From positions 1-44,217 of the forward strand of contig PLED01000036.1 in assembly GCA_003136355.1 (NCBI GenBank): 44,217 nucleotides of DNA, read 5' to 3'. The position numbers and the translations under genes were made by a program. This DNA is from Vulcanimicrobiota bacterium (GTDB lineage Bacteria; Vulcanimicrobiota; Vulcanimicrobiia; Vulcanimicrobiales; Vulcanimicrobiaceae). Below the pieces are notes generated by a model. It was not told the origin of the DNA. It did no database searches and worked only from the letters and a program-made list of their open reading frames with translations. Positions 1 through 44,217 of this stretch are shown here, piece after piece. Numbering within the stretch: the first letter of the stretch is position 1; every line of letters starts with the position of its first letter.

Positions 1-1152
1 CGATAAGCCGGCGCCCAAGAGAAGCGCCAGCGCAAGTTCGGCAAACAGTGTAAATCGCGAAGCGCTGATCCAGCGGCCGAATCCCCAATCGATCAGCGCG
101 AGCACGCCGATGCTCAGCGACATCATCCCCGCGTACATTAATGCGCGGCTGACAACAAATCGAACGTCGAACAGCCGATGCCGGAGTACGGTATAGGCCA
201 GCGCCATTGGCGCAAACACTTCACACGCTTGCGCAAGATTCATGGTGGCCACGCCCGGAAAGACGCTCGTTGCGCTCCAAACAAACTGGACCGTCAGGAA
301 AGGCAAGAACGCGACGGTGAAGGCGGCGACCACCCACCGCAACCGGTTCCGATTCGCCGAATCGGCGGTGGCGTAACGGACGATCAGGATCGCGACACCT
401 GCCGCATAGATCGCATCGATTAGCGTGTTGTGAAGATTTCCCGGTCGAATCCACGCCGGCGCCGGGGCGCCCGCAATGATATACGCCAGTAACTGATACA
501 GCCCCCAAGCCGCAATTGCGGGCGTAACGGCGAAAAGTAAGACGCGCTCCGCCCAGAGCGCAACGGGCTTTAAATTTTTGTCGGGGAAACGCAGCGCGAA
601 CGAAACGAGCGCAGCGGGCGATATCGCTCCGGCAAGTGCCATGAGAATCATGATGCCGATGAGCAGTTGCGGCGAGACCTCCTTCACGAGCGCTCCGTAC
701 GAGCAAAAACTATAAGCGAAGCCGTAAAATGCCCATGTCGCCGGCATCGGCCGAAGGAGAACCAGCGCTGCCGCGAGCGCGATGAACGTAAGCAACGCGA
801 GCACGGCGATCACGTCGGTGACATTGTCCAAAGCCGATCGGCGATGCGTATGCGCGTGCAGTGTTATCGTGCGTCCCGATGCGAGCGGCAAATGCACGAC
901 GAGTCCCTCCGGCACCACACCGATATACCCAGCTCGTTCGAGCGGCTGCAAGCGCTTGAGCTCGACACGATTGCCGACGTGCAGTCCCGCCGCTTCTGCC
1001 ACGCGGTCGACGCTCTTGATGGTGCCGTGCGGATCGACGTCCAGTCCAAAGGACGAAAATGGATGCAACGGCAACATGAGGTCCGGCCCGACCATCAGCA
1101 TCGCGATTGCGGTGAAGGTGAGAATGAACGCGGTCCTTACTATTCGCGTCAT
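1..1152 (-). CDS. Membrane sensor protein with PDZ-like N-terminus (partial)
   Basis: The reading frame is open from an ATG at 1152 down to base 1, so the C-terminus lies outside the window (384 codons seen). Residues 1-30 form a signal/anchor helix. Next comes a PDZ-like stretch (FGLDVDPHG, then AAGLHVGNRVEL), and then about seven hydrophobic helices. Near the window edge is LRHRLFDVRFVVSRALMY, which closely resembles the stretch that links membrane sensor regions to GAF or histidine-kinase domains in many bacterial sensors. By that family pattern the missing part would carry a kinase, GAF or PP2C output domain; this is inference. No strong ribosome binding site is seen. It is the last gene of a leftward block whose upstream neighbour is the exonuclease gene, 131 bases away. 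Confidence 0.72.
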   Translation of the reverse strand, partial: MTRIVRTAFILTFTAIAMLMVGPDLMLPLHPFSSFGLDVDPHGTIKSVDRVAEAAGLHVGNRVELKRLQPLERAGYIGVVPEGLVVHLPLASGRTITLHAHTHRRSALDNVTDVIAVLALLTFIALAAALVLLRPMPATWAFYGFAYSFCSYGALVKEVSPQLLIGIMILMALAGAISPAALVSFALRFPDKNLKPVALWAERVLLFAVTPAIAAWGLYQLLAYIIAGAPAPAWIRPGNLHNTLIDAIYAAGVAILIVRYATADSANRNRLRWVVAAFTVAFLPFLTVQFVWSATSVFPGVATMNLAQACEVFAPMALAYTVLRHRLFDVRFVVSRALMYAGMMSLSIGVLALIDWGFGRWISASRFTLFAELALALLLGAGLS

Positions 1153-1250
1153 ACTAGGTCCGTTTTCAACATGAGGTTGGTGCCTTCCGGCCGCGACAAC
1201 CAATGGGCGGCGGTGTGCCGCTGCGGCCTACGAGCGCCACGCGAGATGTC

Positions 1251-1275
1251 GTGAGACAGCGCCGTTCTAGCGTTT
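1251..1275 (+). repeat. 25-nt direct repeat, copy 1
   Basis: The stretch starting GTGAGACAGCGCCGTT recurs at 5231-5255 in the same orientation with one mismatch. It lies in the gap between the sensor and exonuclease genes. Here it runs into short reiterations of AGCGTTTT that end inside the stop region of the exonuclease gene. It is not palindromic, so it is not a terminator. Confidence 0.6.
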
Positions 1276-1283
1276 TAGGCGTT

Positions 1284-2120
1284 TTAGCGTTGTAAGGCGG
1301 CGTGGGCCGTTTTCTTTGCGCGCACGCAAACGTCTGGGATAGCAAGTCGCTCGCAGACCGCCTCGAATTCGGCGGTCGCTCCACGCCACTGCAGTTCGTC
1401 GACACTCTGGTAGAGCGGCGAGTCAGTTCGAAGCGTTGCCAGCTTCTTGAACAGCAGCGCGAGTGTGCGATGTTCGCCTAGGACTTCCGGCGGGAAATCC
1501 TCGATTTGGCCATACCGGGAGATCAGAGACTGCGCGCCCTTCGCGCCGATGCCCCGAATGCCGGGATACCCATCGGCTGCATCGCCCACGAGAGCCAGAT
1601 AGTCGGGGATGACTTCAGGATCCACGCCGAATTTCGATCGCACGCCGGCCGCATCGCGGATAGCGCCGCTCTTTCGATCGACTTGCACGATCCGATCGGC
1701 CTGGACGCACTGCGAAAGATCTTTGTCCGGAGTCCAAATGCAGATTTTTTGAACGCGAGGGTCGCGCGAGGCGATCGCGGCGGCGGATGCAAGCGCGTCG
1801 TCCGCCTCGAGATCGACCATTGCCCATACGACGACTCCCATCGCGCGCATCGCTTCCTCAAGCGGAACAAACTGAGCCAGCAGCGCCGGCTCGACGCCCT
1901 CGCCTGTCTTATATCCGTCCCAGAGCGCATTGCGGAAAGACTCGATAACGTGATCGGTGGCGACCCCGACGTGCGTGGCTCCATCGGCAATCATTTGCAA
2001 GACGGTATTCAGCACGCCGGCCACGGCGCCGAAGCGAACGGCTTTACCGCTCTTGGCGCGTCTCAGGCCGTAAAAGTGCCGGAACAGCTCATACGTCCCG
2101 TCGATCAGGTGAACGATCAC
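1284..2120 (-). CDS. Stand-alone 5'-3' exonuclease (PolA N-terminal domain-like)
   Basis: The 278-aa protein matches the 5' nuclease domain normally fused to DNA polymerase I and has no polymerase part. It opens with IVHLIDGTYELFRHFY, holding the first metal-binding Asp. It has the acidic cluster LEADDALA, then WTPDKDLSQCV, then LVGDAADGYPGIRGIGAKGA, the H3TH DNA-binding turn. Such stand-alone enzymes resemble bacterial ExoIX/Xni or phage 5' nucleases and act on flaps or RNA primers. The start is a GTG with a nearby AGGA. Proteins of this class often lose some metal-binding acids, but the three acidic clusters appear intact here. It is transcribed with two hydrolases that show no functional link to it. 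Confidence 0.88.
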   Translation of the reverse strand: MIVHLIDGTYELFRHFYGLRRAKSGKAVRFGAVAGVLNTVLQMIADGATHVGVATDHVIESFRNALWDGYKTGEGVEPALLAQFVPLEEAMRAMGVVVWAMVDLEADDALASAAAIASRDPRVQKICIWTPDKDLSQCVQADRIVQVDRKSGAIRDAAGVRSKFGVDPEVIPDYLALVGDAADGYPGIRGIGAKGAQSLISRYGQIEDFPPEVLGEHRTLALLFKKLATLRTDSPLYQSVDELQWRGATAEFEAVCERLAIPDVCVRAKKTAHAALQR

Positions 2121-2135
2121 AGGGGTTCCTAGCGT

Positions 2136-3674
2136 TTAGCGCGGGTTGATCACAAACTTCGTAGGAGGGACTCTTTTAACACAGCTCGTGTCGGCCCGCC
2201 TCAGTCGATCGAAGAATGACCGGACGATTTCATACGCGCACGCATTTGCAGCGGTCGAAGGGCTGCCGAACGCTACGTGTGCAACGTTCGGAATGGTCAC
2301 AACCGTAGCATTCGTGAGCGTGCGCGCTACATAGGGGCCGAACGATGGCGCGGTTTGGGCGTCGTACTGGGCGGAAATGACGAGCGTCGGTATGCTGCTC
2401 CGCGTTACTGCTCGCACCAGCGGAGAAACGGTCGGCACGTTCCAGTCGCGGCAGTTTTCGCGCATGAACGGCAAGTTGGGTGCGTTTTTCAAGATTGAAT
2501 CCGGAAACGTCGGAAACGCGCGCCGTCCCGCTTCGATAACGCTCTGTTCGGTTTCGTACGGCACCCACTCACCGCAGGAGATGCTATTAAACAGGCCGTT
2601 ACTTAACACGCCGATACCGGCTGGGTCCAGCTTTGGCGCTGCCCACGTTGAAGCGATCGGCGCCGGATCGCCATGCGCCAGTGCGTCGAACGATGACGGA
2701 AGTTTCGCGGCGATGTGCGTACCGGGCGACACGGCCCATTGCACGAGCATGCCGCCGCTGATCTTCACGTTCACGGTGCCGGAATGGCCCGGCACTCTAA
2801 CGTTGACCGTTTTAGGCGACCTCTCATACTGAAGTACGAGTCGTCGAAATGTCGCCCCTATATCCCCGTAACGCTGACGGCACCGAAGCTGCTGCCGGCA
2901 CGCTTCGAAAACTGCGTTGATTCCTTCGCCTGCGGTTTTCCATGTGCCGGCGCCACCTGCAAGAGACGGCGGAAAAACGCCGTCAATGCCAACGGATCGA
3001 ATGCCTTGCGGATGTTGGCGCATGTACGTCAGCGCGAGGTCGGTTCCGTACGAGATGCCGTATACGTTCCATTTCGCGATACGCAACGCAAGGCGCAAAG
3101 CTTCGAGGTCGTCAGCACTTTCGAGCGTGTTGTATGCGCCTAGATCCGTGGTCTTCGCTAACAGGTTGCGGCGGCACTTGAGCGTCGCAACCGAATACGC
3201 GCGACCGGTTGCCGGCGAATCATACGGCATGTTCAGTGTTTCCGCAGCCCAACGATCGACTGCGTCGCACGTCAGTTTCGGCTTTGCGGTATAGGTGCCG
3301 CGCTGCGACATGAAAATCACGTCACGATTGGCGTTCAGTTTTCCGGCTAACGCCATCGAAATCTCGGTGACCGCATCGTCGCCCGGGCCGCCCGCAAGCC
3401 AGATGATCGGATCGGCTTTCTTCTTCGGTGAGCTTGACGAAATGATTGCGACCGAAAGGCTGATCGTTTTTCCGCCGGGATGCCGCCGGTTTTCGGGGAC
3501 GATGAGTTGTCCGCAGCGTGCGGTTTTTAGTTCTGCTATGGCTTGGGGCGGACTCGGACATGGACCCGAAACGAATGACGAAGCCGCGGCGGTACGAGTT
3601 GCACCAAAGAATGCACCCATGCTTAGCGCTACAACGGCGCAGGCGAACGCAACGAACCATGCTAACAATTTCAT
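2136..3674 (-). CDS. Exported S33/TAP-like alpha/beta hydrolase (copy B)
   Basis: A secreted or periplasmic serine hydrolase of about 512 aa. A signal peptide covers roughly the first 32 residues (MKLLAWFVAF...). The oxyanion-side motif WLAGGPGDDA precedes the nucleophile elbow YGISYGTDLAL (GxSxG). C-terminal VISAQYDAQTAP and IPNVAHVAFG supply the expected Asp and His of the triad. This is the pattern of tripeptidyl-aminopeptidase/proline-iminopeptidase-like S33 enzymes with a TAP-like C-terminal domain; substrates are probably peptides or esters. The ATG at 3674 follows two bases after the stop of the upstream paralogue. A TTG at 3680 overlapping that stop is an alternative start. It is a tandem duplicate of the gene at 3677-5164, and the two are probably translationally coupled. 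Confidence 0.85.
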   Translation of the reverse strand: MKLLAWFVAFACAVVALSMGAFFGATRTAAASSFVSGPCPSPPQAIAELKTARCGQLIVPENRRHPGGKTISLSVAIISSSSPKKKADPIIWLAGGPGDDAVTEISMALAGKLNANRDVIFMSQRGTYTAKPKLTCDAVDRWAAETLNMPYDSPATGRAYSVATLKCRRNLLAKTTDLGAYNTLESADDLEALRLALRIAKWNVYGISYGTDLALTYMRQHPQGIRSVGIDGVFPPSLAGGAGTWKTAGEGINAVFEACRQQLRCRQRYGDIGATFRRLVLQYERSPKTVNVRVPGHSGTVNVKISGGMLVQWAVSPGTHIAAKLPSSFDALAHGDPAPIASTWAAPKLDPAGIGVLSNGLFNSISCGEWVPYETEQSVIEAGRRAFPTFPDSILKNAPNLPFMRENCRDWNVPTVSPLVRAVTRSSIPTLVISAQYDAQTAPSFGPYVARTLTNATVVTIPNVAHVAFGSPSTAANACAYEIVRSFFDRLRRADTSCVKRVPPTKFVINPR

Positions 3675-3676
3675 TT

Positions 3677-5164
3677 TCAAATCTTAAACTTCACTCCGGG
3701 TGTGCTGGGCGCGCACGATGTCTTGGGCGAGCGCGGGTGCGAAAGAAACGATTGGAAAATAGTTTGCGCGCATGGTGACTGCGCGATCACCCAATGCCCC
3801 ATATCGTTTATGCGCACATAGGTTGAGTTCGGCAGAAGGCTTGCAGTGTAACGCCCATACCGGGCGCCCGTTTTACCGTCGATCGTACCCGACACAACCA
3901 GCGCCGGGATAGCGCTGCGCACTTTAACGCGCTGCGACGCCGGTCCGACCGGAACGTTCCATGCCTTGCAAAGCTCGTGTTCGAACGGCATCTGCACGGC
4001 ATTGATGAGGACCGAATCCGGGAAGGCGGGGAACTCACGTTTCCCGGCGCGCAAAATGTCCGCGGGCGAGCCGTACGGCTCCCACTCCCGGCAAAGGATA
4101 CTTTGTGTCATGCCTTGCGCTTGCTCCGGGACGGCGGCCACGGCTGCTGCAGCCGCGCGCGCCTCAAAGAACTGTTGTGGATTGCCGTGCGCTAACGCAG
4201 TAATTGCGGCCGGCATATCACCGGGCTTGGGCTGGTTGGCGACGATCATGTTCACAAGCGTTCCGCCGTCCAACACAACTTTTACGGCGGGGCCGCCGTG
4301 TGCCGGGACGACATTGCGGATCAGCGGATGCACGTCGAGTTGCGCGACAAGTCGCGTGAAGGTTTGCAAAAGATTCGGATACTTGCGGGCGCATTTGGGC
4401 TGTGCCTGACAGTCGCCAAAGATCGTCGTTATGCCCTCTCGCATGCTGCTCCACGTCCAGGGCAGGCCGACGATATCGGGCGGAACTGCTGAGTCGATAA
4501 CCGCGGTGCGGATGCCGTCGGGGTGATCGCGCATCAACGATAGTGCAAGATCCGTCCCGTATGAATACCCGTACACGTTCCATTGCCGGACGCCGAGCGC
4601 ATGCCGAAGATCGACAACGTCTTCTTCGTTCTCTGTCGTGTTGAATGCGCTCAGATCTACGCCTTGATGAATGAGGCGGCGGTGACACGCGGCCGCCGCC
4701 GCGGCTTGCGCTCGCCCCGTCGATGGCGCATCGTAGAGCAGACTCACTTGGTGCGCATAGTAGTGCTCGAGCTCCGGGCAGTTCAGATCGGGCTCGTCGT
4801 ACAATGTGCCGCGCTGCTCGATGATGATGACATCGCGATTTCGGTTGACGCCGGCTTGGACCAAGAAGGGCGTGTCAAGAATCGCGGCTTCCCCAGGTCC
4901 GCCCGCCAAAAATACGATGGGGTCGGGTTTCGCCGGCTGCGAACGCGAGGGAATAATCGCGACGGCCAGGCGTATGATCGGGCTGTTGCCTTTCGTACGG
5001 TTTTCCGGCACCAACAAGAAACCGCAGCGCGCATGGCTTAGCGCTTCAATAGGCTCGGGGGTTTTCGGGCACGGCGCTGTTTGAAACCTCGGCGCCGACG
5101 GCGTGTGGTGTCCTGCGCCAAGAAGCGGCGCCAGTATTAAAACTGCCAGGAAAACAAACCGCAT
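3677..5164 (-). CDS. Exported S33/TAP-like alpha/beta hydrolase (copy A)
   Basis: The upstream paralogue of the preceding hydrolase, about 495 aa. The signal peptide is MRFVFLAVLILAPLLGAG. Motifs appear in the same order: FLAGGPGEAA, the nucleophile elbow YGYSYGTDLAL, then VVSGTIDGKTGA for the acid and INDMGHWVIA for the histidine. Shared blocks such as CGFLLVPENR versus CGQLIVPENR show the two copies come from one gene. A GTG at 5173 is a longer possible start; the ATG at 5164 leaves a normal signal peptide and has GGTG six bases upstream. Function is probably extracellular peptide or ester hydrolysis, by family. No regulator adjoins it. Confidence 0.85.
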   Translation of the reverse strand: MRFVFLAVLILAPLLGAGHHTPSAPRFQTAPCPKTPEPIEALSHARCGFLLVPENRTKGNSPIIRLAVAIIPSRSQPAKPDPIVFLAGGPGEAAILDTPFLVQAGVNRNRDVIIIEQRGTLYDEPDLNCPELEHYYAHQVSLLYDAPSTGRAQAAAAAACHRRLIHQGVDLSAFNTTENEEDVVDLRHALGVRQWNVYGYSYGTDLALSLMRDHPDGIRTAVIDSAVPPDIVGLPWTWSSMREGITTIFGDCQAQPKCARKYPNLLQTFTRLVAQLDVHPLIRNVVPAHGGPAVKVVLDGGTLVNMIVANQPKPGDMPAAITALAHGNPQQFFEARAAAAAVAAVPEQAQGMTQSILCREWEPYGSPADILRAGKREFPAFPDSVLINAVQMPFEHELCKAWNVPVGPASQRVKVRSAIPALVVSGTIDGKTGARYGRYTASLLPNSTYVRINDMGHWVIAQSPCAQTIFQSFLSHPRSPKTSCAPSTPGVKFKI

Positions 5165-5230
5165 TCTAAACACCGTGGGTGTGATATTTCAGCGGGCCGC
5201 GTATTCCTGCGGCCGAAATAAACCGCTATT

Positions 5231-5255
5231 GTGAGACAGCGCCGTTTTAGCGTTT
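5231..5255 (+). repeat. 25-nt direct repeat, copy 2
   Basis: Same orientation and 24 of 25 bases as 1251-1275. It lies in the gap between the divergent hydrolase and DHFR-like genes. Together the two copies bracket the exonuclease and both hydrolases (about 3.95 kb). Confidence 0.6.
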
Positions 5256-5315
5256 CAGCAGCTGCCATACATTGCTAGAAAGGACAGCCCCTACAAAACG
5301 TGCTACCTCGTTCGT

Positions 5316-5873
5316 ATGTCGAAGCTGATCTACATCACCAATACGTCGCTCGACGGTTACATTGAGGACGAAACCGGTGCCTTCGATTGGGGCAATTCTG
5401 ATCACGTATTCGAGTTTATCACCGAGTTGTTGCGGCCGATCGGAACCCATCTCTATGGGCGGCGACTCTATGATGCGATGTCCTACTGGGATGCGCCGGT
5501 GGAGGACTATCTACCCGAGGAGCGCGACTTCGCGCGGGTTTGGCAGAAGGCCGAGAAGATCGTCTTTTCACGAACGCTGACAGGCGCTACGTCACGCAAC
5601 ACGCGTGTCGAGCGGGACTTCGACGTCGAGGCTATTCGGAAGCTTAAGCGGGTATCGAAGCACGACATCATCATTGGCGGCGCGGAACTCGCGGGGCTTG
5701 CGCTCGAAGCCGATCTCGTCGACGAATGTCACCTGTTTCTCAACCCGGTGATCGTCGGCGGCGGTAAGCCGGCATTCCGAGCCGTTCGACGGAATCTCGA
5801 ACTCCTCCAGACCCGTCGTTTCGACACAGGAGTCATCCACTTGCACTATCGCATACGAGGCAGTATTCTTTAA
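5316..5873 (+). CDS. Dihydrofolate reductase family protein (RibD C-terminal-like)
   Basis: A 185-aa cytoplasmic protein of the DHFR/RibD-C fold. It starts KLIYITNTSLDGYIED, the family's usual first strand and substrate loop. It contains HLYGRRLYDAMSYW, then KIVFSRTL, then HDIIIGGAELAGLAL, the dinucleotide-binding glycine region, and ends with a beta strand (VIHLHYRI). The YyaP/YwjB-type members have no firmly assigned substrate, so a NADPH-dependent reductase is the safest call. It is the first gene of a rightward group and is divergent from the hydrolase pair. It is probably not the housekeeping folate enzyme, because the canonical folA motifs are missing. Confidence 0.85.
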   Translation: MSKLIYITNTSLDGYIEDETGAFDWGNSDHVFEFITELLRPIGTHLYGRRLYDAMSYWDAPVEDYLPEERDFARVWQKAEKIVFSRTLTGATSRNTRVERDFDVEAIRKLKRVSKHDIIIGGAELAGLALEADLVDECHLFLNPVIVGGGKPAFRAVRRNLELLQTRRFDTGVIHLHYRIRGSIL

Positions 5874-5938
5874 CGGGCGGATCCGCGAAGGAAGAACGCG
5901 CGTTTTCCGTGCATCATGGTCCGGCGGAGGAAACAGGC

Positions 5939-6505
5939 ATGGGCTGGGACGGAATTGCGGCGATCGGCTCTATAGCCGGGGCGCTAATTTTACTGGTCGG
6001 CGCGGTCGCGGCTGTCATTCAAATAAGGCAGTTGCGTCTTGCGAATCAGATGGGAAGCTACCTCGATTTGATGGGGCAACTCAATTCACCGGATATGGTT
6101 GCAGCTCGTGAATACGTCGAGTCGCACGATTTCGAGGACGCAGAGGTGTTGCGCAAGGCGTTTGCCGACGGGGTCGATCACCGGGTGCTGATGATCGGAG
6201 GGTACTATCAGATCGTGTGCCGCCTCATCAATTTCGGCATCCTCGATCGCGACTTGTTTGCACCTGTCGCCATGACTGCCCCAAGAGTCTGGCGCGCGCT
6301 GCGTCCCATCGCCTATGAAATGCGCGCGCGCAGTGCTGGAAATCCCCGCTGGATGGATATCGAGTTCCTTGTTTATAATATGCGGCAGATTCCACTTTCG
6401 TCGAAACGCTATACAGCAGAGTTTCGGGCGCGCGTCGGGTTAGACCGTCAGCTGGAGGAGTGGTTACAACAAACGGGTGAGGCGTCGATGCCATCCGCTA
6501 AGTAG
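5939..6505 (+). CDS. Small membrane-anchored protein, DUF4760-like
   Basis: 188 aa. The ATG at 5939 is chosen because GGCGGAGG sits at 5923-5930, eight bases upstream; a GTG at 5909 would only add residues with no binding site. One transmembrane helix covers about residues 5-27 (GIAAIGSIAGALILLVGAVAA). It is followed by a charged helical cytoplasmic domain containing YLDLMGQLNSPDMVAAREYV and a hydrophobic patch YYQIVCRLINFGI. This layout is that of small DUF4760-type proteins whose role is unknown. It lies two bases before the iminopeptidase gene, so the two are likely co-transcribed. Confidence 0.7.
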   Translation: MGWDGIAAIGSIAGALILLVGAVAAVIQIRQLRLANQMGSYLDLMGQLNSPDMVAAREYVESHDFEDAEVLRKAFADGVDHRVLMIGGYYQIVCRLINFGILDRDLFAPVAMTAPRVWRALRPIAYEMRARSAGNPRWMDIEFLVYNMRQIPLSSKRYTAEFRARVGLDRQLEEWLQQTGEASMPSAK

Positions 6506-6507
6506 CG

Positions 6508-7452
6508 TTGAGCGTTCGATTTCCGCCTATTGAGCCTTTTGACTGCGGCATGCTCGAGGTCGGCGATGGCCATCAAATCTATTGGGAACGCTGCGGTAAT
6601 CCGAAGGGCAAGCCGGCGCTTTATCTTCACGGCGGTCCGGGGTCCGGATGCACACCGGGATCGCGACGGTTTTTTGACCCGGAGGTTTACTGCATCGTTC
6701 TTTTTGACCAACGAGGATGTGGTCGTAGCACGCCACTGGCCAGCGATCCCAATGCGGATCTTCGCGCGAATACGACTTCTCATCTCATCGGCGATATCGA
6801 GCAGCTGCGACATCTACTGCGTATCGAGAGTTGGACGGTGCTCGGAATCTCTTGGGGCACGACTCTTGCGCTCGCCTATGCGCAGGCTCATGCTGCGCGA
6901 GTCGGTGCCATGGTGTTCGCGCTCGTGACCACTACCTCGCGTCGCGAGGTCGAGTGGTTAACCGAAGGCGTCGGACGTATTTTTCCGCGGGAATGGGACC
7001 GTTTTGCTGCCGCGGTTCCGCCCGCTTTGCGAGGCCGGTCTCTCGCCGACGCCTACGCAGCAATGCTGTTCGATGACGATCCGGCGGTTCGCGATCGTGC
7101 GGCGAAAGAGTGGTGCGCATGGGAAGACGCTCACGTCTCGCTTGCCCCAAACCATACACCGAATCCGCGTTTCGAAGACCCAGAGTTTCGCCTTTGCTTC
7201 GCGCGTCTGGTCACGCACTATTGGAAGAATGCCGCCTTTTTTGGCGATCAGCAATTGCTTGAAAACGCGTCGATTCTGAACGGCATCCCGGGCGAACTGA
7301 TCCACGGTCGCTACGACGTGAGCAGTCCGTTGGATATTCCGTGGCGTCTCTCCAAAATTTGGACTAGCAGTAAGCTGCGCGTTTTGGACGACATTGGTCA
7401 CGGTGGGGGCGAGTCGTTCGTGAGCGCAATCATCGACGCTTTGGGGCAATAA
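6508..7452 (+). CDS. pip: Prolyl (proline) iminopeptidase, S33 family
   Basis: A 314-aa cytosolic alpha/beta hydrolase that removes N-terminal proline from peptides. It has the family signature LYLHGGPGSGCTPGSRRFFDP, then VLFDQRGCGRS, then the nucleophile elbow LGISWGTTLALAYA with Ser115 (most members have GGSWG). Next are HGRYDVSSPL for the Asp and DDIGHGGGESF for the His. Length is typical of the short bacterial type. The start is TTG at 6508, because the next in-frame ATG would remove the first strand. It is packed between the DUF4760-like gene and the PLP enzyme with 2-base gaps. It belongs to the same broad family as the two exported hydrolases upstream but lacks a signal peptide. Confidence 0.93.
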   Translation: MSVRFPPIEPFDCGMLEVGDGHQIYWERCGNPKGKPALYLHGGPGSGCTPGSRRFFDPEVYCIVLFDQRGCGRSTPLASDPNADLRANTTSHLIGDIEQLRHLLRIESWTVLGISWGTTLALAYAQAHAARVGAMVFALVTTTSRREVEWLTEGVGRIFPREWDRFAAAVPPALRGRSLADAYAAMLFDDDPAVRDRAAKEWCAWEDAHVSLAPNHTPNPRFEDPEFRLCFARLVTHYWKNAAFFGDQQLLENASILNGIPGELIHGRYDVSSPLDIPWRLSKIWTSSKLRVLDDIGHGGGESFVSAIIDALGQ

Positions 7453-7454
7453 GA

Positions 7455-8522
7455 ATGGACCGCGATGAAGTGATGCGCTCGTGTAAGCAATTTTTTGGGC
7501 ACCCCCCGCAACCGGTACGTGCGCGGCTGGCCGAGATCGCCGAAGCGGCGGACGATTCTGAATATCCCGATGTCTACGGAGACGGCGCGCTCCTAGAATC
7601 GTTCGAGAGCGAGATCGCGCAGCTGCTTGGAAAAGAGGCGGCGGTCTTCATGCCCAGCGGGACTATGGCGCAGCAGATCGCCTTGCGCATCCAGTCCGAT
7701 CGGCGCAATTGCCGCAATGTGGGTCTGCATCCGCAGAGTCATCTCGTCGTCTCCGAAAACAACGCCATGCAAATGATGCACGATTTGCGGACGATTCTGC
7801 TGGGCGATCGCAACGCGCTCTACACACTCGCCGACCTGCAAGCGGTTAACGATCGGCTTTCGGCGGTCGTGCTGGAATTGCCGGAGCGAAACATCGGCGG
7901 CGCGTTACGACCTTGGAATGAGGTGCTGGCTATTTGCGGCTGGGCGCAGGAGGCCAACACTGCGATGCACCTCGACGGCGCGCGGCTTTGGGAGTCGCAG
8001 CCGTTCTACGGACGGCCATTGCCCGAGCTGACGCAGCCCTTCGAAACAGTGTACGTATCTTTTTACAAGGTTTTGAACGCGGTGGCCGGCGCCGCGCTTG
8101 CCGGACCGAAGGCGATTGTCGATGAAGCGCGCGCCTGGCAATGGCGTCACGGAGGGCGTCTTGTGCAGCAGTATCCGATGATCGTCTCAGCGCGCGACGG
8201 TATACGCCGCTATTTGCCGAGAATACCGCTCTACTGCAAACGCGCCCGCGAAATTGCCGCTATCTTATCGGAGTTTCCGGACGTCGTAGTGACGCCAAAC
8301 ATCCCGCCGACGAACATGATGCACGTGTACGTTTGCGGTGAGATTGAGCCGTTGCGAAGCAATGCGCTGCGCGTTTCGCAGGAAAGCGGCGTGTGGATGC
8401 CCGCTCGATGGAACCGCACTCAGCTTCCGGGTTGGGCGATGTTTGAACTGAGCTGCGCCGAGGGTTCTCTCAAGATAAGCGACGATCAGGTGCGGGAATT
8501 GTTCGGCCGAGTTTTCAGTTAG
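7455..8522 (+). CDS. Threonine aldolase-like PLP-dependent lyase
   Basis: A 355-aa fold-type I PLP enzyme. Visible are the cofactor loop FMPSGTMAQQIAL, the conserved MHLDGARLWE (Asp174 would contact the pyridine nitrogen) and YVSFYKVLNAVAGAAL, where Lys205 is the expected Schiff-base lysine. The family normally has SFSKGLG around this lysine, so this loop is divergent. Low-specificity L-threonine aldolases split threonine into glycine and acetaldehyde; an aldol or beta-elimination reaction on another beta-hydroxy amino acid is possible. It begins two bases after the iminopeptidase stop, which suggests peptide and amino-acid catabolism. Its stop overlaps the convergent membrane gene by eight bases. 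Confidence 0.85.
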   Translation: MDRDEVMRSCKQFFGHPPQPVRARLAEIAEAADDSEYPDVYGDGALLESFESEIAQLLGKEAAVFMPSGTMAQQIALRIQSDRRNCRNVGLHPQSHLVVSENNAMQMMHDLRTILLGDRNALYTLADLQAVNDRLSAVVLELPERNIGGALRPWNEVLAICGWAQEANTAMHLDGARLWESQPFYGRPLPELTQPFETVYVSFYKVLNAVAGAALAGPKAIVDEARAWQWRHGGRLVQQYPMIVSARDGIRRYLPRIPLYCKRAREIAAILSEFPDVVVTPNIPPTNMMHVYVCGEIEPLRSNALRVSQESGVWMPARWNRTQLPGWAMFELSCAEGSLKISDDQVRELFGRVFS

Positions 8523-9537
8523 ATCGTGTTTCGTAGCTGATGTTGAGGTCGGCTTTCGGTGCTTGCTGCAGTAACGTGCGAACGTTGAAGGCGGCCGCAA
8601 TGGTAATCGCGACCGCAAAGACGACCAGCGAGATGAAGGCAACAGCGTTAAGCGCCTGGATCGCGACTGCATAAGCGGGTGTGGCCGGTTGCGTTAGCGC
8701 GACGAGGGAATGCGACTGTAGGACGAGGCATGCACCGATTACCATCAACACGTTCGCGGTGAGGAGCGTTCCGGCTCTCAGTTTGGTCAGCGACGGAGAC
8801 AGCAACAATACGAAATCTTGCAGTACGATGAGAGCGGCGGCCAGGAAAGCCAACAGCACGAGCGGGTGCCAGGCCGGCGTGAACGCCAGCGGCGCGAGGG
8901 CCTTGCCGCCACCCGATGCGGTCATGATGTATCCGACGGCGTGCCGCAACGGAAGAAAATTCAGCAGCCAAAGCATGAACAAGATGTTTGCTAAGGCCTC
9001 GATCAACAGCGAAAAGCGAGGCACCTCGCCGTGTGTTGGGCGCGGGAGCGCTCGCGGATTCCACTTGTCGATGCCGAGTTTCGCCAACACGCTCGAACTC
9101 GAGCCCGTCCGTTCGAGCGCCACGAAAATACACGTCACGACGCCTAACACCAGAAAAATTGTAGGCCACATGACGGTGATATTGTTCAGAAATGCCGGCA
9201 GCGGAGCCGGCTTCAAGAGCGCCGCGATCAGCGCACCAAGAAGTTCGAGGGCCAGCGCTGCTGCTAACGCGATCCTGAGCGTATACCAGTAGAACGGGTA
9301 GATGTCGGGCCCGATAAGATATTGCGCCGGCTGGTACCGGCTCGCCACGATTTTCGGATGTCCGAACGCTTTAACGATCGCTGCTTCCTCGGACGCCGTC
9401 AACTGACGCCCGAGCTGCCGTTCGCGATCCTCGAATTGCGATTGAATTGCATCGGAGATTTCTGCGATAATGTCGTCCTGTTGCGCTGCCGGCAGATGGC
9501 GCCGCACTTCGTAGAGATAGCGGTCGAGAAGTTCCAC
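8515..9537 (-). CDS. HAAS-type membrane protein partnered with PadR
   Basis: 340 aa. The GTG at 9537 has AGGAGG ten bases upstream, inside the end of the padR gene; longer readings would overlap padR and give low-complexity Arg-rich sequence. Residues 1-75 form a charged helical domain (ELLDRYLYEVRRHLP, later AFGHPKIVASRY), the HAAS-like module found downstream of PadR regulators. The rest has about six transmembrane helices. Such pairs are thought to act in signalling or membrane-stress response, but no molecular role is established. It is co-transcribed with padR (5-base gap) and probably under PadR control. Confidence 0.8.
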   Translation of the reverse strand: MELLDRYLYEVRRHLPAAQQDDIIAEISDAIQSQFEDRERQLGRQLTASEEAAIVKAFGHPKIVASRYQPAQYLIGPDIYPFYWYTLRIALAAALALELLGALIAALLKPAPLPAFLNNITVMWPTIFLVLGVVTCIFVALERTGSSSSVLAKLGIDKWNPRALPRPTHGEVPRFSLLIEALANILFMLWLLNFLPLRHAVGYIMTASGGGKALAPLAFTPAWHPLVLLAFLAAALIVLQDFVLLLSPSLTKLRAGTLLTANVLMVIGACLVLQSHSLVALTQPATPAYAVAIQALNAVAFISLVVFAVAITIAAAFNVRTLLQQAPKADLNISYETRSN

Positions 9538-9542
9538 GACGG

Positions 9543-9881
9543 TTAGGCCTCCTGAATGATGCGGTTTAGCGAGTCGTTCAATTCTTTTAACTCGTCGAGC
9601 AGCGCGGCGAGAACGGGTTTTCCGGCCTTCGTGAGTCGGTAGAACCGTTTTTTTCGCCTGTTTTCTTCGCGCCACTCGCTCTGCAGAAGCCCTTGCGCTT
9701 CCAACCGCCGGAGCAGCGGATACAACGTCCCCTCGTCGATCGAAATGCCATACTCTTCGAGACGCGTGCGCAGCGTGTAGCCGTAACGCTCGTGCTTGAG
9801 CTCCGCGAGCACTGCCACGACAAGACACCCGCGCCTCAGTTCAAGGCGGAGGTTCTCGAACGGCGCAAGTTCAGACGCCAA
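9543..9881 (-). CDS. PadR family transcriptional regulator
   Basis: A 112-aa winged-helix repressor of the short PadR type. The core reads GCLVVAVLAELKHERYGYTL, then GISIDEGTLYPLLRRLEAQGLL (recognition helix), then the wing EWREENRRKKRFYRLTKAG, and ends in a C-terminal dimerisation helix. The TTG start is preceded by GAGGGA at a normal distance. The gene has a near-consensus promoter and a 7+7 inverted repeat overlapping its start region, which fits autorepression, as is usual in this family. It controls at least the downstream HAAS-type membrane gene. The inducer is unknown. Confidence 0.93.
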   Translation of the reverse strand: MASELAPFENLRLELRRGCLVVAVLAELKHERYGYTLRTRLEEYGISIDEGTLYPLLRRLEAQGLLQSEWREENRRKKRFYRLTKAGKPVLAALLDELKELNDSLNRIIQEA

Positions 9882-9896
9882 TCTTCCCTCGCGTCG

Positions 9897-9919
9897 TATA
9901 GTATGTCATACATACTGTA
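9897..9919. promoter_or_regulatory. Candidate PadR operator
   Basis: AGTATGT-CAT-ACATACT at 9900-9916 is a perfect 7-bp inverted repeat with a 3-bp spacer; two more outer base pairs match after one mismatch. It contains the ATGT/ACAT half-sites known for PadR-family operators. It abuts the -10 box of the padR promoter on the downstream side, so a bound dimer would cover the transcription start. Confidence 0.7.
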
Positions 9920-9944
9920 TAACACATAGTAAATAGAGCGTCAA
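9916..9944 (-). promoter_or_regulatory. Sigma-70-type promoter of padR operon
   Basis: On the minus strand TTGACG (9944-9939) is followed by a 17-base spacer and TATACA (9921-9916), close to the sigma-70 consensus. It lies 35-63 bases upstream of the padR start and overlaps the palindromic operator at its -10 end. Confidence 0.75.
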
Positions 9945-10004
9945 CCCCGGCCCGCCCAGGCAACCAGCGAAGTAATACGCGCGAGTGCTTCGAAATTGAG
10001 CCGC

Positions 10005-10667
10005 ATGAAACGCCATTTTCGCGCAGTTGCTTTTTGCGTCGCTTTTCTCGGGTGCGCCGTCCCGGCATATGCGGCAACGTGCGCTCCTGCGAAGCTCGTC
10101 CATATTGTCACGGTAAACGTCACGCCCGGCGTTCCGGCTGGGTACCCGTCGCAGCCGCTGAACATGTATCGTATTGGAAGCGATAAGATGCGTACGGAAG
10201 AAGCTCCAGATCTGCCTAACCGCATCCATGGCGTCGTCGTGACCGCCGAGCCGGATACCTGGATGGCCAATCTCTACGACCACACGGGCAAGCACATTAT
10301 CGATTCCGGGCCCACGTTTTTTGCGAAAGCGCCGATCGTTTATGGCCTGCCGGGATTTCCGCAGAAATTCATGGACTTGGAGTTCGGCTGCGAGGCAGAT
10401 TTTATCGCTGCGAATGCGCTTACGCCCTCGCGGTCAGAACAGATCGGGACGAGCCGTTACGACGTGTACCGCTCTGACGGCGGCACCGGCGTCGTTGAGA
10501 TACTCGAGCGCCCCGGAACAAGCACACCGGCCTTCGTGCGCTATTACCACGACGGCAAGCTCCTATTGGCCATTCGCTACGACTTGTACGCGACCGGCCT
10601 TCCCGACGATCCGAGTCTCTTTCTGCCGCCACCGGGCGTGCAGTATGAAGAGATCAAGCCGCGCTAG
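10005..10667 (+). CDS. Exported protein of unknown function
   Basis: 220 aa from the ATG at 10005; a TTG at 9996 would add three residues. Residues 1-23 are a signal peptide ending CAVPAYA before ATCAPA. The mature part contains an N-terminal beta-rich segment (VHIVTVNVTPG), GVVVTAEPDTWMANLYDHTGKHIIDSGP, two cysteines (in ATCAP and FGCEAD) that could form a disulfide, and a C-terminal beta-rich half with YYHDGKLLLAIRYDLY. The layout resembles a small periplasmic beta-sheet protein, and no family is recognised with confidence. It diverges from the padR promoter, so the 120-base gap holds both promoters. A short gap separates it from the next lipoprotein gene. Confidence 0.7.
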   Translation: MKRHFRAVAFCVAFLGCAVPAYAATCAPAKLVHIVTVNVTPGVPAGYPSQPLNMYRIGSDKMRTEEAPDLPNRIHGVVVTAEPDTWMANLYDHTGKHIIDSGPTFFAKAPIVYGLPGFPQKFMDLEFGCEADFIAANALTPSRSEQIGTSRYDVYRSDGGTGVVEILERPGTSTPAFVRYYHDGKLLLAIRYDLYATGLPDDPSLFLPPPGVQYEEIKPR

Positions 10668-10727
10668 TAATCTAAAACCAGTCACGTAATCCGCGTGTCG
10701 CGCGTTTTCTAACACGTGCGTTTTGCA

Positions 10728-11372
10728 ATGATATCGCTATGCTTGGCTCTCTGCGCCTGCAGTCACGGACAAAACCTTTCGATTCACCACCGCGCGAGCG
10801 GCATGGGAATGGACGCGTTCGGTCACACGCGGATGAGCGAAGAGCGCACTAGCCTCGACGAGCGCCAAACCACGCACATCGATCGGCTGATGCGTTACTT
10901 GCGAACGAGTCTGGTGAAATATCGCGACGTGCGCGCTGCCGAAGCTGCCGGGTACGTTCCCGAAGGGAAAGACGTGCCGGTCGGAGCGCTCAAACATTTT
11001 GTCAATGCCGGCAACCTTCCGGCTAACGCGCGCCATCTGGATCCCGACAAGCCAATGGCGCTGCTCTACCGCCGAACGTCGACCGGTTTCGAGCTTGCCG
11101 GCGTCATGTTTTCGGCGCCGATCAGCGCCTCGATGGACAATCTCGACCGCCGCATTCCTCTGGTGTTCGGGCACTGGCACTCGCATCGGAACATTTGTCA
11201 GCCCCATCCGGATCGACCGCTGACCCGGGAGGAGAGCCGCGAATTCGGTTTCAGCGGATCGATCAATACGCGCGCGGCGTGCGAAGCTGCCGGCGGCTTT
11301 TTCTTTGACAACGTCTTCGGCTGGATGGTTCACGTGTATCCGTTTGAGCGCGATGTTGCGAAGCAATTTTGA
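10728..11372 (+). CDS. His/Cys-rich lipoprotein, unknown
   Basis: 214 aa. The ATG at 10728 gives a short lipoprotein signal with lipobox LCAC; a GTG at 10716 is possible. The mature protein has a helical part (HIDRLMRYLRTSLVKYRDVRAAEAAGYVP) and a compact C-terminal domain. That domain has VFGHWHSHRNICQPHP, a cysteine in TRAACEAAGG and a terminal FGWMVHVYPFE. The H-W-H-x-H-x3-C cluster looks like a metal or heme site. I recognise the pattern as a conserved uncharacterised family but can assign no reaction. It would be anchored in a cell membrane facing the periplasm. Neighbours are other exported proteins. Confidence 0.72.
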   Translation: MISLCLALCACSHGQNLSIHHRASGMGMDAFGHTRMSEERTSLDERQTTHIDRLMRYLRTSLVKYRDVRAAEAAGYVPEGKDVPVGALKHFVNAGNLPANARHLDPDKPMALLYRRTSTGFELAGVMFSAPISASMDNLDRRIPLVFGHWHSHRNICQPHPDRPLTREESREFGFSGSINTRAACEAAGGFFFDNVFGWMVHVYPFERDVAKQF

Positions 11373-11453
11373 CCGAGTAGATTGCGTTCAGCCGGTCACA
11401 CGAAGTTACGCCGGCTCGTTCTGCATGCACTATTCTCGGACCGGAGGCTTCGC

Positions 11454-12887
11454 ATGCTACGCATCACATCGATCGCTCTTACACTCGCTGCGCTGCTCGT
11501 GCCCGCCGGGAACGCCGCAGCCGCGCCTCGCGAACGCACGAGCACGGTCGCGCAACGCGATCTCGTAAACCTCACCGTTTACAACGCCGGGACTGCACTC
11601 GTGCACGATCGGCGGCGCGTTTATCTGGTCGAAGGCTCCAACCGCATTGCGTGGCGTGACGTAAGTGCGCAAATGGATCCCACGAGCGCGTTGCTGGATT
11701 CGCTTGGATCCATGGGCGGCGTGAGCGTTACCGAGCAAAATTTCGATTACGATCTCTTCAATCCGTCCGCGCTCCTGGATCGGTATATCGGACACGACGT
11801 TATCGTCGTCCACGATCCGCGCTTTGCCGGCGAACGCGAGACGCGCGAAACCGCACGTGTCCTCAGCACCAGCGGCGGGATCGTGCTGCGGTACCGCAAC
11901 CGCATCGAAACCGAACTGCGCGGCCATATCGCCTATCCCGTTTCATCGAGCAATTTTCGCGACCGGCCGACGCTGGTATTGGACATGCAAAGCGCGCGCT
12001 CGGGTGCGCACACGCTCGATCTGAGCTATCTCACCGGCGGCTTGACATGGCGCGCAGACTATGTGGGTCTGCTCAGTTCCGACGAGCGAAGCTTGCAGCT
12101 CACGGGGCTCATTACGCTTTCGAACAACAGCGGGACCGGCTACGATAACGCCCGTTTACAGTTAGTGGCCGGCAACGTCAACATCATTCAGCCCCAAATG
12201 CTTCGTACGATCGCCAACGTTACGGCGCAAGCCGCGGGTAATCTCGTCCGGCCCGATACGTTTCGGCAGGAAAACTATTTTGAGTACCACTTGTACACCC
12301 TAAGCCGCCCAACGACCGTTTTAGACAAACAAACGAAACAGATTTCACTTTTGAGTGCGCGGGATATCCCGGTGCACAAGACATTGGAGTTGCGTGGCAC
12401 GCAAGATTACTATCGCAACGAAGACGCCGACCTGGGCGATCGACTCCCGGTTGGAGTCTATGTGACGTTCCAAAATCGCGGCGGCGATCTGGGGATCCCG
12501 TTGCCGGCCGGTATCGTGCGGCTCTATCAAAATGATTCGCACAATCTCTCGCAGCTGTTGGGGTCGGATCAAATCGGTCACACTCCACGGAACGAGTCCG
12601 TCCGTCTGCACCTCGGAGACTCGTTCGACGTAACGGCCCGCAAGCGGCAGACGAATTTCGAAGGCCACGACTGCTCGGATGATTCCTCGTACGAGATCAC
12701 GGTCTCGAACGGAAAGCAGGTTCCCCAAGACGTGCTCGTGGTCGAATCGATCCCCGGAACGTGGCAGATTCTCGCGGAGAATCTTACCCACGCCAAAATG
12801 TCGGCCTCGACCGCTACTTGGACCGTGCGCGTACCGGCCGACAGCCATGCGACGCTCACGTACACGGCGAGAAGCACGTGGTGCTAA
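11454..12887 (+). CDS. Exported DUF4139 domain protein
   Basis: 477 aa from the ATG at 11454, which has GGAGG at 11443-11447, six bases upstream. The signal peptide is MLRITSIALTLAALLVPAG with cleavage after AAA. The body is a long beta-rich DUF4139 protein: LTVYNAGTALVHDRRRV opens it, LDLSYLTGGLTWRADYVGLL is the signature block, and VVESIPGTWQIL with TYTARS close it. The usual N-terminal DUF4140 helical part is absent. A disordered insert around residues 245-262 carries LRTIANVT and AGNLVRP, also found in the TonB receptor of this window. Function of the family is unknown; a periplasmic or surface role is likely. Confidence 0.82.
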   Translation: MLRITSIALTLAALLVPAGNAAAAPRERTSTVAQRDLVNLTVYNAGTALVHDRRRVYLVEGSNRIAWRDVSAQMDPTSALLDSLGSMGGVSVTEQNFDYDLFNPSALLDRYIGHDVIVVHDPRFAGERETRETARVLSTSGGIVLRYRNRIETELRGHIAYPVSSSNFRDRPTLVLDMQSARSGAHTLDLSYLTGGLTWRADYVGLLSSDERSLQLTGLITLSNNSGTGYDNARLQLVAGNVNIIQPQMLRTIANVTAQAAGNLVRPDTFRQENYFEYHLYTLSRPTTVLDKQTKQISLLSARDIPVHKTLELRGTQDYYRNEDADLGDRLPVGVYVTFQNRGGDLGIPLPAGIVRLYQNDSHNLSQLLGSDQIGHTPRNESVRLHLGDSFDVTARKRQTNFEGHDCSDDSSYEITVSNGKQVPQDVLVVESIPGTWQILAENLTHAKMSASTATWTVRVPADSHATLTYTARSTWC

Positions 12888-12905
12888 AACGGGTATACCG
12901 CCGTT

Positions 12906-13118
12906 ATGGAAACGACGTATTACACATGTCTCAACCAGCACTGCGCTAAGCACCGCAACGTTTTCCTGGATGGCGATGCCGAGCACGAGCACTGCAAGCG
13001 CACCGTGCTGCGTTTCGATGAGGAAAGCAAGCGCCCAGTCTGGCTTCGTCTGGCGATACCGGTTGCCGTCACTGTGGCCGCGCTGGTTACGGTGCAAGTA
13101 ATCAGGCGCAGCGCGTAA
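12906..13118 (+). CDS. Small zinc-ribbon/transmembrane protein
   Basis: 70 aa. The N-terminal part has cysteines and histidines spaced YYTCLNQHCAKHRNVF and HEHCKRTVLRF, consistent with a small zinc-binding knuckle in the cytoplasm. Residues 46-64 form one transmembrane helix (WLRLAIPVAVTVAALVTVQV) and the protein ends RRSA. It lies 18 bases after the DUF4139 gene and 7 bases before the YihY gene, so it is probably in their operon. No function is assigned. Codon use and spacing favour a real gene despite its size. Confidence 0.65.
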   Translation: METTYYTCLNQHCAKHRNVFLDGDAEHEHCKRTVLRFDEESKRPVWLRLAIPVAVTVAALVTVQVIRRSA

Positions 13119-13125
13119 TGTCCGG

Positions 13126-13896
13126 TTGAAGATCCTTCGAAAGACGTTTGACAACTGGCGGCGGCACCGGATTTCCCGGTTGGCCGCCGCGCTTTCTTTT
13201 TACATGGTTTTCTCGCTGGCGCCGCTGCTGTTTATCATCATCGTGCTGGCCGGCACAGTGCTGGGCGCTCAACACACCGAGCATCTGGTGAAGAATCAGC
13301 TGCAAATGATGGTCGGCACCCAAGGCGCGCAGCTGGTCGACATGCTGGTTTCGGCATCATCCCATCGTACGAGTCCGGTAGCGTTACTTGTCGGCGGCGT
13401 GCTTGTCGTCGCATCCGCGTTCGGCATCTTTATGCAGGTTCAGGAAGCGCTCGACGAGATTTGGGAGATTCCCGAACGGCGCCGTGGCGGCTGGTGGGAA
13501 ACGATTGTCCTTCGTCTGCACGCGCTCGTGATCGTAGCCGCGCTGGCGGTTTTGGCAATGATATCGCTCGTCGTAGCCGACGCGGCCGGGATAAAGATGG
13601 GCATTTTTGTAAACATCCTTGCGCTCGTCTTATTCCTGACGCTCACCTATCGCGTGCTGCCTCAAACCGACGTCGGTTGGAAGAGTTCGGTTCTCGGCGC
13701 GGCGATTACCGGAGTCGTGCTGCTGCTGGGCGAAGCGGCGATCTCGATATATTTCACGCACGCGCGCCCGGCTTCGAGCTACGGAAGTGTCGGAGCGTTC
13801 ATCCTCGTACTCCTTTGGATCTATTATTCGGCGCAGCTGCTCTTGTTCGGGGCAGAACTCACGCGAACCGTCGAAACCACCTTAGCTAAACGCTAA
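13126..13896 (+). CDS. YihY/BrkB family membrane protein
   Basis: 256 aa with about six transmembrane helices. Family marks are [21 protein letters not shown] near the N-terminus, [22 protein letters not shown] in the loop, [18 protein letters not shown], and the final [21 protein letters not shown] with LLFGAELTR. The family was once mis-called ribonuclease BN; its role (possibly transport or envelope integrity) is unknown. The start is TTG at 13126, because no in-frame ATG precedes the first helix. The stop shares a CTAA quartet with the convergent MoaD-like gene. Confidence 0.9.
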
Positions 13897-14189
13897 CCGC
13901 CGGCGATCGCACCGACGATCAGGAGCGGTTCGGTGCCGCTTGCGACAGATTCCGGCAGCGGCGCGTCGAGCGAATCGTGCGACAGATCTTTCTCGCAGGC
14001 AAAAAAGCGTATGTAGGGGCGGCGTTTCTTGGTGGTGTGATCGCGGATCGTGCCGCGCAGCGTCGGAAAACGCTGCTCGAGCGCGTCGACGACGGAGCGC
14101 TGCGTAATCTTTCCATCTACAGAAAGTTCGAGCTCGCCGCTGATCCGCGCGAGCGTGCGCAGATGCGCCGGCAGCACGACACGGATCAT
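13893..14189 (-). CDS. MoaD/ThiS family ubiquitin-like protein
   Basis: 98 aa beginning [19 protein letters not shown] at the ATG at 14189, which overlaps the stop of the BNR-repeat gene as ATGA. It has the beta-grasp pattern ([19 protein letters not shown]; then [11 protein letters not shown]) and ends [10 protein letters not shown], with a free C-terminal Gly-Gly as in MoaD, ThiS and other sulfur carriers. No MoaE, MoeB or ThiF-like E1 gene is nearby. It could carry sulfur for an unassigned pathway or be conjugated. Such small proteins are often encoded next to BNR/sialidase-like proteins, so the pairing is probably functional. The longer in-frame reading upstream is not supported. Confidence 0.85.
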
Positions 14190-15301
14190 GCCAGCGTCTG
14201 CACCTCGACCGAAAGTACCGCCGGCAGATCGCGCACGATCGGCTTCCAGCTGTCGCCGGCGTCGGAAGAAGCGTAGACTTGGCCGCCGGTCGTTCCGAAA
14301 TAGACGCCGCACGAGTCGAGCGAGTCAACCGCCATCGCGTCGCGTAACACGTTGACGTAGCAATCCTTCTGCGGCAGACCGTTGGTGAGCGCTTCCCATT
14401 CGTGTCCGCCGCTGCGGCTGCGGTACACGCGCAGTTTTCCCTCCGGCGGAAAATGCTCGCTGTCGCTCTTGATGGGCACAACGTAAATCGTCTCCGGTTC
14501 GTGCGCGTGCACGTCGATGGGAAAACCGAAGTCGCTCGGCAGGTTGCCGCTGACTTCGGTCCACATCTCGCCAGCATTATCGCTGCGCAGTACGTCCCAG
14601 TGTTTCTGCATAAACAGAACATCGGGCCGCGACGGATGCATCGCGATGCGGTGTACGCAGTGTCCGACCTCTGCGGTGGGGTCGGGAATGAACTCCGAGC
14701 GCAGGCCTTGGTTGATCGGCTTCCACGTTTTGCCGGCATCGTCACTGCGAAACGCACCCGCTGCCGAGATCGCGACGAACATGCGCTGCGCATTCTTCGG
14801 GTCGAGCAATATCGTGTGCAGACACATGCCGCCCGCGCCCGGCTGCCAGGAGCTTCCGGTTTTGTGCTCGCGCAATCCGGAAAGCTCTTCCCAATTCTGC
14901 CCGGCGTCGGTCGTGCGGAAGAGCGCGGCATCTTCGACGCCGGCGTACACCGTGTCCGGATCGTTCAGCGACGGTTCGAAATGCCAAACGCGCTTGAATT
15001 CCCACGGGCGCGCTGTTCCGTCATACCACTGATGCGTTCCGGGTACGCCCGCGTACTCGAACTTGTTGCCGACGGGTTCCCACGTTTGGCCGCCGTCATT
15101 CGAGCGCTGCACGACTTGGCCGAACCAGCTGCTCGTTTGCGATGCGTACAAACGCTGCGGATCGGCCGGCGAGCCTTTCACGTGATAGATCTCCCAGCCT
15201 CCGAAATGCGGTCCGCTGACGTCCCAGTTTTCGCGTTTGCCGTCGGCGCTCAAAATGAAGGCGCCCTTACGCGTGCCGACCAAAACTCGAACGGAACTCA
15301 T
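14186..15301 (-). CDS. BNR/Asp-box repeat beta-propeller protein
   Basis: 371 aa without a signal peptide. At least six Asp-box-like repeats are visible: [54 protein letters not shown] and [11 protein letters not shown]. This is the six-bladed propeller pattern of sialidase/VPS10-like proteins. It is usually annotated exo-alpha-sialidase, but catalytic sialidase residues (the Arg triad, a Tyr/Glu pair) are not evident, so glycosidase activity is doubtful. It starts [17 protein letters not shown]. Its stop is fused to the MoaD-like start, so expression of the two is coupled, and the small protein may bind or modify it. Confidence 0.85.
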
Positions 15302-15350
15302 TGCTCACTCCTTATTGCGGGCTTCATACCTTTTCTTTCGGAGGTGTTTC

Positions 15351-15770
15351 GTGCCTTTCACCGTTCTGACGCTTTTCGCGGTTCTCGTTGCGTCCGCGCC
15401 GGCGGCAAACCCCTACGCGGGCTTCTCGTGCGTCACGCTGGCGCACCGGCAGAGCCTTCCCAGCGCTCCCGGCGTAACGTTCCGCGTGCTGAAGCAAACG
15501 TATTCGTCGACGTTCGCCGTTGTGAAACATCGCCACGAGTTCGGCGAGATTATGTACCTGCTCTCGGGGTCGGCTACAGACAACACCAACGGACGCAAAA
15601 CGGCGCTCACGGGCAATCGCGCGATCGTGATTCCCGCGGAAACCTATCATGCCATTACGCCGGGACCGAGGGGCGCCGTCCTGTTAGATATTCAGTTTTT
15701 GGATGCGAACCCGAAGACGCCGGGCTGGGAGCCGAAGGTCTACAAAGCTCCGGAACTCTGTAAGGACTAA
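15351..15770 (+). CDS. Exported cupin-domain protein
   Basis: 139 aa from a GTG at 15351 with GGAGG at 15340-15344. The signal peptide is VPFTVLTLFAVLVASAPAA. The cupin core follows: VVKHRHEFGEIMYLLSGSATD gives the first metal motif (His, His, Glu), and NRAIVIPAETYHAITPGP gives the second with one His. This is a small metal-binding beta barrel in the periplasm; sensor, binding protein or dioxygenase are all possible. It ends AYKAPELC-type with a lone cysteine near the terminus (YKAPELCKD). Its stop codon shares CTAA with the convergent HiPIP gene. Confidence 0.8.
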   Translation: MPFTVLTLFAVLVASAPAANPYAGFSCVTLAHRQSLPSAPGVTFRVLKQTYSSTFAVVKHRHEFGEIMYLLSGSATDNTNGRKTALTGNRAIVIPAETYHAITPGPRGAVLLDIQFLDANPKTPGWEPKVYKAPELCKD

Positions 15771-16033
15771 CGTTTCGCCCAGGCGATGCACCAGCCGTTG
15801 GGGCTGATCGTTCCGTGCACGATCGAGCATCCGTTCGGCTTTTTGAAGAACCGGCAGCCCGAGCATTTCTGACCCTGCGGGCCGGGCTTGTTTTGATACT
15901 TGAACTGCTTTTTGTTGTCGGCGGCGTCGGCAGCCGAAATGGTACCGGCCGCGAGCAGTCCGGCTAGGGCCGGAAGCACGACGAGCGTCTTGAGCGCTTC
16001 GCCGCGCGACAGTCTTTTGTTCTCGTGATCCAT
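15767..16033 (-). CDS. High-potential iron-sulfur protein (HiPIP)
   Basis: 88 aa from the ATG at 16033, which has GGAGGT about ten bases upstream; a longer ATG start at 16051 lies on top of that site. The signal segment is KRLSRGEALKTLVVLPALAGLL. The mature part has QFKYQNKPGPQGQKCSGCRFF, then NGCSIVHG and NGWCIAWAKR, giving the C-x2-C-x8-C-x12-C ligand set of a [4Fe-4S] HiPIP, a periplasmic electron carrier. HiPIPs normally use a twin-arginine signal; here the pair is split (KRLSR), so export by Tat is uncertain. It probably donates to or accepts from the nearby sulfur or heme enzymes. Confidence 0.88.
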   Translation of the reverse strand: MDHENKRLSRGEALKTLVVLPALAGLLAAGTISAADAADNKKQFKYQNKPGPQGQKCSGCRFFKKPNGCSIVHGTISPNGWCIAWAKR

Positions 16034-16118
16034 GGACGCATGTACCTCCATAGCGAAAAAGGCGGAGACCCGAATCTTGCTTAAGAGCGTGCCCGAAGAC
16101 CTTCCGGAGGCGTCAACG

Positions 16119-16601
16119 ATGTATAACGCTTACTTGCTGTTGAAGCTCGTCCACGTGATCGCGGTGGTCGCGTTTCTCGGCAATATCTCCACCGGACTTT
16201 TTTGGAAAGCCATCGCCGACCGGAGCGGCCGCCCCGATATCGCCGCGCATACCCTGCGCGGAATCATACTGAGCGACCGCCTGATCACTATTCCGTCGAT
16301 CATTTTGATTCTGATCGGCGGCTTCGGCGCGGCCTCAATTAGCGGCTGGACGATCCTCGGCACCGGATGGATTCTGTGGTCGCTGGTGCTCTTCATCATA
16401 GCCGGTGTCGCGTTCGTTCCGGTTTCGCGCGCGCAACGCGACCTTGCCGAACTCGCGTCGGCCGGCACGTCGCTCACGAGCGAGGCCTACCGCAAGCTGT
16501 CGCGCCGCTGGGAAATTTGGGGAACGGTTGCCCTCGTTACGCCGTTGCTCGCACTGGTTCTCATGATCACTAAACCCGCGCTCGTCGCATTTCACCGCTA
16601 G
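16119..16601 (+). CDS. DUF2269 family membrane protein
   Basis: 160 aa from the ATG at 16119, with GGAGG at 16106-16110 eight bases upstream. Four transmembrane helices: LKLVHVIAVVAFLGNISTG, ITIPSIILILIGGFGAA, WILWSLVLFIIAGVAFVPV and WGTVALVTPLLALVLMITK. The conserved first-helix histidine in KLVHV and the loop GRPDIAAHTLRG are family marks. DUF2269 proteins resemble heme-binding membrane redox proteins, but no reaction is known. The gene is 9 bases upstream of the rhodanese/persulfide dioxygenase fusion, which suggests a role in sulfide oxidation or quinone coupling. Confidence 0.8.
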   Translation: MYNAYLLLKLVHVIAVVAFLGNISTGLFWKAIADRSGRPDIAAHTLRGIILSDRLITIPSIILILIGGFGAASISGWTILGTGWILWSLVLFIIAGVAFVPVSRAQRDLAELASAGTSLTSEAYRKLSRRWEIWGTVALVTPLLALVLMITKPALVAFHR

Positions 16602-16610
16602 GAGCAGAGC

Positions 16611-17744
16611 ATGAAGCACTCCGTTGACATCGCGCATTTCGACCGGCTGCTGGCGGGTACCGCGGATCCCGGCACCGTGTTGTTGGACGCGCGCGATGCT
16701 GAAGATTCGCAGCTCTGGCACCCCGAAGGGCCCGGCATTCCGGCGTTCGCCAACGTTTCGTACACGGAATTCGTGGAAGACGAAGACGGCGCGCTTTCCC
16801 GCCTGCCCGAGGCTGACTCCGTTTATGTGATTTGCGCGCGCGGGCGATCGTCGCAGTATGTTACAGGTGTACTGCGTCAGCGCGGCATCAACGCGATCAA
16901 CGTCGATGGTGGGATGTTGGCGTGGGCCGCGCATCACCGGATCGTTCGCTTGAACGACGCGGCCGATGGGTTTGCGATCTACCAAGTCGTGCGCCCGGCC
17001 AAAGGCTGCCTTTCGTATATCGTTGCATCCGGCGGCGAAGCGCTCGTCGTTGACGCAACGCGTTACGGTGACGTCTACCGCGAGTTTGCGGTTCGAAACG
17101 GCTTGCGCATCGGCGCTACTGCCGACACGCATTTGCACGCCGATCATCTTTCCGGGAGTCCGGGGCTTTCGCACGATTCGGGATCGAGCTATCACCTGGC
17201 CGATGAGGACGCGCAAGGCAGCGCGTTGGCTCGCGATGCGATGCCCAAGCAGTTCGATATCGGCGGCGCGAAGATTCGCGTCCTGACCCTTCCCGTCCCA
17301 GGACACACGCTGGGCAGTACGGCACTGCTGGTGGACGATCGCTATTTGATCAGCGGCGACACGCTGCTGCCCGAGGGCGTCGGCCGTCCGGATCTCGGAA
17401 ACAAAGCTCGCGAATGGACGCAGTTTCTCTACGAGTCGCTCTCGGGCGTGCTCGGCAAACTCGATCCGCAAACGGTCGTCCTGCCGGCGCACGCCGCTTC
17501 GGCGGCGCAGTTCGATGCTCGCGGCGCGTGCGAACGGCGGCTTGGCCCGCTACTGGCGGGCGCGGCAATAGCGGATCGCGATGCGTTCCTTGAAAGCGTC
17601 GAAGAGCGCGTCTCCCGTTCACGTCAGCCTGCGGCATACGCTGAGATCAGAAAGGTCAATCTTGGAGCGCCCGTCTCCGCCGAACGCGCCGAAGAGCTCG
17701 AAGTCGGCATGAACAAGTGCGCTCTCTCATCCGCCACACCATAG
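16611..17744 (+). CDS. Rhodanese-persulfide dioxygenase fusion
   Basis: 377 aa. Residues 1-110 are a rhodanese domain with the active-site loop VICARGRSSQYV (Cys75 takes sulfane sulfur). Residues 118-340 are an ETHE1-like metallo-beta-lactamase fold. TADTHLHADHLSGS gives His174, His176, Asp178 and His179; PVPGHTLGSTAL gives His232; LISGDTLLP gives Asp250, so the Fe-binding set is present. Known fusions oxidise glutathione persulfide to sulfite and use the rhodanese to pass sulfane sulfur. The rhodanese-first order is less common than PDO-first. AGGAG precedes the ATG. It follows the DUF2269 gene and precedes an MFS transporter by one base. Confidence 0.88.
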   Translation: MKHSVDIAHFDRLLAGTADPGTVLLDARDAEDSQLWHPEGPGIPAFANVSYTEFVEDEDGALSRLPEADSVYVICARGRSSQYVTGVLRQRGINAINVDGGMLAWAAHHRIVRLNDAADGFAIYQVVRPAKGCLSYIVASGGEALVVDATRYGDVYREFAVRNGLRIGATADTHLHADHLSGSPGLSHDSGSSYHLADEDAQGSALARDAMPKQFDIGGAKIRVLTLPVPGHTLGSTALLVDDRYLISGDTLLPEGVGRPDLGNKAREWTQFLYESLSGVLGKLDPQTVVLPAHAASAAQFDARGACERRLGPLLAGAAIADRDAFLESVEERVSRSRQPAAYAEIRKVNLGAPVSAERAEELEVGMNKCALSSATP

Positions 17745-17745
17745 C

Positions 17746-19284
17746 TTGCATGTAATCCCCGTCCGCCCCCGGTTCGCCGTTCGAACCGCAGCGATCGATT
17801 GGCGCGCGCCGTTTGCACGGTTCGGCTTGTATTTGGCGGCGTTTGTTTCCGTATTGAACGTGAGCATCGTCTACCTGGCACTCCCCAACATGCGCCACTC
17901 GCTCCACGCCGGCATCAGCGATCAGCAGTGGATCGTCAGCATCTACCCTTTGATGGAAGGCAGTTTCACGCTGGCTGCCGGCACGATCGGCGACCAGTTC
18001 GGACGCAAACGGATATTGGGGTTGAGCGTCGGACTCTTCGTGCTGGCTTCGATCGCGTGCGCGCTCTCCCGCGATCCGGTGCAGCTGATCGCTGCCCGCG
18101 CCGCTCAAGGAATCGGTGGAGCGGCGCTGCTTTCCTTACCGTTAGCGTTGCTGCTGGAGACCGTGCGCGATTCGAAGGCGAGCGACTCGACGATCGCGCT
18201 GTATTCGACGGTGGCCGCGCTCGCGGCCGGTTTCGCGCCGCTGGCCGGCGGAGCGCTGGTGCAATGGATCGGATGGCCGGCGATATTTTATCTTTCAGCG
18301 GCGCTCGGCCTGATCGTCATCGCCGGTCTGTTTTTCGCCACCGAAAAAACGCCGCACGTCGTTACGGGGTGGGACTTGTGGGGACAACTGCTTAGCATCG
18401 CCGCCATCGTTGCGATCAGTTATGCGATGATCGAAGGAAACCAGAGCGGCTGGAGCTCGCCGGTCATTCTGACGGCCTTCGGCATCGCCGGCGCCGGCTT
18501 TGCGCTCTTTCTCGCCGTCGAGCGCTACGCCAAGTGGCCCATGATTCACTTGCGCTATTTCAAACTGCGCGCTTTCAACGTCGCCGTGCTCCTGCTGGGC
18601 ATCGTGAACTTTGCGTGGTACGGCGTCATGCTGCTCGTCTCGCTTTTCATGCAAGACATCCAGGGGCTTTCCGAGATCGCCGCCGGCCTGTATTTGATAC
18701 CGTGCAATGCCGCGTACTTTGCCGCGAATTTTTTCAGCAATCAGTTGCGCGAAAAACTTGGGTTTCCGTGGAATATCGCGATCAGTTTTATATTTTCTAT
18801 TGCCGGCATCGTTTGGCTGGCCGCGGCGGACCAAAAGACGCCGCCGTGGGAAGTCTCGGCCGCGCTCGCACTGGCGGGTCTGGGCTGGGGCATCATCTGC
18901 ACGCCGGCGTCGGCTGTCGGGCTATCGGTCGTTGAATCCTCAGACGAGGGGTTCGCATCGGGGACGCTGGCATTCGGGCGATCGCTCTTCGGCGTTTTCG
19001 GAATTGCCGTCTTGGGTTCGCTACTTTCGGCTGGTATGAGCGGCCGGATCGCCGAGCGCATGTCCAAATTGCACGCTTCGCAGCAAGCGATCGCGCAGAC
19101 GGCGCGCGCGGTGGTGCACGGCGACCTTTTCGCAGTGGCGCACAGGTATTCGCCGCTCGTGCATAAGTCGTTCGTCCACGCGATGCACGATGCGCTGCTA
19201 GTTTGCGCGGCGCTCTCGGTCGCGGTCGTCATCGCGATCATGATCGCGCTCAGCGCGCGCGGGCGGAGCCTTCCGCAATCTTGA
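17746..19284 (+). CDS. MFS transporter, DHA2-like (14 TM)
   Basis: 512 aa with about 14 predicted transmembrane helices. The MFS motif A-type loop is GDQFGRKRILGLSVG. Motif region NVSIVYLALPNMRHSL and the start of helix 5, AARAAQGIGGAALLSLPLALLL, are typical of DHA2 drug/H+ antiporters. The start is TTG at 17746, one base after the previous stop; no better start is seen before helix 1. The substrate is unknown and multidrug or metabolite export is likely. Its last 35 bases overlap the convergent cytochrome gene. Confidence 0.9.
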   Translation: MHVIPVRPRFAVRTAAIDWRAPFARFGLYLAAFVSVLNVSIVYLALPNMRHSLHAGISDQQWIVSIYPLMEGSFTLAAGTIGDQFGRKRILGLSVGLFVLASIACALSRDPVQLIAARAAQGIGGAALLSLPLALLLETVRDSKASDSTIALYSTVAALAAGFAPLAGGALVQWIGWPAIFYLSAALGLIVIAGLFFATEKTPHVVTGWDLWGQLLSIAAIVAISYAMIEGNQSGWSSPVILTAFGIAGAGFALFLAVERYAKWPMIHLRYFKLRAFNVAVLLLGIVNFAWYGVMLLVSLFMQDIQGLSEIAAGLYLIPCNAAYFAANFFSNQLREKLGFPWNIAISFIFSIAGIVWLAAADQKTPPWEVSAALALAGLGWGIICTPASAVGLSVVESSDEGFASGTLAFGRSLFGVFGIAVLGSLLSAGMSGRIAERMSKLHASQQAIAQTARAVVHGDLFAVAHRYSPLVHKSFVHAMHDALLVCAALSVAVVIAIMIALSARGRSLPQS

Positions 19285-21907
19285 TCTTCCAGCCCGCAAG
19301 CGCCGTCTTCGCAAGATCCAAGCCGTTGACGAGCGCGGCGAAACGCTGCGCCGCCGTTCCCGTGCCGCTCGCGCGCTGCGCGATGAAGAACGGCTCCCAC
19401 GATTGGTAGTAGAGAACCGCGTCCACGCGGACGCGCCGCGGGTCCACTGAGGGCGGCAGCATCACGACATAGCGGACGATCGCGTGACCTTTGCCGTCTT
19501 GGTAGCGCGGATCGCTTGCGGCGCGGCCGTGCGGATACGTCGCGCGTAAGAAGTAAGCGGGCATCGTCGGCGTCGGCCCGGTCTTCGACCAGCCTTGCGG
19601 CAGCAAACGGTTATCTTTCACTTCGTCGTCGCGCCGGATGAACGACGTCGTAAAGTGTCCGCCGTGATCGCGCACCAGCTCTTCGAATATTTCGACTTGA
19701 TCGGGCCGTGTGATCGGATGCGCTTCGTCAAAGTGTTCCTGATACTGTTGACGTCCGTCCGAAGCGGCGCTGAAAAATTCACTGGGCAAGACGCGTCCGC
19801 CCGGCCCTAGGATGCGGCCCTTGGCGTCGGGCCGCCCTGAAACGAACAACGGACCGGCGCCATCGCGCACCTCGAAATCGAGAAATGCGCGCCGGAATCC
19901 GACGCCGCTCGGAAGGCGGTGGCCGGTTAAGTTGACGACCTCGACGTCGGCGATGAGTTTTCGCCCGGTCACCCGCGTACGGACGTAGACCTTTGCGGTC
20001 GCCGTGCGTGCCTGCTGCACGACGTGCGCGATCGCGTCGTCGAGATCGGTCGTAGATCCGCTCATGTAATCGCTGAGCCTCACGCCCAAGACGTCGGGAT
20101 ACTGTTTGAAGAGCGAGAGCAAGAATGCGTTGAGACCGAGCAGTTCGTGCCGCCGGAAACCCGTTTTGCGAAACCGCACGTTCAGATCGGCGTGCGGGGC
20201 GGCTCCGGTCGTCGCGGGATAGCTCGTATCTTCGATGAGCGCGATCTTCGTCGCGATATGTGCGAGCGCGACTCCGCTCGCATCGTCGCGAATGCCGGCC
20301 GGCATGTGGCAGTCTTGGCACGACTTCGCGCCGGGAAGCGCGCCATATTCGTTTTGGAACCGGCTGTTGAGCCATTCGAGATAAGTCGCTTGCTCAACGT
20401 TGTGTTCTTTTGGAACGGCGGCGACGGGCGGAGCATCGACGACCGGCAGATTGATCGTGTGGCAGCTGCCGCAGAGACGCGACGACGTGACGTAAGGCGA
20501 GTAGTGCGGTTTGGCGCCGAGTGCTTCGTTCATCGCATGCGTGACGATCTCGTTATCCTTGAACGGACCGTAGAGTTTATCGGGTGCACCCAGATCGTAC
20601 GTGCCGTTGATCTTGTGATTCAAGAAATACGCGAGCGGAGTTTGACCGGAAGGGGTCTTGGTTTCCACGATATGGTGACAGACCGCGCAGCTAATGCCGT
20701 CGCGCGCCAGACCGCCGTAATGGTAATTCCAGTGCGACGGGTCGGCGTCGAACACCATCTGCGGCGTGAACTTCAGCTGCGGATGGTCGGCCGCGAGCGC
20801 GCGTTTCGCCATGACGCTGTGGCACGTCGAACAAATCGCTGTTACCTGTCCGCGCAGCGCGTTGCGCGCGTGCGCGTCCTTCATGGTGTTCAAGTACGCC
20901 AGCTCGGATTCGAACTGCGCGTAAAAGACCGGGTCGCGGCCCGCCAGCGCCATCGGCGACCAGCGCCATTCGCCGTATTCGGAGACGTTGAAGCCGCGCA
21001 CCCACATTACCGGACCGATCGGGAGTCCGCGAGCAGCGCTGTGGCATCCCATGCATTGATCCGACGTCACGAAGATGTGCGCGCCATGCGCCTTCGCGAG
21101 ATACGTGTCGGCGGATTCGGGCGGGAATGTTTGAACGGCGAGCGGCGCCTGCGATGGAGGCGCGGTTGGCTGCGAAGCCGCGGCGGCCTGGGGCGGCGGC
21201 GGTTTTTTCACGCGCCACGAGTTGTCGATGAAGTACTGAAGGGGCTTTCCGGGGTAGCCTTTGATATTCTCCAATGAAACGAAGGTCAGCGCTTTTGCGG
21301 CCGAAGCATGGCAGCGCAGACAGTAGATGCCGAAACCCGCGCTTGGATATTGCGTTTGCGCCGCGTTCATGGCTCCGAACATGCCCTGGTAAACTTCCGC
21401 CCAGAACCAGCCGTCGTGCGATGCCGATGCGCGCCGGATCATGATCGTCCAATCCGTCGGCCGGAGCTGCGCGTTCGTTTCGCCCGCAAATGCTATGGCG
21501 GGTTTTCCGCTCTCATATTGTTCTTTTATGATCACCGCGCCGTCAGCGGGTACGCCGCGCCGGCCGTTGCGCAGCCACGCCATCATTTCGGGCGAATAAT
21601 AAATACGCACCGTCGGATGCACGCCGTAAGCGATGCCGTGAATGTAGGGGCCGGTGTCGCGCAGGCTCTTGTCTACGCACCATCCCAACTCGCGGTAGCG
21701 GTACGAGCTCAAGTAATCGAGCAGCGTATGCTCGATCGCGACGGGCTCACCGGATGGAACCGTCGCGGGCAAACGCAAAGCGGACGGAACCGGAAGCGCG
21801 CGTCCGCACCCTCCTCGATCTCCTGACCTTTCGAGCGCTTGGAGTGCCGGCCGTGCGCCAAAAAGCACGGCGGCAATAAGCCCCGCGGCTAAGATAAAGG
21901 ACCGCAC
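19250..21907 (-). CDS. Cytochrome P460 domain fused to multiheme cytochrome c
   Basis: 885 aa, exported (signal MRSFILAAGLIAAVLFGA). Residues about 55-205 resemble cytochrome P460: YIHGIAYGVHPTVRIYYSP, then GAVIIKEQYESG (Lys128 is a candidate for the heme cross-link) and GWFWAEVYQG, closing with the CLRCH heme motif at 196-200. A Pro/Ala-rich linker (236-258) leads to five more CxxCH motifs: CMGCH 285, CSTCH 359, CAVCH 407, CGSCH 479, CQDCH 530. The C-terminal third has no heme motif but has the beta-rich NLTGHRLPSGVGFRRAF block. Classical P460 oxidises hydroxylamine; here electrons could pass along the other hemes. It overlaps the MFS gene by 35 bases, tail to tail. Confidence 0.88.
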   Translation of the reverse strand: MRSFILAAGLIAAVLFGARPALQALERSGDRGGCGRALPVPSALRLPATVPSGEPVAIEHTLLDYLSSYRYRELGWCVDKSLRDTGPYIHGIAYGVHPTVRIYYSPEMMAWLRNGRRGVPADGAVIIKEQYESGKPAIAFAGETNAQLRPTDWTIMIRRASASHDGWFWAEVYQGMFGAMNAAQTQYPSAGFGIYCLRCHASAAKALTFVSLENIKGYPGKPLQYFIDNSWRVKKPPPPQAAAASQPTAPPSQAPLAVQTFPPESADTYLAKAHGAHIFVTSDQCMGCHSAARGLPIGPVMWVRGFNVSEYGEWRWSPMALAGRDPVFYAQFESELAYLNTMKDAHARNALRGQVTAICSTCHSVMAKRALAADHPQLKFTPQMVFDADPSHWNYHYGGLARDGISCAVCHHIVETKTPSGQTPLAYFLNHKINGTYDLGAPDKLYGPFKDNEIVTHAMNEALGAKPHYSPYVTSSRLCGSCHTINLPVVDAPPVAAVPKEHNVEQATYLEWLNSRFQNEYGALPGAKSCQDCHMPAGIRDDASGVALAHIATKIALIEDTSYPATTGAAPHADLNVRFRKTGFRRHELLGLNAFLLSLFKQYPDVLGVRLSDYMSGSTTDLDDAIAHVVQQARTATAKVYVRTRVTGRKLIADVEVVNLTGHRLPSGVGFRRAFLDFEVRDGAGPLFVSGRPDAKGRILGPGGRVLPSEFFSAASDGRQQYQEHFDEAHPITRPDQVEIFEELVRDHGGHFTTSFIRRDDEVKDNRLLPQGWSKTGPTPTMPAYFLRATYPHGRAASDPRYQDGKGHAIVRYVVMLPPSVDPRRVRVDAVLYYQSWEPFFIAQRASGTGTAAQRFAALVNGLDLAKTALAGWKIKIAEGSARAR

Positions 21908-21960
21908 GAAGCGGCCCTTTATGTTAGCGAGTCTCTCTCCCTTTACGGAAGAGGCTTACT

Positions 21961-22281
21961 TTATCGGTAGCTGGGGCGTTGCGCGAAGCAGTCGCGGCAA
22001 TACACGGGCTTGTCGCCACGCGGTTGGAACGGAACTTCCGCTACGCCGCCGCATTGGCTGCACGTTGCAGTGAACATTTCGCGCTGACGGCCGTAGCCTT
22101 CACCGCCACCGCCACCGGCGCTGCCACCGCCCGAACGGCCCGACTTGCGGGCTGCGCGGCAATCGGTGCACCGGCTGGGTTTGTTGGTGAAGCCTTTGCT
22201 GGCGAAGAATTCTTGCTCGCCGGTCGTGAATGTGAACTGACGTCCACAATCAACACAGGTCAGCGTTTCATCGGTATACAT
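21961..22281 (-). CDS. Double zinc-ribbon protein
   Basis: 106 aa with two zinc-ribbon units. The first is TLTCVDCGRQFTFTTGEQEF with the partner pair RCTDCRAARK. The second is TATCSQCGGVAEVPFQP with VYCRDCF. A glycine-rich linker (GRSGGGSAGGGGGEGYG) separates them. The first unit resembles the short zinc-ribbon family found next to cold-shock proteins in many soil phyla; RNA or DNA binding is plausible but unproved. ATG at 22281 has AGGAGA about 12 bases upstream. It is monocistronic, divergent from infA. Confidence 0.82.
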   Translation of the reverse strand: MYTDETLTCVDCGRQFTFTTGEQEFFASKGFTNKPSRCTDCRAARKSGRSGGGSAGGGGGEGYGRQREMFTATCSQCGGVAEVPFQPRGDKPVYCRDCFAQRPSYR

Positions 22282-22499
22282 ATATCTAACGAGTCTCCTA
22301 GTTTTTAGTTGGTGAGTTTCTCTGGATCCGACTCGCTAGTACTTGGAACGTAGACCATGCGGACTTCGAAGCCTGATAACCCTCCTGCAACGCTTCGCCA
22401 TCGGCGAAGGTTTCACTAGGTGGCCGGATCGGCCAGGGGTGACCCCCGGGGGGGCTCGAACCTCCTCCGGTCGCCCGCACCCTCTCCCACGAAGGACCA
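22282..22499. other. Structured GC-rich gap upstream of infA
   Basis: 218 bases between divergent genes. It holds hairpins at 22393-22409 (CTTCGCC/GGCGAAG, 3-nt loop) and 22421-22435 (TGGCCG/CGGCCA), followed by a GGGG/CCCC-rich cluster at 22436-22456. The minus strand can be read as an open frame but with no protein support. It may be the leader of infA, a small RNA, or a repeat element. No tRNA could be folded from it. Confidence 0.35.
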
Positions 22500-22790
22500 T
22501 TGCCCTTGAGACGAGGCTCCACGCACCCGCTCGAACGGCGTAAGCCCAGCGCCACAAAAGAGGCGCCCCTCGAGGTTTTCGGCACGATCGTGCAGGTTTT
22601 CCCCAGCGCCAGCTTCTCCGTTGAACTGGAGAACTCGCATACGGTCCTGGCCCACGTTGCCGGCCGCCTGCGCCGCCATCGCATAAGAATTCTGCCGGGG
22701 GACCGGGTCGAGCTCGAGATTTCGCCCTACGACCTCACCAAAGGCCGGATCGTCTACCGCTACCGGGCGGGAGAACCGCGCCGGATCTAA
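22500..22790 (+). CDS. infA: Translation initiation factor IF-1
   Basis: 96 aa; residues about 22-90 are a complete OB-fold IF-1: [20 protein letters not shown], then [17 protein letters not shown] and [26 protein letters not shown]-1 is usually about 72 aa, so there is an N-terminal basic extension of roughly 20 residues and a short C-terminal tail (RAGEPRRI). Start: TTG at 22500 or TTG at 22506; AAGGA at 22492-22496 fits the latter slightly better. Its place just upstream of rpsR and rplI is not the usual spc-operon site, so this may be a second IF-1 or a relocated one. Confidence 0.88.
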
Positions 22791-22835
22791 CCCCCCCAAA
22801 GGCAGTGGCGCTCCGCGTCACTTCGCTAGGCTCTC

Positions 22836-22890
22836 TTGTCATCCTGAGGAGCGTTCGCCCTTGGCGAACGCGTAGTCGAACGACGGAGGG
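22836..22890 (+). repeat. Hairpin repeat (TCATCCTGAG family), copy 1
   Basis: Begins TGTCATCCTGAGGAGCG and holds the 9-bp hairpin GCGTTCGCC-CTT-GGCGAACGC (22851-22871). It then runs to GTAGTCGAACGACGGAGGG. It matches the layout of the two copies at 26952 and 27959, with a different but still paired stem. It lies between infA and rpsR and could also act as a transcription stop or mRNA stabiliser. Confidence 0.75.
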
Positions 22891-22919
22891 CATACCCCAC
22901 CTAGTGTAAAGGAAACTTG

Positions 22920-23177
22920 ATGCCTCCCAAAACCAAACTGAAGACCAAACGCGTGGTCAAAGACCGGCGCGTAAAAAAGAAACCGTGCACGTTCTGCACC
23001 GAGCGCACCATCGACATCAATTACAAAGACGTCATGCGCTTGAGAAAATACGTCTCCGAACGCGGGAAAATTTTGCCGCGCCGCATCTCCGGAAACTGCG
23101 CCAAGCATCAGCGGTTGTTGACCGTCGCGGTGAAGCGCGCGCGTATTATCGCCTTTTTACCGTTCGTCACCGAGTAG
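22920..23177 (+). CDS. rpsR: 30S ribosomal protein bS18
   Basis: 85 aa from the ATG at 22920 (AAGGAAA upstream; TTG at 22917 is a worse start). The core [24 protein letters not shown] and [19 protein letters not shown] is the bS18 signature. Cys23, Cys26, Cys60 and His63 form a possible zinc-binding quartet, so this is the zinc-type version. It is followed four bases later by rplI, as in many genomes. Confidence 0.97.
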
Positions 23178-23181
23178 GTCC

Positions 23182-23634
23182 GTGCGCCTGATCTTGCTGA
23201 GCGACGTGAAGCCGCTCGGCAAAAAAGGCCAGGTCGTCGACGTTGCCGAGGGCTACGCGCGCAATTTCTTGCTGCCCCGCAAACTGGCGACCGAAGCCAG
23301 CAAGGGCGCGCTGACCGCGCTCGACGAGCAGAAGAAAGCGCGCGACAAGCGCGAGGCCGAGTCGCTCGCCGAAATTCGCGAACTCGCGGCCCTGCTGGAA
23401 AGCAAGCCGGTCCTCGTGCGCGCCAAGGCCGGCGAAAGCGGCAGGCTCTTCGGCGCGGTAACGACCGCCGACGTAGCGCGAGCCTTCTCGCAGACGTTTT
23501 CGGCGCCGGTCGACAAACACAAAATTGAGATGAAGACGGCCATCAAAGCTGTGGGCACCTATCCGGTCGAGATTCGACTCGGAAGGAGTGTCGTTGCCAA
23601 AGCGACCGTGGACGTCGTCGCGGAGCCGGCATGA
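23182..23634 (+). CDS. rplI: 50S ribosomal protein bL9
   Basis: 150 aa, full length. The N-domain begins MRLILLSDVKPLGKKGQVVDV and GYARNFLLPRKLA. A charged connecting helix (about 50-80) leads to the C-domain GESGRLFGAVTTADVA and VGTYPVEIRLG. It starts with GTG at 23182, and its TGA stop overlaps the ATG of lonC (ATGA), so translation of the two is probably coupled. Confidence 0.97.
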   Translation: MRLILLSDVKPLGKKGQVVDVAEGYARNFLLPRKLATEASKGALTALDEQKKARDKREAESLAEIRELAALLESKPVLVRAKAGESGRLFGAVTTADVARAFSQTFSAPVDKHKIEMKTAIKAVGTYPVEIRLGRSVVAKATVDVVAEPA

Positions 23635-25589
23635 TTCGGTTCCGTCGTAAATTCGGCAGCGAAGACGAGATGGGCCGCTACGTTTCGGCGCTCTATGACG
23701 TGCTCGCCAACACGATCGGTTCGGATAAGCTCGTCCTTCGCGCCGGCAAGATGAACGCGCTCAAAATGATGCGCTCGGGTGCGCTTCCCGACCGGCTTTG
23801 CGCGTTGCAGCGCCTCGTCTTCGAAGATCCGACGATCGAACGCGTTACGGGGCGGGCCGGCTTCCGGCGGGTCTTGGGCGAAATCGAGGAGCAGCTGGCC
23901 GATCTGATCGCGCAGAAAAACGTCGAAGATTCCATCGAGCGCAAGATCAACACAAAGATGATCGAGCGCCACCAAGATTATCTTAAAGATTTGAAGCTCG
24001 AGGCGCTGCGCGAAGATTCGGGTCCCGAAACTCCGGCGACGCAGAAGAAACTCCAAGAATTGCAGCAACTCAACGATCGAGGTTTGGCGGCTTCGGCGCT
24101 GCAATTGTTGCGTCCGCAGTCGTTTAAGGAGATCGTCGGGCAAGAGGCCGCGATCCGTTCGCTGCTGGCCAAAATTTCGTCGCCCTACCCGCAGCATGTG
24201 ATTCTGTACGGTCCGCCCGGGGTCGGCAAGACGACCGTGGCACGGCTGGCGCTCGAGGTTGCCAAGGCGCGCGCGTACACGCCGTTTGCCAAGGACGCCC
24301 CCTTTATCGAAGCCAGCGGCACGACGTTGCGCTGGGACCCTCGCGAAACGACCAATCCGCTGCTGGGAAGCGTCCACGATCCGATTTACCAGGGCAGCCG
24401 CCGCGAGTTCGCCGACAGCGGCATTCCCGAACCCAAACTCGGCATGGTGACCCGCGCGCACGGCGGGGTGCTCTTCATCGACGAGATCGGCGAGATGGAC
24501 GCGCTGCTTCAAACGAAGCTGCTCAAAGTGCTCGAGGACAAACGAGTCACGTTCGAATCTTCCTATTATGACGAGAGCTCGGCAAACGTGCCGGAGTACA
24601 TCAAACGCCTCTTCCGGGAAGGCGCGCCGGCCGATTTCATTCTGATCGGCGCGACGACGCGCGAGCCCGAAGACATCGATCCCGCGATTCGCTCTCGCGC
24701 GGCCGCCGTCTACTTCGAGCCGCTGACGCAGTCGCAGATCGTCTCCATCGTCGGCGCCGCCGTCAAGCGGCTAGGCGCCAAAGCCGAGCGGCGCGTGGCG
24801 CAACTCATCGCTTCATACACGATCGAAGGCCGGCAAGCGGTGCAAATCGTGGCCGACGCTTTCGGCGAAGCACTCTATCGGGCAAAAGCCCCCGCCAAGA
24901 CCGCCAAGCCGGGCCGCGCCGAGAACGTCATGATTACCGAAGAGCACGTGCGCAACGTGGTCCAGGCCGGGCGGCTGGTGCCGCATACCTTGGTGCGCGG
25001 ACGCGCGGCTCGCGAAATCGGAAAGACGTTCGGTTTGGGCGTGCTGCACTATTTGGGCAGCATCATCGAGATCGAAGCGGTCGCATTCAACGCCGGCGGG
25101 CCCGGAAAAGGCTCGGTCCGCTTCAACGATGCGGCCGGCAAGATGGCCAAAGACAGCGTCTTTAACGCGGCTGCCGTTTTGCGCGCGGTCACGGGACTCG
25201 ATACCGCGAACTACGATCTGCACATCAACGTGATCGGCGGCGGAAATATCGACGGTCCGTCGGCGGGCCTCGCAATTTTTCTCGCACTTTACTCAGCGTT
25301 AAGCAAGACGCCCGTACCTCAAGACGTCGCGATGACGGGCGAACTCTCGATTCAAGGCAAAGTACGGCCGGTCGGCGGCGTCGTCGAGAAATTGTACGCC
25401 GCACGGCAGGCAGGCATGCGCGCGATTCTCGTGCCACGAGAAAACGTGCGCGAAATCGATCGGACGCTGGCGGGAATCGAAGTGATTCCGGTCGCCTCGA
25501 TCGAGCAGGCATTTAAAGCTTTAGCTCTCCACAAGAAATCCACAAGGCGAGCGCTTCCGGGGCGGCGGAGTATGTCTGCCCGCTCATGA
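23631..25589 (+). CDS. lonC: Lon-family ATP-dependent protease (LonC type)
   Basis: 652 aa. The N-terminal 150 residues are a LonC-type helical region, with no LAN substrate domain of classical Lon. AAA+ domain: Walker A GPPGVGKT (194-201), Walker B GGVLFIDEIGEM (about 278-289), sensor motif ILIGATTREPEDID. Protease domain: VIGGGNIDGPSAGLA with catalytic Ser544, and VRPVGGVVEKLYAARQAG with Lys587, an intact Ser-Lys dyad. Some LonC enzymes have lost ATPase motifs; these motifs are intact. It sits between rplI and dnaB with ATGA overlaps on both sides, so its dose may be tied to ribosome and replisome expression. Confidence 0.92.
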   Translation: MIRFRRKFGSEDEMGRYVSALYDVLANTIGSDKLVLRAGKMNALKMMRSGALPDRLCALQRLVFEDPTIERVTGRAGFRRVLGEIEEQLADLIAQKNVEDSIERKINTKMIERHQDYLKDLKLEALREDSGPETPATQKKLQELQQLNDRGLAASALQLLRPQSFKEIVGQEAAIRSLLAKISSPYPQHVILYGPPGVGKTTVARLALEVAKARAYTPFAKDAPFIEASGTTLRWDPRETTNPLLGSVHDPIYQGSRREFADSGIPEPKLGMVTRAHGGVLFIDEIGEMDALLQTKLLKVLEDKRVTFESSYYDESSANVPEYIKRLFREGAPADFILIGATTREPEDIDPAIRSRAAAVYFEPLTQSQIVSIVGAAVKRLGAKAERRVAQLIASYTIEGRQAVQIVADAFGEALYRAKAPAKTAKPGRAENVMITEEHVRNVVQAGRLVPHTLVRGRAAREIGKTFGLGVLHYLGSIIEIEAVAFNAGGPGKGSVRFNDAAGKMAKDSVFNAAAVLRAVTGLDTANYDLHINVIGGGNIDGPSAGLAIFLALYSALSKTPVPQDVAMTGELSIQGKVRPVGGVVEKLYAARQAGMRAILVPRENVREIDRTLAGIEVIPVASIEQAFKALALHKKSTRRALPGRRSMSARS

Positions 25590-26950
25590 CCATAACGAAT
25601 CTGCCCGTCATCGATCGCATACCGCCGCAAAATCTCGAAGCGGAGATGGCGCTGCTGGGTTCGATTCTGGTCGACCGCGAGATCATGGGAGCGGCGGGCG
25701 AAATCGTGCGGCCGGAAGATTTCTACGCGCACGTTCACGCGACGATCTATTCCGTGCTGTTGCATTTGTACGATCGCGCCGAACCGCTCGACAAGATTAC
25801 GATCGCCGAAGAGCTCAAGCGCCGCGACCAGCTTGAAAAGGTCGGCGGCATCTCCTATCTTTCGGCGCTCATGGACACGGTGCAAACCGCAGCGTCGGCG
25901 ACGTATTACGCGAAGATCGTGCGCGAAAAAGCGGTGCTGCGCGGATTGATCCATGCGGGTACGCAGATCACCCAATATGGCTACGAAAATGAAGAAGACG
26001 TCGAGGGCGCGCTGGACCGCAGCGAGCAGATGGTCTTTGAAATCGGCCGGCGGCAGCTCCACCGCGATTTCGTGCCGGTGGGTCAGCTCCTCAAGCCGGC
26101 CTTCGAAAACATCGACAAGCTCTTTCACAGTCGAGGCGGCCTCACCGGGCTAACCTCCGGCTTCCGGGACGTCGACGACATGACTACCGGCTTCCAGCCC
26201 GGGAATTTCATCATTCTGGCGGCGCGGCCGGGCATGGGCAAGACGTCATTTGCGCTCAACATGGCTGTCGCGGCGGCGCGCGTGGAGACCGAGCCCGTAG
26301 CGTTCTTTTCGCTGGAAATGTCCAACGACGAAATCGTGCAGCGCTTGATCTGCGCTGAAGCGCACATCAGCATGCACGACATGCGCCGCGGAAACATCAA
26401 GCCGCATCACTGGGAGAAAATCTCCGATGCGATGGGCGTGCTCAACGAACTGCCGATCTATCTTGACGACTCCGGCGCGATTTCGATCGCCGAGATTCGC
26501 AGCCGTTGCCGCCGCCTGCAGTCGGGCGCCGGCCTATCGGCCGTCTTCATCGACTACTTGCAGTTGGTTCGGCCAAACGTCTTGAGCCGCAACTCCAACC
26601 GCAACGAAGAACTCTCCGACATCTGCCGCACGTTAAAAACGACCGCCAAAGATCTCGCCGTACCCGTCATCGCGCTCGCGCAACTCAACCGCGGCGTCGA
26701 AACGCGCTCTGAAAAACGTCCGATGCTGGCAGATTTACGGGACTCGGGTAGCTTGGAACAAGAATCTGATATCGTCGCGTTTCTCTATCGCGAAGGCTAT
26801 TACAAAGAAGAAACGCCCGAGCCCGATCTTACGGAATTCATCATCGCCAAACACCGCAACGGTCCGACCGGTACCGTGAAGCTTCGCTTCCAGCGCGAGT
26901 ACACGCTCTTCTTACCGTACGGGGACGAGTCGCACTTCCCAGCGGCCTAG
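25586..26950 (+). CDS. dnaB: Replicative DNA helicase DnaB
   Basis: 454 aa. N-terminal helical domain RIPPQNLEAEMALLGSIL; the RecA-like domain has Walker A LAARPGMGKTSFALNMA, then FFSLEMSNDEIVQRL, then Walker B VFIDYLQLV. The DnaB signature LAQLNRGVETR and DLRDSGSLEQESD follows. It unwinds DNA ahead of the replication fork as a hexamer. No intein is present. It overlaps lonC by ATGA. Its stop is followed at once by the left inverted-repeat arm. Confidence 0.97.
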   Translation: MTITNLPVIDRIPPQNLEAEMALLGSILVDREIMGAAGEIVRPEDFYAHVHATIYSVLLHLYDRAEPLDKITIAEELKRRDQLEKVGGISYLSALMDTVQTAASATYYAKIVREKAVLRGLIHAGTQITQYGYENEEDVEGALDRSEQMVFEIGRRQLHRDFVPVGQLLKPAFENIDKLFHSRGGLTGLTSGFRDVDDMTTGFQPGNFIILAARPGMGKTSFALNMAVAAARVETEPVAFFSLEMSNDEIVQRLICAEAHISMHDMRRGNIKPHHWEKISDAMGVLNELPIYLDDSGAISIAEIRSRCRRLQSGAGLSAVFIDYLQLVRPNVLSRNSNRNEELSDICRTLKTTAKDLAVPVIALAQLNRGVETRSEKRPMLADLRDSGSLEQESDIVAFLYREGYYKEETPEPDLTEFIIAKHRNGPTGTVKLRFQREYTLFLPYGDESHFPAA

Positions 26951-26951
26951 C

Positions 26952-27012
26952 CCAAATGGTGTCATCCTGAGCGTAGCATTTCGCCTTTAGCGAAATGCGA
27001 AGTCGAAGGGCG
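26952..27012 (+). repeat. 61-nt inverted-repeat arm, left
   Basis: Runs from CCAAATGGTGTCATCCTGAG to GAAGTCGAAGGGCG and holds the hairpin GCATTTCGC-CTTTA-GCGAAATGC (26976-26998). The reverse complement of 27959-28019 matches it at 57 of 61 bases. It starts one base after the dnaB stop. Part of it encodes the C-terminus and stop of the lipoprotein gene. Confidence 0.85.
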
Positions 27013-27936
27013 CCTGAGCGAGCGTAGCGAGTCGAAGGCCGCGGGCGCGGTAGTATTGCACGGGCAGTAAGTTAATGAGTGAAGGTAAAACGTTGCTGAA
27101 TATCCGGCGCTGTGCGCCGGTATCTGATAGCTCCTTGCCGCGACCGTGACTCTGTCTTCAAGCGGCATCTCAATTGGCACCTCATCCCAAAAACCGCCAG
27201 CTCGTCCATAATCCACCCATGTAGTTCCCAAATCGGTTGAGTACTTCTGGGCGTGTTCTCCCATCCAGCGAACTAGCGCAAGCGAATTTTTCCCGTAAGG
27301 CATGACATCGTCGGAGCAGGGTCCGCGCGTGACCTTTTTTGTGGCAAGACGGTAAAATACGACCCTTGCCGGAGTCGCGAGAGTGTCGTTCGCGCATTCT
27401 GAAACCGCGCATCCTGAAGCCGGGCATTCCGGCTCGTCCTCGATCAAGATTGCCGCAGTTTCATCTCCCGAAAAAGCAAATGTTCCATCGAACCTATCGT
27501 TGACAATCGGCAAATCTATTTTGCGGGCCCGACGCTTTGCGAGGTCTACGAGGAATGCGACGGGTTTGTGCATGGTATCACCGTCGGCGCACAACAGAAA
27601 TCGTCCGCTGCCGGAGAGCGCTACAGTCGGTCGGCCCGCGCGACACGGGGCGGGAGGGCGGAATTGGCGTCCTCGTATCGACCATGCCGCCTGTGCTCGT
27701 CCGTCACTCGTATAGGCTATATGCAGCAGTGCTGCCGGATTTTCTCTTGCCACATACCAAGAGCCCGGCAAAAGGTGCTCACCTTTGCGAGTAATTGCGA
27801 CAGTGCTCGGACGAGTCGGCGTGAAGTCGGTGGCTGCGAGAATCACGTATGCGATGCCATCGTGCATCTTCGCGGGAGCTTGAGGCGCGCACGCCGATAG
27901 AAACGCGGCGAGTCCAAAAAAGAGAGCTATCCTCAT
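26962..27936 (-). CDS. Lipoprotein of unknown function, boxed by inverted repeats
   Basis: 324 aa. The ATG at 27936 gives MRIALFFGLAAFLSACAPQ with lipobox LSAC; a longer frame to 27984 reads through the repeat and is rejected. The mature part is beta-rich with six cysteines (in PCRAG, FLLCADG, PECPAS, GCAVSECAND, GPCSDD), likely disulfides, and looks like an exported propeller-like domain. No family is recognised. The last 30 or so residues (AAFDSLRSLRRP, then HFAKGEMLRSG) are translated from the left repeat arm, so the original C-terminus may be lost. It points opposite to dnaB. Confidence 0.68.
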   Translation of the reverse strand: MRIALFFGLAAFLSACAPQAPAKMHDGIAYVILAATDFTPTRPSTVAITRKGEHLLPGSWYVARENPAALLHIAYTSDGRAQAAWSIRGRQFRPPAPCRAGRPTVALSGSGRFLLCADGDTMHKPVAFLVDLAKRRARKIDLPIVNDRFDGTFAFSGDETAAILIEDEPECPASGCAVSECANDTLATPARVVFYRLATKKVTRGPCSDDVMPYGKNSLALVRWMGEHAQKYSTDLGTTWVDYGRAGGFWDEVPIEMPLEDRVTVAARSYQIPAHSAGYSATFYLHSLTYCPCNTTAPAAFDSLRSLRRPSTSHFAKGEMLRSG

Positions 27937-27958
27937 GCGGGCCTCGACTTCGCTCGGC

Positions 27959-28019
27959 CGCCCTTCGACTTCGCATTTCGCCAAGGGCGAAATACTTCGC
28001 TCAGGATGACACCATTTGG
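27959..28019 (-). repeat. 61-nt inverted-repeat arm, right
   Basis: The reverse complement reads CCAAATGGTGTCATCCTGAG to GAAGTCGAAGGGCG, with 57 of 61 bases equal to the left arm. The hairpin is ATTTCGCC-CTT-GGCGAAAT with an unpaired outer base. It lies just upstream of the lipoprotein gene and so separates it from the kor genes. Confidence 0.85.
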
Positions 28020-28059
28020 AGCGCTATAACGCTTAGCGTTTCGCTCAAGCGCACCGCGT

Positions 28060-29097
28060 TTAGCTGAAAGACTCCATCAGCGACTTCCAGTCATCGCGTG
28101 AGATGCGAAGATCGTCTTCGGCGAGCTGCGCCAGCGGTTTTTTCGGAAGTTTCTCGCGTTCGCACAGATCGCGCGCTTGCGTGTCTACGTAGAGAAGGCC
28201 GGTGACGAGTTCGCCTTTCTCGCGCGCTTGGTTGAGAACGGTGAGTGCGCCGATGCGATTGGCCGGATCGTATTCGACCTCGAGTTTGCGCAGCAAAATG
28301 CGCGAGCCGTCGTCGAACTGTACTTCGGTAACGGTTCCCGGCTCGTAGTCGACGGTGATTTCACGTCCGCCGACGATGTAGTCCGGCGTATGTAAGATCG
28401 CGTGGTGCTCTTTGACGTAGGCGTAGCTTTTCGTCGAGCCTTCGTGATCGTTGAATGTGACGCAGGGGCTAATGATGTCGAGCACGGCGGTGCCGCGGTG
28501 TGAAAACGCGGCCTGCAGCAGCGGAATCAGTTGCTTGCCGTCGCCGGAGAACGAGCGCGCGACGAACGTCGCGCCCAGTTCGATCGCCAGCCCGCAGACA
28601 TCGATCGTTTCGAGCTCGTTGACTTGGCCTTTTTTCAGCACCGAACCGCGGTCGGCGGTTGCCGAGAATTGGCCCTTCGTCAATCCGTAACAGCCGTTGT
28701 CTTCTATGATATACGTGCAGTCGACGTTGCGGCGGATCATGTGGCAGTATTGGCCCAAGCCGATGCTGGCCGTGTCGCCGTCGCCGCTGATCCCGAGCAC
28801 CATCAACTCGCGGTTGGCGATCTTCGCGCCGGTAGCGAGAGAAGGCATGCGCCCGTGCACGCCGTTGAACCCGTGCGCGCGCTCGACGAAATATGCCGGC
28901 GTTTTCGAGGAGCAGCCGATGCCGCTCATTTTGGCGAGTTTGTGCGGCTCCACGCCATACTCGTACAGCGCTTTGATCAGGTGATTAGTGATTGAGTTGT
29001 GGCCGCAGCCGGCGCAGAGCGTGCTGGGCAAACCTTTGTAAACGTCGCGTGTAAGGCCGGCTGAATTGACGTTAGCCGGAGGTGCTCCGCTGGTCAT
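28060..29097 (-). CDS. korB: 2-oxoacid:ferredoxin oxidoreductase, beta subunit
   Basis: 345 aa TPP-binding subunit. TLCAGCGHNSITNHL opens the domain; GIGCSSKTPAYF and HGRMPSLATGAKIAN follow. LGISGDGDTASIGLGQ...with NGCYGLTKGQFSATA is the TPP/Mg2+ site. TAVLDIISPCVTFND closes the core. It oxidatively decarboxylates 2-oxoglutarate (or a related 2-oxoacid) to acyl-CoA, reducing ferredoxin. No ferredoxin domain is fused, so an external carrier is needed. Its ATG overlaps the korA stop (ATGA), so the subunits are coupled. Confidence 0.94.
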   Translation of the reverse strand: MTSGAPPANVNSAGLTRDVYKGLPSTLCAGCGHNSITNHLIKALYEYGVEPHKLAKMSGIGCSSKTPAYFVERAHGFNGVHGRMPSLATGAKIANRELMVLGISGDGDTASIGLGQYCHMIRRNVDCTYIIEDNGCYGLTKGQFSATADRGSVLKKGQVNELETIDVCGLAIELGATFVARSFSGDGKQLIPLLQAAFSHRGTAVLDIISPCVTFNDHEGSTKSYAYVKEHHAILHTPDYIVGGREITVDYEPGTVTEVQFDDGSRILLRKLEVEYDPANRIGALTVLNQAREKGELVTGLLYVDTQARDLCEREKLPKKPLAQLAEDDLRISRDDWKSLMESFS

Positions 29098-30899
29098 GCC
29101 GGGACGAGCTCCGTTCGTTCGGATTTCAGTAAGGGCTCGAAGATGGCCGATGCATCGATCGGCACGCCGTTGTAATGCCGGATAGAACGCATTTTCTCAA
29201 TCGCGCTCGCCGGCAATTCGGTGCGAAGTATTCCGTACAGTTGGCCGTCACGGTTTTGCTCAACGACGTAGACGCGCTCGTGACGCTCGATGAAAGCGAG
29301 CACGTCCGCCGTCAGCGGTAGTGCGCGTATGCGCAGATAATCGGTTTCGACCCCGGCTTCACGGAGCTGCTCGCGCGCTTCCACAATCGCATGGTGCGTC
29401 GTTCCGTACGCGATCAGTCCGCAGGCATTCCCCGTCTCTTCTGCGATAGGTTTCGGCACCGCCGAGCGCGCGGTATCGAATTTGCGCGACAGGCGATCCA
29501 AGTTGTTGCGATAGACGTTGGGATCTTCCGAATAACGCGCGGTTTCGTCGTGACCCGAGCCGCGCGTGAAGAAGCCGGCGTTGGCGTGTTCGGTACCGGG
29601 CAGCGTGCGATAGGCAATGCCGTCGGAATCGACGTCGCGGTAGCGTCCCCACGATCCGGCGGCTTCCAATTCTTTCGCGCTCAAAACTTTGCCGCGATCG
29701 AAGCCTTGCTCGGGATAGGGCAACGGCTTCGTCATCCAAAGATTCATGCCGAGATCCAAATCGCTGAGCACGAAGACCGGTGTCTGAAAACGATCGGCCA
29801 GATCGAACGCTTGGCTCGCGAACTCGTAGGCTTCGATCGGCGTGGACGGGAGCAGCACGATATGCTTGGTGTCGCCATGTGAAAGCGTGTAGGCGAAAGC
29901 GACGTCGCCCTGCATCGTGCGCGTCGGCAAGCCCGTCGACGGTCCCGCGCGCTGTACGTCAAAGATGACGCCGGGAAGTTCCGCGTAATAGCCGAGCCCG
30001 GCGAATTCGGCCATCAGAGAGAGACCCGGCCCGGATGTCGAGGTCATCGCGCGCGCGCCCGCCCACGTGGCGCCGAAGACCATGCCGATCGCGGCGAGTT
30101 CGTCTTCTGCCTGCAGTACGGCAACTTTGCGCTCGCCGGTTTCCGCGTCGACGCGGTAGCGATCGCAATAAGCGATGAACGACTCGCACAGCGACGAGGA
30201 TGGCGTGATCGGGTACCATGCGGCGACCGTGCAGCCGGCCATGACGCAGCCCAGCGCAGCGGCCGAGTTGCCCTCCATCAGAATCAAGCCGTCGTTGTTG
30301 CCGGCCATTGCTTCCAGCGCGTACGGATCGTTCTTCGGCAAATTCTCGCGGGCGTAATTCGCACCCAAGCGCACGGCGTCCATGTTCGTATCGACGGCCT
30401 TGAGTTTGCGCCGGAACTGCGCGCGCAGCGCGGCCTCGATTGCCTCTTCGCTTATGCCGAGCAGCTGTGCGAGCGCGCCGACGTAGATCATGTTGGTCAG
30501 GTACTTGCGCAGCGCGGCGTCGGCCACGTTTTCCTTGGCTAGTTTCGCGAAGGGAACCGGATAGTACGTGACGTCGTCGCGTTTGGTGGCGCCGGTAACC
30601 GCGAACGTCTCTTCGTAAAGAATAGCGCCGCCGGATTTTACGTCGAGGACATCGGCGTGCCACGTCGCGGGGTTGAGCGCTATCAACATATCGATGCTGC
30701 TGCTGCGGCATTGATAGCCCTGCGGCGAGACGCGCACGTCGAACCACGTCGGCAGCCCCTCGATGTTCGACGGGAAAACGTTTTTTGGGGCGACGGGAAT
30801 GCCCAAACGGAAAATCGCGTTGGCTAAAACCAAATTCGCGGACTGACTACCCGAGCCGTTCACGGTCGCGGCGCGGATCGTCAAATCGTTGATTTGCAC
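29094..30899 (-). CDS. korA: 2-oxoacid:ferredoxin oxidoreductase, fused gamma-alpha subunit
   Basis: 601 aa. Residues 1-180 are the gamma domain (ATVNGSGSQSANLVLANAIF; EGLPTWFDVRVSPQGY). From about 200 the alpha pyrimidine-binding domain follows: LMEGNSAAALGCVMAGC, YPITPSSSLCESF, TSTSGPGLSLMAEFAG. A C-terminal domain has GLIAYGTTHHAIVEA and YVVEQNRDGQLYGIL. This fused layout is typical of two-subunit KorAB enzymes used in aerobes and facultative anaerobes. It starts with GTG at 30899. The substrate is most likely 2-oxoglutarate by family. Confidence 0.94.
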   Translation of the reverse strand: MQINDLTIRAATVNGSGSQSANLVLANAIFRLGIPVAPKNVFPSNIEGLPTWFDVRVSPQGYQCRSSSIDMLIALNPATWHADVLDVKSGGAILYEETFAVTGATKRDDVTYYPVPFAKLAKENVADAALRKYLTNMIYVGALAQLLGISEEAIEAALRAQFRRKLKAVDTNMDAVRLGANYARENLPKNDPYALEAMAGNNDGLILMEGNSAAALGCVMAGCTVAAWYPITPSSSLCESFIAYCDRYRVDAETGERKVAVLQAEDELAAIGMVFGATWAGARAMTSTSGPGLSLMAEFAGLGYYAELPGVIFDVQRAGPSTGLPTRTMQGDVAFAYTLSHGDTKHIVLLPSTPIEAYEFASQAFDLADRFQTPVFVLSDLDLGMNLWMTKPLPYPEQGFDRGKVLSAKELEAAGSWGRYRDVDSDGIAYRTLPGTEHANAGFFTRGSGHDETARYSEDPNVYRNNLDRLSRKFDTARSAVPKPIAEETGNACGLIAYGTTHHAIVEAREQLREAGVETDYLRIRALPLTADVLAFIERHERVYVVEQNRDGQLYGILRTELPASAIEKMRSIRHYNGVPIDASAIFEPLLKSERTELVPA

Positions 30900-30959
30900 G
30901 GCCGAATTCTTCGGGACGGCGAGCGCGTTCGCCTCGCCGCCCGCCTCACCGTCGCCTGC

Positions 30960-31148
30960 CTAACCCTGCTGGTCGACTTCCCCCGTGTCGCCTTGCTCGA
31001 CCGGTTGCGGGCCGCGCGCGCGACTCTCGGAGTCGCGTTCGGCCAAATTGTCCTCTGGGATTTCGCCGCGGCTGGAGGGGCTGCGAGTCACGATTAAGCT
31101 TGCTAGCCGTCTTGAGATGTTTTCTTCGTTGTAGTGCCGGTCGGCCAT
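30960..31148 (-). CDS. Small charged protein upstream of korA
   Basis: 62 aa: MADRHYNEENISRRLASLIV, then an acidic/polar tail ending VEQGDTGEVDQQG. It has a strong Shine-Dalgarno (GAGGAG, six bases before ATG) and lies 60 bases upstream of korA on the same strand. No family is recognised; the tail looks disordered. It could be a regulator or assembly peptide of KorAB. Its strong ribosome site is the main reason to call it real. Confidence 0.5.
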   Translation of the reverse strand: MADRHYNEENISRRLASLIVTRSPSSRGEIPEDNLAERDSESRARGPQPVEQGDTGEVDQQG

Positions 31149-31200
31149 TGGGGTCTCCTCATTTCCTTGCGTACTAACCAGTACCCATCAGCGGCCGGTG

Positions 31201-31755
31201 CTAACGTGGCGAGCGCTGGTCGTCACGCACTCCGATGCTCTGCGAGCGATAGGAGCGGGACAGCTTTACGTACTCGTGCGCGCTGACCGCGATCCACTTG
31301 GCCGACTCACCGTCTAGTTGCTTCTTGACCTTGGCCGGAGAGCCGGCAACCAGCACTCCGTCGGGAATCTCCGAGCCTTCGCCAACGACGCTGCCCGCGG
31401 CAACGAGCGAGCGTTCGCCGACGGTCGCGTTCGTCAGCACGACCGCATTGCTGCCGATCAGCGCATGAGATTTGATGTGGCAGTCTTCCATGATAGCGGC
31501 GTGGCCGACCGTCACGTCGTCGTCGATCTGCGTGAGGCCGCCTTCGCTGACGTGAATCACGGCGTTATCTTGAATCGACGTGCGCGCACCGATGCGAATC
31601 GGCCCGTTGTCGGCGCGCAGCACCGCGCCGAACCAAACGCTCGACTCAGGCCCGACGACGACGTCGCCGATCAACACGGCGGTCGGGGCGATAAAGGCGG
31701 TGGGGTCCACTTTCGGACGCTTCCCGTTGTACTCAATGATCGTGGCTTGTTCCAT
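31201..31755 (-). CDS. Gamma-carbonic anhydrase-like protein (left-handed beta-helix)
   Basis: 184 aa. Hexapeptide repeats run through residues 15-140 (FIAPTAVLIGDVVVGPESSV, then WFGAVLRADNGPIRIGARTS). The metal region reads NAVIHVSEGG (His68) and VGHAAIMEDCHI (His85). In active gamma-CAs a third His lies five residues after this one; here position 90 is Glu and the usual HGC is EDC. So catalysis is uncertain. The protein is probably a trimer. Start ATG at 31755; a long upstream frame on the same strand is antisense to the YVTN gene and is rejected. It is divergent from the 85-aa gene 18 bases away. Confidence 0.88.
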   Translation of the reverse strand: MEQATIIEYNGKRPKVDPTAFIAPTAVLIGDVVVGPESSVWFGAVLRADNGPIRIGARTSIQDNAVIHVSEGGLTQIDDDVTVGHAAIMEDCHIKSHALIGSNAVVLTNATVGERSLVAAGSVVGEGSEIPDGVLVAGSPAKVKKQLDGESAKWIAVSAHEYVKLSRSYRSQSIGVRDDQRSPR

Positions 31756-31773
31756 AGAAAGCGACAGTTTCTG

Positions 31774-32031
31774 ATGCACCGTCATAACACCCCGCTGCGC
31801 GGCGTCAAAGCGGTTCCCCGGCCGAAACCCGATGACGCCGGCTATACTGCCGTCAATTACGCTTATGCGGGCAAGAGCGGGCACATCCACGAGGTGGTGA
31901 CGCTCAACGGCCGCGAACTGGCGAAAGTCGGCTTCGACGACCGAAAGATCGTCTATTACTTTTTGGACGATCTCGAGCTCGACGCCGGCGCTAAGCGCGG
32001 GACGTTCCACGATAACGATAAGAAGGAGTAG
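31774..32031 (+). CDS. Small hypothetical protein
   Basis: 85 aa, beginning MHRHNTPLRGVKAV. It contains AGYTAVNYAYAGKSGHIHEVV, then TLNGRELAKVGFDDRKIVYYFLDDLE, and ends FHDNDKKE. The run of alternating hydrophobic residues suggests a small beta-sheet protein. No signal peptide and no family recognised. Stop and the next gene's GGAG (32022-32027) overlap closely, so it is co-transcribed with the YVTN propeller gene. No strong ribosome site is seen for its own start. Confidence 0.55.
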   Translation: MHRHNTPLRGVKAVPRPKPDDAGYTAVNYAYAGKSGHIHEVVTLNGRELAKVGFDDRKIVYYFLDDLELDAGAKRGTFHDNDKKE

Positions 32032-32034
32032 ACC

Positions 32035-32952
32035 ATGCCTATTATAGCTGCAGCTCCGCCGGTAGCCGTTACGCCGCCCGGCGGATTCGATTATGTGACG
32101 GTGGATTCGCTGCACCGCCGCGTTTACGCGGCGCACGGCGCGGTGCTTCTGATCGTCGATGCGGACACGGGCGCCGTTGCCGGCACGGTCCAGCTCGGCG
32201 GCGTGGCCGGGTCGGCTCCGAATGTGGCTTTGGGCCATGTCTACACCGGCAACGGCGACGCGAAGGCGATGTCGGAAGTCGATCCCGTCAGCCTGAAAGA
32301 AGTCGCACGCGTTGCGGTCGGCGGTCCGGTGGATGCGATTGCGTATGATGCGGGGCTCGGCCGGATCTACGGCGACGAGGACGACGGCACGCGCATTTTC
32401 GTGATCGACTCCAGGACGTTCAAGCAGATCGGCACCATCACTGTTCCGGGCCACAAGCCGGAGTATCTGCAGATCAATCCGGCGACGCACGAAATCTATC
32501 AAAACATCGACAGCGATAGCGAGATCGCGGTTATCGACGGGCAGCGGATGCAGCTGACGCGCACGATTCCGACGCCGGAAATTAAGCACAACCATCCGCT
32601 GCAATACGATGCACCTTTCGGTATGCTGCTGGTGGCGGGCTCGAATAACAAGATGTCGGGCTATTCGACCGCCGGGAAGCTGCTGTGGACGATCGACTAT
32701 CCGTCGCGCGTCGATCAGTGCGATCTCGATGCCACGCGCCAAATGATGGCGTGCGCCGGCAACGGCATTACCCTGCTCAAAATCAATCAGAACGGTCCGG
32801 CGCAGATCGTCGCGACGTTGCCGATGACGCCCGGTCCGCACACCGTGGCGATCGATCCGAAAACCGGCGACATTTGGGCCGTCTGGGGAACGCGCCCTAC
32901 CGCAACGGCGCCCGCAACCGCTTTTGTGCAGCGCTTCCACTACCAGCCGTAA
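32035..32952 (+). CDS. YVTN/NHL-type beta-propeller protein
   Basis: 305 aa with repeated blades: FDYVTVDSLHRRVYAAHGA, VALGHVYTGNGD, AIAYDAGLGRIYGDEDDG, YLQINPATHEIYQNID and VAIDPKTGDIWAVWG. This is the YncE-like propeller pattern with the D-x-H-x-R-VYA start of a blade. No signal peptide is present, although many relatives are exported. AAGGAG precedes the ATG. The last 56 bases overlap the convergent HNH gene. Binding role unknown. Confidence 0.85.
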   Translation: MPIIAAAPPVAVTPPGGFDYVTVDSLHRRVYAAHGAVLLIVDADTGAVAGTVQLGGVAGSAPNVALGHVYTGNGDAKAMSEVDPVSLKEVARVAVGGPVDAIAYDAGLGRIYGDEDDGTRIFVIDSRTFKQIGTITVPGHKPEYLQINPATHEIYQNIDSDSEIAVIDGQRMQLTRTIPTPEIKHNHPLQYDAPFGMLLVAGSNNKMSGYSTAGKLLWTIDYPSRVDQCDLDATRQMMACAGNGITLLKINQNGPAQIVATLPMTPGPHTVAIDPKTGDIWAVWGTRPTATAPATAFVQRFHYQP

Positions 32953-33415
32953 ATCGCCGACGCCTCGGCAAGATCAGCGGCGAGAAATGAACGCCGTCGA
33001 TTCCCTTGAGGTACCGGGCGCGCCGAAGCGCGCGTCCGTTGCCCTTGTTGGCGTTGCCAAAGGTTTCGGTCAACGAATGATGGTTAGGGCAGAGTAGCCG
33101 TAGGTTTTCGGGTCTGTTGTTCTGCGCATTTCCGTCGATGTGGTCCACGTGCAAGGGAACGCGCCCTGTTCTTGGGTTGCGTTCGCCCCAGCCGCAGACG
33201 CTGCAGGCATAGCCGGTCGATTCCAAAAGGTACCGACGGACTCTATACGTGGGGCCGTCGAAGTTACTCCTCGATCCCTCGATTTCGCCGGATTTCCATT
33301 TCCGCACGTACTCGGTATAGAGAAAGTCAAACTGGCATTGCTGCGAGCAATAAAACGAGGCATTACGCTTGACTGTGTTATTGCAAGTATCTCGCTTGCA
33401 TATTGATCTCTTCAT
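32897..33415 (-). CDS. Phage-type HNH endonuclease
   Basis: 172 aa from the ATG at 33415; an upstream in-frame ATG at 33472 lies in the terminator. The N-terminus has a zinc knuckle (SICKRDTCNNTVKRNASFYC with SQQCQFDF). The HNH core is YACSVCGWGERNP, VPLHVDHIDGNAQNNRPENL and RLLCPNHHSLTETF, giving two CxxC-type zinc cysteines and the H-N-H triad. Free-standing enzymes of this form occur in phages and as homing nucleases. The upstream region is AT-rich against its neighbours, which suggests recent transfer. Its last 18 codons are antisense to the YVTN gene end. Confidence 0.85.
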   Translation of the reverse strand: MKRSICKRDTCNNTVKRNASFYCSQQCQFDFLYTEYVRKWKSGEIEGSRSNFDGPTYRVRRYLLESTGYACSVCGWGERNPRTGRVPLHVDHIDGNAQNNRPENLRLLCPNHHSLTETFGNANKGNGRALRRARYLKGIDGVHFSPLILPRRRRFTAGSGSAAQKRLRAPLR

Positions 33416-33436
33416 ATAGCGATTATGGTGGCGCAG

Positions 33437-33456
33437 TGTGCCATATGTATGGCACA
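33437..33456. promoter_or_regulatory. Perfect palindrome upstream of HNH gene
   Basis: TGTGCCATA-TG-TATGGCACA is a 9+9 inverted repeat with a 2-base centre. It is 22 bases upstream of the HNH start and next to the tRNA terminator. It could be an operator or a second terminator stem; no T-run follows it on either strand. Confidence 0.5.
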
Positions 33457-33460
33457 AATA

Positions 33461-33492
33461 AAAACGCAACACGTATTTGTGTTGCGTTTTTT
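33461..33492 (-). terminator. Bidirectional rho-independent terminator after tRNA-Thr
   Basis: AAAACGCAACAC (33461-33472), loop GTATTT, GTGTTGCGTTTT (33479-33490): a 12-bp stem with A and T runs on both sides. It ends 3 bases past the tRNA 3' end, so it is the tRNA terminator on the minus strand. Confidence 0.9.
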
Positions 33493-33495
33493 AGA

Positions 33496-33571
33496 TGGAG
33501 CCGACGGCCGGACTCGAACCGGCGGCCTATAGTTTACGAAACTATTGCTCCACCAACTGAGCTACGTCGGC
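33496..33571 (-). tRNA. tRNA-Thr (anticodon CGT)
   Basis: 76 nt including an encoded CCA. Acceptor stem GCCGACG/CGTCGGC, D arm GCTC...GAGC, anticodon stem ATAGT/ACTAT with loop TTCGTAA (anticodon CGT, reads ACG), variable loop AGGCC, T arm GCCGG-TTCGAGT-CCGGC, discriminator T, then CCA. All four stems pair without mismatch. It is single and not in an operon. Confidence 0.97.
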
Positions 33572-33683
33572 GCGGCGGAACCTTTTCTCCCTCGCGACCA
33601 ACGGCCCTGCGGCCCGCAAAGTTTCGAGAAAGGCTCCTGCAGAGTGACAGGCAGCTGGCACCCTGCCCGGCAATAATTGCGCC

Positions 33684-34499
33684 ATGGCCGTCGCAGTCGA
33701 GGAAATCGCCTCCATAGCGCTTTCCCCGCCGTTAAAATGGGCCGGCGGGAAACGCTGGCTCGTCCCGCATTTGCTCGAGACGTGGGCCGGCCACCGCGAA
33801 CGCCGCCTCGTCGAGCCCTTCGCCGGCGGCATGGCCGTGACGCTCGGACTGTTGCCGCGGCGCGCGCTTTTGGGCGACGTCAATCCGCATCTGATCTCGT
33901 TCTACCACTGGCTGCAGCGCGGCTTGGATTTACGCGAGACCGGTGTCTCGCTAAAAAACGATCGCGCGATCTACGCGCACAACCGCGCGCGGTTCAACGA
34001 ATTGATTCGCAAAGACGAAGGCGAAACGGCCGAAGCCGCCGCGCTCTTTTATTACCTCAACCGCACGGGCTATAACGGACTCTGCCGCTTCAACGCGCGC
34101 GGTTTTTTTAACGTGCCGTTCGGACGTTACAAACACGTCGAATGCAATAAAGACTTCCTACCGTACCGCGCGACGCTCTCGCGTTACGAGATCATCCAAG
34201 GCGATTTCGAAGCGATCGGTATCCGCGATGACGATTTCATCTACGCCGATCCGCCCTACGACGTGGAATTCACCTCATACGCCGCCGGCGGCTTTACCTG
34301 GGCCGACCAGCGCAGGCTCGCAAAACGCCTAGCCGCGCATCCCGGTCCGGTCATCGCTTCAAACCAGGCGACGAAGCGCGTCCTTCGTCTCTACCGCGAA
34401 CTCGGATTTGACGTGGAAATCCTCGACGCACCGCGCCGCATCAGCTGCGACGGCAATCGCGACGACGCGCGCGAGATGCTGGCCATGCGTAACGTCTGA
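33684..34499 (+). CDS. Dam-type adenine-N6 DNA methyltransferase
   Basis: 271 aa alpha-type amino-methylase. LKWAGGKRWLVPHL (cofactor-side motif X), VEPFAGGMAVTLGL (motif I, SAM binding), LLGDVNPHLISFY, LNRTGYNGLCRFNARG and FNVPFGRY are Dam family marks. ADPPYDVEFTSYA holds catalytic DPPY (189-192). It methylates adenine, by family most often in GATC. It is 113 bases from the tRNA-Thr gene and overlaps the nuclease-like gene (TGATG), so it is likely part of a restriction-modification pair rather than the housekeeping Dam. Confidence 0.92.
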   Translation: MAVAVEEIASIALSPPLKWAGGKRWLVPHLLETWAGHRERRLVEPFAGGMAVTLGLLPRRALLGDVNPHLISFYHWLQRGLDLRETGVSLKNDRAIYAHNRARFNELIRKDEGETAEAAALFYYLNRTGYNGLCRFNARGFFNVPFGRYKHVECNKDFLPYRATLSRYEIIQGDFEAIGIRDDDFIYADPPYDVEFTSYAAGGFTWADQRRLAKRLAAHPGPVIASNQATKRVLRLYRELGFDVEILDAPRRISCDGNRDDAREMLAMRNV

Positions 34500-34936
34500 T
34501 GCTTTTCCCGGGCAGCCTCGGCACGAAAACCGGTTCCACGCTCGAAGCGGGCGTCGAAGCCGTGCTGCTCAACAACAGTTACGCGGTCGAAAAACAGGTT
34601 GTCGTCGGAAGTAAACCGGGCGGCGGAAAGCATCGCGCCGACTTGGTCGGCATGCGCCCCAACGGCTCGCGATTTCTCGTGTCGCTCAAGTGGCAGCAAA
34701 CCGCGGGGAGCGCCGAAGAAAAAGTGCCCTACGAAGTGATCAAACTGTTGCACGCGCTCCGTGAGAATCCGAGCTACGATAAAGCGTACATCGTCATCGG
34801 CGGAAGCGGCTTTACTTCAGGGCTGGTGGCGTTCTATCTCTCCGAAGAGTTCCGCTCGTACATTCGCGAGTCGGAGAAGATCGAAATCCTCACGCTCAAC
34901 GACGTGATGGCGCGCGCGAACAAAGGATCGCTCTAA
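34499..34936 (+). CDS. Putative PD-(D/E)XK-type nuclease (restriction partner)
   Basis: 145 aa. The pattern is GSTLEAGVEAVLLNNSYAV, then KHRADLVGMRPNGSRFLVSLKWQQ, that is a helix Glu (Glu20), Asp48 and an S-L-K-W-Q strand with Lys64. This fits the alpha-beta-beta core of PD-(D/E)XK nucleases, with Ser in place of the usual second acid. DKAYIVIGGSGFTSGLVAFYL follows. The start codon overlaps the methylase stop, which strongly links the two. I infer a small type II endonuclease; a repair or structural role cannot be excluded. Its stop shares CTAA with msrB. Confidence 0.65.
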   Translation: MLFPGSLGTKTGSTLEAGVEAVLLNNSYAVEKQVVVGSKPGGGKHRADLVGMRPNGSRFLVSLKWQQTAGSAEEKVPYEVIKLLHALRENPSYDKAYIVIGGSGFTSGLVAFYLSEEFRSYIRESEKIEILTLNDVMARANKGSL

Positions 34937-35412
34937 CCGGCTTTTCCCGGCGCGAATTTGAGCGCCAGCCCGTCAATGCAGTAGCGTTTTCCGGTCGGCT
35001 TCGGGCCGTCGTCGAAGATATGGCCGAGGTGCGAACCGCAGCGACGGCAGTGCGCTTCGGTGCGCGGATCCATGAGCTCGTAATCCGCGCGCGTGCGGAT
35101 TGCGTCGGGAAGCGGCGCCCAAAAACTCGGCCAGCCTTCGCCCGCGTCATATTTGGTTTTGGACGAAAAGTTCGCCAGACCGCACGCCGCGCAAGAATAG
35201 GCTCCCGAACGATGCTCGTCGTTCAGCGGGCTGCTGCCCGGCGGTTCGGTTCCATTTTGGCGCAAAATTTCATAGCGTGCCGGTCCGAGTAGCTGCCGCC
35301 ACTGCGCGTCGGTGTGCGTTACGGCATAGCTTTCGCTTGCATGCGCCACGCGTATGAATGCAAGTGCGCCGATCGCTGAAGCAACGCTGGCAGCAAAGGT
35401 CGCGCGCGTCAT
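34933..35412 (-). CDS. msrB: Exported peptide-methionine (R)-S-oxide reductase MsrB
   Basis: 159 aa from the ATG at 35412, which overlaps the msrA stop as ATGA; 35427 is an alternative. An N-terminal segment ([20 protein letters not shown]) is a signal or anchor. The MsrB domain has zinc pairs CAAC (with GAYSCAACG) and CRRC ([15 protein letters not shown]), then [11 protein letters not shown] with catalytic Cys. It repairs R-methionine sulfoxide; here probably outside the cytoplasm, unlike MsrA. Last gene of the transporter operon. Confidence 0.92.
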
Positions 35413-35885
35413 AGTGCTATGTGGCATGCGACGCCGTTCCTTTCGAAATACCGCTGATGGTAGTCTTCGGCCGGATAAAAATCGCCGGCGGCCGTGATCT
35501 CGGTCACGATTGGCTTCGATTGATTGCCCTGCTCGCGCGCGCGCGATGCTTCGGCCAGTTTCCGCTGCTCGTCACCGTGCGTGAAGATCGCCGAGCGGTA
35601 TTGCGTTCCGACGTCGGGCCCCTGACGGTTGGCGGTCGTCGGATCGTGGATCTTCCAGAACGCGTCGAGCAGAGCGTCGTACGAAATTTTCTGCGGGTCG
35701 TAGAGAACTTCCACGGCCTCGGCGTGACCGGTGCGTCCGGTGCAGACGTCCTGATAACTGGGCGCGACCGTGTGGCCGCCGGTGTAGCCGCTGGTGACTT
35801 CCAGCACGCCCGGAAGCTGCCGGAAAGCCGCCTCGACACCCCAGAAGCAGCCCGCCGCGAAGGTCGCCGTTTCGTTGCTCATCAT
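35409..35885 (-). CDS. msrA: Peptide-methionine (S)-S-oxide reductase MsrA
   Basis: 158 aa, no signal peptide. [18 protein letters not shown] holds the catalytic Cys; [52 protein letters not shown] and [10 protein letters not shown] complete the family pattern. It reduces S-methionine sulfoxide with thioredoxin. Its ATG overlaps the stop of the binding-protein gene (CAATGATG), so it is translationally coupled to a peptide transporter. Confidence 0.95.
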
Positions 35886-37525
35886 TGGCTAGAACGTTTT
35901 TCGGCGGCCTTCGGATTCATGAAATGCCAGAATTGCAGGCCCATGGGAAGCGCGGCCGGCGCCAAAGGGTCGAGGTCGAAGCCGGACAAGTTCGCCGGCA
36001 CCACGGCGCCCAGGCGGACCGAGTAAAGGTAGATCACGGGCAAGTCTGTCGCGGCCAACTCCTGATACCGGTCGAGCTCCCGGCGCGCGATGGCCGAGGA
36101 AGGTGCCGAACGAGCCGCCTCGATCGCGCCATCGATCTGTGGATTGTTGTAGAATCCGACGTTATAACCGCCGGCCGCGCGCGTTTGCTTGGAGTCGTAG
36201 GAGCGATAGTCGTCGGGGTAAGCCGGCAGAATGATGCCGCGCAGCGCGACTTGGAAGCGGCTGTTGTGCAGATCTTCGAAAAACGTCTGCAATTCCTCGT
36301 TCTCCAGCGTGCAGTCCATGCCGATTGCGCGCAAATTGGCTTGTATCAGCTCGGCGATGTTGCTGGCCACCGCATCGGTCGCGCCGCCCGTTTTGAGGGT
36401 AAAGCGAAGCTCGCGGCCATCTTTCACGCGAACGCCGCCCTGCAGCTTCCAGCCGGCCGCTTCCAAAATCGCGCGAGCGCGCGCCGGATCGTAATGGTAT
36501 GTTTTCACGCGCGAATCATAGTACGGCGAAAAGCTGGGAAGCGGTCCGTTGAGGATGTCGGCCTGCCCGCTCATGATTCCAGACTTGATGAAATCGCGAT
36601 CGATCGCATACATCATCGCCTGTTTGACGCGCGGATCGTGCGCCCACGGAATCGACGCGTCGTGATAATTTGGCAGCAACAAGAACGTGACGTTCCACGG
36701 CCAGGTGATGAACTTGTGATCGCCGCGCAAGCGCGTGTGTATGCGCCAGAGATTGGGCGCGACGTCGGTGACATCGACCTCGCCGGCGTCGACGGCCGCG
36801 TAGAGCGAATCCTGCTGCGGATAGACGCGGAAGGCCATTTCGTCGAGTATGGGTTTCGGTCCCCAATACTGTGGATTCCGGCCAAGTATGGTGTACGAAT
36901 CGCGCACGCTGCGCACGATTCTCCACGGACCGCTGATGACGGGATTTTGAGCGAAGTCAGCGTCGGCGTTGACGAACTTCGCTTCGGCTTCCGAACCGGG
37001 TGGATAGCGGTGCAGAATATGCTCGGGAAGCGGAAGCGTTTCGCCCAGCGCGTTCTCCAAGAACGGCGGCGACGGCGACTCGAGCCGGATCTCGACCGTG
37101 TAACGATCGAGCGCCCGCACCGACGTCATCAGTTTAAAATCCGAAGAGTTGCCCTCCAAGAGATTCGGATTGTTGCCGAGCAGCAGCGAGAAGACGACGT
37201 CTTTCGACGTGAGCGGCACGCCGTCGGACCAGAGCGCGCCGCGCCGCAGATGCAACAAATAGCGTTTTCCGCCATCGGCGATCTCGATGCGGTACGCCAA
37301 ACTTGTTTGCGGCCGCGGCAGCAAATCCGGGCCGATTGCCAGCAACGGCGTGTAAATGAGTTCGTTGACCATGCGCGCCGCCGATCCGACGGCGGTGAGC
37401 GGATTAAACGAGTCGGGCCCTGCAATCCATGCCGTGACGATCATATTCGGTTGACGCGTCTCAGCCGATCGCGCCCCGCAACCCGCAAGAATCATCGCTG
37501 CGATCGTGGCAAGAACAAACTTCAC
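35882..37525 (-). CDS. Peptide ABC transporter substrate-binding lipoprotein
   Basis: 547 aa, SBP_bac_5 family. Lipobox is LAGC ([16 protein letters not shown]). Typical blocks are [61 protein letters not shown] and [13 protein letters not shown]. It captures oligopeptides or related solutes outside the membrane and passes them to the two permeases encoded upstream. No ATPase subunit gene is in the window, so the ATPase must come from elsewhere. It overlaps its neighbours by ATGA at both ends. Confidence 0.92.
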
Positions 37526-38376
37526 GTCTGTTTCTCCCGCAGCCAGTCGCCGACGAAGTTAAAGGCACAGACCGTGATCAGAATCGCTAAGCCAGGCGGC
37601 AAAATCAGCCAATACGCGCGAGCGAACAGATCGCTCTGCGCGCTGGAAAGCAAGTTGCCCCAAGACGGGACCGGCAAGCGAATCCCGATCCCGAGATACG
37701 AAAGCGCGGTTTCGGCGAGCATGGCGCTGGCGACCATGAAGGTGGTCGTCGTGATGATCGTGCCCATCGCGTTCGGCACGACGTGGCGGAAGATGATGCG
37801 CCAATCCCCCGCGCCCGATGACCGCGCGGCTTCCACGTAGAGGCGCTCTTTCAGCGTCAGCACTTCGCCGCGTACTAGGCGCGACGGGCCGAGCCACGCC
37901 GTAAAGCCGATGACCAGCATGAGCGTGAGCTCGCTGCCGTTAAAGAGCGCCGCCAGGAAGAGCAAGAGAAAGATCGTGGGCACGCTCAAGAACACGTCGA
38001 CGACGCGCATGAGCATCGAATCGAACCACCCGCCGTAATAACCCGAGAGCGCGCCATAGAGCGTTCCGATGAACATCGCGACCAGCGCGGCCACAATGCC
38101 GACGGAAAGCGTTATCCGTCCGCCGATCAGTAGGCGCGCGAGCTCGTCGCGGCCCAATCCGTCGGTTCCCAACCAATGCGTGCCGTTCGGCTGCGCATAC
38201 GCATGGGCGACATCGGTCGCATACGCGTCGATATGCAGAAAGAACGGCGCAAGCCAGCACGCCAGCAGCGCCAGCGCGATCCAAACCATCCCGGCGGCCG
38301 CAATTGGATCGACATGCACCCGCCGGCGCCGCGGAAACCCTTCGTCGACCGGCAGCGTCAGCGTCGCGTCAATCAT
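37522..38376 (-). CDS. Dipeptide-type ABC permease, DppC-like
   Basis: 284 aa, six predicted transmembrane helices. THWLGTDGLGRDELARLLIGGRITLSVGI and YYGGWFDSMLMRVVDVFLS are DppC/OppC marks. LTLKERLYVEAARSSGAGDWRI is the EAA loop that docks the ATPase. The end PSWGNLLSSAQSD with PPGLAILITVCAFNFVGDWLR is typical. It overlaps the DppB-like gene by eight bases and the binding protein gene by four. Confidence 0.94.
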   Translation of the reverse strand: MIDATLTLPVDEGFPRRRRVHVDPIAAAGMVWIALALLACWLAPFFLHIDAYATDVAHAYAQPNGTHWLGTDGLGRDELARLLIGGRITLSVGIVAALVAMFIGTLYGALSGYYGGWFDSMLMRVVDVFLSVPTIFLLLFLAALFNGSELTLMLVIGFTAWLGPSRLVRGEVLTLKERLYVEAARSSGAGDWRIIFRHVVPNAMGTIITTTTFMVASAMLAETALSYLGIGIRLPVPSWGNLLSSAQSDLFARAYWLILPPGLAILITVCAFNFVGDWLREKQT

Positions 38377-39322
38377 AGCGCACGCGCGGATCGACGACCC
38401 CGTACAGCACGTCGGCCAAGAGATTTCCGAGTATGACCAACAGCGCGGTGATCACCGTCATGCCCAACAGCGTGAAGTAATCGCGGTCGGTGGCGGATTG
38501 CCAGAAGAGCTGGCCCATGCCGGGATAGGCAAAAATCTGTTCCGTGATCACCGCCCCGCCGAAGAGCGCCGGGATTGTCCCGCCCAGCAACGTGATGAAC
38601 GGGATAAGCGCGTTGCGCAGTGTGTGTCTGAACAGCACCGCCGTCGCCGGCAAACCTTTTGCTCGCGCCGTGCGCGCATAGTCTTCTTGTAACTGTTCGA
38701 CCATGCTGCCCCGAATGTAGCGGCTCCAGCCGGCCAGCGAGACGAGGGCAAGCGTCGCTGCCGGCAAGATGAGGTGCGCCAAGCGCGAGGGCCAATCAAA
38801 CGACGCCGTGTCGATTGTCTGCAAGCCGCCGACGGGCGACCACCGAAGCTGTACGGCGAAGAGCGCGATCAGGATCGTGCCGAACCAAAACGTCGGCATA
38901 GACCACGCGATGAAAACCAGCGCGCTCGCCGCGCGGTCAAAGAGCGTGTTTCGTCGGAAAGCTTGATAGACGCCAAGCGGAACCGCAATGACGATCGACA
39001 ACGCCAACGCGCTGCCCATCAGCAGCAGCGTGCGGCCAATCCGTTCACCGATGAGTGAGAGCACGGAAGCCTGCCGGCGATAGGAAAATCCGAGATCGCC
39101 GTGAGCGAGCTTGGACAGCCAAATTCCGTATTGTTCGTAGACGGGACGATCCAAGCCCAGTTCATGGGTGATTCGCGCGACCTGCGCAGGCGTGGCGTTT
39201 TCTCCGGCCAGCGTTTGCGCCAGATTGCCGGGCGCGAGATGCAGTAAGATAAACGTTAAGATGGTGACGCCCAGCAACGTCGGGATCGCCAACAGCAAGC
39301 GTTTAAGGATGAACTGAAACAC
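38369..39322 (-). CDS. Dipeptide-type ABC permease, DppB-like
   Basis: 317 aa, six transmembrane helices. LLLAIPTLLGVTILTFILLHLAPGN opens it. LGLDRPVYEQYGIWLSKLAHGDLGFS, then RGSMVEQLQEDYARTARAKGLP (EAA loop) and LLGGTIPALFGGAVITEQIFAYPGMGQL are DppB marks. It forms the channel with the DppC-like subunit. The start is GTG; no ATG lies in the first helix. It follows the glycosidase-like gene by three bases. Confidence 0.94.
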   Translation of the reverse strand: MFQFILKRLLLAIPTLLGVTILTFILLHLAPGNLAQTLAGENATPAQVARITHELGLDRPVYEQYGIWLSKLAHGDLGFSYRRQASVLSLIGERIGRTLLLMGSALALSIVIAVPLGVYQAFRRNTLFDRAASALVFIAWSMPTFWFGTILIALFAVQLRWSPVGGLQTIDTASFDWPSRLAHLILPAATLALVSLAGWSRYIRGSMVEQLQEDYARTARAKGLPATAVLFRHTLRNALIPFITLLGGTIPALFGGAVITEQIFAYPGMGQLFWQSATDRDYFTLLGMTVITALLVILGNLLADVLYGVVDPRVRYD

Positions 39323-39325
39323 CTC

Positions 39326-40816
39326 TTACCAGCGGTACGCCGCTAGCGCGTCCCACTGGTACGGTTGCGTGCCGTCCCACGCGAAGAAACACTCACCGAT
39401 CGCGCCCGCGGCGCGGGTCGCGTCGAGCGACGCGGTGATCTCGTCAGCAGACGGGTAGCCGTTGCGTCCCTCCGCGGTCGTTTGGCCGCCGATACTCACC
39501 GGCAAATGGCGGCCACTCATCGCGATCAGCTTCTCATAAGATGCGCGCAAGAGCACCTTCACCTGCGCCGCCGTGGTCGGCGTGCGACGCATCATGCGCC
39601 AGTACGCCATCGGCTGCAGCACGTCGCTGTACTGCGCGATTTGGCGGTAGGGATATTTCGCGAGATCCAAATGCTCGAGATACGGATCCTCAACGGTCGA
39701 AACCAGCAAGTATTTTGGGCCGAGCGCTTCACGGAGACGCTGCATGTAGAGCCAGAGTGCGTCGAGCTTTTGCGGATCGCCGCCCATGAATTCCGGGCCG
39801 CGCTCGAGATCGACCGCGAGCCCCGTCAGGGGCGTGCCTTTCGCCGTCCGGTAATACGCGGTTCTCACGCTCGCTTGCAGATCTTCAAACGTCGTATCGC
39901 GCGGAACCGTCCACCCGATCGTACCGATGCCGTGCGCCGCCAAACCGTCGATAATCGCGTCGACCGTGGCTTTCGCTTCGGGCGTAATCTCCCAATACGC
40001 GCCATATGCCGTGCGCAGCTCGACGTAATGTAAACCCGCGCGCACGGCTTGGTCGACCATGGCTTGCGGATCGAGGTGTTTAAAGTACAGCGGATCGATC
40101 GGATTCACGGTAAAGAACAGCCACATCCCTTTTCCCGAAGCAGCCGAAAGCGCTGTCGGCGGCGGCGCCGGCGGTGTAACGATCGTTGTGGTTTTGACCG
40201 GAGCGTGATCGTTCCGGTACAGCAGATAGCGGTATCGCGCGCCTGGTTCGACCGACGTGTCGCGATAGGACGAGCTCGGTCCGGCGATCACGCTCATGAT
40301 CGCGCGCCTTCCTAAACTGTCGATGCGTACGACGCGCGCCAGCACGTTCTCTTGCGGAAACCAGCCGACTTGGATCGTATGTGGTCCGAGCGCTTGGGCG
40401 ACGACGCGCGGTCCGGTCCAGTTGCGCGTGTCGGTTGCTACCGTTACACTGCCGAGTTTCGGCGTATTCGAGCGCACGACGATCTTCAGCGGGCCGTTAC
40501 GATGCGTTTTCAGAATGGCCGCGGGCTGACCGAAGCGCAGGCGCGTCTGCCACTGCACGTACCCGTCTCGCGAGAGCCAATCCAAGTCGCTGCCCGTCAT
40601 GATGCGCGTCGGCTTACCTTGCGCGTCGAGAAAACGCGCGACCAGCAGCCAGCGCGCACTCCCGTCGGGATCGAACCCCAGCGGGCGCGAGACGATCGTG
40701 AGTTTAGCGGCGGGCTTCCCGTAATAGGCCAACCCGGAGGGCATCGGCGGCGGCGCCGGAGTGGCTTTGGCTTGCGCGAGCAGCGCGCCCAGGAGCAGCG
40801 GAAGTGCGGCTGTCAT
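39326..40816 (-). CDS. Exported TIM-barrel glycosidase-like protein
   Basis: 496 aa from ATG at 40816, giving signal MTAALPLLLGALLAQAKA. Residues about 25-230 are beta-rich with an Ig/FN3-like segment (HTIQVGWFPQENVLARVVRID; YRYLLYRNDHAP). From about 245 there is a TIM-barrel pattern: LHYVELRTAYGAYW, GIGTIGWTVPRDTTF, LTGLAVDLERGPEFMGG, VLQPMAYWRMMRR and GAIGECFFAWDGTQP. This looks like a glycoside hydrolase or carbohydrate-binding barrel, but catalytic acids are not certain. It heads the transporter operon and follows a terminator. Confidence 0.75.
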   Translation of the reverse strand: MTAALPLLLGALLAQAKATPAPPPMPSGLAYYGKPAAKLTIVSRPLGFDPDGSARWLLVARFLDAQGKPTRIMTGSDLDWLSRDGYVQWQTRLRFGQPAAILKTHRNGPLKIVVRSNTPKLGSVTVATDTRNWTGPRVVAQALGPHTIQVGWFPQENVLARVVRIDSLGRRAIMSVIAGPSSSYRDTSVEPGARYRYLLYRNDHAPVKTTTIVTPPAPPPTALSAASGKGMWLFFTVNPIDPLYFKHLDPQAMVDQAVRAGLHYVELRTAYGAYWEITPEAKATVDAIIDGLAAHGIGTIGWTVPRDTTFEDLQASVRTAYYRTAKGTPLTGLAVDLERGPEFMGGDPQKLDALWLYMQRLREALGPKYLLVSTVEDPYLEHLDLAKYPYRQIAQYSDVLQPMAYWRMMRRTPTTAAQVKVLLRASYEKLIAMSGRHLPVSIGGQTTAEGRNGYPSADEITASLDATRAAGAIGECFFAWDGTQPYQWDALAAYRW

Positions 40817-40832
40817 GTGTGGCGTTTTCGAC

Positions 40833-40864
40833 AAAAGAAAGGGGCGATGCTTTCGCACCGCCCC
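40833..40864 (-). terminator. Rho-independent terminator after TonB receptor gene
   Basis: On the minus strand GGGGCG...GC-gaaa-GC...CGCCCC (40864-40841) is followed by TTTCTTTTG. It lies between the receptor stop (40886) and the next gene's start (40816). Confidence 0.75.
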
Positions 40865-40885
40865 GGAGGTTTTGCCGCTACCGGC

Positions 40886-43744
40886 TTACGGGATACGTTT
40901 GACCAAGAACAGCTCGAACTGCGGAGTTGTCTGCGTGTAGTCTTGGTACGTCCGGTAGGAGCCGGGGCTAAGCGACGGCGTGTTGGGCCAGAACGGCCCG
41001 CAACCCGTGTAGAGTGTCGGCGTGCTTCCGAGTTGGCTAGCCGAACATTCTCCCGTCGGATCGTGTGTCTGGCTGAACAGGTTCTGCACTTGCAACCCCA
41101 ACGTGAGCCCGTGCGGCAGGTGCGTGAGCGCGCTCATGTTCATGACCCAATATCCTTGCGTCCTGGTTTCCGATTGTCCGATTTGCGGCGCTTGCACCAC
41201 TCCGTGGAACGTATTGGTGCAGGTATTCGCGCTGGTCGTGATACCGATCGTACAGATCGTCTGAACGCCGATGTTCGAGTAGGACGGTCCCTGATAATAG
41301 ATCAGCGGAATCAAGTGGAAGTTGTTGTAGTGGACATCGGCCGTGAGCGTGCCGCTCCAGAGCGGGTCGAACGCCGAGCGGATCAGGTTTCCGCGCGTTA
41401 TTATCGGGGTCGGCAGCGGCGCGACGTTATAGGAAGACGCCAGTGACGAGGTAATCGACGTCCAGAAGTTGTCGTATGTTCCGCTCAGCCACCACGACAC
41501 GCCGATCGGTCGAGGATCGACGTGGTTGATTCCCAGCTCGAAACCGAACGCTTGACGGATACCGCCATTCTGCGGCACTTGCGCGCCAAATGTGATTGGC
41601 AGCACTCCGTCGGCACTCGTCTGCGGCCGGTAGAGATAGAACGTGTTGGTCGCTTTGTTCATCCACGGTCCGAACTTCAACGACGTGTTTGCGTCGAACT
41701 GATGCTCCCACTGAAGATCGGCGCTGTGGATACGAGTCGGATCGGCCGCGAATCCATTCGCACTGGGATTATATGGCGTCGCCGGCGGCGAGGTTGCCGA
41801 GCCGCCATTGAGGGCGTTAGCCGGAACGATTCTATAGACGTAGCCGCTGCCGACGAACGTCGTCGAATCCGTGTACGATCCGCGGATTACGTCATTGGGT
41901 CCCATCGTGTATGTCGCCGAGAACGTCGGGTTCAAGATTCCGACCTGGAGCGGGCCGCCGGGATAATCGTAGTACATTCGCTGGTAGCGTAACCCCGGTT
42001 GCACCAGCCACCTGTTGTTCCGCAGCGACAGGTCGATGTACGCATTCGGAACGTGAGTTGGATAGTTGGAGATGAAGTTGTTCGCCGGATACGATCCGTT
42101 GAGATTGAAGAAGAACGTGTAATAGTAATTGTAGAGGTTGATATCGTACTCTTGGCCGACGCCGGCTCTGATGGTCGTGTTGGCGTTAACCGCGTTCGTG
42201 TAGTCGAGCGACGCCAGCCACATATTGGAACGGCGGTCGCCATAGAAGCCCGTGCTCAGCCAGTTGGCCTGCTGCAAACACGCTCTGCCGCCCAGACCCG
42301 GGCCGGCCGCTGCGACGGGCGTGCCGGGCATATACGGCTCGAGCGGGCAGTTCGCGCTCACGCGGAAATCAGGAGTATTTTCCTGCGGCAAGTTCGCATC
42401 CACGATCGGTTGATCGAAGATGTACTGGTTGAAATTCTCGGCAACGCGGAAGCTGAAGAACGAATGATCGTTGATGATGTGGTTCCACTGGATCTTGCCG
42501 ATGGCCGAGTAGTGATGCCAAATGTTGCCGTTGTTGTTTGACGCGGTTCCGAAGTACAGACCCTCTGGGCACGGTTGCCCGTTGGGCGCAGTGCCTCCGG
42601 TCGCGCCGCTGTATGTGACCGTCGACGAAACGTAACCCGGGCACGGCACGGCCGTTACCGGCGGCGCTTCGCCCGGCGCGCGCGCCATCAAATAGTTGAA
42701 CATGAAATCGCCAATGCCGTTTTGCACCAGAAATTGGAAGTCGTCTTTATTGCTCGGCCGGTAGTGGAAGTTCCCGACGATGTCGGTCGTTTTCACCGGA
42801 CCGGGACCGTTCAAGCCTTCGATGAGGACGGCTGGGTAAGTCAAGCCGGAGCTGTAGTAGTTCAACTGGTCGGTTTTATCAATTGCCGCATACCACGAAA
42901 AGCGACGGTTCGGAGTGGCGCCTCCGAATTCGGCCGTCAGCTGCTGGTTCTGGCCGTAGAGATTCGTGCCGAACGAGACCTGGCCGAACGCCGGGTACGT
43001 GCCGGATTTTACGACGGTGTTAATGATTCCTAATCCGTTGGCCGCGTCGCCCGCCGAGAGGCCGCCGGTATAGACTTCGACGTTGGCGATGCCGACGTTC
43101 GAAAGATTCGTCGTGAAGAAGCCCGTGATGCGCTCCTTGATCGGAATCCCATCGAATTCATAACCGATGTCGGTGATGTTGCCGCCGTGAATACGCGGCT
43201 GTGCGGGAAAACCGGTCGACGTAACGCCCGGCACGCCTTGCACGTACTGGTAAAGCGTTTTGTGCAGGTCGTTTCCGAGCGAAAGCGCGTTCAATTGCGC
43301 TCCTGAAACGTTGTAGACGTCCGATGTCACGTTTGGCTGTACGAGATTGCCCGCCGAGCGTGAGGTGACGTTAGCAATCGTCCGCAAAGCGTTGGTGAGC
43401 GACTCGTTCAGTGAAACGCTCTGCCCTTGCTGCACCGTCACGCCTGGTATAACGAGCGGCGCGTAGCCGTTGAGCTGGTACGAGACGGTGTACGTGTCCG
43501 GAAAAAGCGCCTGGAGCGTGTAGAAACCGCGCGAGTCCGTCTTCGTGCGGGCCGTGGCCGCCGGTGAAGCCGCCGTGACGTCGACGTTGGCGATTGGTGC
43601 GCCGGTGGCAGTGTTCGTGACTGTACCGACTATGGCGCCCGTATTGGCCGCCAGCGCGGGTACCGGAATGGCGAAGCTTCCAACGAGGATAGCAGCGGCT
43701 ATAGCCGCTGCCGTGCACCGCCATAGGTGTCGTAAGTATGTCAT
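40886..43744 (-). CDS. TonB-dependent receptor with CarboxypepD-like N-domain
   Basis: 952 aa outer-membrane protein. Signal RHLWRCTAAAIAAAILVGSF ending ALA. Residues about 33-110 are a CarboxypepD_reg-like fold (GAIVGTVTNTATGAPIANVD; TKTDSRGFYTLQALFPDTY). A linker with LRTIANVT and SAGNLVQP leads to the plug (VYNVSGAQLNALSLGNDLHK; RIHGGNITDIGYEFDGIPI; VEVYTGGLSAGDAANGLGIIN). The rest is a 22-strand-type barrel with aromatic strands. It ends FELFLVKRIP, without the usual terminal Phe. Ligand unknown. GGGAG precedes the ATG. It is followed by a terminator. Confidence 0.93.
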   Translation of the reverse strand: MTYLRHLWRCTAAAIAAAILVGSFAIPVPALAANTGAIVGTVTNTATGAPIANVDVTAASPAATARTKTDSRGFYTLQALFPDTYTVSYQLNGYAPLVIPGVTVQQGQSVSLNESLTNALRTIANVTSRSAGNLVQPNVTSDVYNVSGAQLNALSLGNDLHKTLYQYVQGVPGVTSTGFPAQPRIHGGNITDIGYEFDGIPIKERITGFFTTNLSNVGIANVEVYTGGLSAGDAANGLGIINTVVKSGTYPAFGQVSFGTNLYGQNQQLTAEFGGATPNRRFSWYAAIDKTDQLNYYSSGLTYPAVLIEGLNGPGPVKTTDIVGNFHYRPSNKDDFQFLVQNGIGDFMFNYLMARAPGEAPPVTAVPCPGYVSSTVTYSGATGGTAPNGQPCPEGLYFGTASNNNGNIWHHYSAIGKIQWNHIINDHSFFSFRVAENFNQYIFDQPIVDANLPQENTPDFRVSANCPLEPYMPGTPVAAAGPGLGGRACLQQANWLSTGFYGDRRSNMWLASLDYTNAVNANTTIRAGVGQEYDINLYNYYYTFFFNLNGSYPANNFISNYPTHVPNAYIDLSLRNNRWLVQPGLRYQRMYYDYPGGPLQVGILNPTFSATYTMGPNDVIRGSYTDSTTFVGSGYVYRIVPANALNGGSATSPPATPYNPSANGFAADPTRIHSADLQWEHQFDANTSLKFGPWMNKATNTFYLYRPQTSADGVLPITFGAQVPQNGGIRQAFGFELGINHVDPRPIGVSWWLSGTYDNFWTSITSSLASSYNVAPLPTPIITRGNLIRSAFDPLWSGTLTADVHYNNFHLIPLIYYQGPSYSNIGVQTICTIGITTSANTCTNTFHGVVQAPQIGQSETRTQGYWVMNMSALTHLPHGLTLGLQVQNLFSQTHDPTGECSASQLGSTPTLYTGCGPFWPNTPSLSPGSYRTYQDYTQTTPQFELFLVKRIP

Positions 43745-43819
43745 GCGCCGCTCTCCCTGCTGGCGGCCCCGTCGCGTTGCTTCGTTCGCATCCCGTGACT
43801 TCTCCGCCGGCTAGATAAC

Positions 43820-43858
43820 AAAAGAAAAGCGACCGGCGTGGTCCCACGCGCGTTCGCT
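43820..43858 (-). terminator. Probable terminator after SIS gene
   Basis: Minus strand: GCGTGG-GA-CCACGC core within a longer imperfect stem (GCGA ... TCGC), followed by TTTTCTTTTG. It ends about 75 bases before the TonB receptor start on the same strand, suggesting separate transcription. Confidence 0.6.
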
Positions 43859-43884
43859 GGATTGTTAATGCCTGATTAAGGGCC

Positions 43885-44217
43885 TTAAGTCCTGCGGGGT
43901 GAACCGGCCTCCAAAGTCTTGGCCAGGCCGCGGGGCGCGTCGCTTTCGACGTAGCGCGCCCGGCCGACCTGGAGCGCCACCATCTGCGCTGCGACCAGCC
44001 AAGCCAGCGTGTTAAAGGCACTGCCGACAACCGGACCGAGCAGCGGAATGTCGCCGATGTGGCCGCCGATGACGTAACGCAAGCTTTCGGCCTGGGCTGC
44101 CTCCAACATCGGGCCGTTGACGATGTTGCGTGCGACGTCGTCCACGATGCCGATGATCGCGCAGGTGGCGTCGAGCATCGCCGCGCTTCCGTGCCGAAAC
44201 TCGCCGGCCGAAAACCC
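43885..44217 (-). CDS. SIS-domain sugar isomerase-like protein (5' truncated)
   Basis: The frame runs open to the window edge (110 codons seen), so only the C-terminal half is present. FSAGEFRHGSAAMLDATCAI matches the sugar-phosphate isomerase motif (E-F/L-R-H-G) of GlmS/AgaS/FrlB-type SIS domains. The end NTLAWLVAAQMVALQVGRARY with SDAPRGLAKTLEAG matches the closing motif of the same group. It likely isomerises or deaminates an amino-sugar phosphate in the cytoplasm. The stop is TAA at 43885. Confidence 0.82.
   Translation of the reverse strand, partial: GFSAGEFRHGSAAMLDATCAIIGIVDDVARNIVNGPMLEAAQAESLRYVIGGHIGDIPLLGPVVGSAFNTLAWLVAAQMVALQVGRARYVESDAPRGLAKTLEAGSPRRT

Follow-up and report, generated by a model that had tools for sequence, protein, structure and literature searches.

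The closest described relatives of the repeats studied here are the CGTC-tagged REPs (Di Nocera et al. 2013, PMC3733652). These carry an unpaired 4-nt tag, with TGTC and CCTC variants, and a stem starting with complementary AT; they are 20–40 bp long with a CCA-like tail, and most of their dimers have a spacer of 20–100 bp. They were described as having no dedicated transposase and no link to RAYTs (PMC3733652). Three further systems are relevant. In the RAYT/TnpA-REP REPtrons and REPINs (PMC2817692, PMC3116915, PMC6006769) a nuclease-type gene, a Y1 HUH transposase, is flanked by host-type REPs and there are many non-autonomous copies, while in the IS200/IS605 elements the enzyme acts on single-stranded DNA at the replication fork (PMC6006769). 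MITEs and cargo-bearing non-autonomous transposons have inverted ends around transposase-free DNA, with empty sites in relatives. Finally, stand-alone UPF0213-type GIY-YIG proteins (PDB 1zg2, 1ywl; reviewed in PMC1564403) consist of a single domain.

The window analysed here (44,217 nt, contig PLED01000036.1, from a draft Eremiobacterota genome) contains a pair of inverted repeats at the convergent junction between dnaB (25586–26950, plus strand) and the gene for a 2-oxoacid:acceptor oxidoreductase beta subunit (kor, 28060–29097, minus strand). The two arms (26952–27021, plus strand, and 27950–28019, minus strand) show 91% complementarity across 70 nt and enclose 928 nt. A sequence-only reading of this DNA had described near-identical inverted repeats of 61 nt with the same start, and this is borne out: the outermost 61 nt of the two arms both begin CCAAATGGTGTCATCCTGAG and are identical at 57 positions. 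As it also stated, exactly one gene lies between them, tail-to-tail with dnaB. This is an orphan lipoprotein gene of 324 codons (26962–27936, minus strand), with an ATG at 27936, a stop codon at 26962–26964 and the lipobox LSAC.

The left arm begins 1 nt past the dnaB stop codon, has its TGTC head at 26960–26972 facing dnaB, and codes for the final residues of the lipoprotein (STSHFAKGEMLRSG) and its stop codon. It is extended by a second repeat unit of 26 nt and CTGAGCGAGCGTAGCGAGTCGAAGG type (27013–27038, plus strand), which is also dispersed, with approximately 10 further genomic matches (query positions 62–87). The right arm belongs to the same REP subfamily; its full repeat unit occupies 27937–28019 on the minus strand, with the head facing the kor genes and the tail (GTCGAGGCCCGC) abutting the lipoprotein ATG, so that the unit reaches the start codon at 27937. 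Beyond it, a spacer of 40 bp (28020–28059) leads to the kor stop codon. Hairpins in the arms had been noted from the sequence, and each arm contains one of the form TTTCGC-loop-GCGAAA (TTTCGC-CTTTA-GCGAAA in the left arm); a fold clearly more stable than that of shuffled sequence is seen for the left arm only (z −2.4, compared to −0.4 for the right arm).

The flanks were also compared without presupposing any repeat sequence: the 350 bp upstream of a gene is aligned locally against the reverse-complemented 350 bp downstream of it, with a threshold score of at least 15 (shuffled sequences reached a maximum of 14). The flanks of the lipoprotein gene score 55.0. Among 344 control genes of the same genus only four reach 15, and the highest of these, at 54.5, is itself a REP-boxed GIY-YIG gene. 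Given these controls, we reject a chance pairing of the arms. We also reject a recent inverted duplication of one arm, because the arms match each other (56/62 identical) no better than they match other copies of the family (54–59/62).

Both arms are members of an abundant dispersed REP-like family of this Eremiobacterota genus. The head TGTCATCCTGAGC occurs in the source genome in 80 exact copies, and in 126 with one mismatch, as against 2 for the reversed control. Both arms have the TGTC head, as do 75 listed copies, which were gathered by head sequence and therefore demonstrate abundance rather than an independent consensus. The head is common to all copies and the segment GTCGAAGG to most of them, and the inner stem is exchangeable. 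Pairing of CCT with AGG is maintained by compensating changes (TGTCATCC..GAAGGA vs TGTCATGG..GAACCA), and a second repeat type, TGTCATGGTGAG...GTCGAACCA, shows a paired change that preserves it. The AT positions of the stem are complemented in some members only (GAAGGATGA), and the window arms have no such complement.

The copies are many, dispersed and mainly intergenic, and some form opposite-orientation pairs, as expected of the REP superfamily. The likeness to the CGTC-tagged REPs (PMC3733652) goes further: the family has a 4-nt tag (the TGTC variant) and a hairpin, forms opposite-orientation dimers, lies near the 3′ ends of convergent genes, sometimes codes for protein termini, and has no RAYT link. 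The arms had been described as no known named element, which must now be revised in view of this resemblance to a published class. The family differs from that class in that its units are longer (approximately 60–80 nt, as against 20–40 bp with CCA) and modular, and the window arms lack both the CCA tail and closing AT pairs, and enclose a 0.9-kb gene as their spacer. Because some defining features are missing, we call the window arms REP-like rather than formal members of the class. The source genome (a draft, 97% complete) gave no match to Y1_Tnp (PF01797, the RAYT-type transposase), although control genomes were positive, and we therefore reject RAYTs as the driver of these REPs.

The arrangement of the pairs is not random. 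Within 4 kb, opposite-orientation pairs in six genomes are found heads outward 10 times and heads inward never (two-sided p 0.002), whereas at longer range outward and inward pairs are approximately equal in number. The restriction of this bias to short range implies that closely spaced outward pairs are genuine and not chance neighbours; the repeats are thus not always single and randomly oriented, a prospect that the sequence-only reading had raised against itself. Some outward pairs span 1.5–3.3 kb and enclose conserved genes. The pairs at C19, C32, C38 and G003:C1:537940 were considered as extra cargo boxes and rejected, since conserved genes, uvrC among them, lie within these pairs or overlap them. 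A supposed second boxed gene at contig C61 of the source genome is in fact a plain REP dimer next to rearranged genes.

In sister species the dnaB/kor junction takes several forms. The empty site that the sequence-only reading proposed to look for is present in two of them, G005 (whose dnaB segment is 92% identical) and G001, where 0–4 bp separate the stop codons of dnaB and kor and there is no insert. In G006 and G002 the junction contains a gene-free heads-outward REP pair, with REP types different from those of the window, and in G003 dnaB and kor are not adjacent. The last approximately 20 bp of the window's kor-side spacer resemble, by eye, the remaining spacer of G006 and G002, and the site may therefore be an old REP site since lost by G005. 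As in a transposon or MITE, the structure ends in inverted repeats and relatives have an empty site. Unlike those elements, the ends are free-standing repeats, we identified no transposase with matching ends, and the search for target duplications returned nothing convincing, the only candidate around the arms being AGC/AGC (3 bp), which is within chance.

The lipoprotein gene stands apart from its neighbours. Its GC content by codon position is 0.60/0.53/0.55, as against 0.62/0.40/0.76 for dnaB and 0.60/0.43/0.76 for kor, which suggests a foreign origin. Searches of the other six genomes of the genus gave no match except to the arm-encoded tail, and 103 genomes of the order gave a single weak match (E 4e-4) and no clear relative. 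Among 84,980 species genomes there was no close relative, the matches being essentially to the arm-encoded tail. The gene was thus not constantly present at this locus in repeat-free relatives, which the sequence-only reading had named as evidence against itself; it was absent from the relatives searched. There was no match in IMG/VR, no family in Pfam or NCBIfam and nothing significant in the PDB, and we therefore reject a known family or a phage gene. A single-sequence structure model was unusable (mean pLDDT 32).

Another tight outward pair in the source genome, at contig C66, surrounds a gene for a 96-residue GIY-YIG nuclease, and the same is true of its orthologous locus in G006. When 41 relatives were searched for GIY-YIG genes and the flanks inspected, the small GIY-YIG genes of the genus proved to be of two kinds, of different sequence even within the same genomes: one is boxed by outward TGTC repeats and the other is not. 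The boxed kind is a stand-alone single GIY-YIG domain of UPF0213 type, and a wider search of 149 genomes from the phylum found it in 53. By the flank test, 46 of 52 loci of this subfamily in Eremiobacterota are boxed, compared to 0 of 25 other GIY-YIG genes, one further row among the latter (G014) being the boxed kind entered twice; among the 344 control genes, one of the four reaching the threshold is likewise a GIY-YIG gene. The loci share ancestry, so these counts are not independent events. We conclude that this GIY-YIG subfamily is associated with REP boxes. The arrangement resembles that of the REPtrons, in that a nuclease-type gene is flanked by REPs of the host type and many non-autonomous copies exist, but the gene encodes a GIY-YIG protein and not a Y1 HUH transposase. 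The association is unreported in PMC3733652, and we found no paper linking GIY-YIG to REPs or palindromic repeats in the openly licensed PMC literature.

The association extends beyond the phylum. In plasmid and chromid records of Pseudomonadota, Bacteroidota and Cyanobacteriota, 16 of 19 GIY-YIG loci are boxed; with Bacillota (0/4) included, the figure is 16 of 23, in a sample that is small and contains several records related to each other. Boxes are found in Methylobacterium, Sphingomonas, Rhizobium, Sinorhizobium, Shinella, Neorhizobium, Azospirillum, Novosphingobium, Sphingobium, Aeromonas, Spirosoma (weak) and Planktothrix. In Methylobacterium the repeats face inward, and some alphaproteobacterial arms (CGTCATCCTCGGGCTTGACCCGAGGATCCA) are close to the published CGTC REP form and agree with its short unit and CCA-like tail.

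The window box and the GIY-YIG boxes are built from the same class of repeats. Each window arm shows 93–94% identity to the downstream arm of the G004 GIY-YIG box (93% for the right arm). The site of that box is occupied by the box in G001, G003 and G004, by a gene-free REP dimer in the source genome, G002 and G006, and by a solo REP in G005, and it thus shows the same kinds of polymorphic state as the window site. The box at C66 lies the other way round between its flanks in G006 than in the source genome and G005, and G001–G004 have no GIY-YIG gene at this locus. Several further features were seen at GIY-YIG loci. In G005 (C23, 8105–8320) the gene is interrupted by a stop, and its 3′ end is replaced by a REP encoding STPHFAEGEMLRSG, a near-copy of the window lipoprotein tail. 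A gene for a cytochrome-like lipoprotein (CAACHG motif) beside the GIY-YIG locus is inverted between species (G002:C5:157387–158040, compared to 69926–70363 on C66 of the source genome), and the G002 copy is bounded by outward REPs. In G015 (C1, 68600–69700) tandem repeats at a spacing of approximately 59 bp flank the GIY-YIG gene, 8 of them at one end and 4 at the opposite end.

Our best explanation of the window structure is an outward REP dimer of TGTC/CGTC type whose spacer holds a foreign lipoprotein gene, plausibly as a non-autonomous form of a GIY-YIG/REP system, within a genus that repeatedly gains, swaps and loses REPs at this convergent junction; we regard the case for it as evenly balanced. 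In such a system the GIY-YIG boxes would be the autonomous form. The nuclease would recognise REP hairpins exposed as single strands at the replication fork and cut there, so that REP-bounded DNA might be copied, swapped or inverted, and the window box would be the non-autonomous version holding an unrelated gene. We infer that the lipoprotein gene may have arrived together with the arms and may be mobile, and that the GIY-YIG protein would act on REP hairpins. The two suggestions made from the sequence, a non-autonomous cargo element and a BIME-like pair, can be reconciled as descriptions of a single structure and are partly supported: the arms belong to a dispersed REP-like family, gene-free outward pairs stand at this site in two sisters, and the gene may have moved with the arms.

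The carriage of cargo is less than certain, because the arms are not mutually closest and because a resident gene of G002 lies between outward REPs. REPs can evidently surround genes without carrying them, as with the cytochrome-like lipoprotein and the conserved genes noted above, and the window lipoprotein has been seen in one genome only, which also counts against the explanation, as does the want of a convincing target duplication. A rival explanation is that a gene acquired horizontally by another route later received, by coincidence, two independent REP insertions, one at each end. REPs are frequent between genes and lie at many gene ends, the window arms resemble each other no more than other copies do, and conserved genes are enclosed by some outward pairs at 1.5–3.3 kb. 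We nevertheless consider such a coincidence rather unlikely, since the arms delimit the strain-specific block almost exactly at the left and to within 40 bp at the right, short-range pairs are exclusively outward, and the flank score of 55 is unequalled among controls other than the GIY-YIG gene.

Less probable still is that a resident REP dimer at the dnaB/kor junction served as a landing pad, recombining homologously with an incoming REP-flanked gene with no REP-specific enzyme. The gene-free dimers in sisters and the apparently common spacer remnant fit this, and the inversion of REP-bounded segments between species is as expected of recombination between inverted repeats. Arms of approximately 70 bp are however short for efficient homologous recombination, and the frequent boxing of GIY-YIG genes would be left unexplained. 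An assembly artefact, in which repeats joined unrelated DNA, is suggested by the draft state of the genome (111 contigs, with runs of N inside some repeat hairpins) but is hardly credible, because each arm is distinct from the other copies seen, the junctions are internal to a 68-kb contig, and the sister species show natural variability at the site.

Returning to the GIY-YIG/REP system, we propose more broadly, and tentatively, that this subfamily could be the missing mobilising enzyme of CGTC/TGTC REPs in several phyla, as RAYTs are for GTAG REPs, that its boxes could carry other genes, and that the window lipoprotein box could be one such non-autonomous cargo element. A nuclease consistently boxed across phyla, by differing repeats, is a testable candidate for the enzyme that spreads these REPs. 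If REP pairs do carry unrelated genes, for which the window gives a hint, then REPs would be an entry route for single genes into gene junctions, and not passive intergenic debris. The window box alone is of modest interest; the association of GIY-YIG genes with REPs is the more important result.

The REPs also show a marked strand polarity. Over 85–180 kb nearly all heads lie on one strand (40 of 40 in G000:C87, 58 of 59 in G006:C8) while genes lie on both, and contigs with negative GC skew have the heads in the opposite orientation. With replication direction deduced from GC skew only, this points to insertion linked to replication or to a polar function of the chromosome, and it would suit an enzyme acting on single-stranded fork DNA. 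An integron-like array in C87, considered on account of the uniform repeat orientation, was rejected because the repeats lie between ordinary genes on both strands. An integron gene cassette had also come into question because repeat tails frequently adjoin start codons; the genes on either side of the repeats are ordinary conserved ones. Contig C87 of the source genome is syntenic with C8 of G006, and many intergenic sites have REPs in both species; at these common sites the REP type (CCT/AGG or GGT/ACC) and number differ, and thus sites persist while sequences turn over.

Finally, the repeat tail often ends at or near a start codon (27937 in the window; L057, L058, L112, L116 and L118), and several genes whose 5′ leader is a REP tail carry signal peptides. 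In G003:C1 (L198, 4406–6487) a REP lies in frame within uvrC, where it codes for NGVILSGAQNARPVEGRPSEAEGR.
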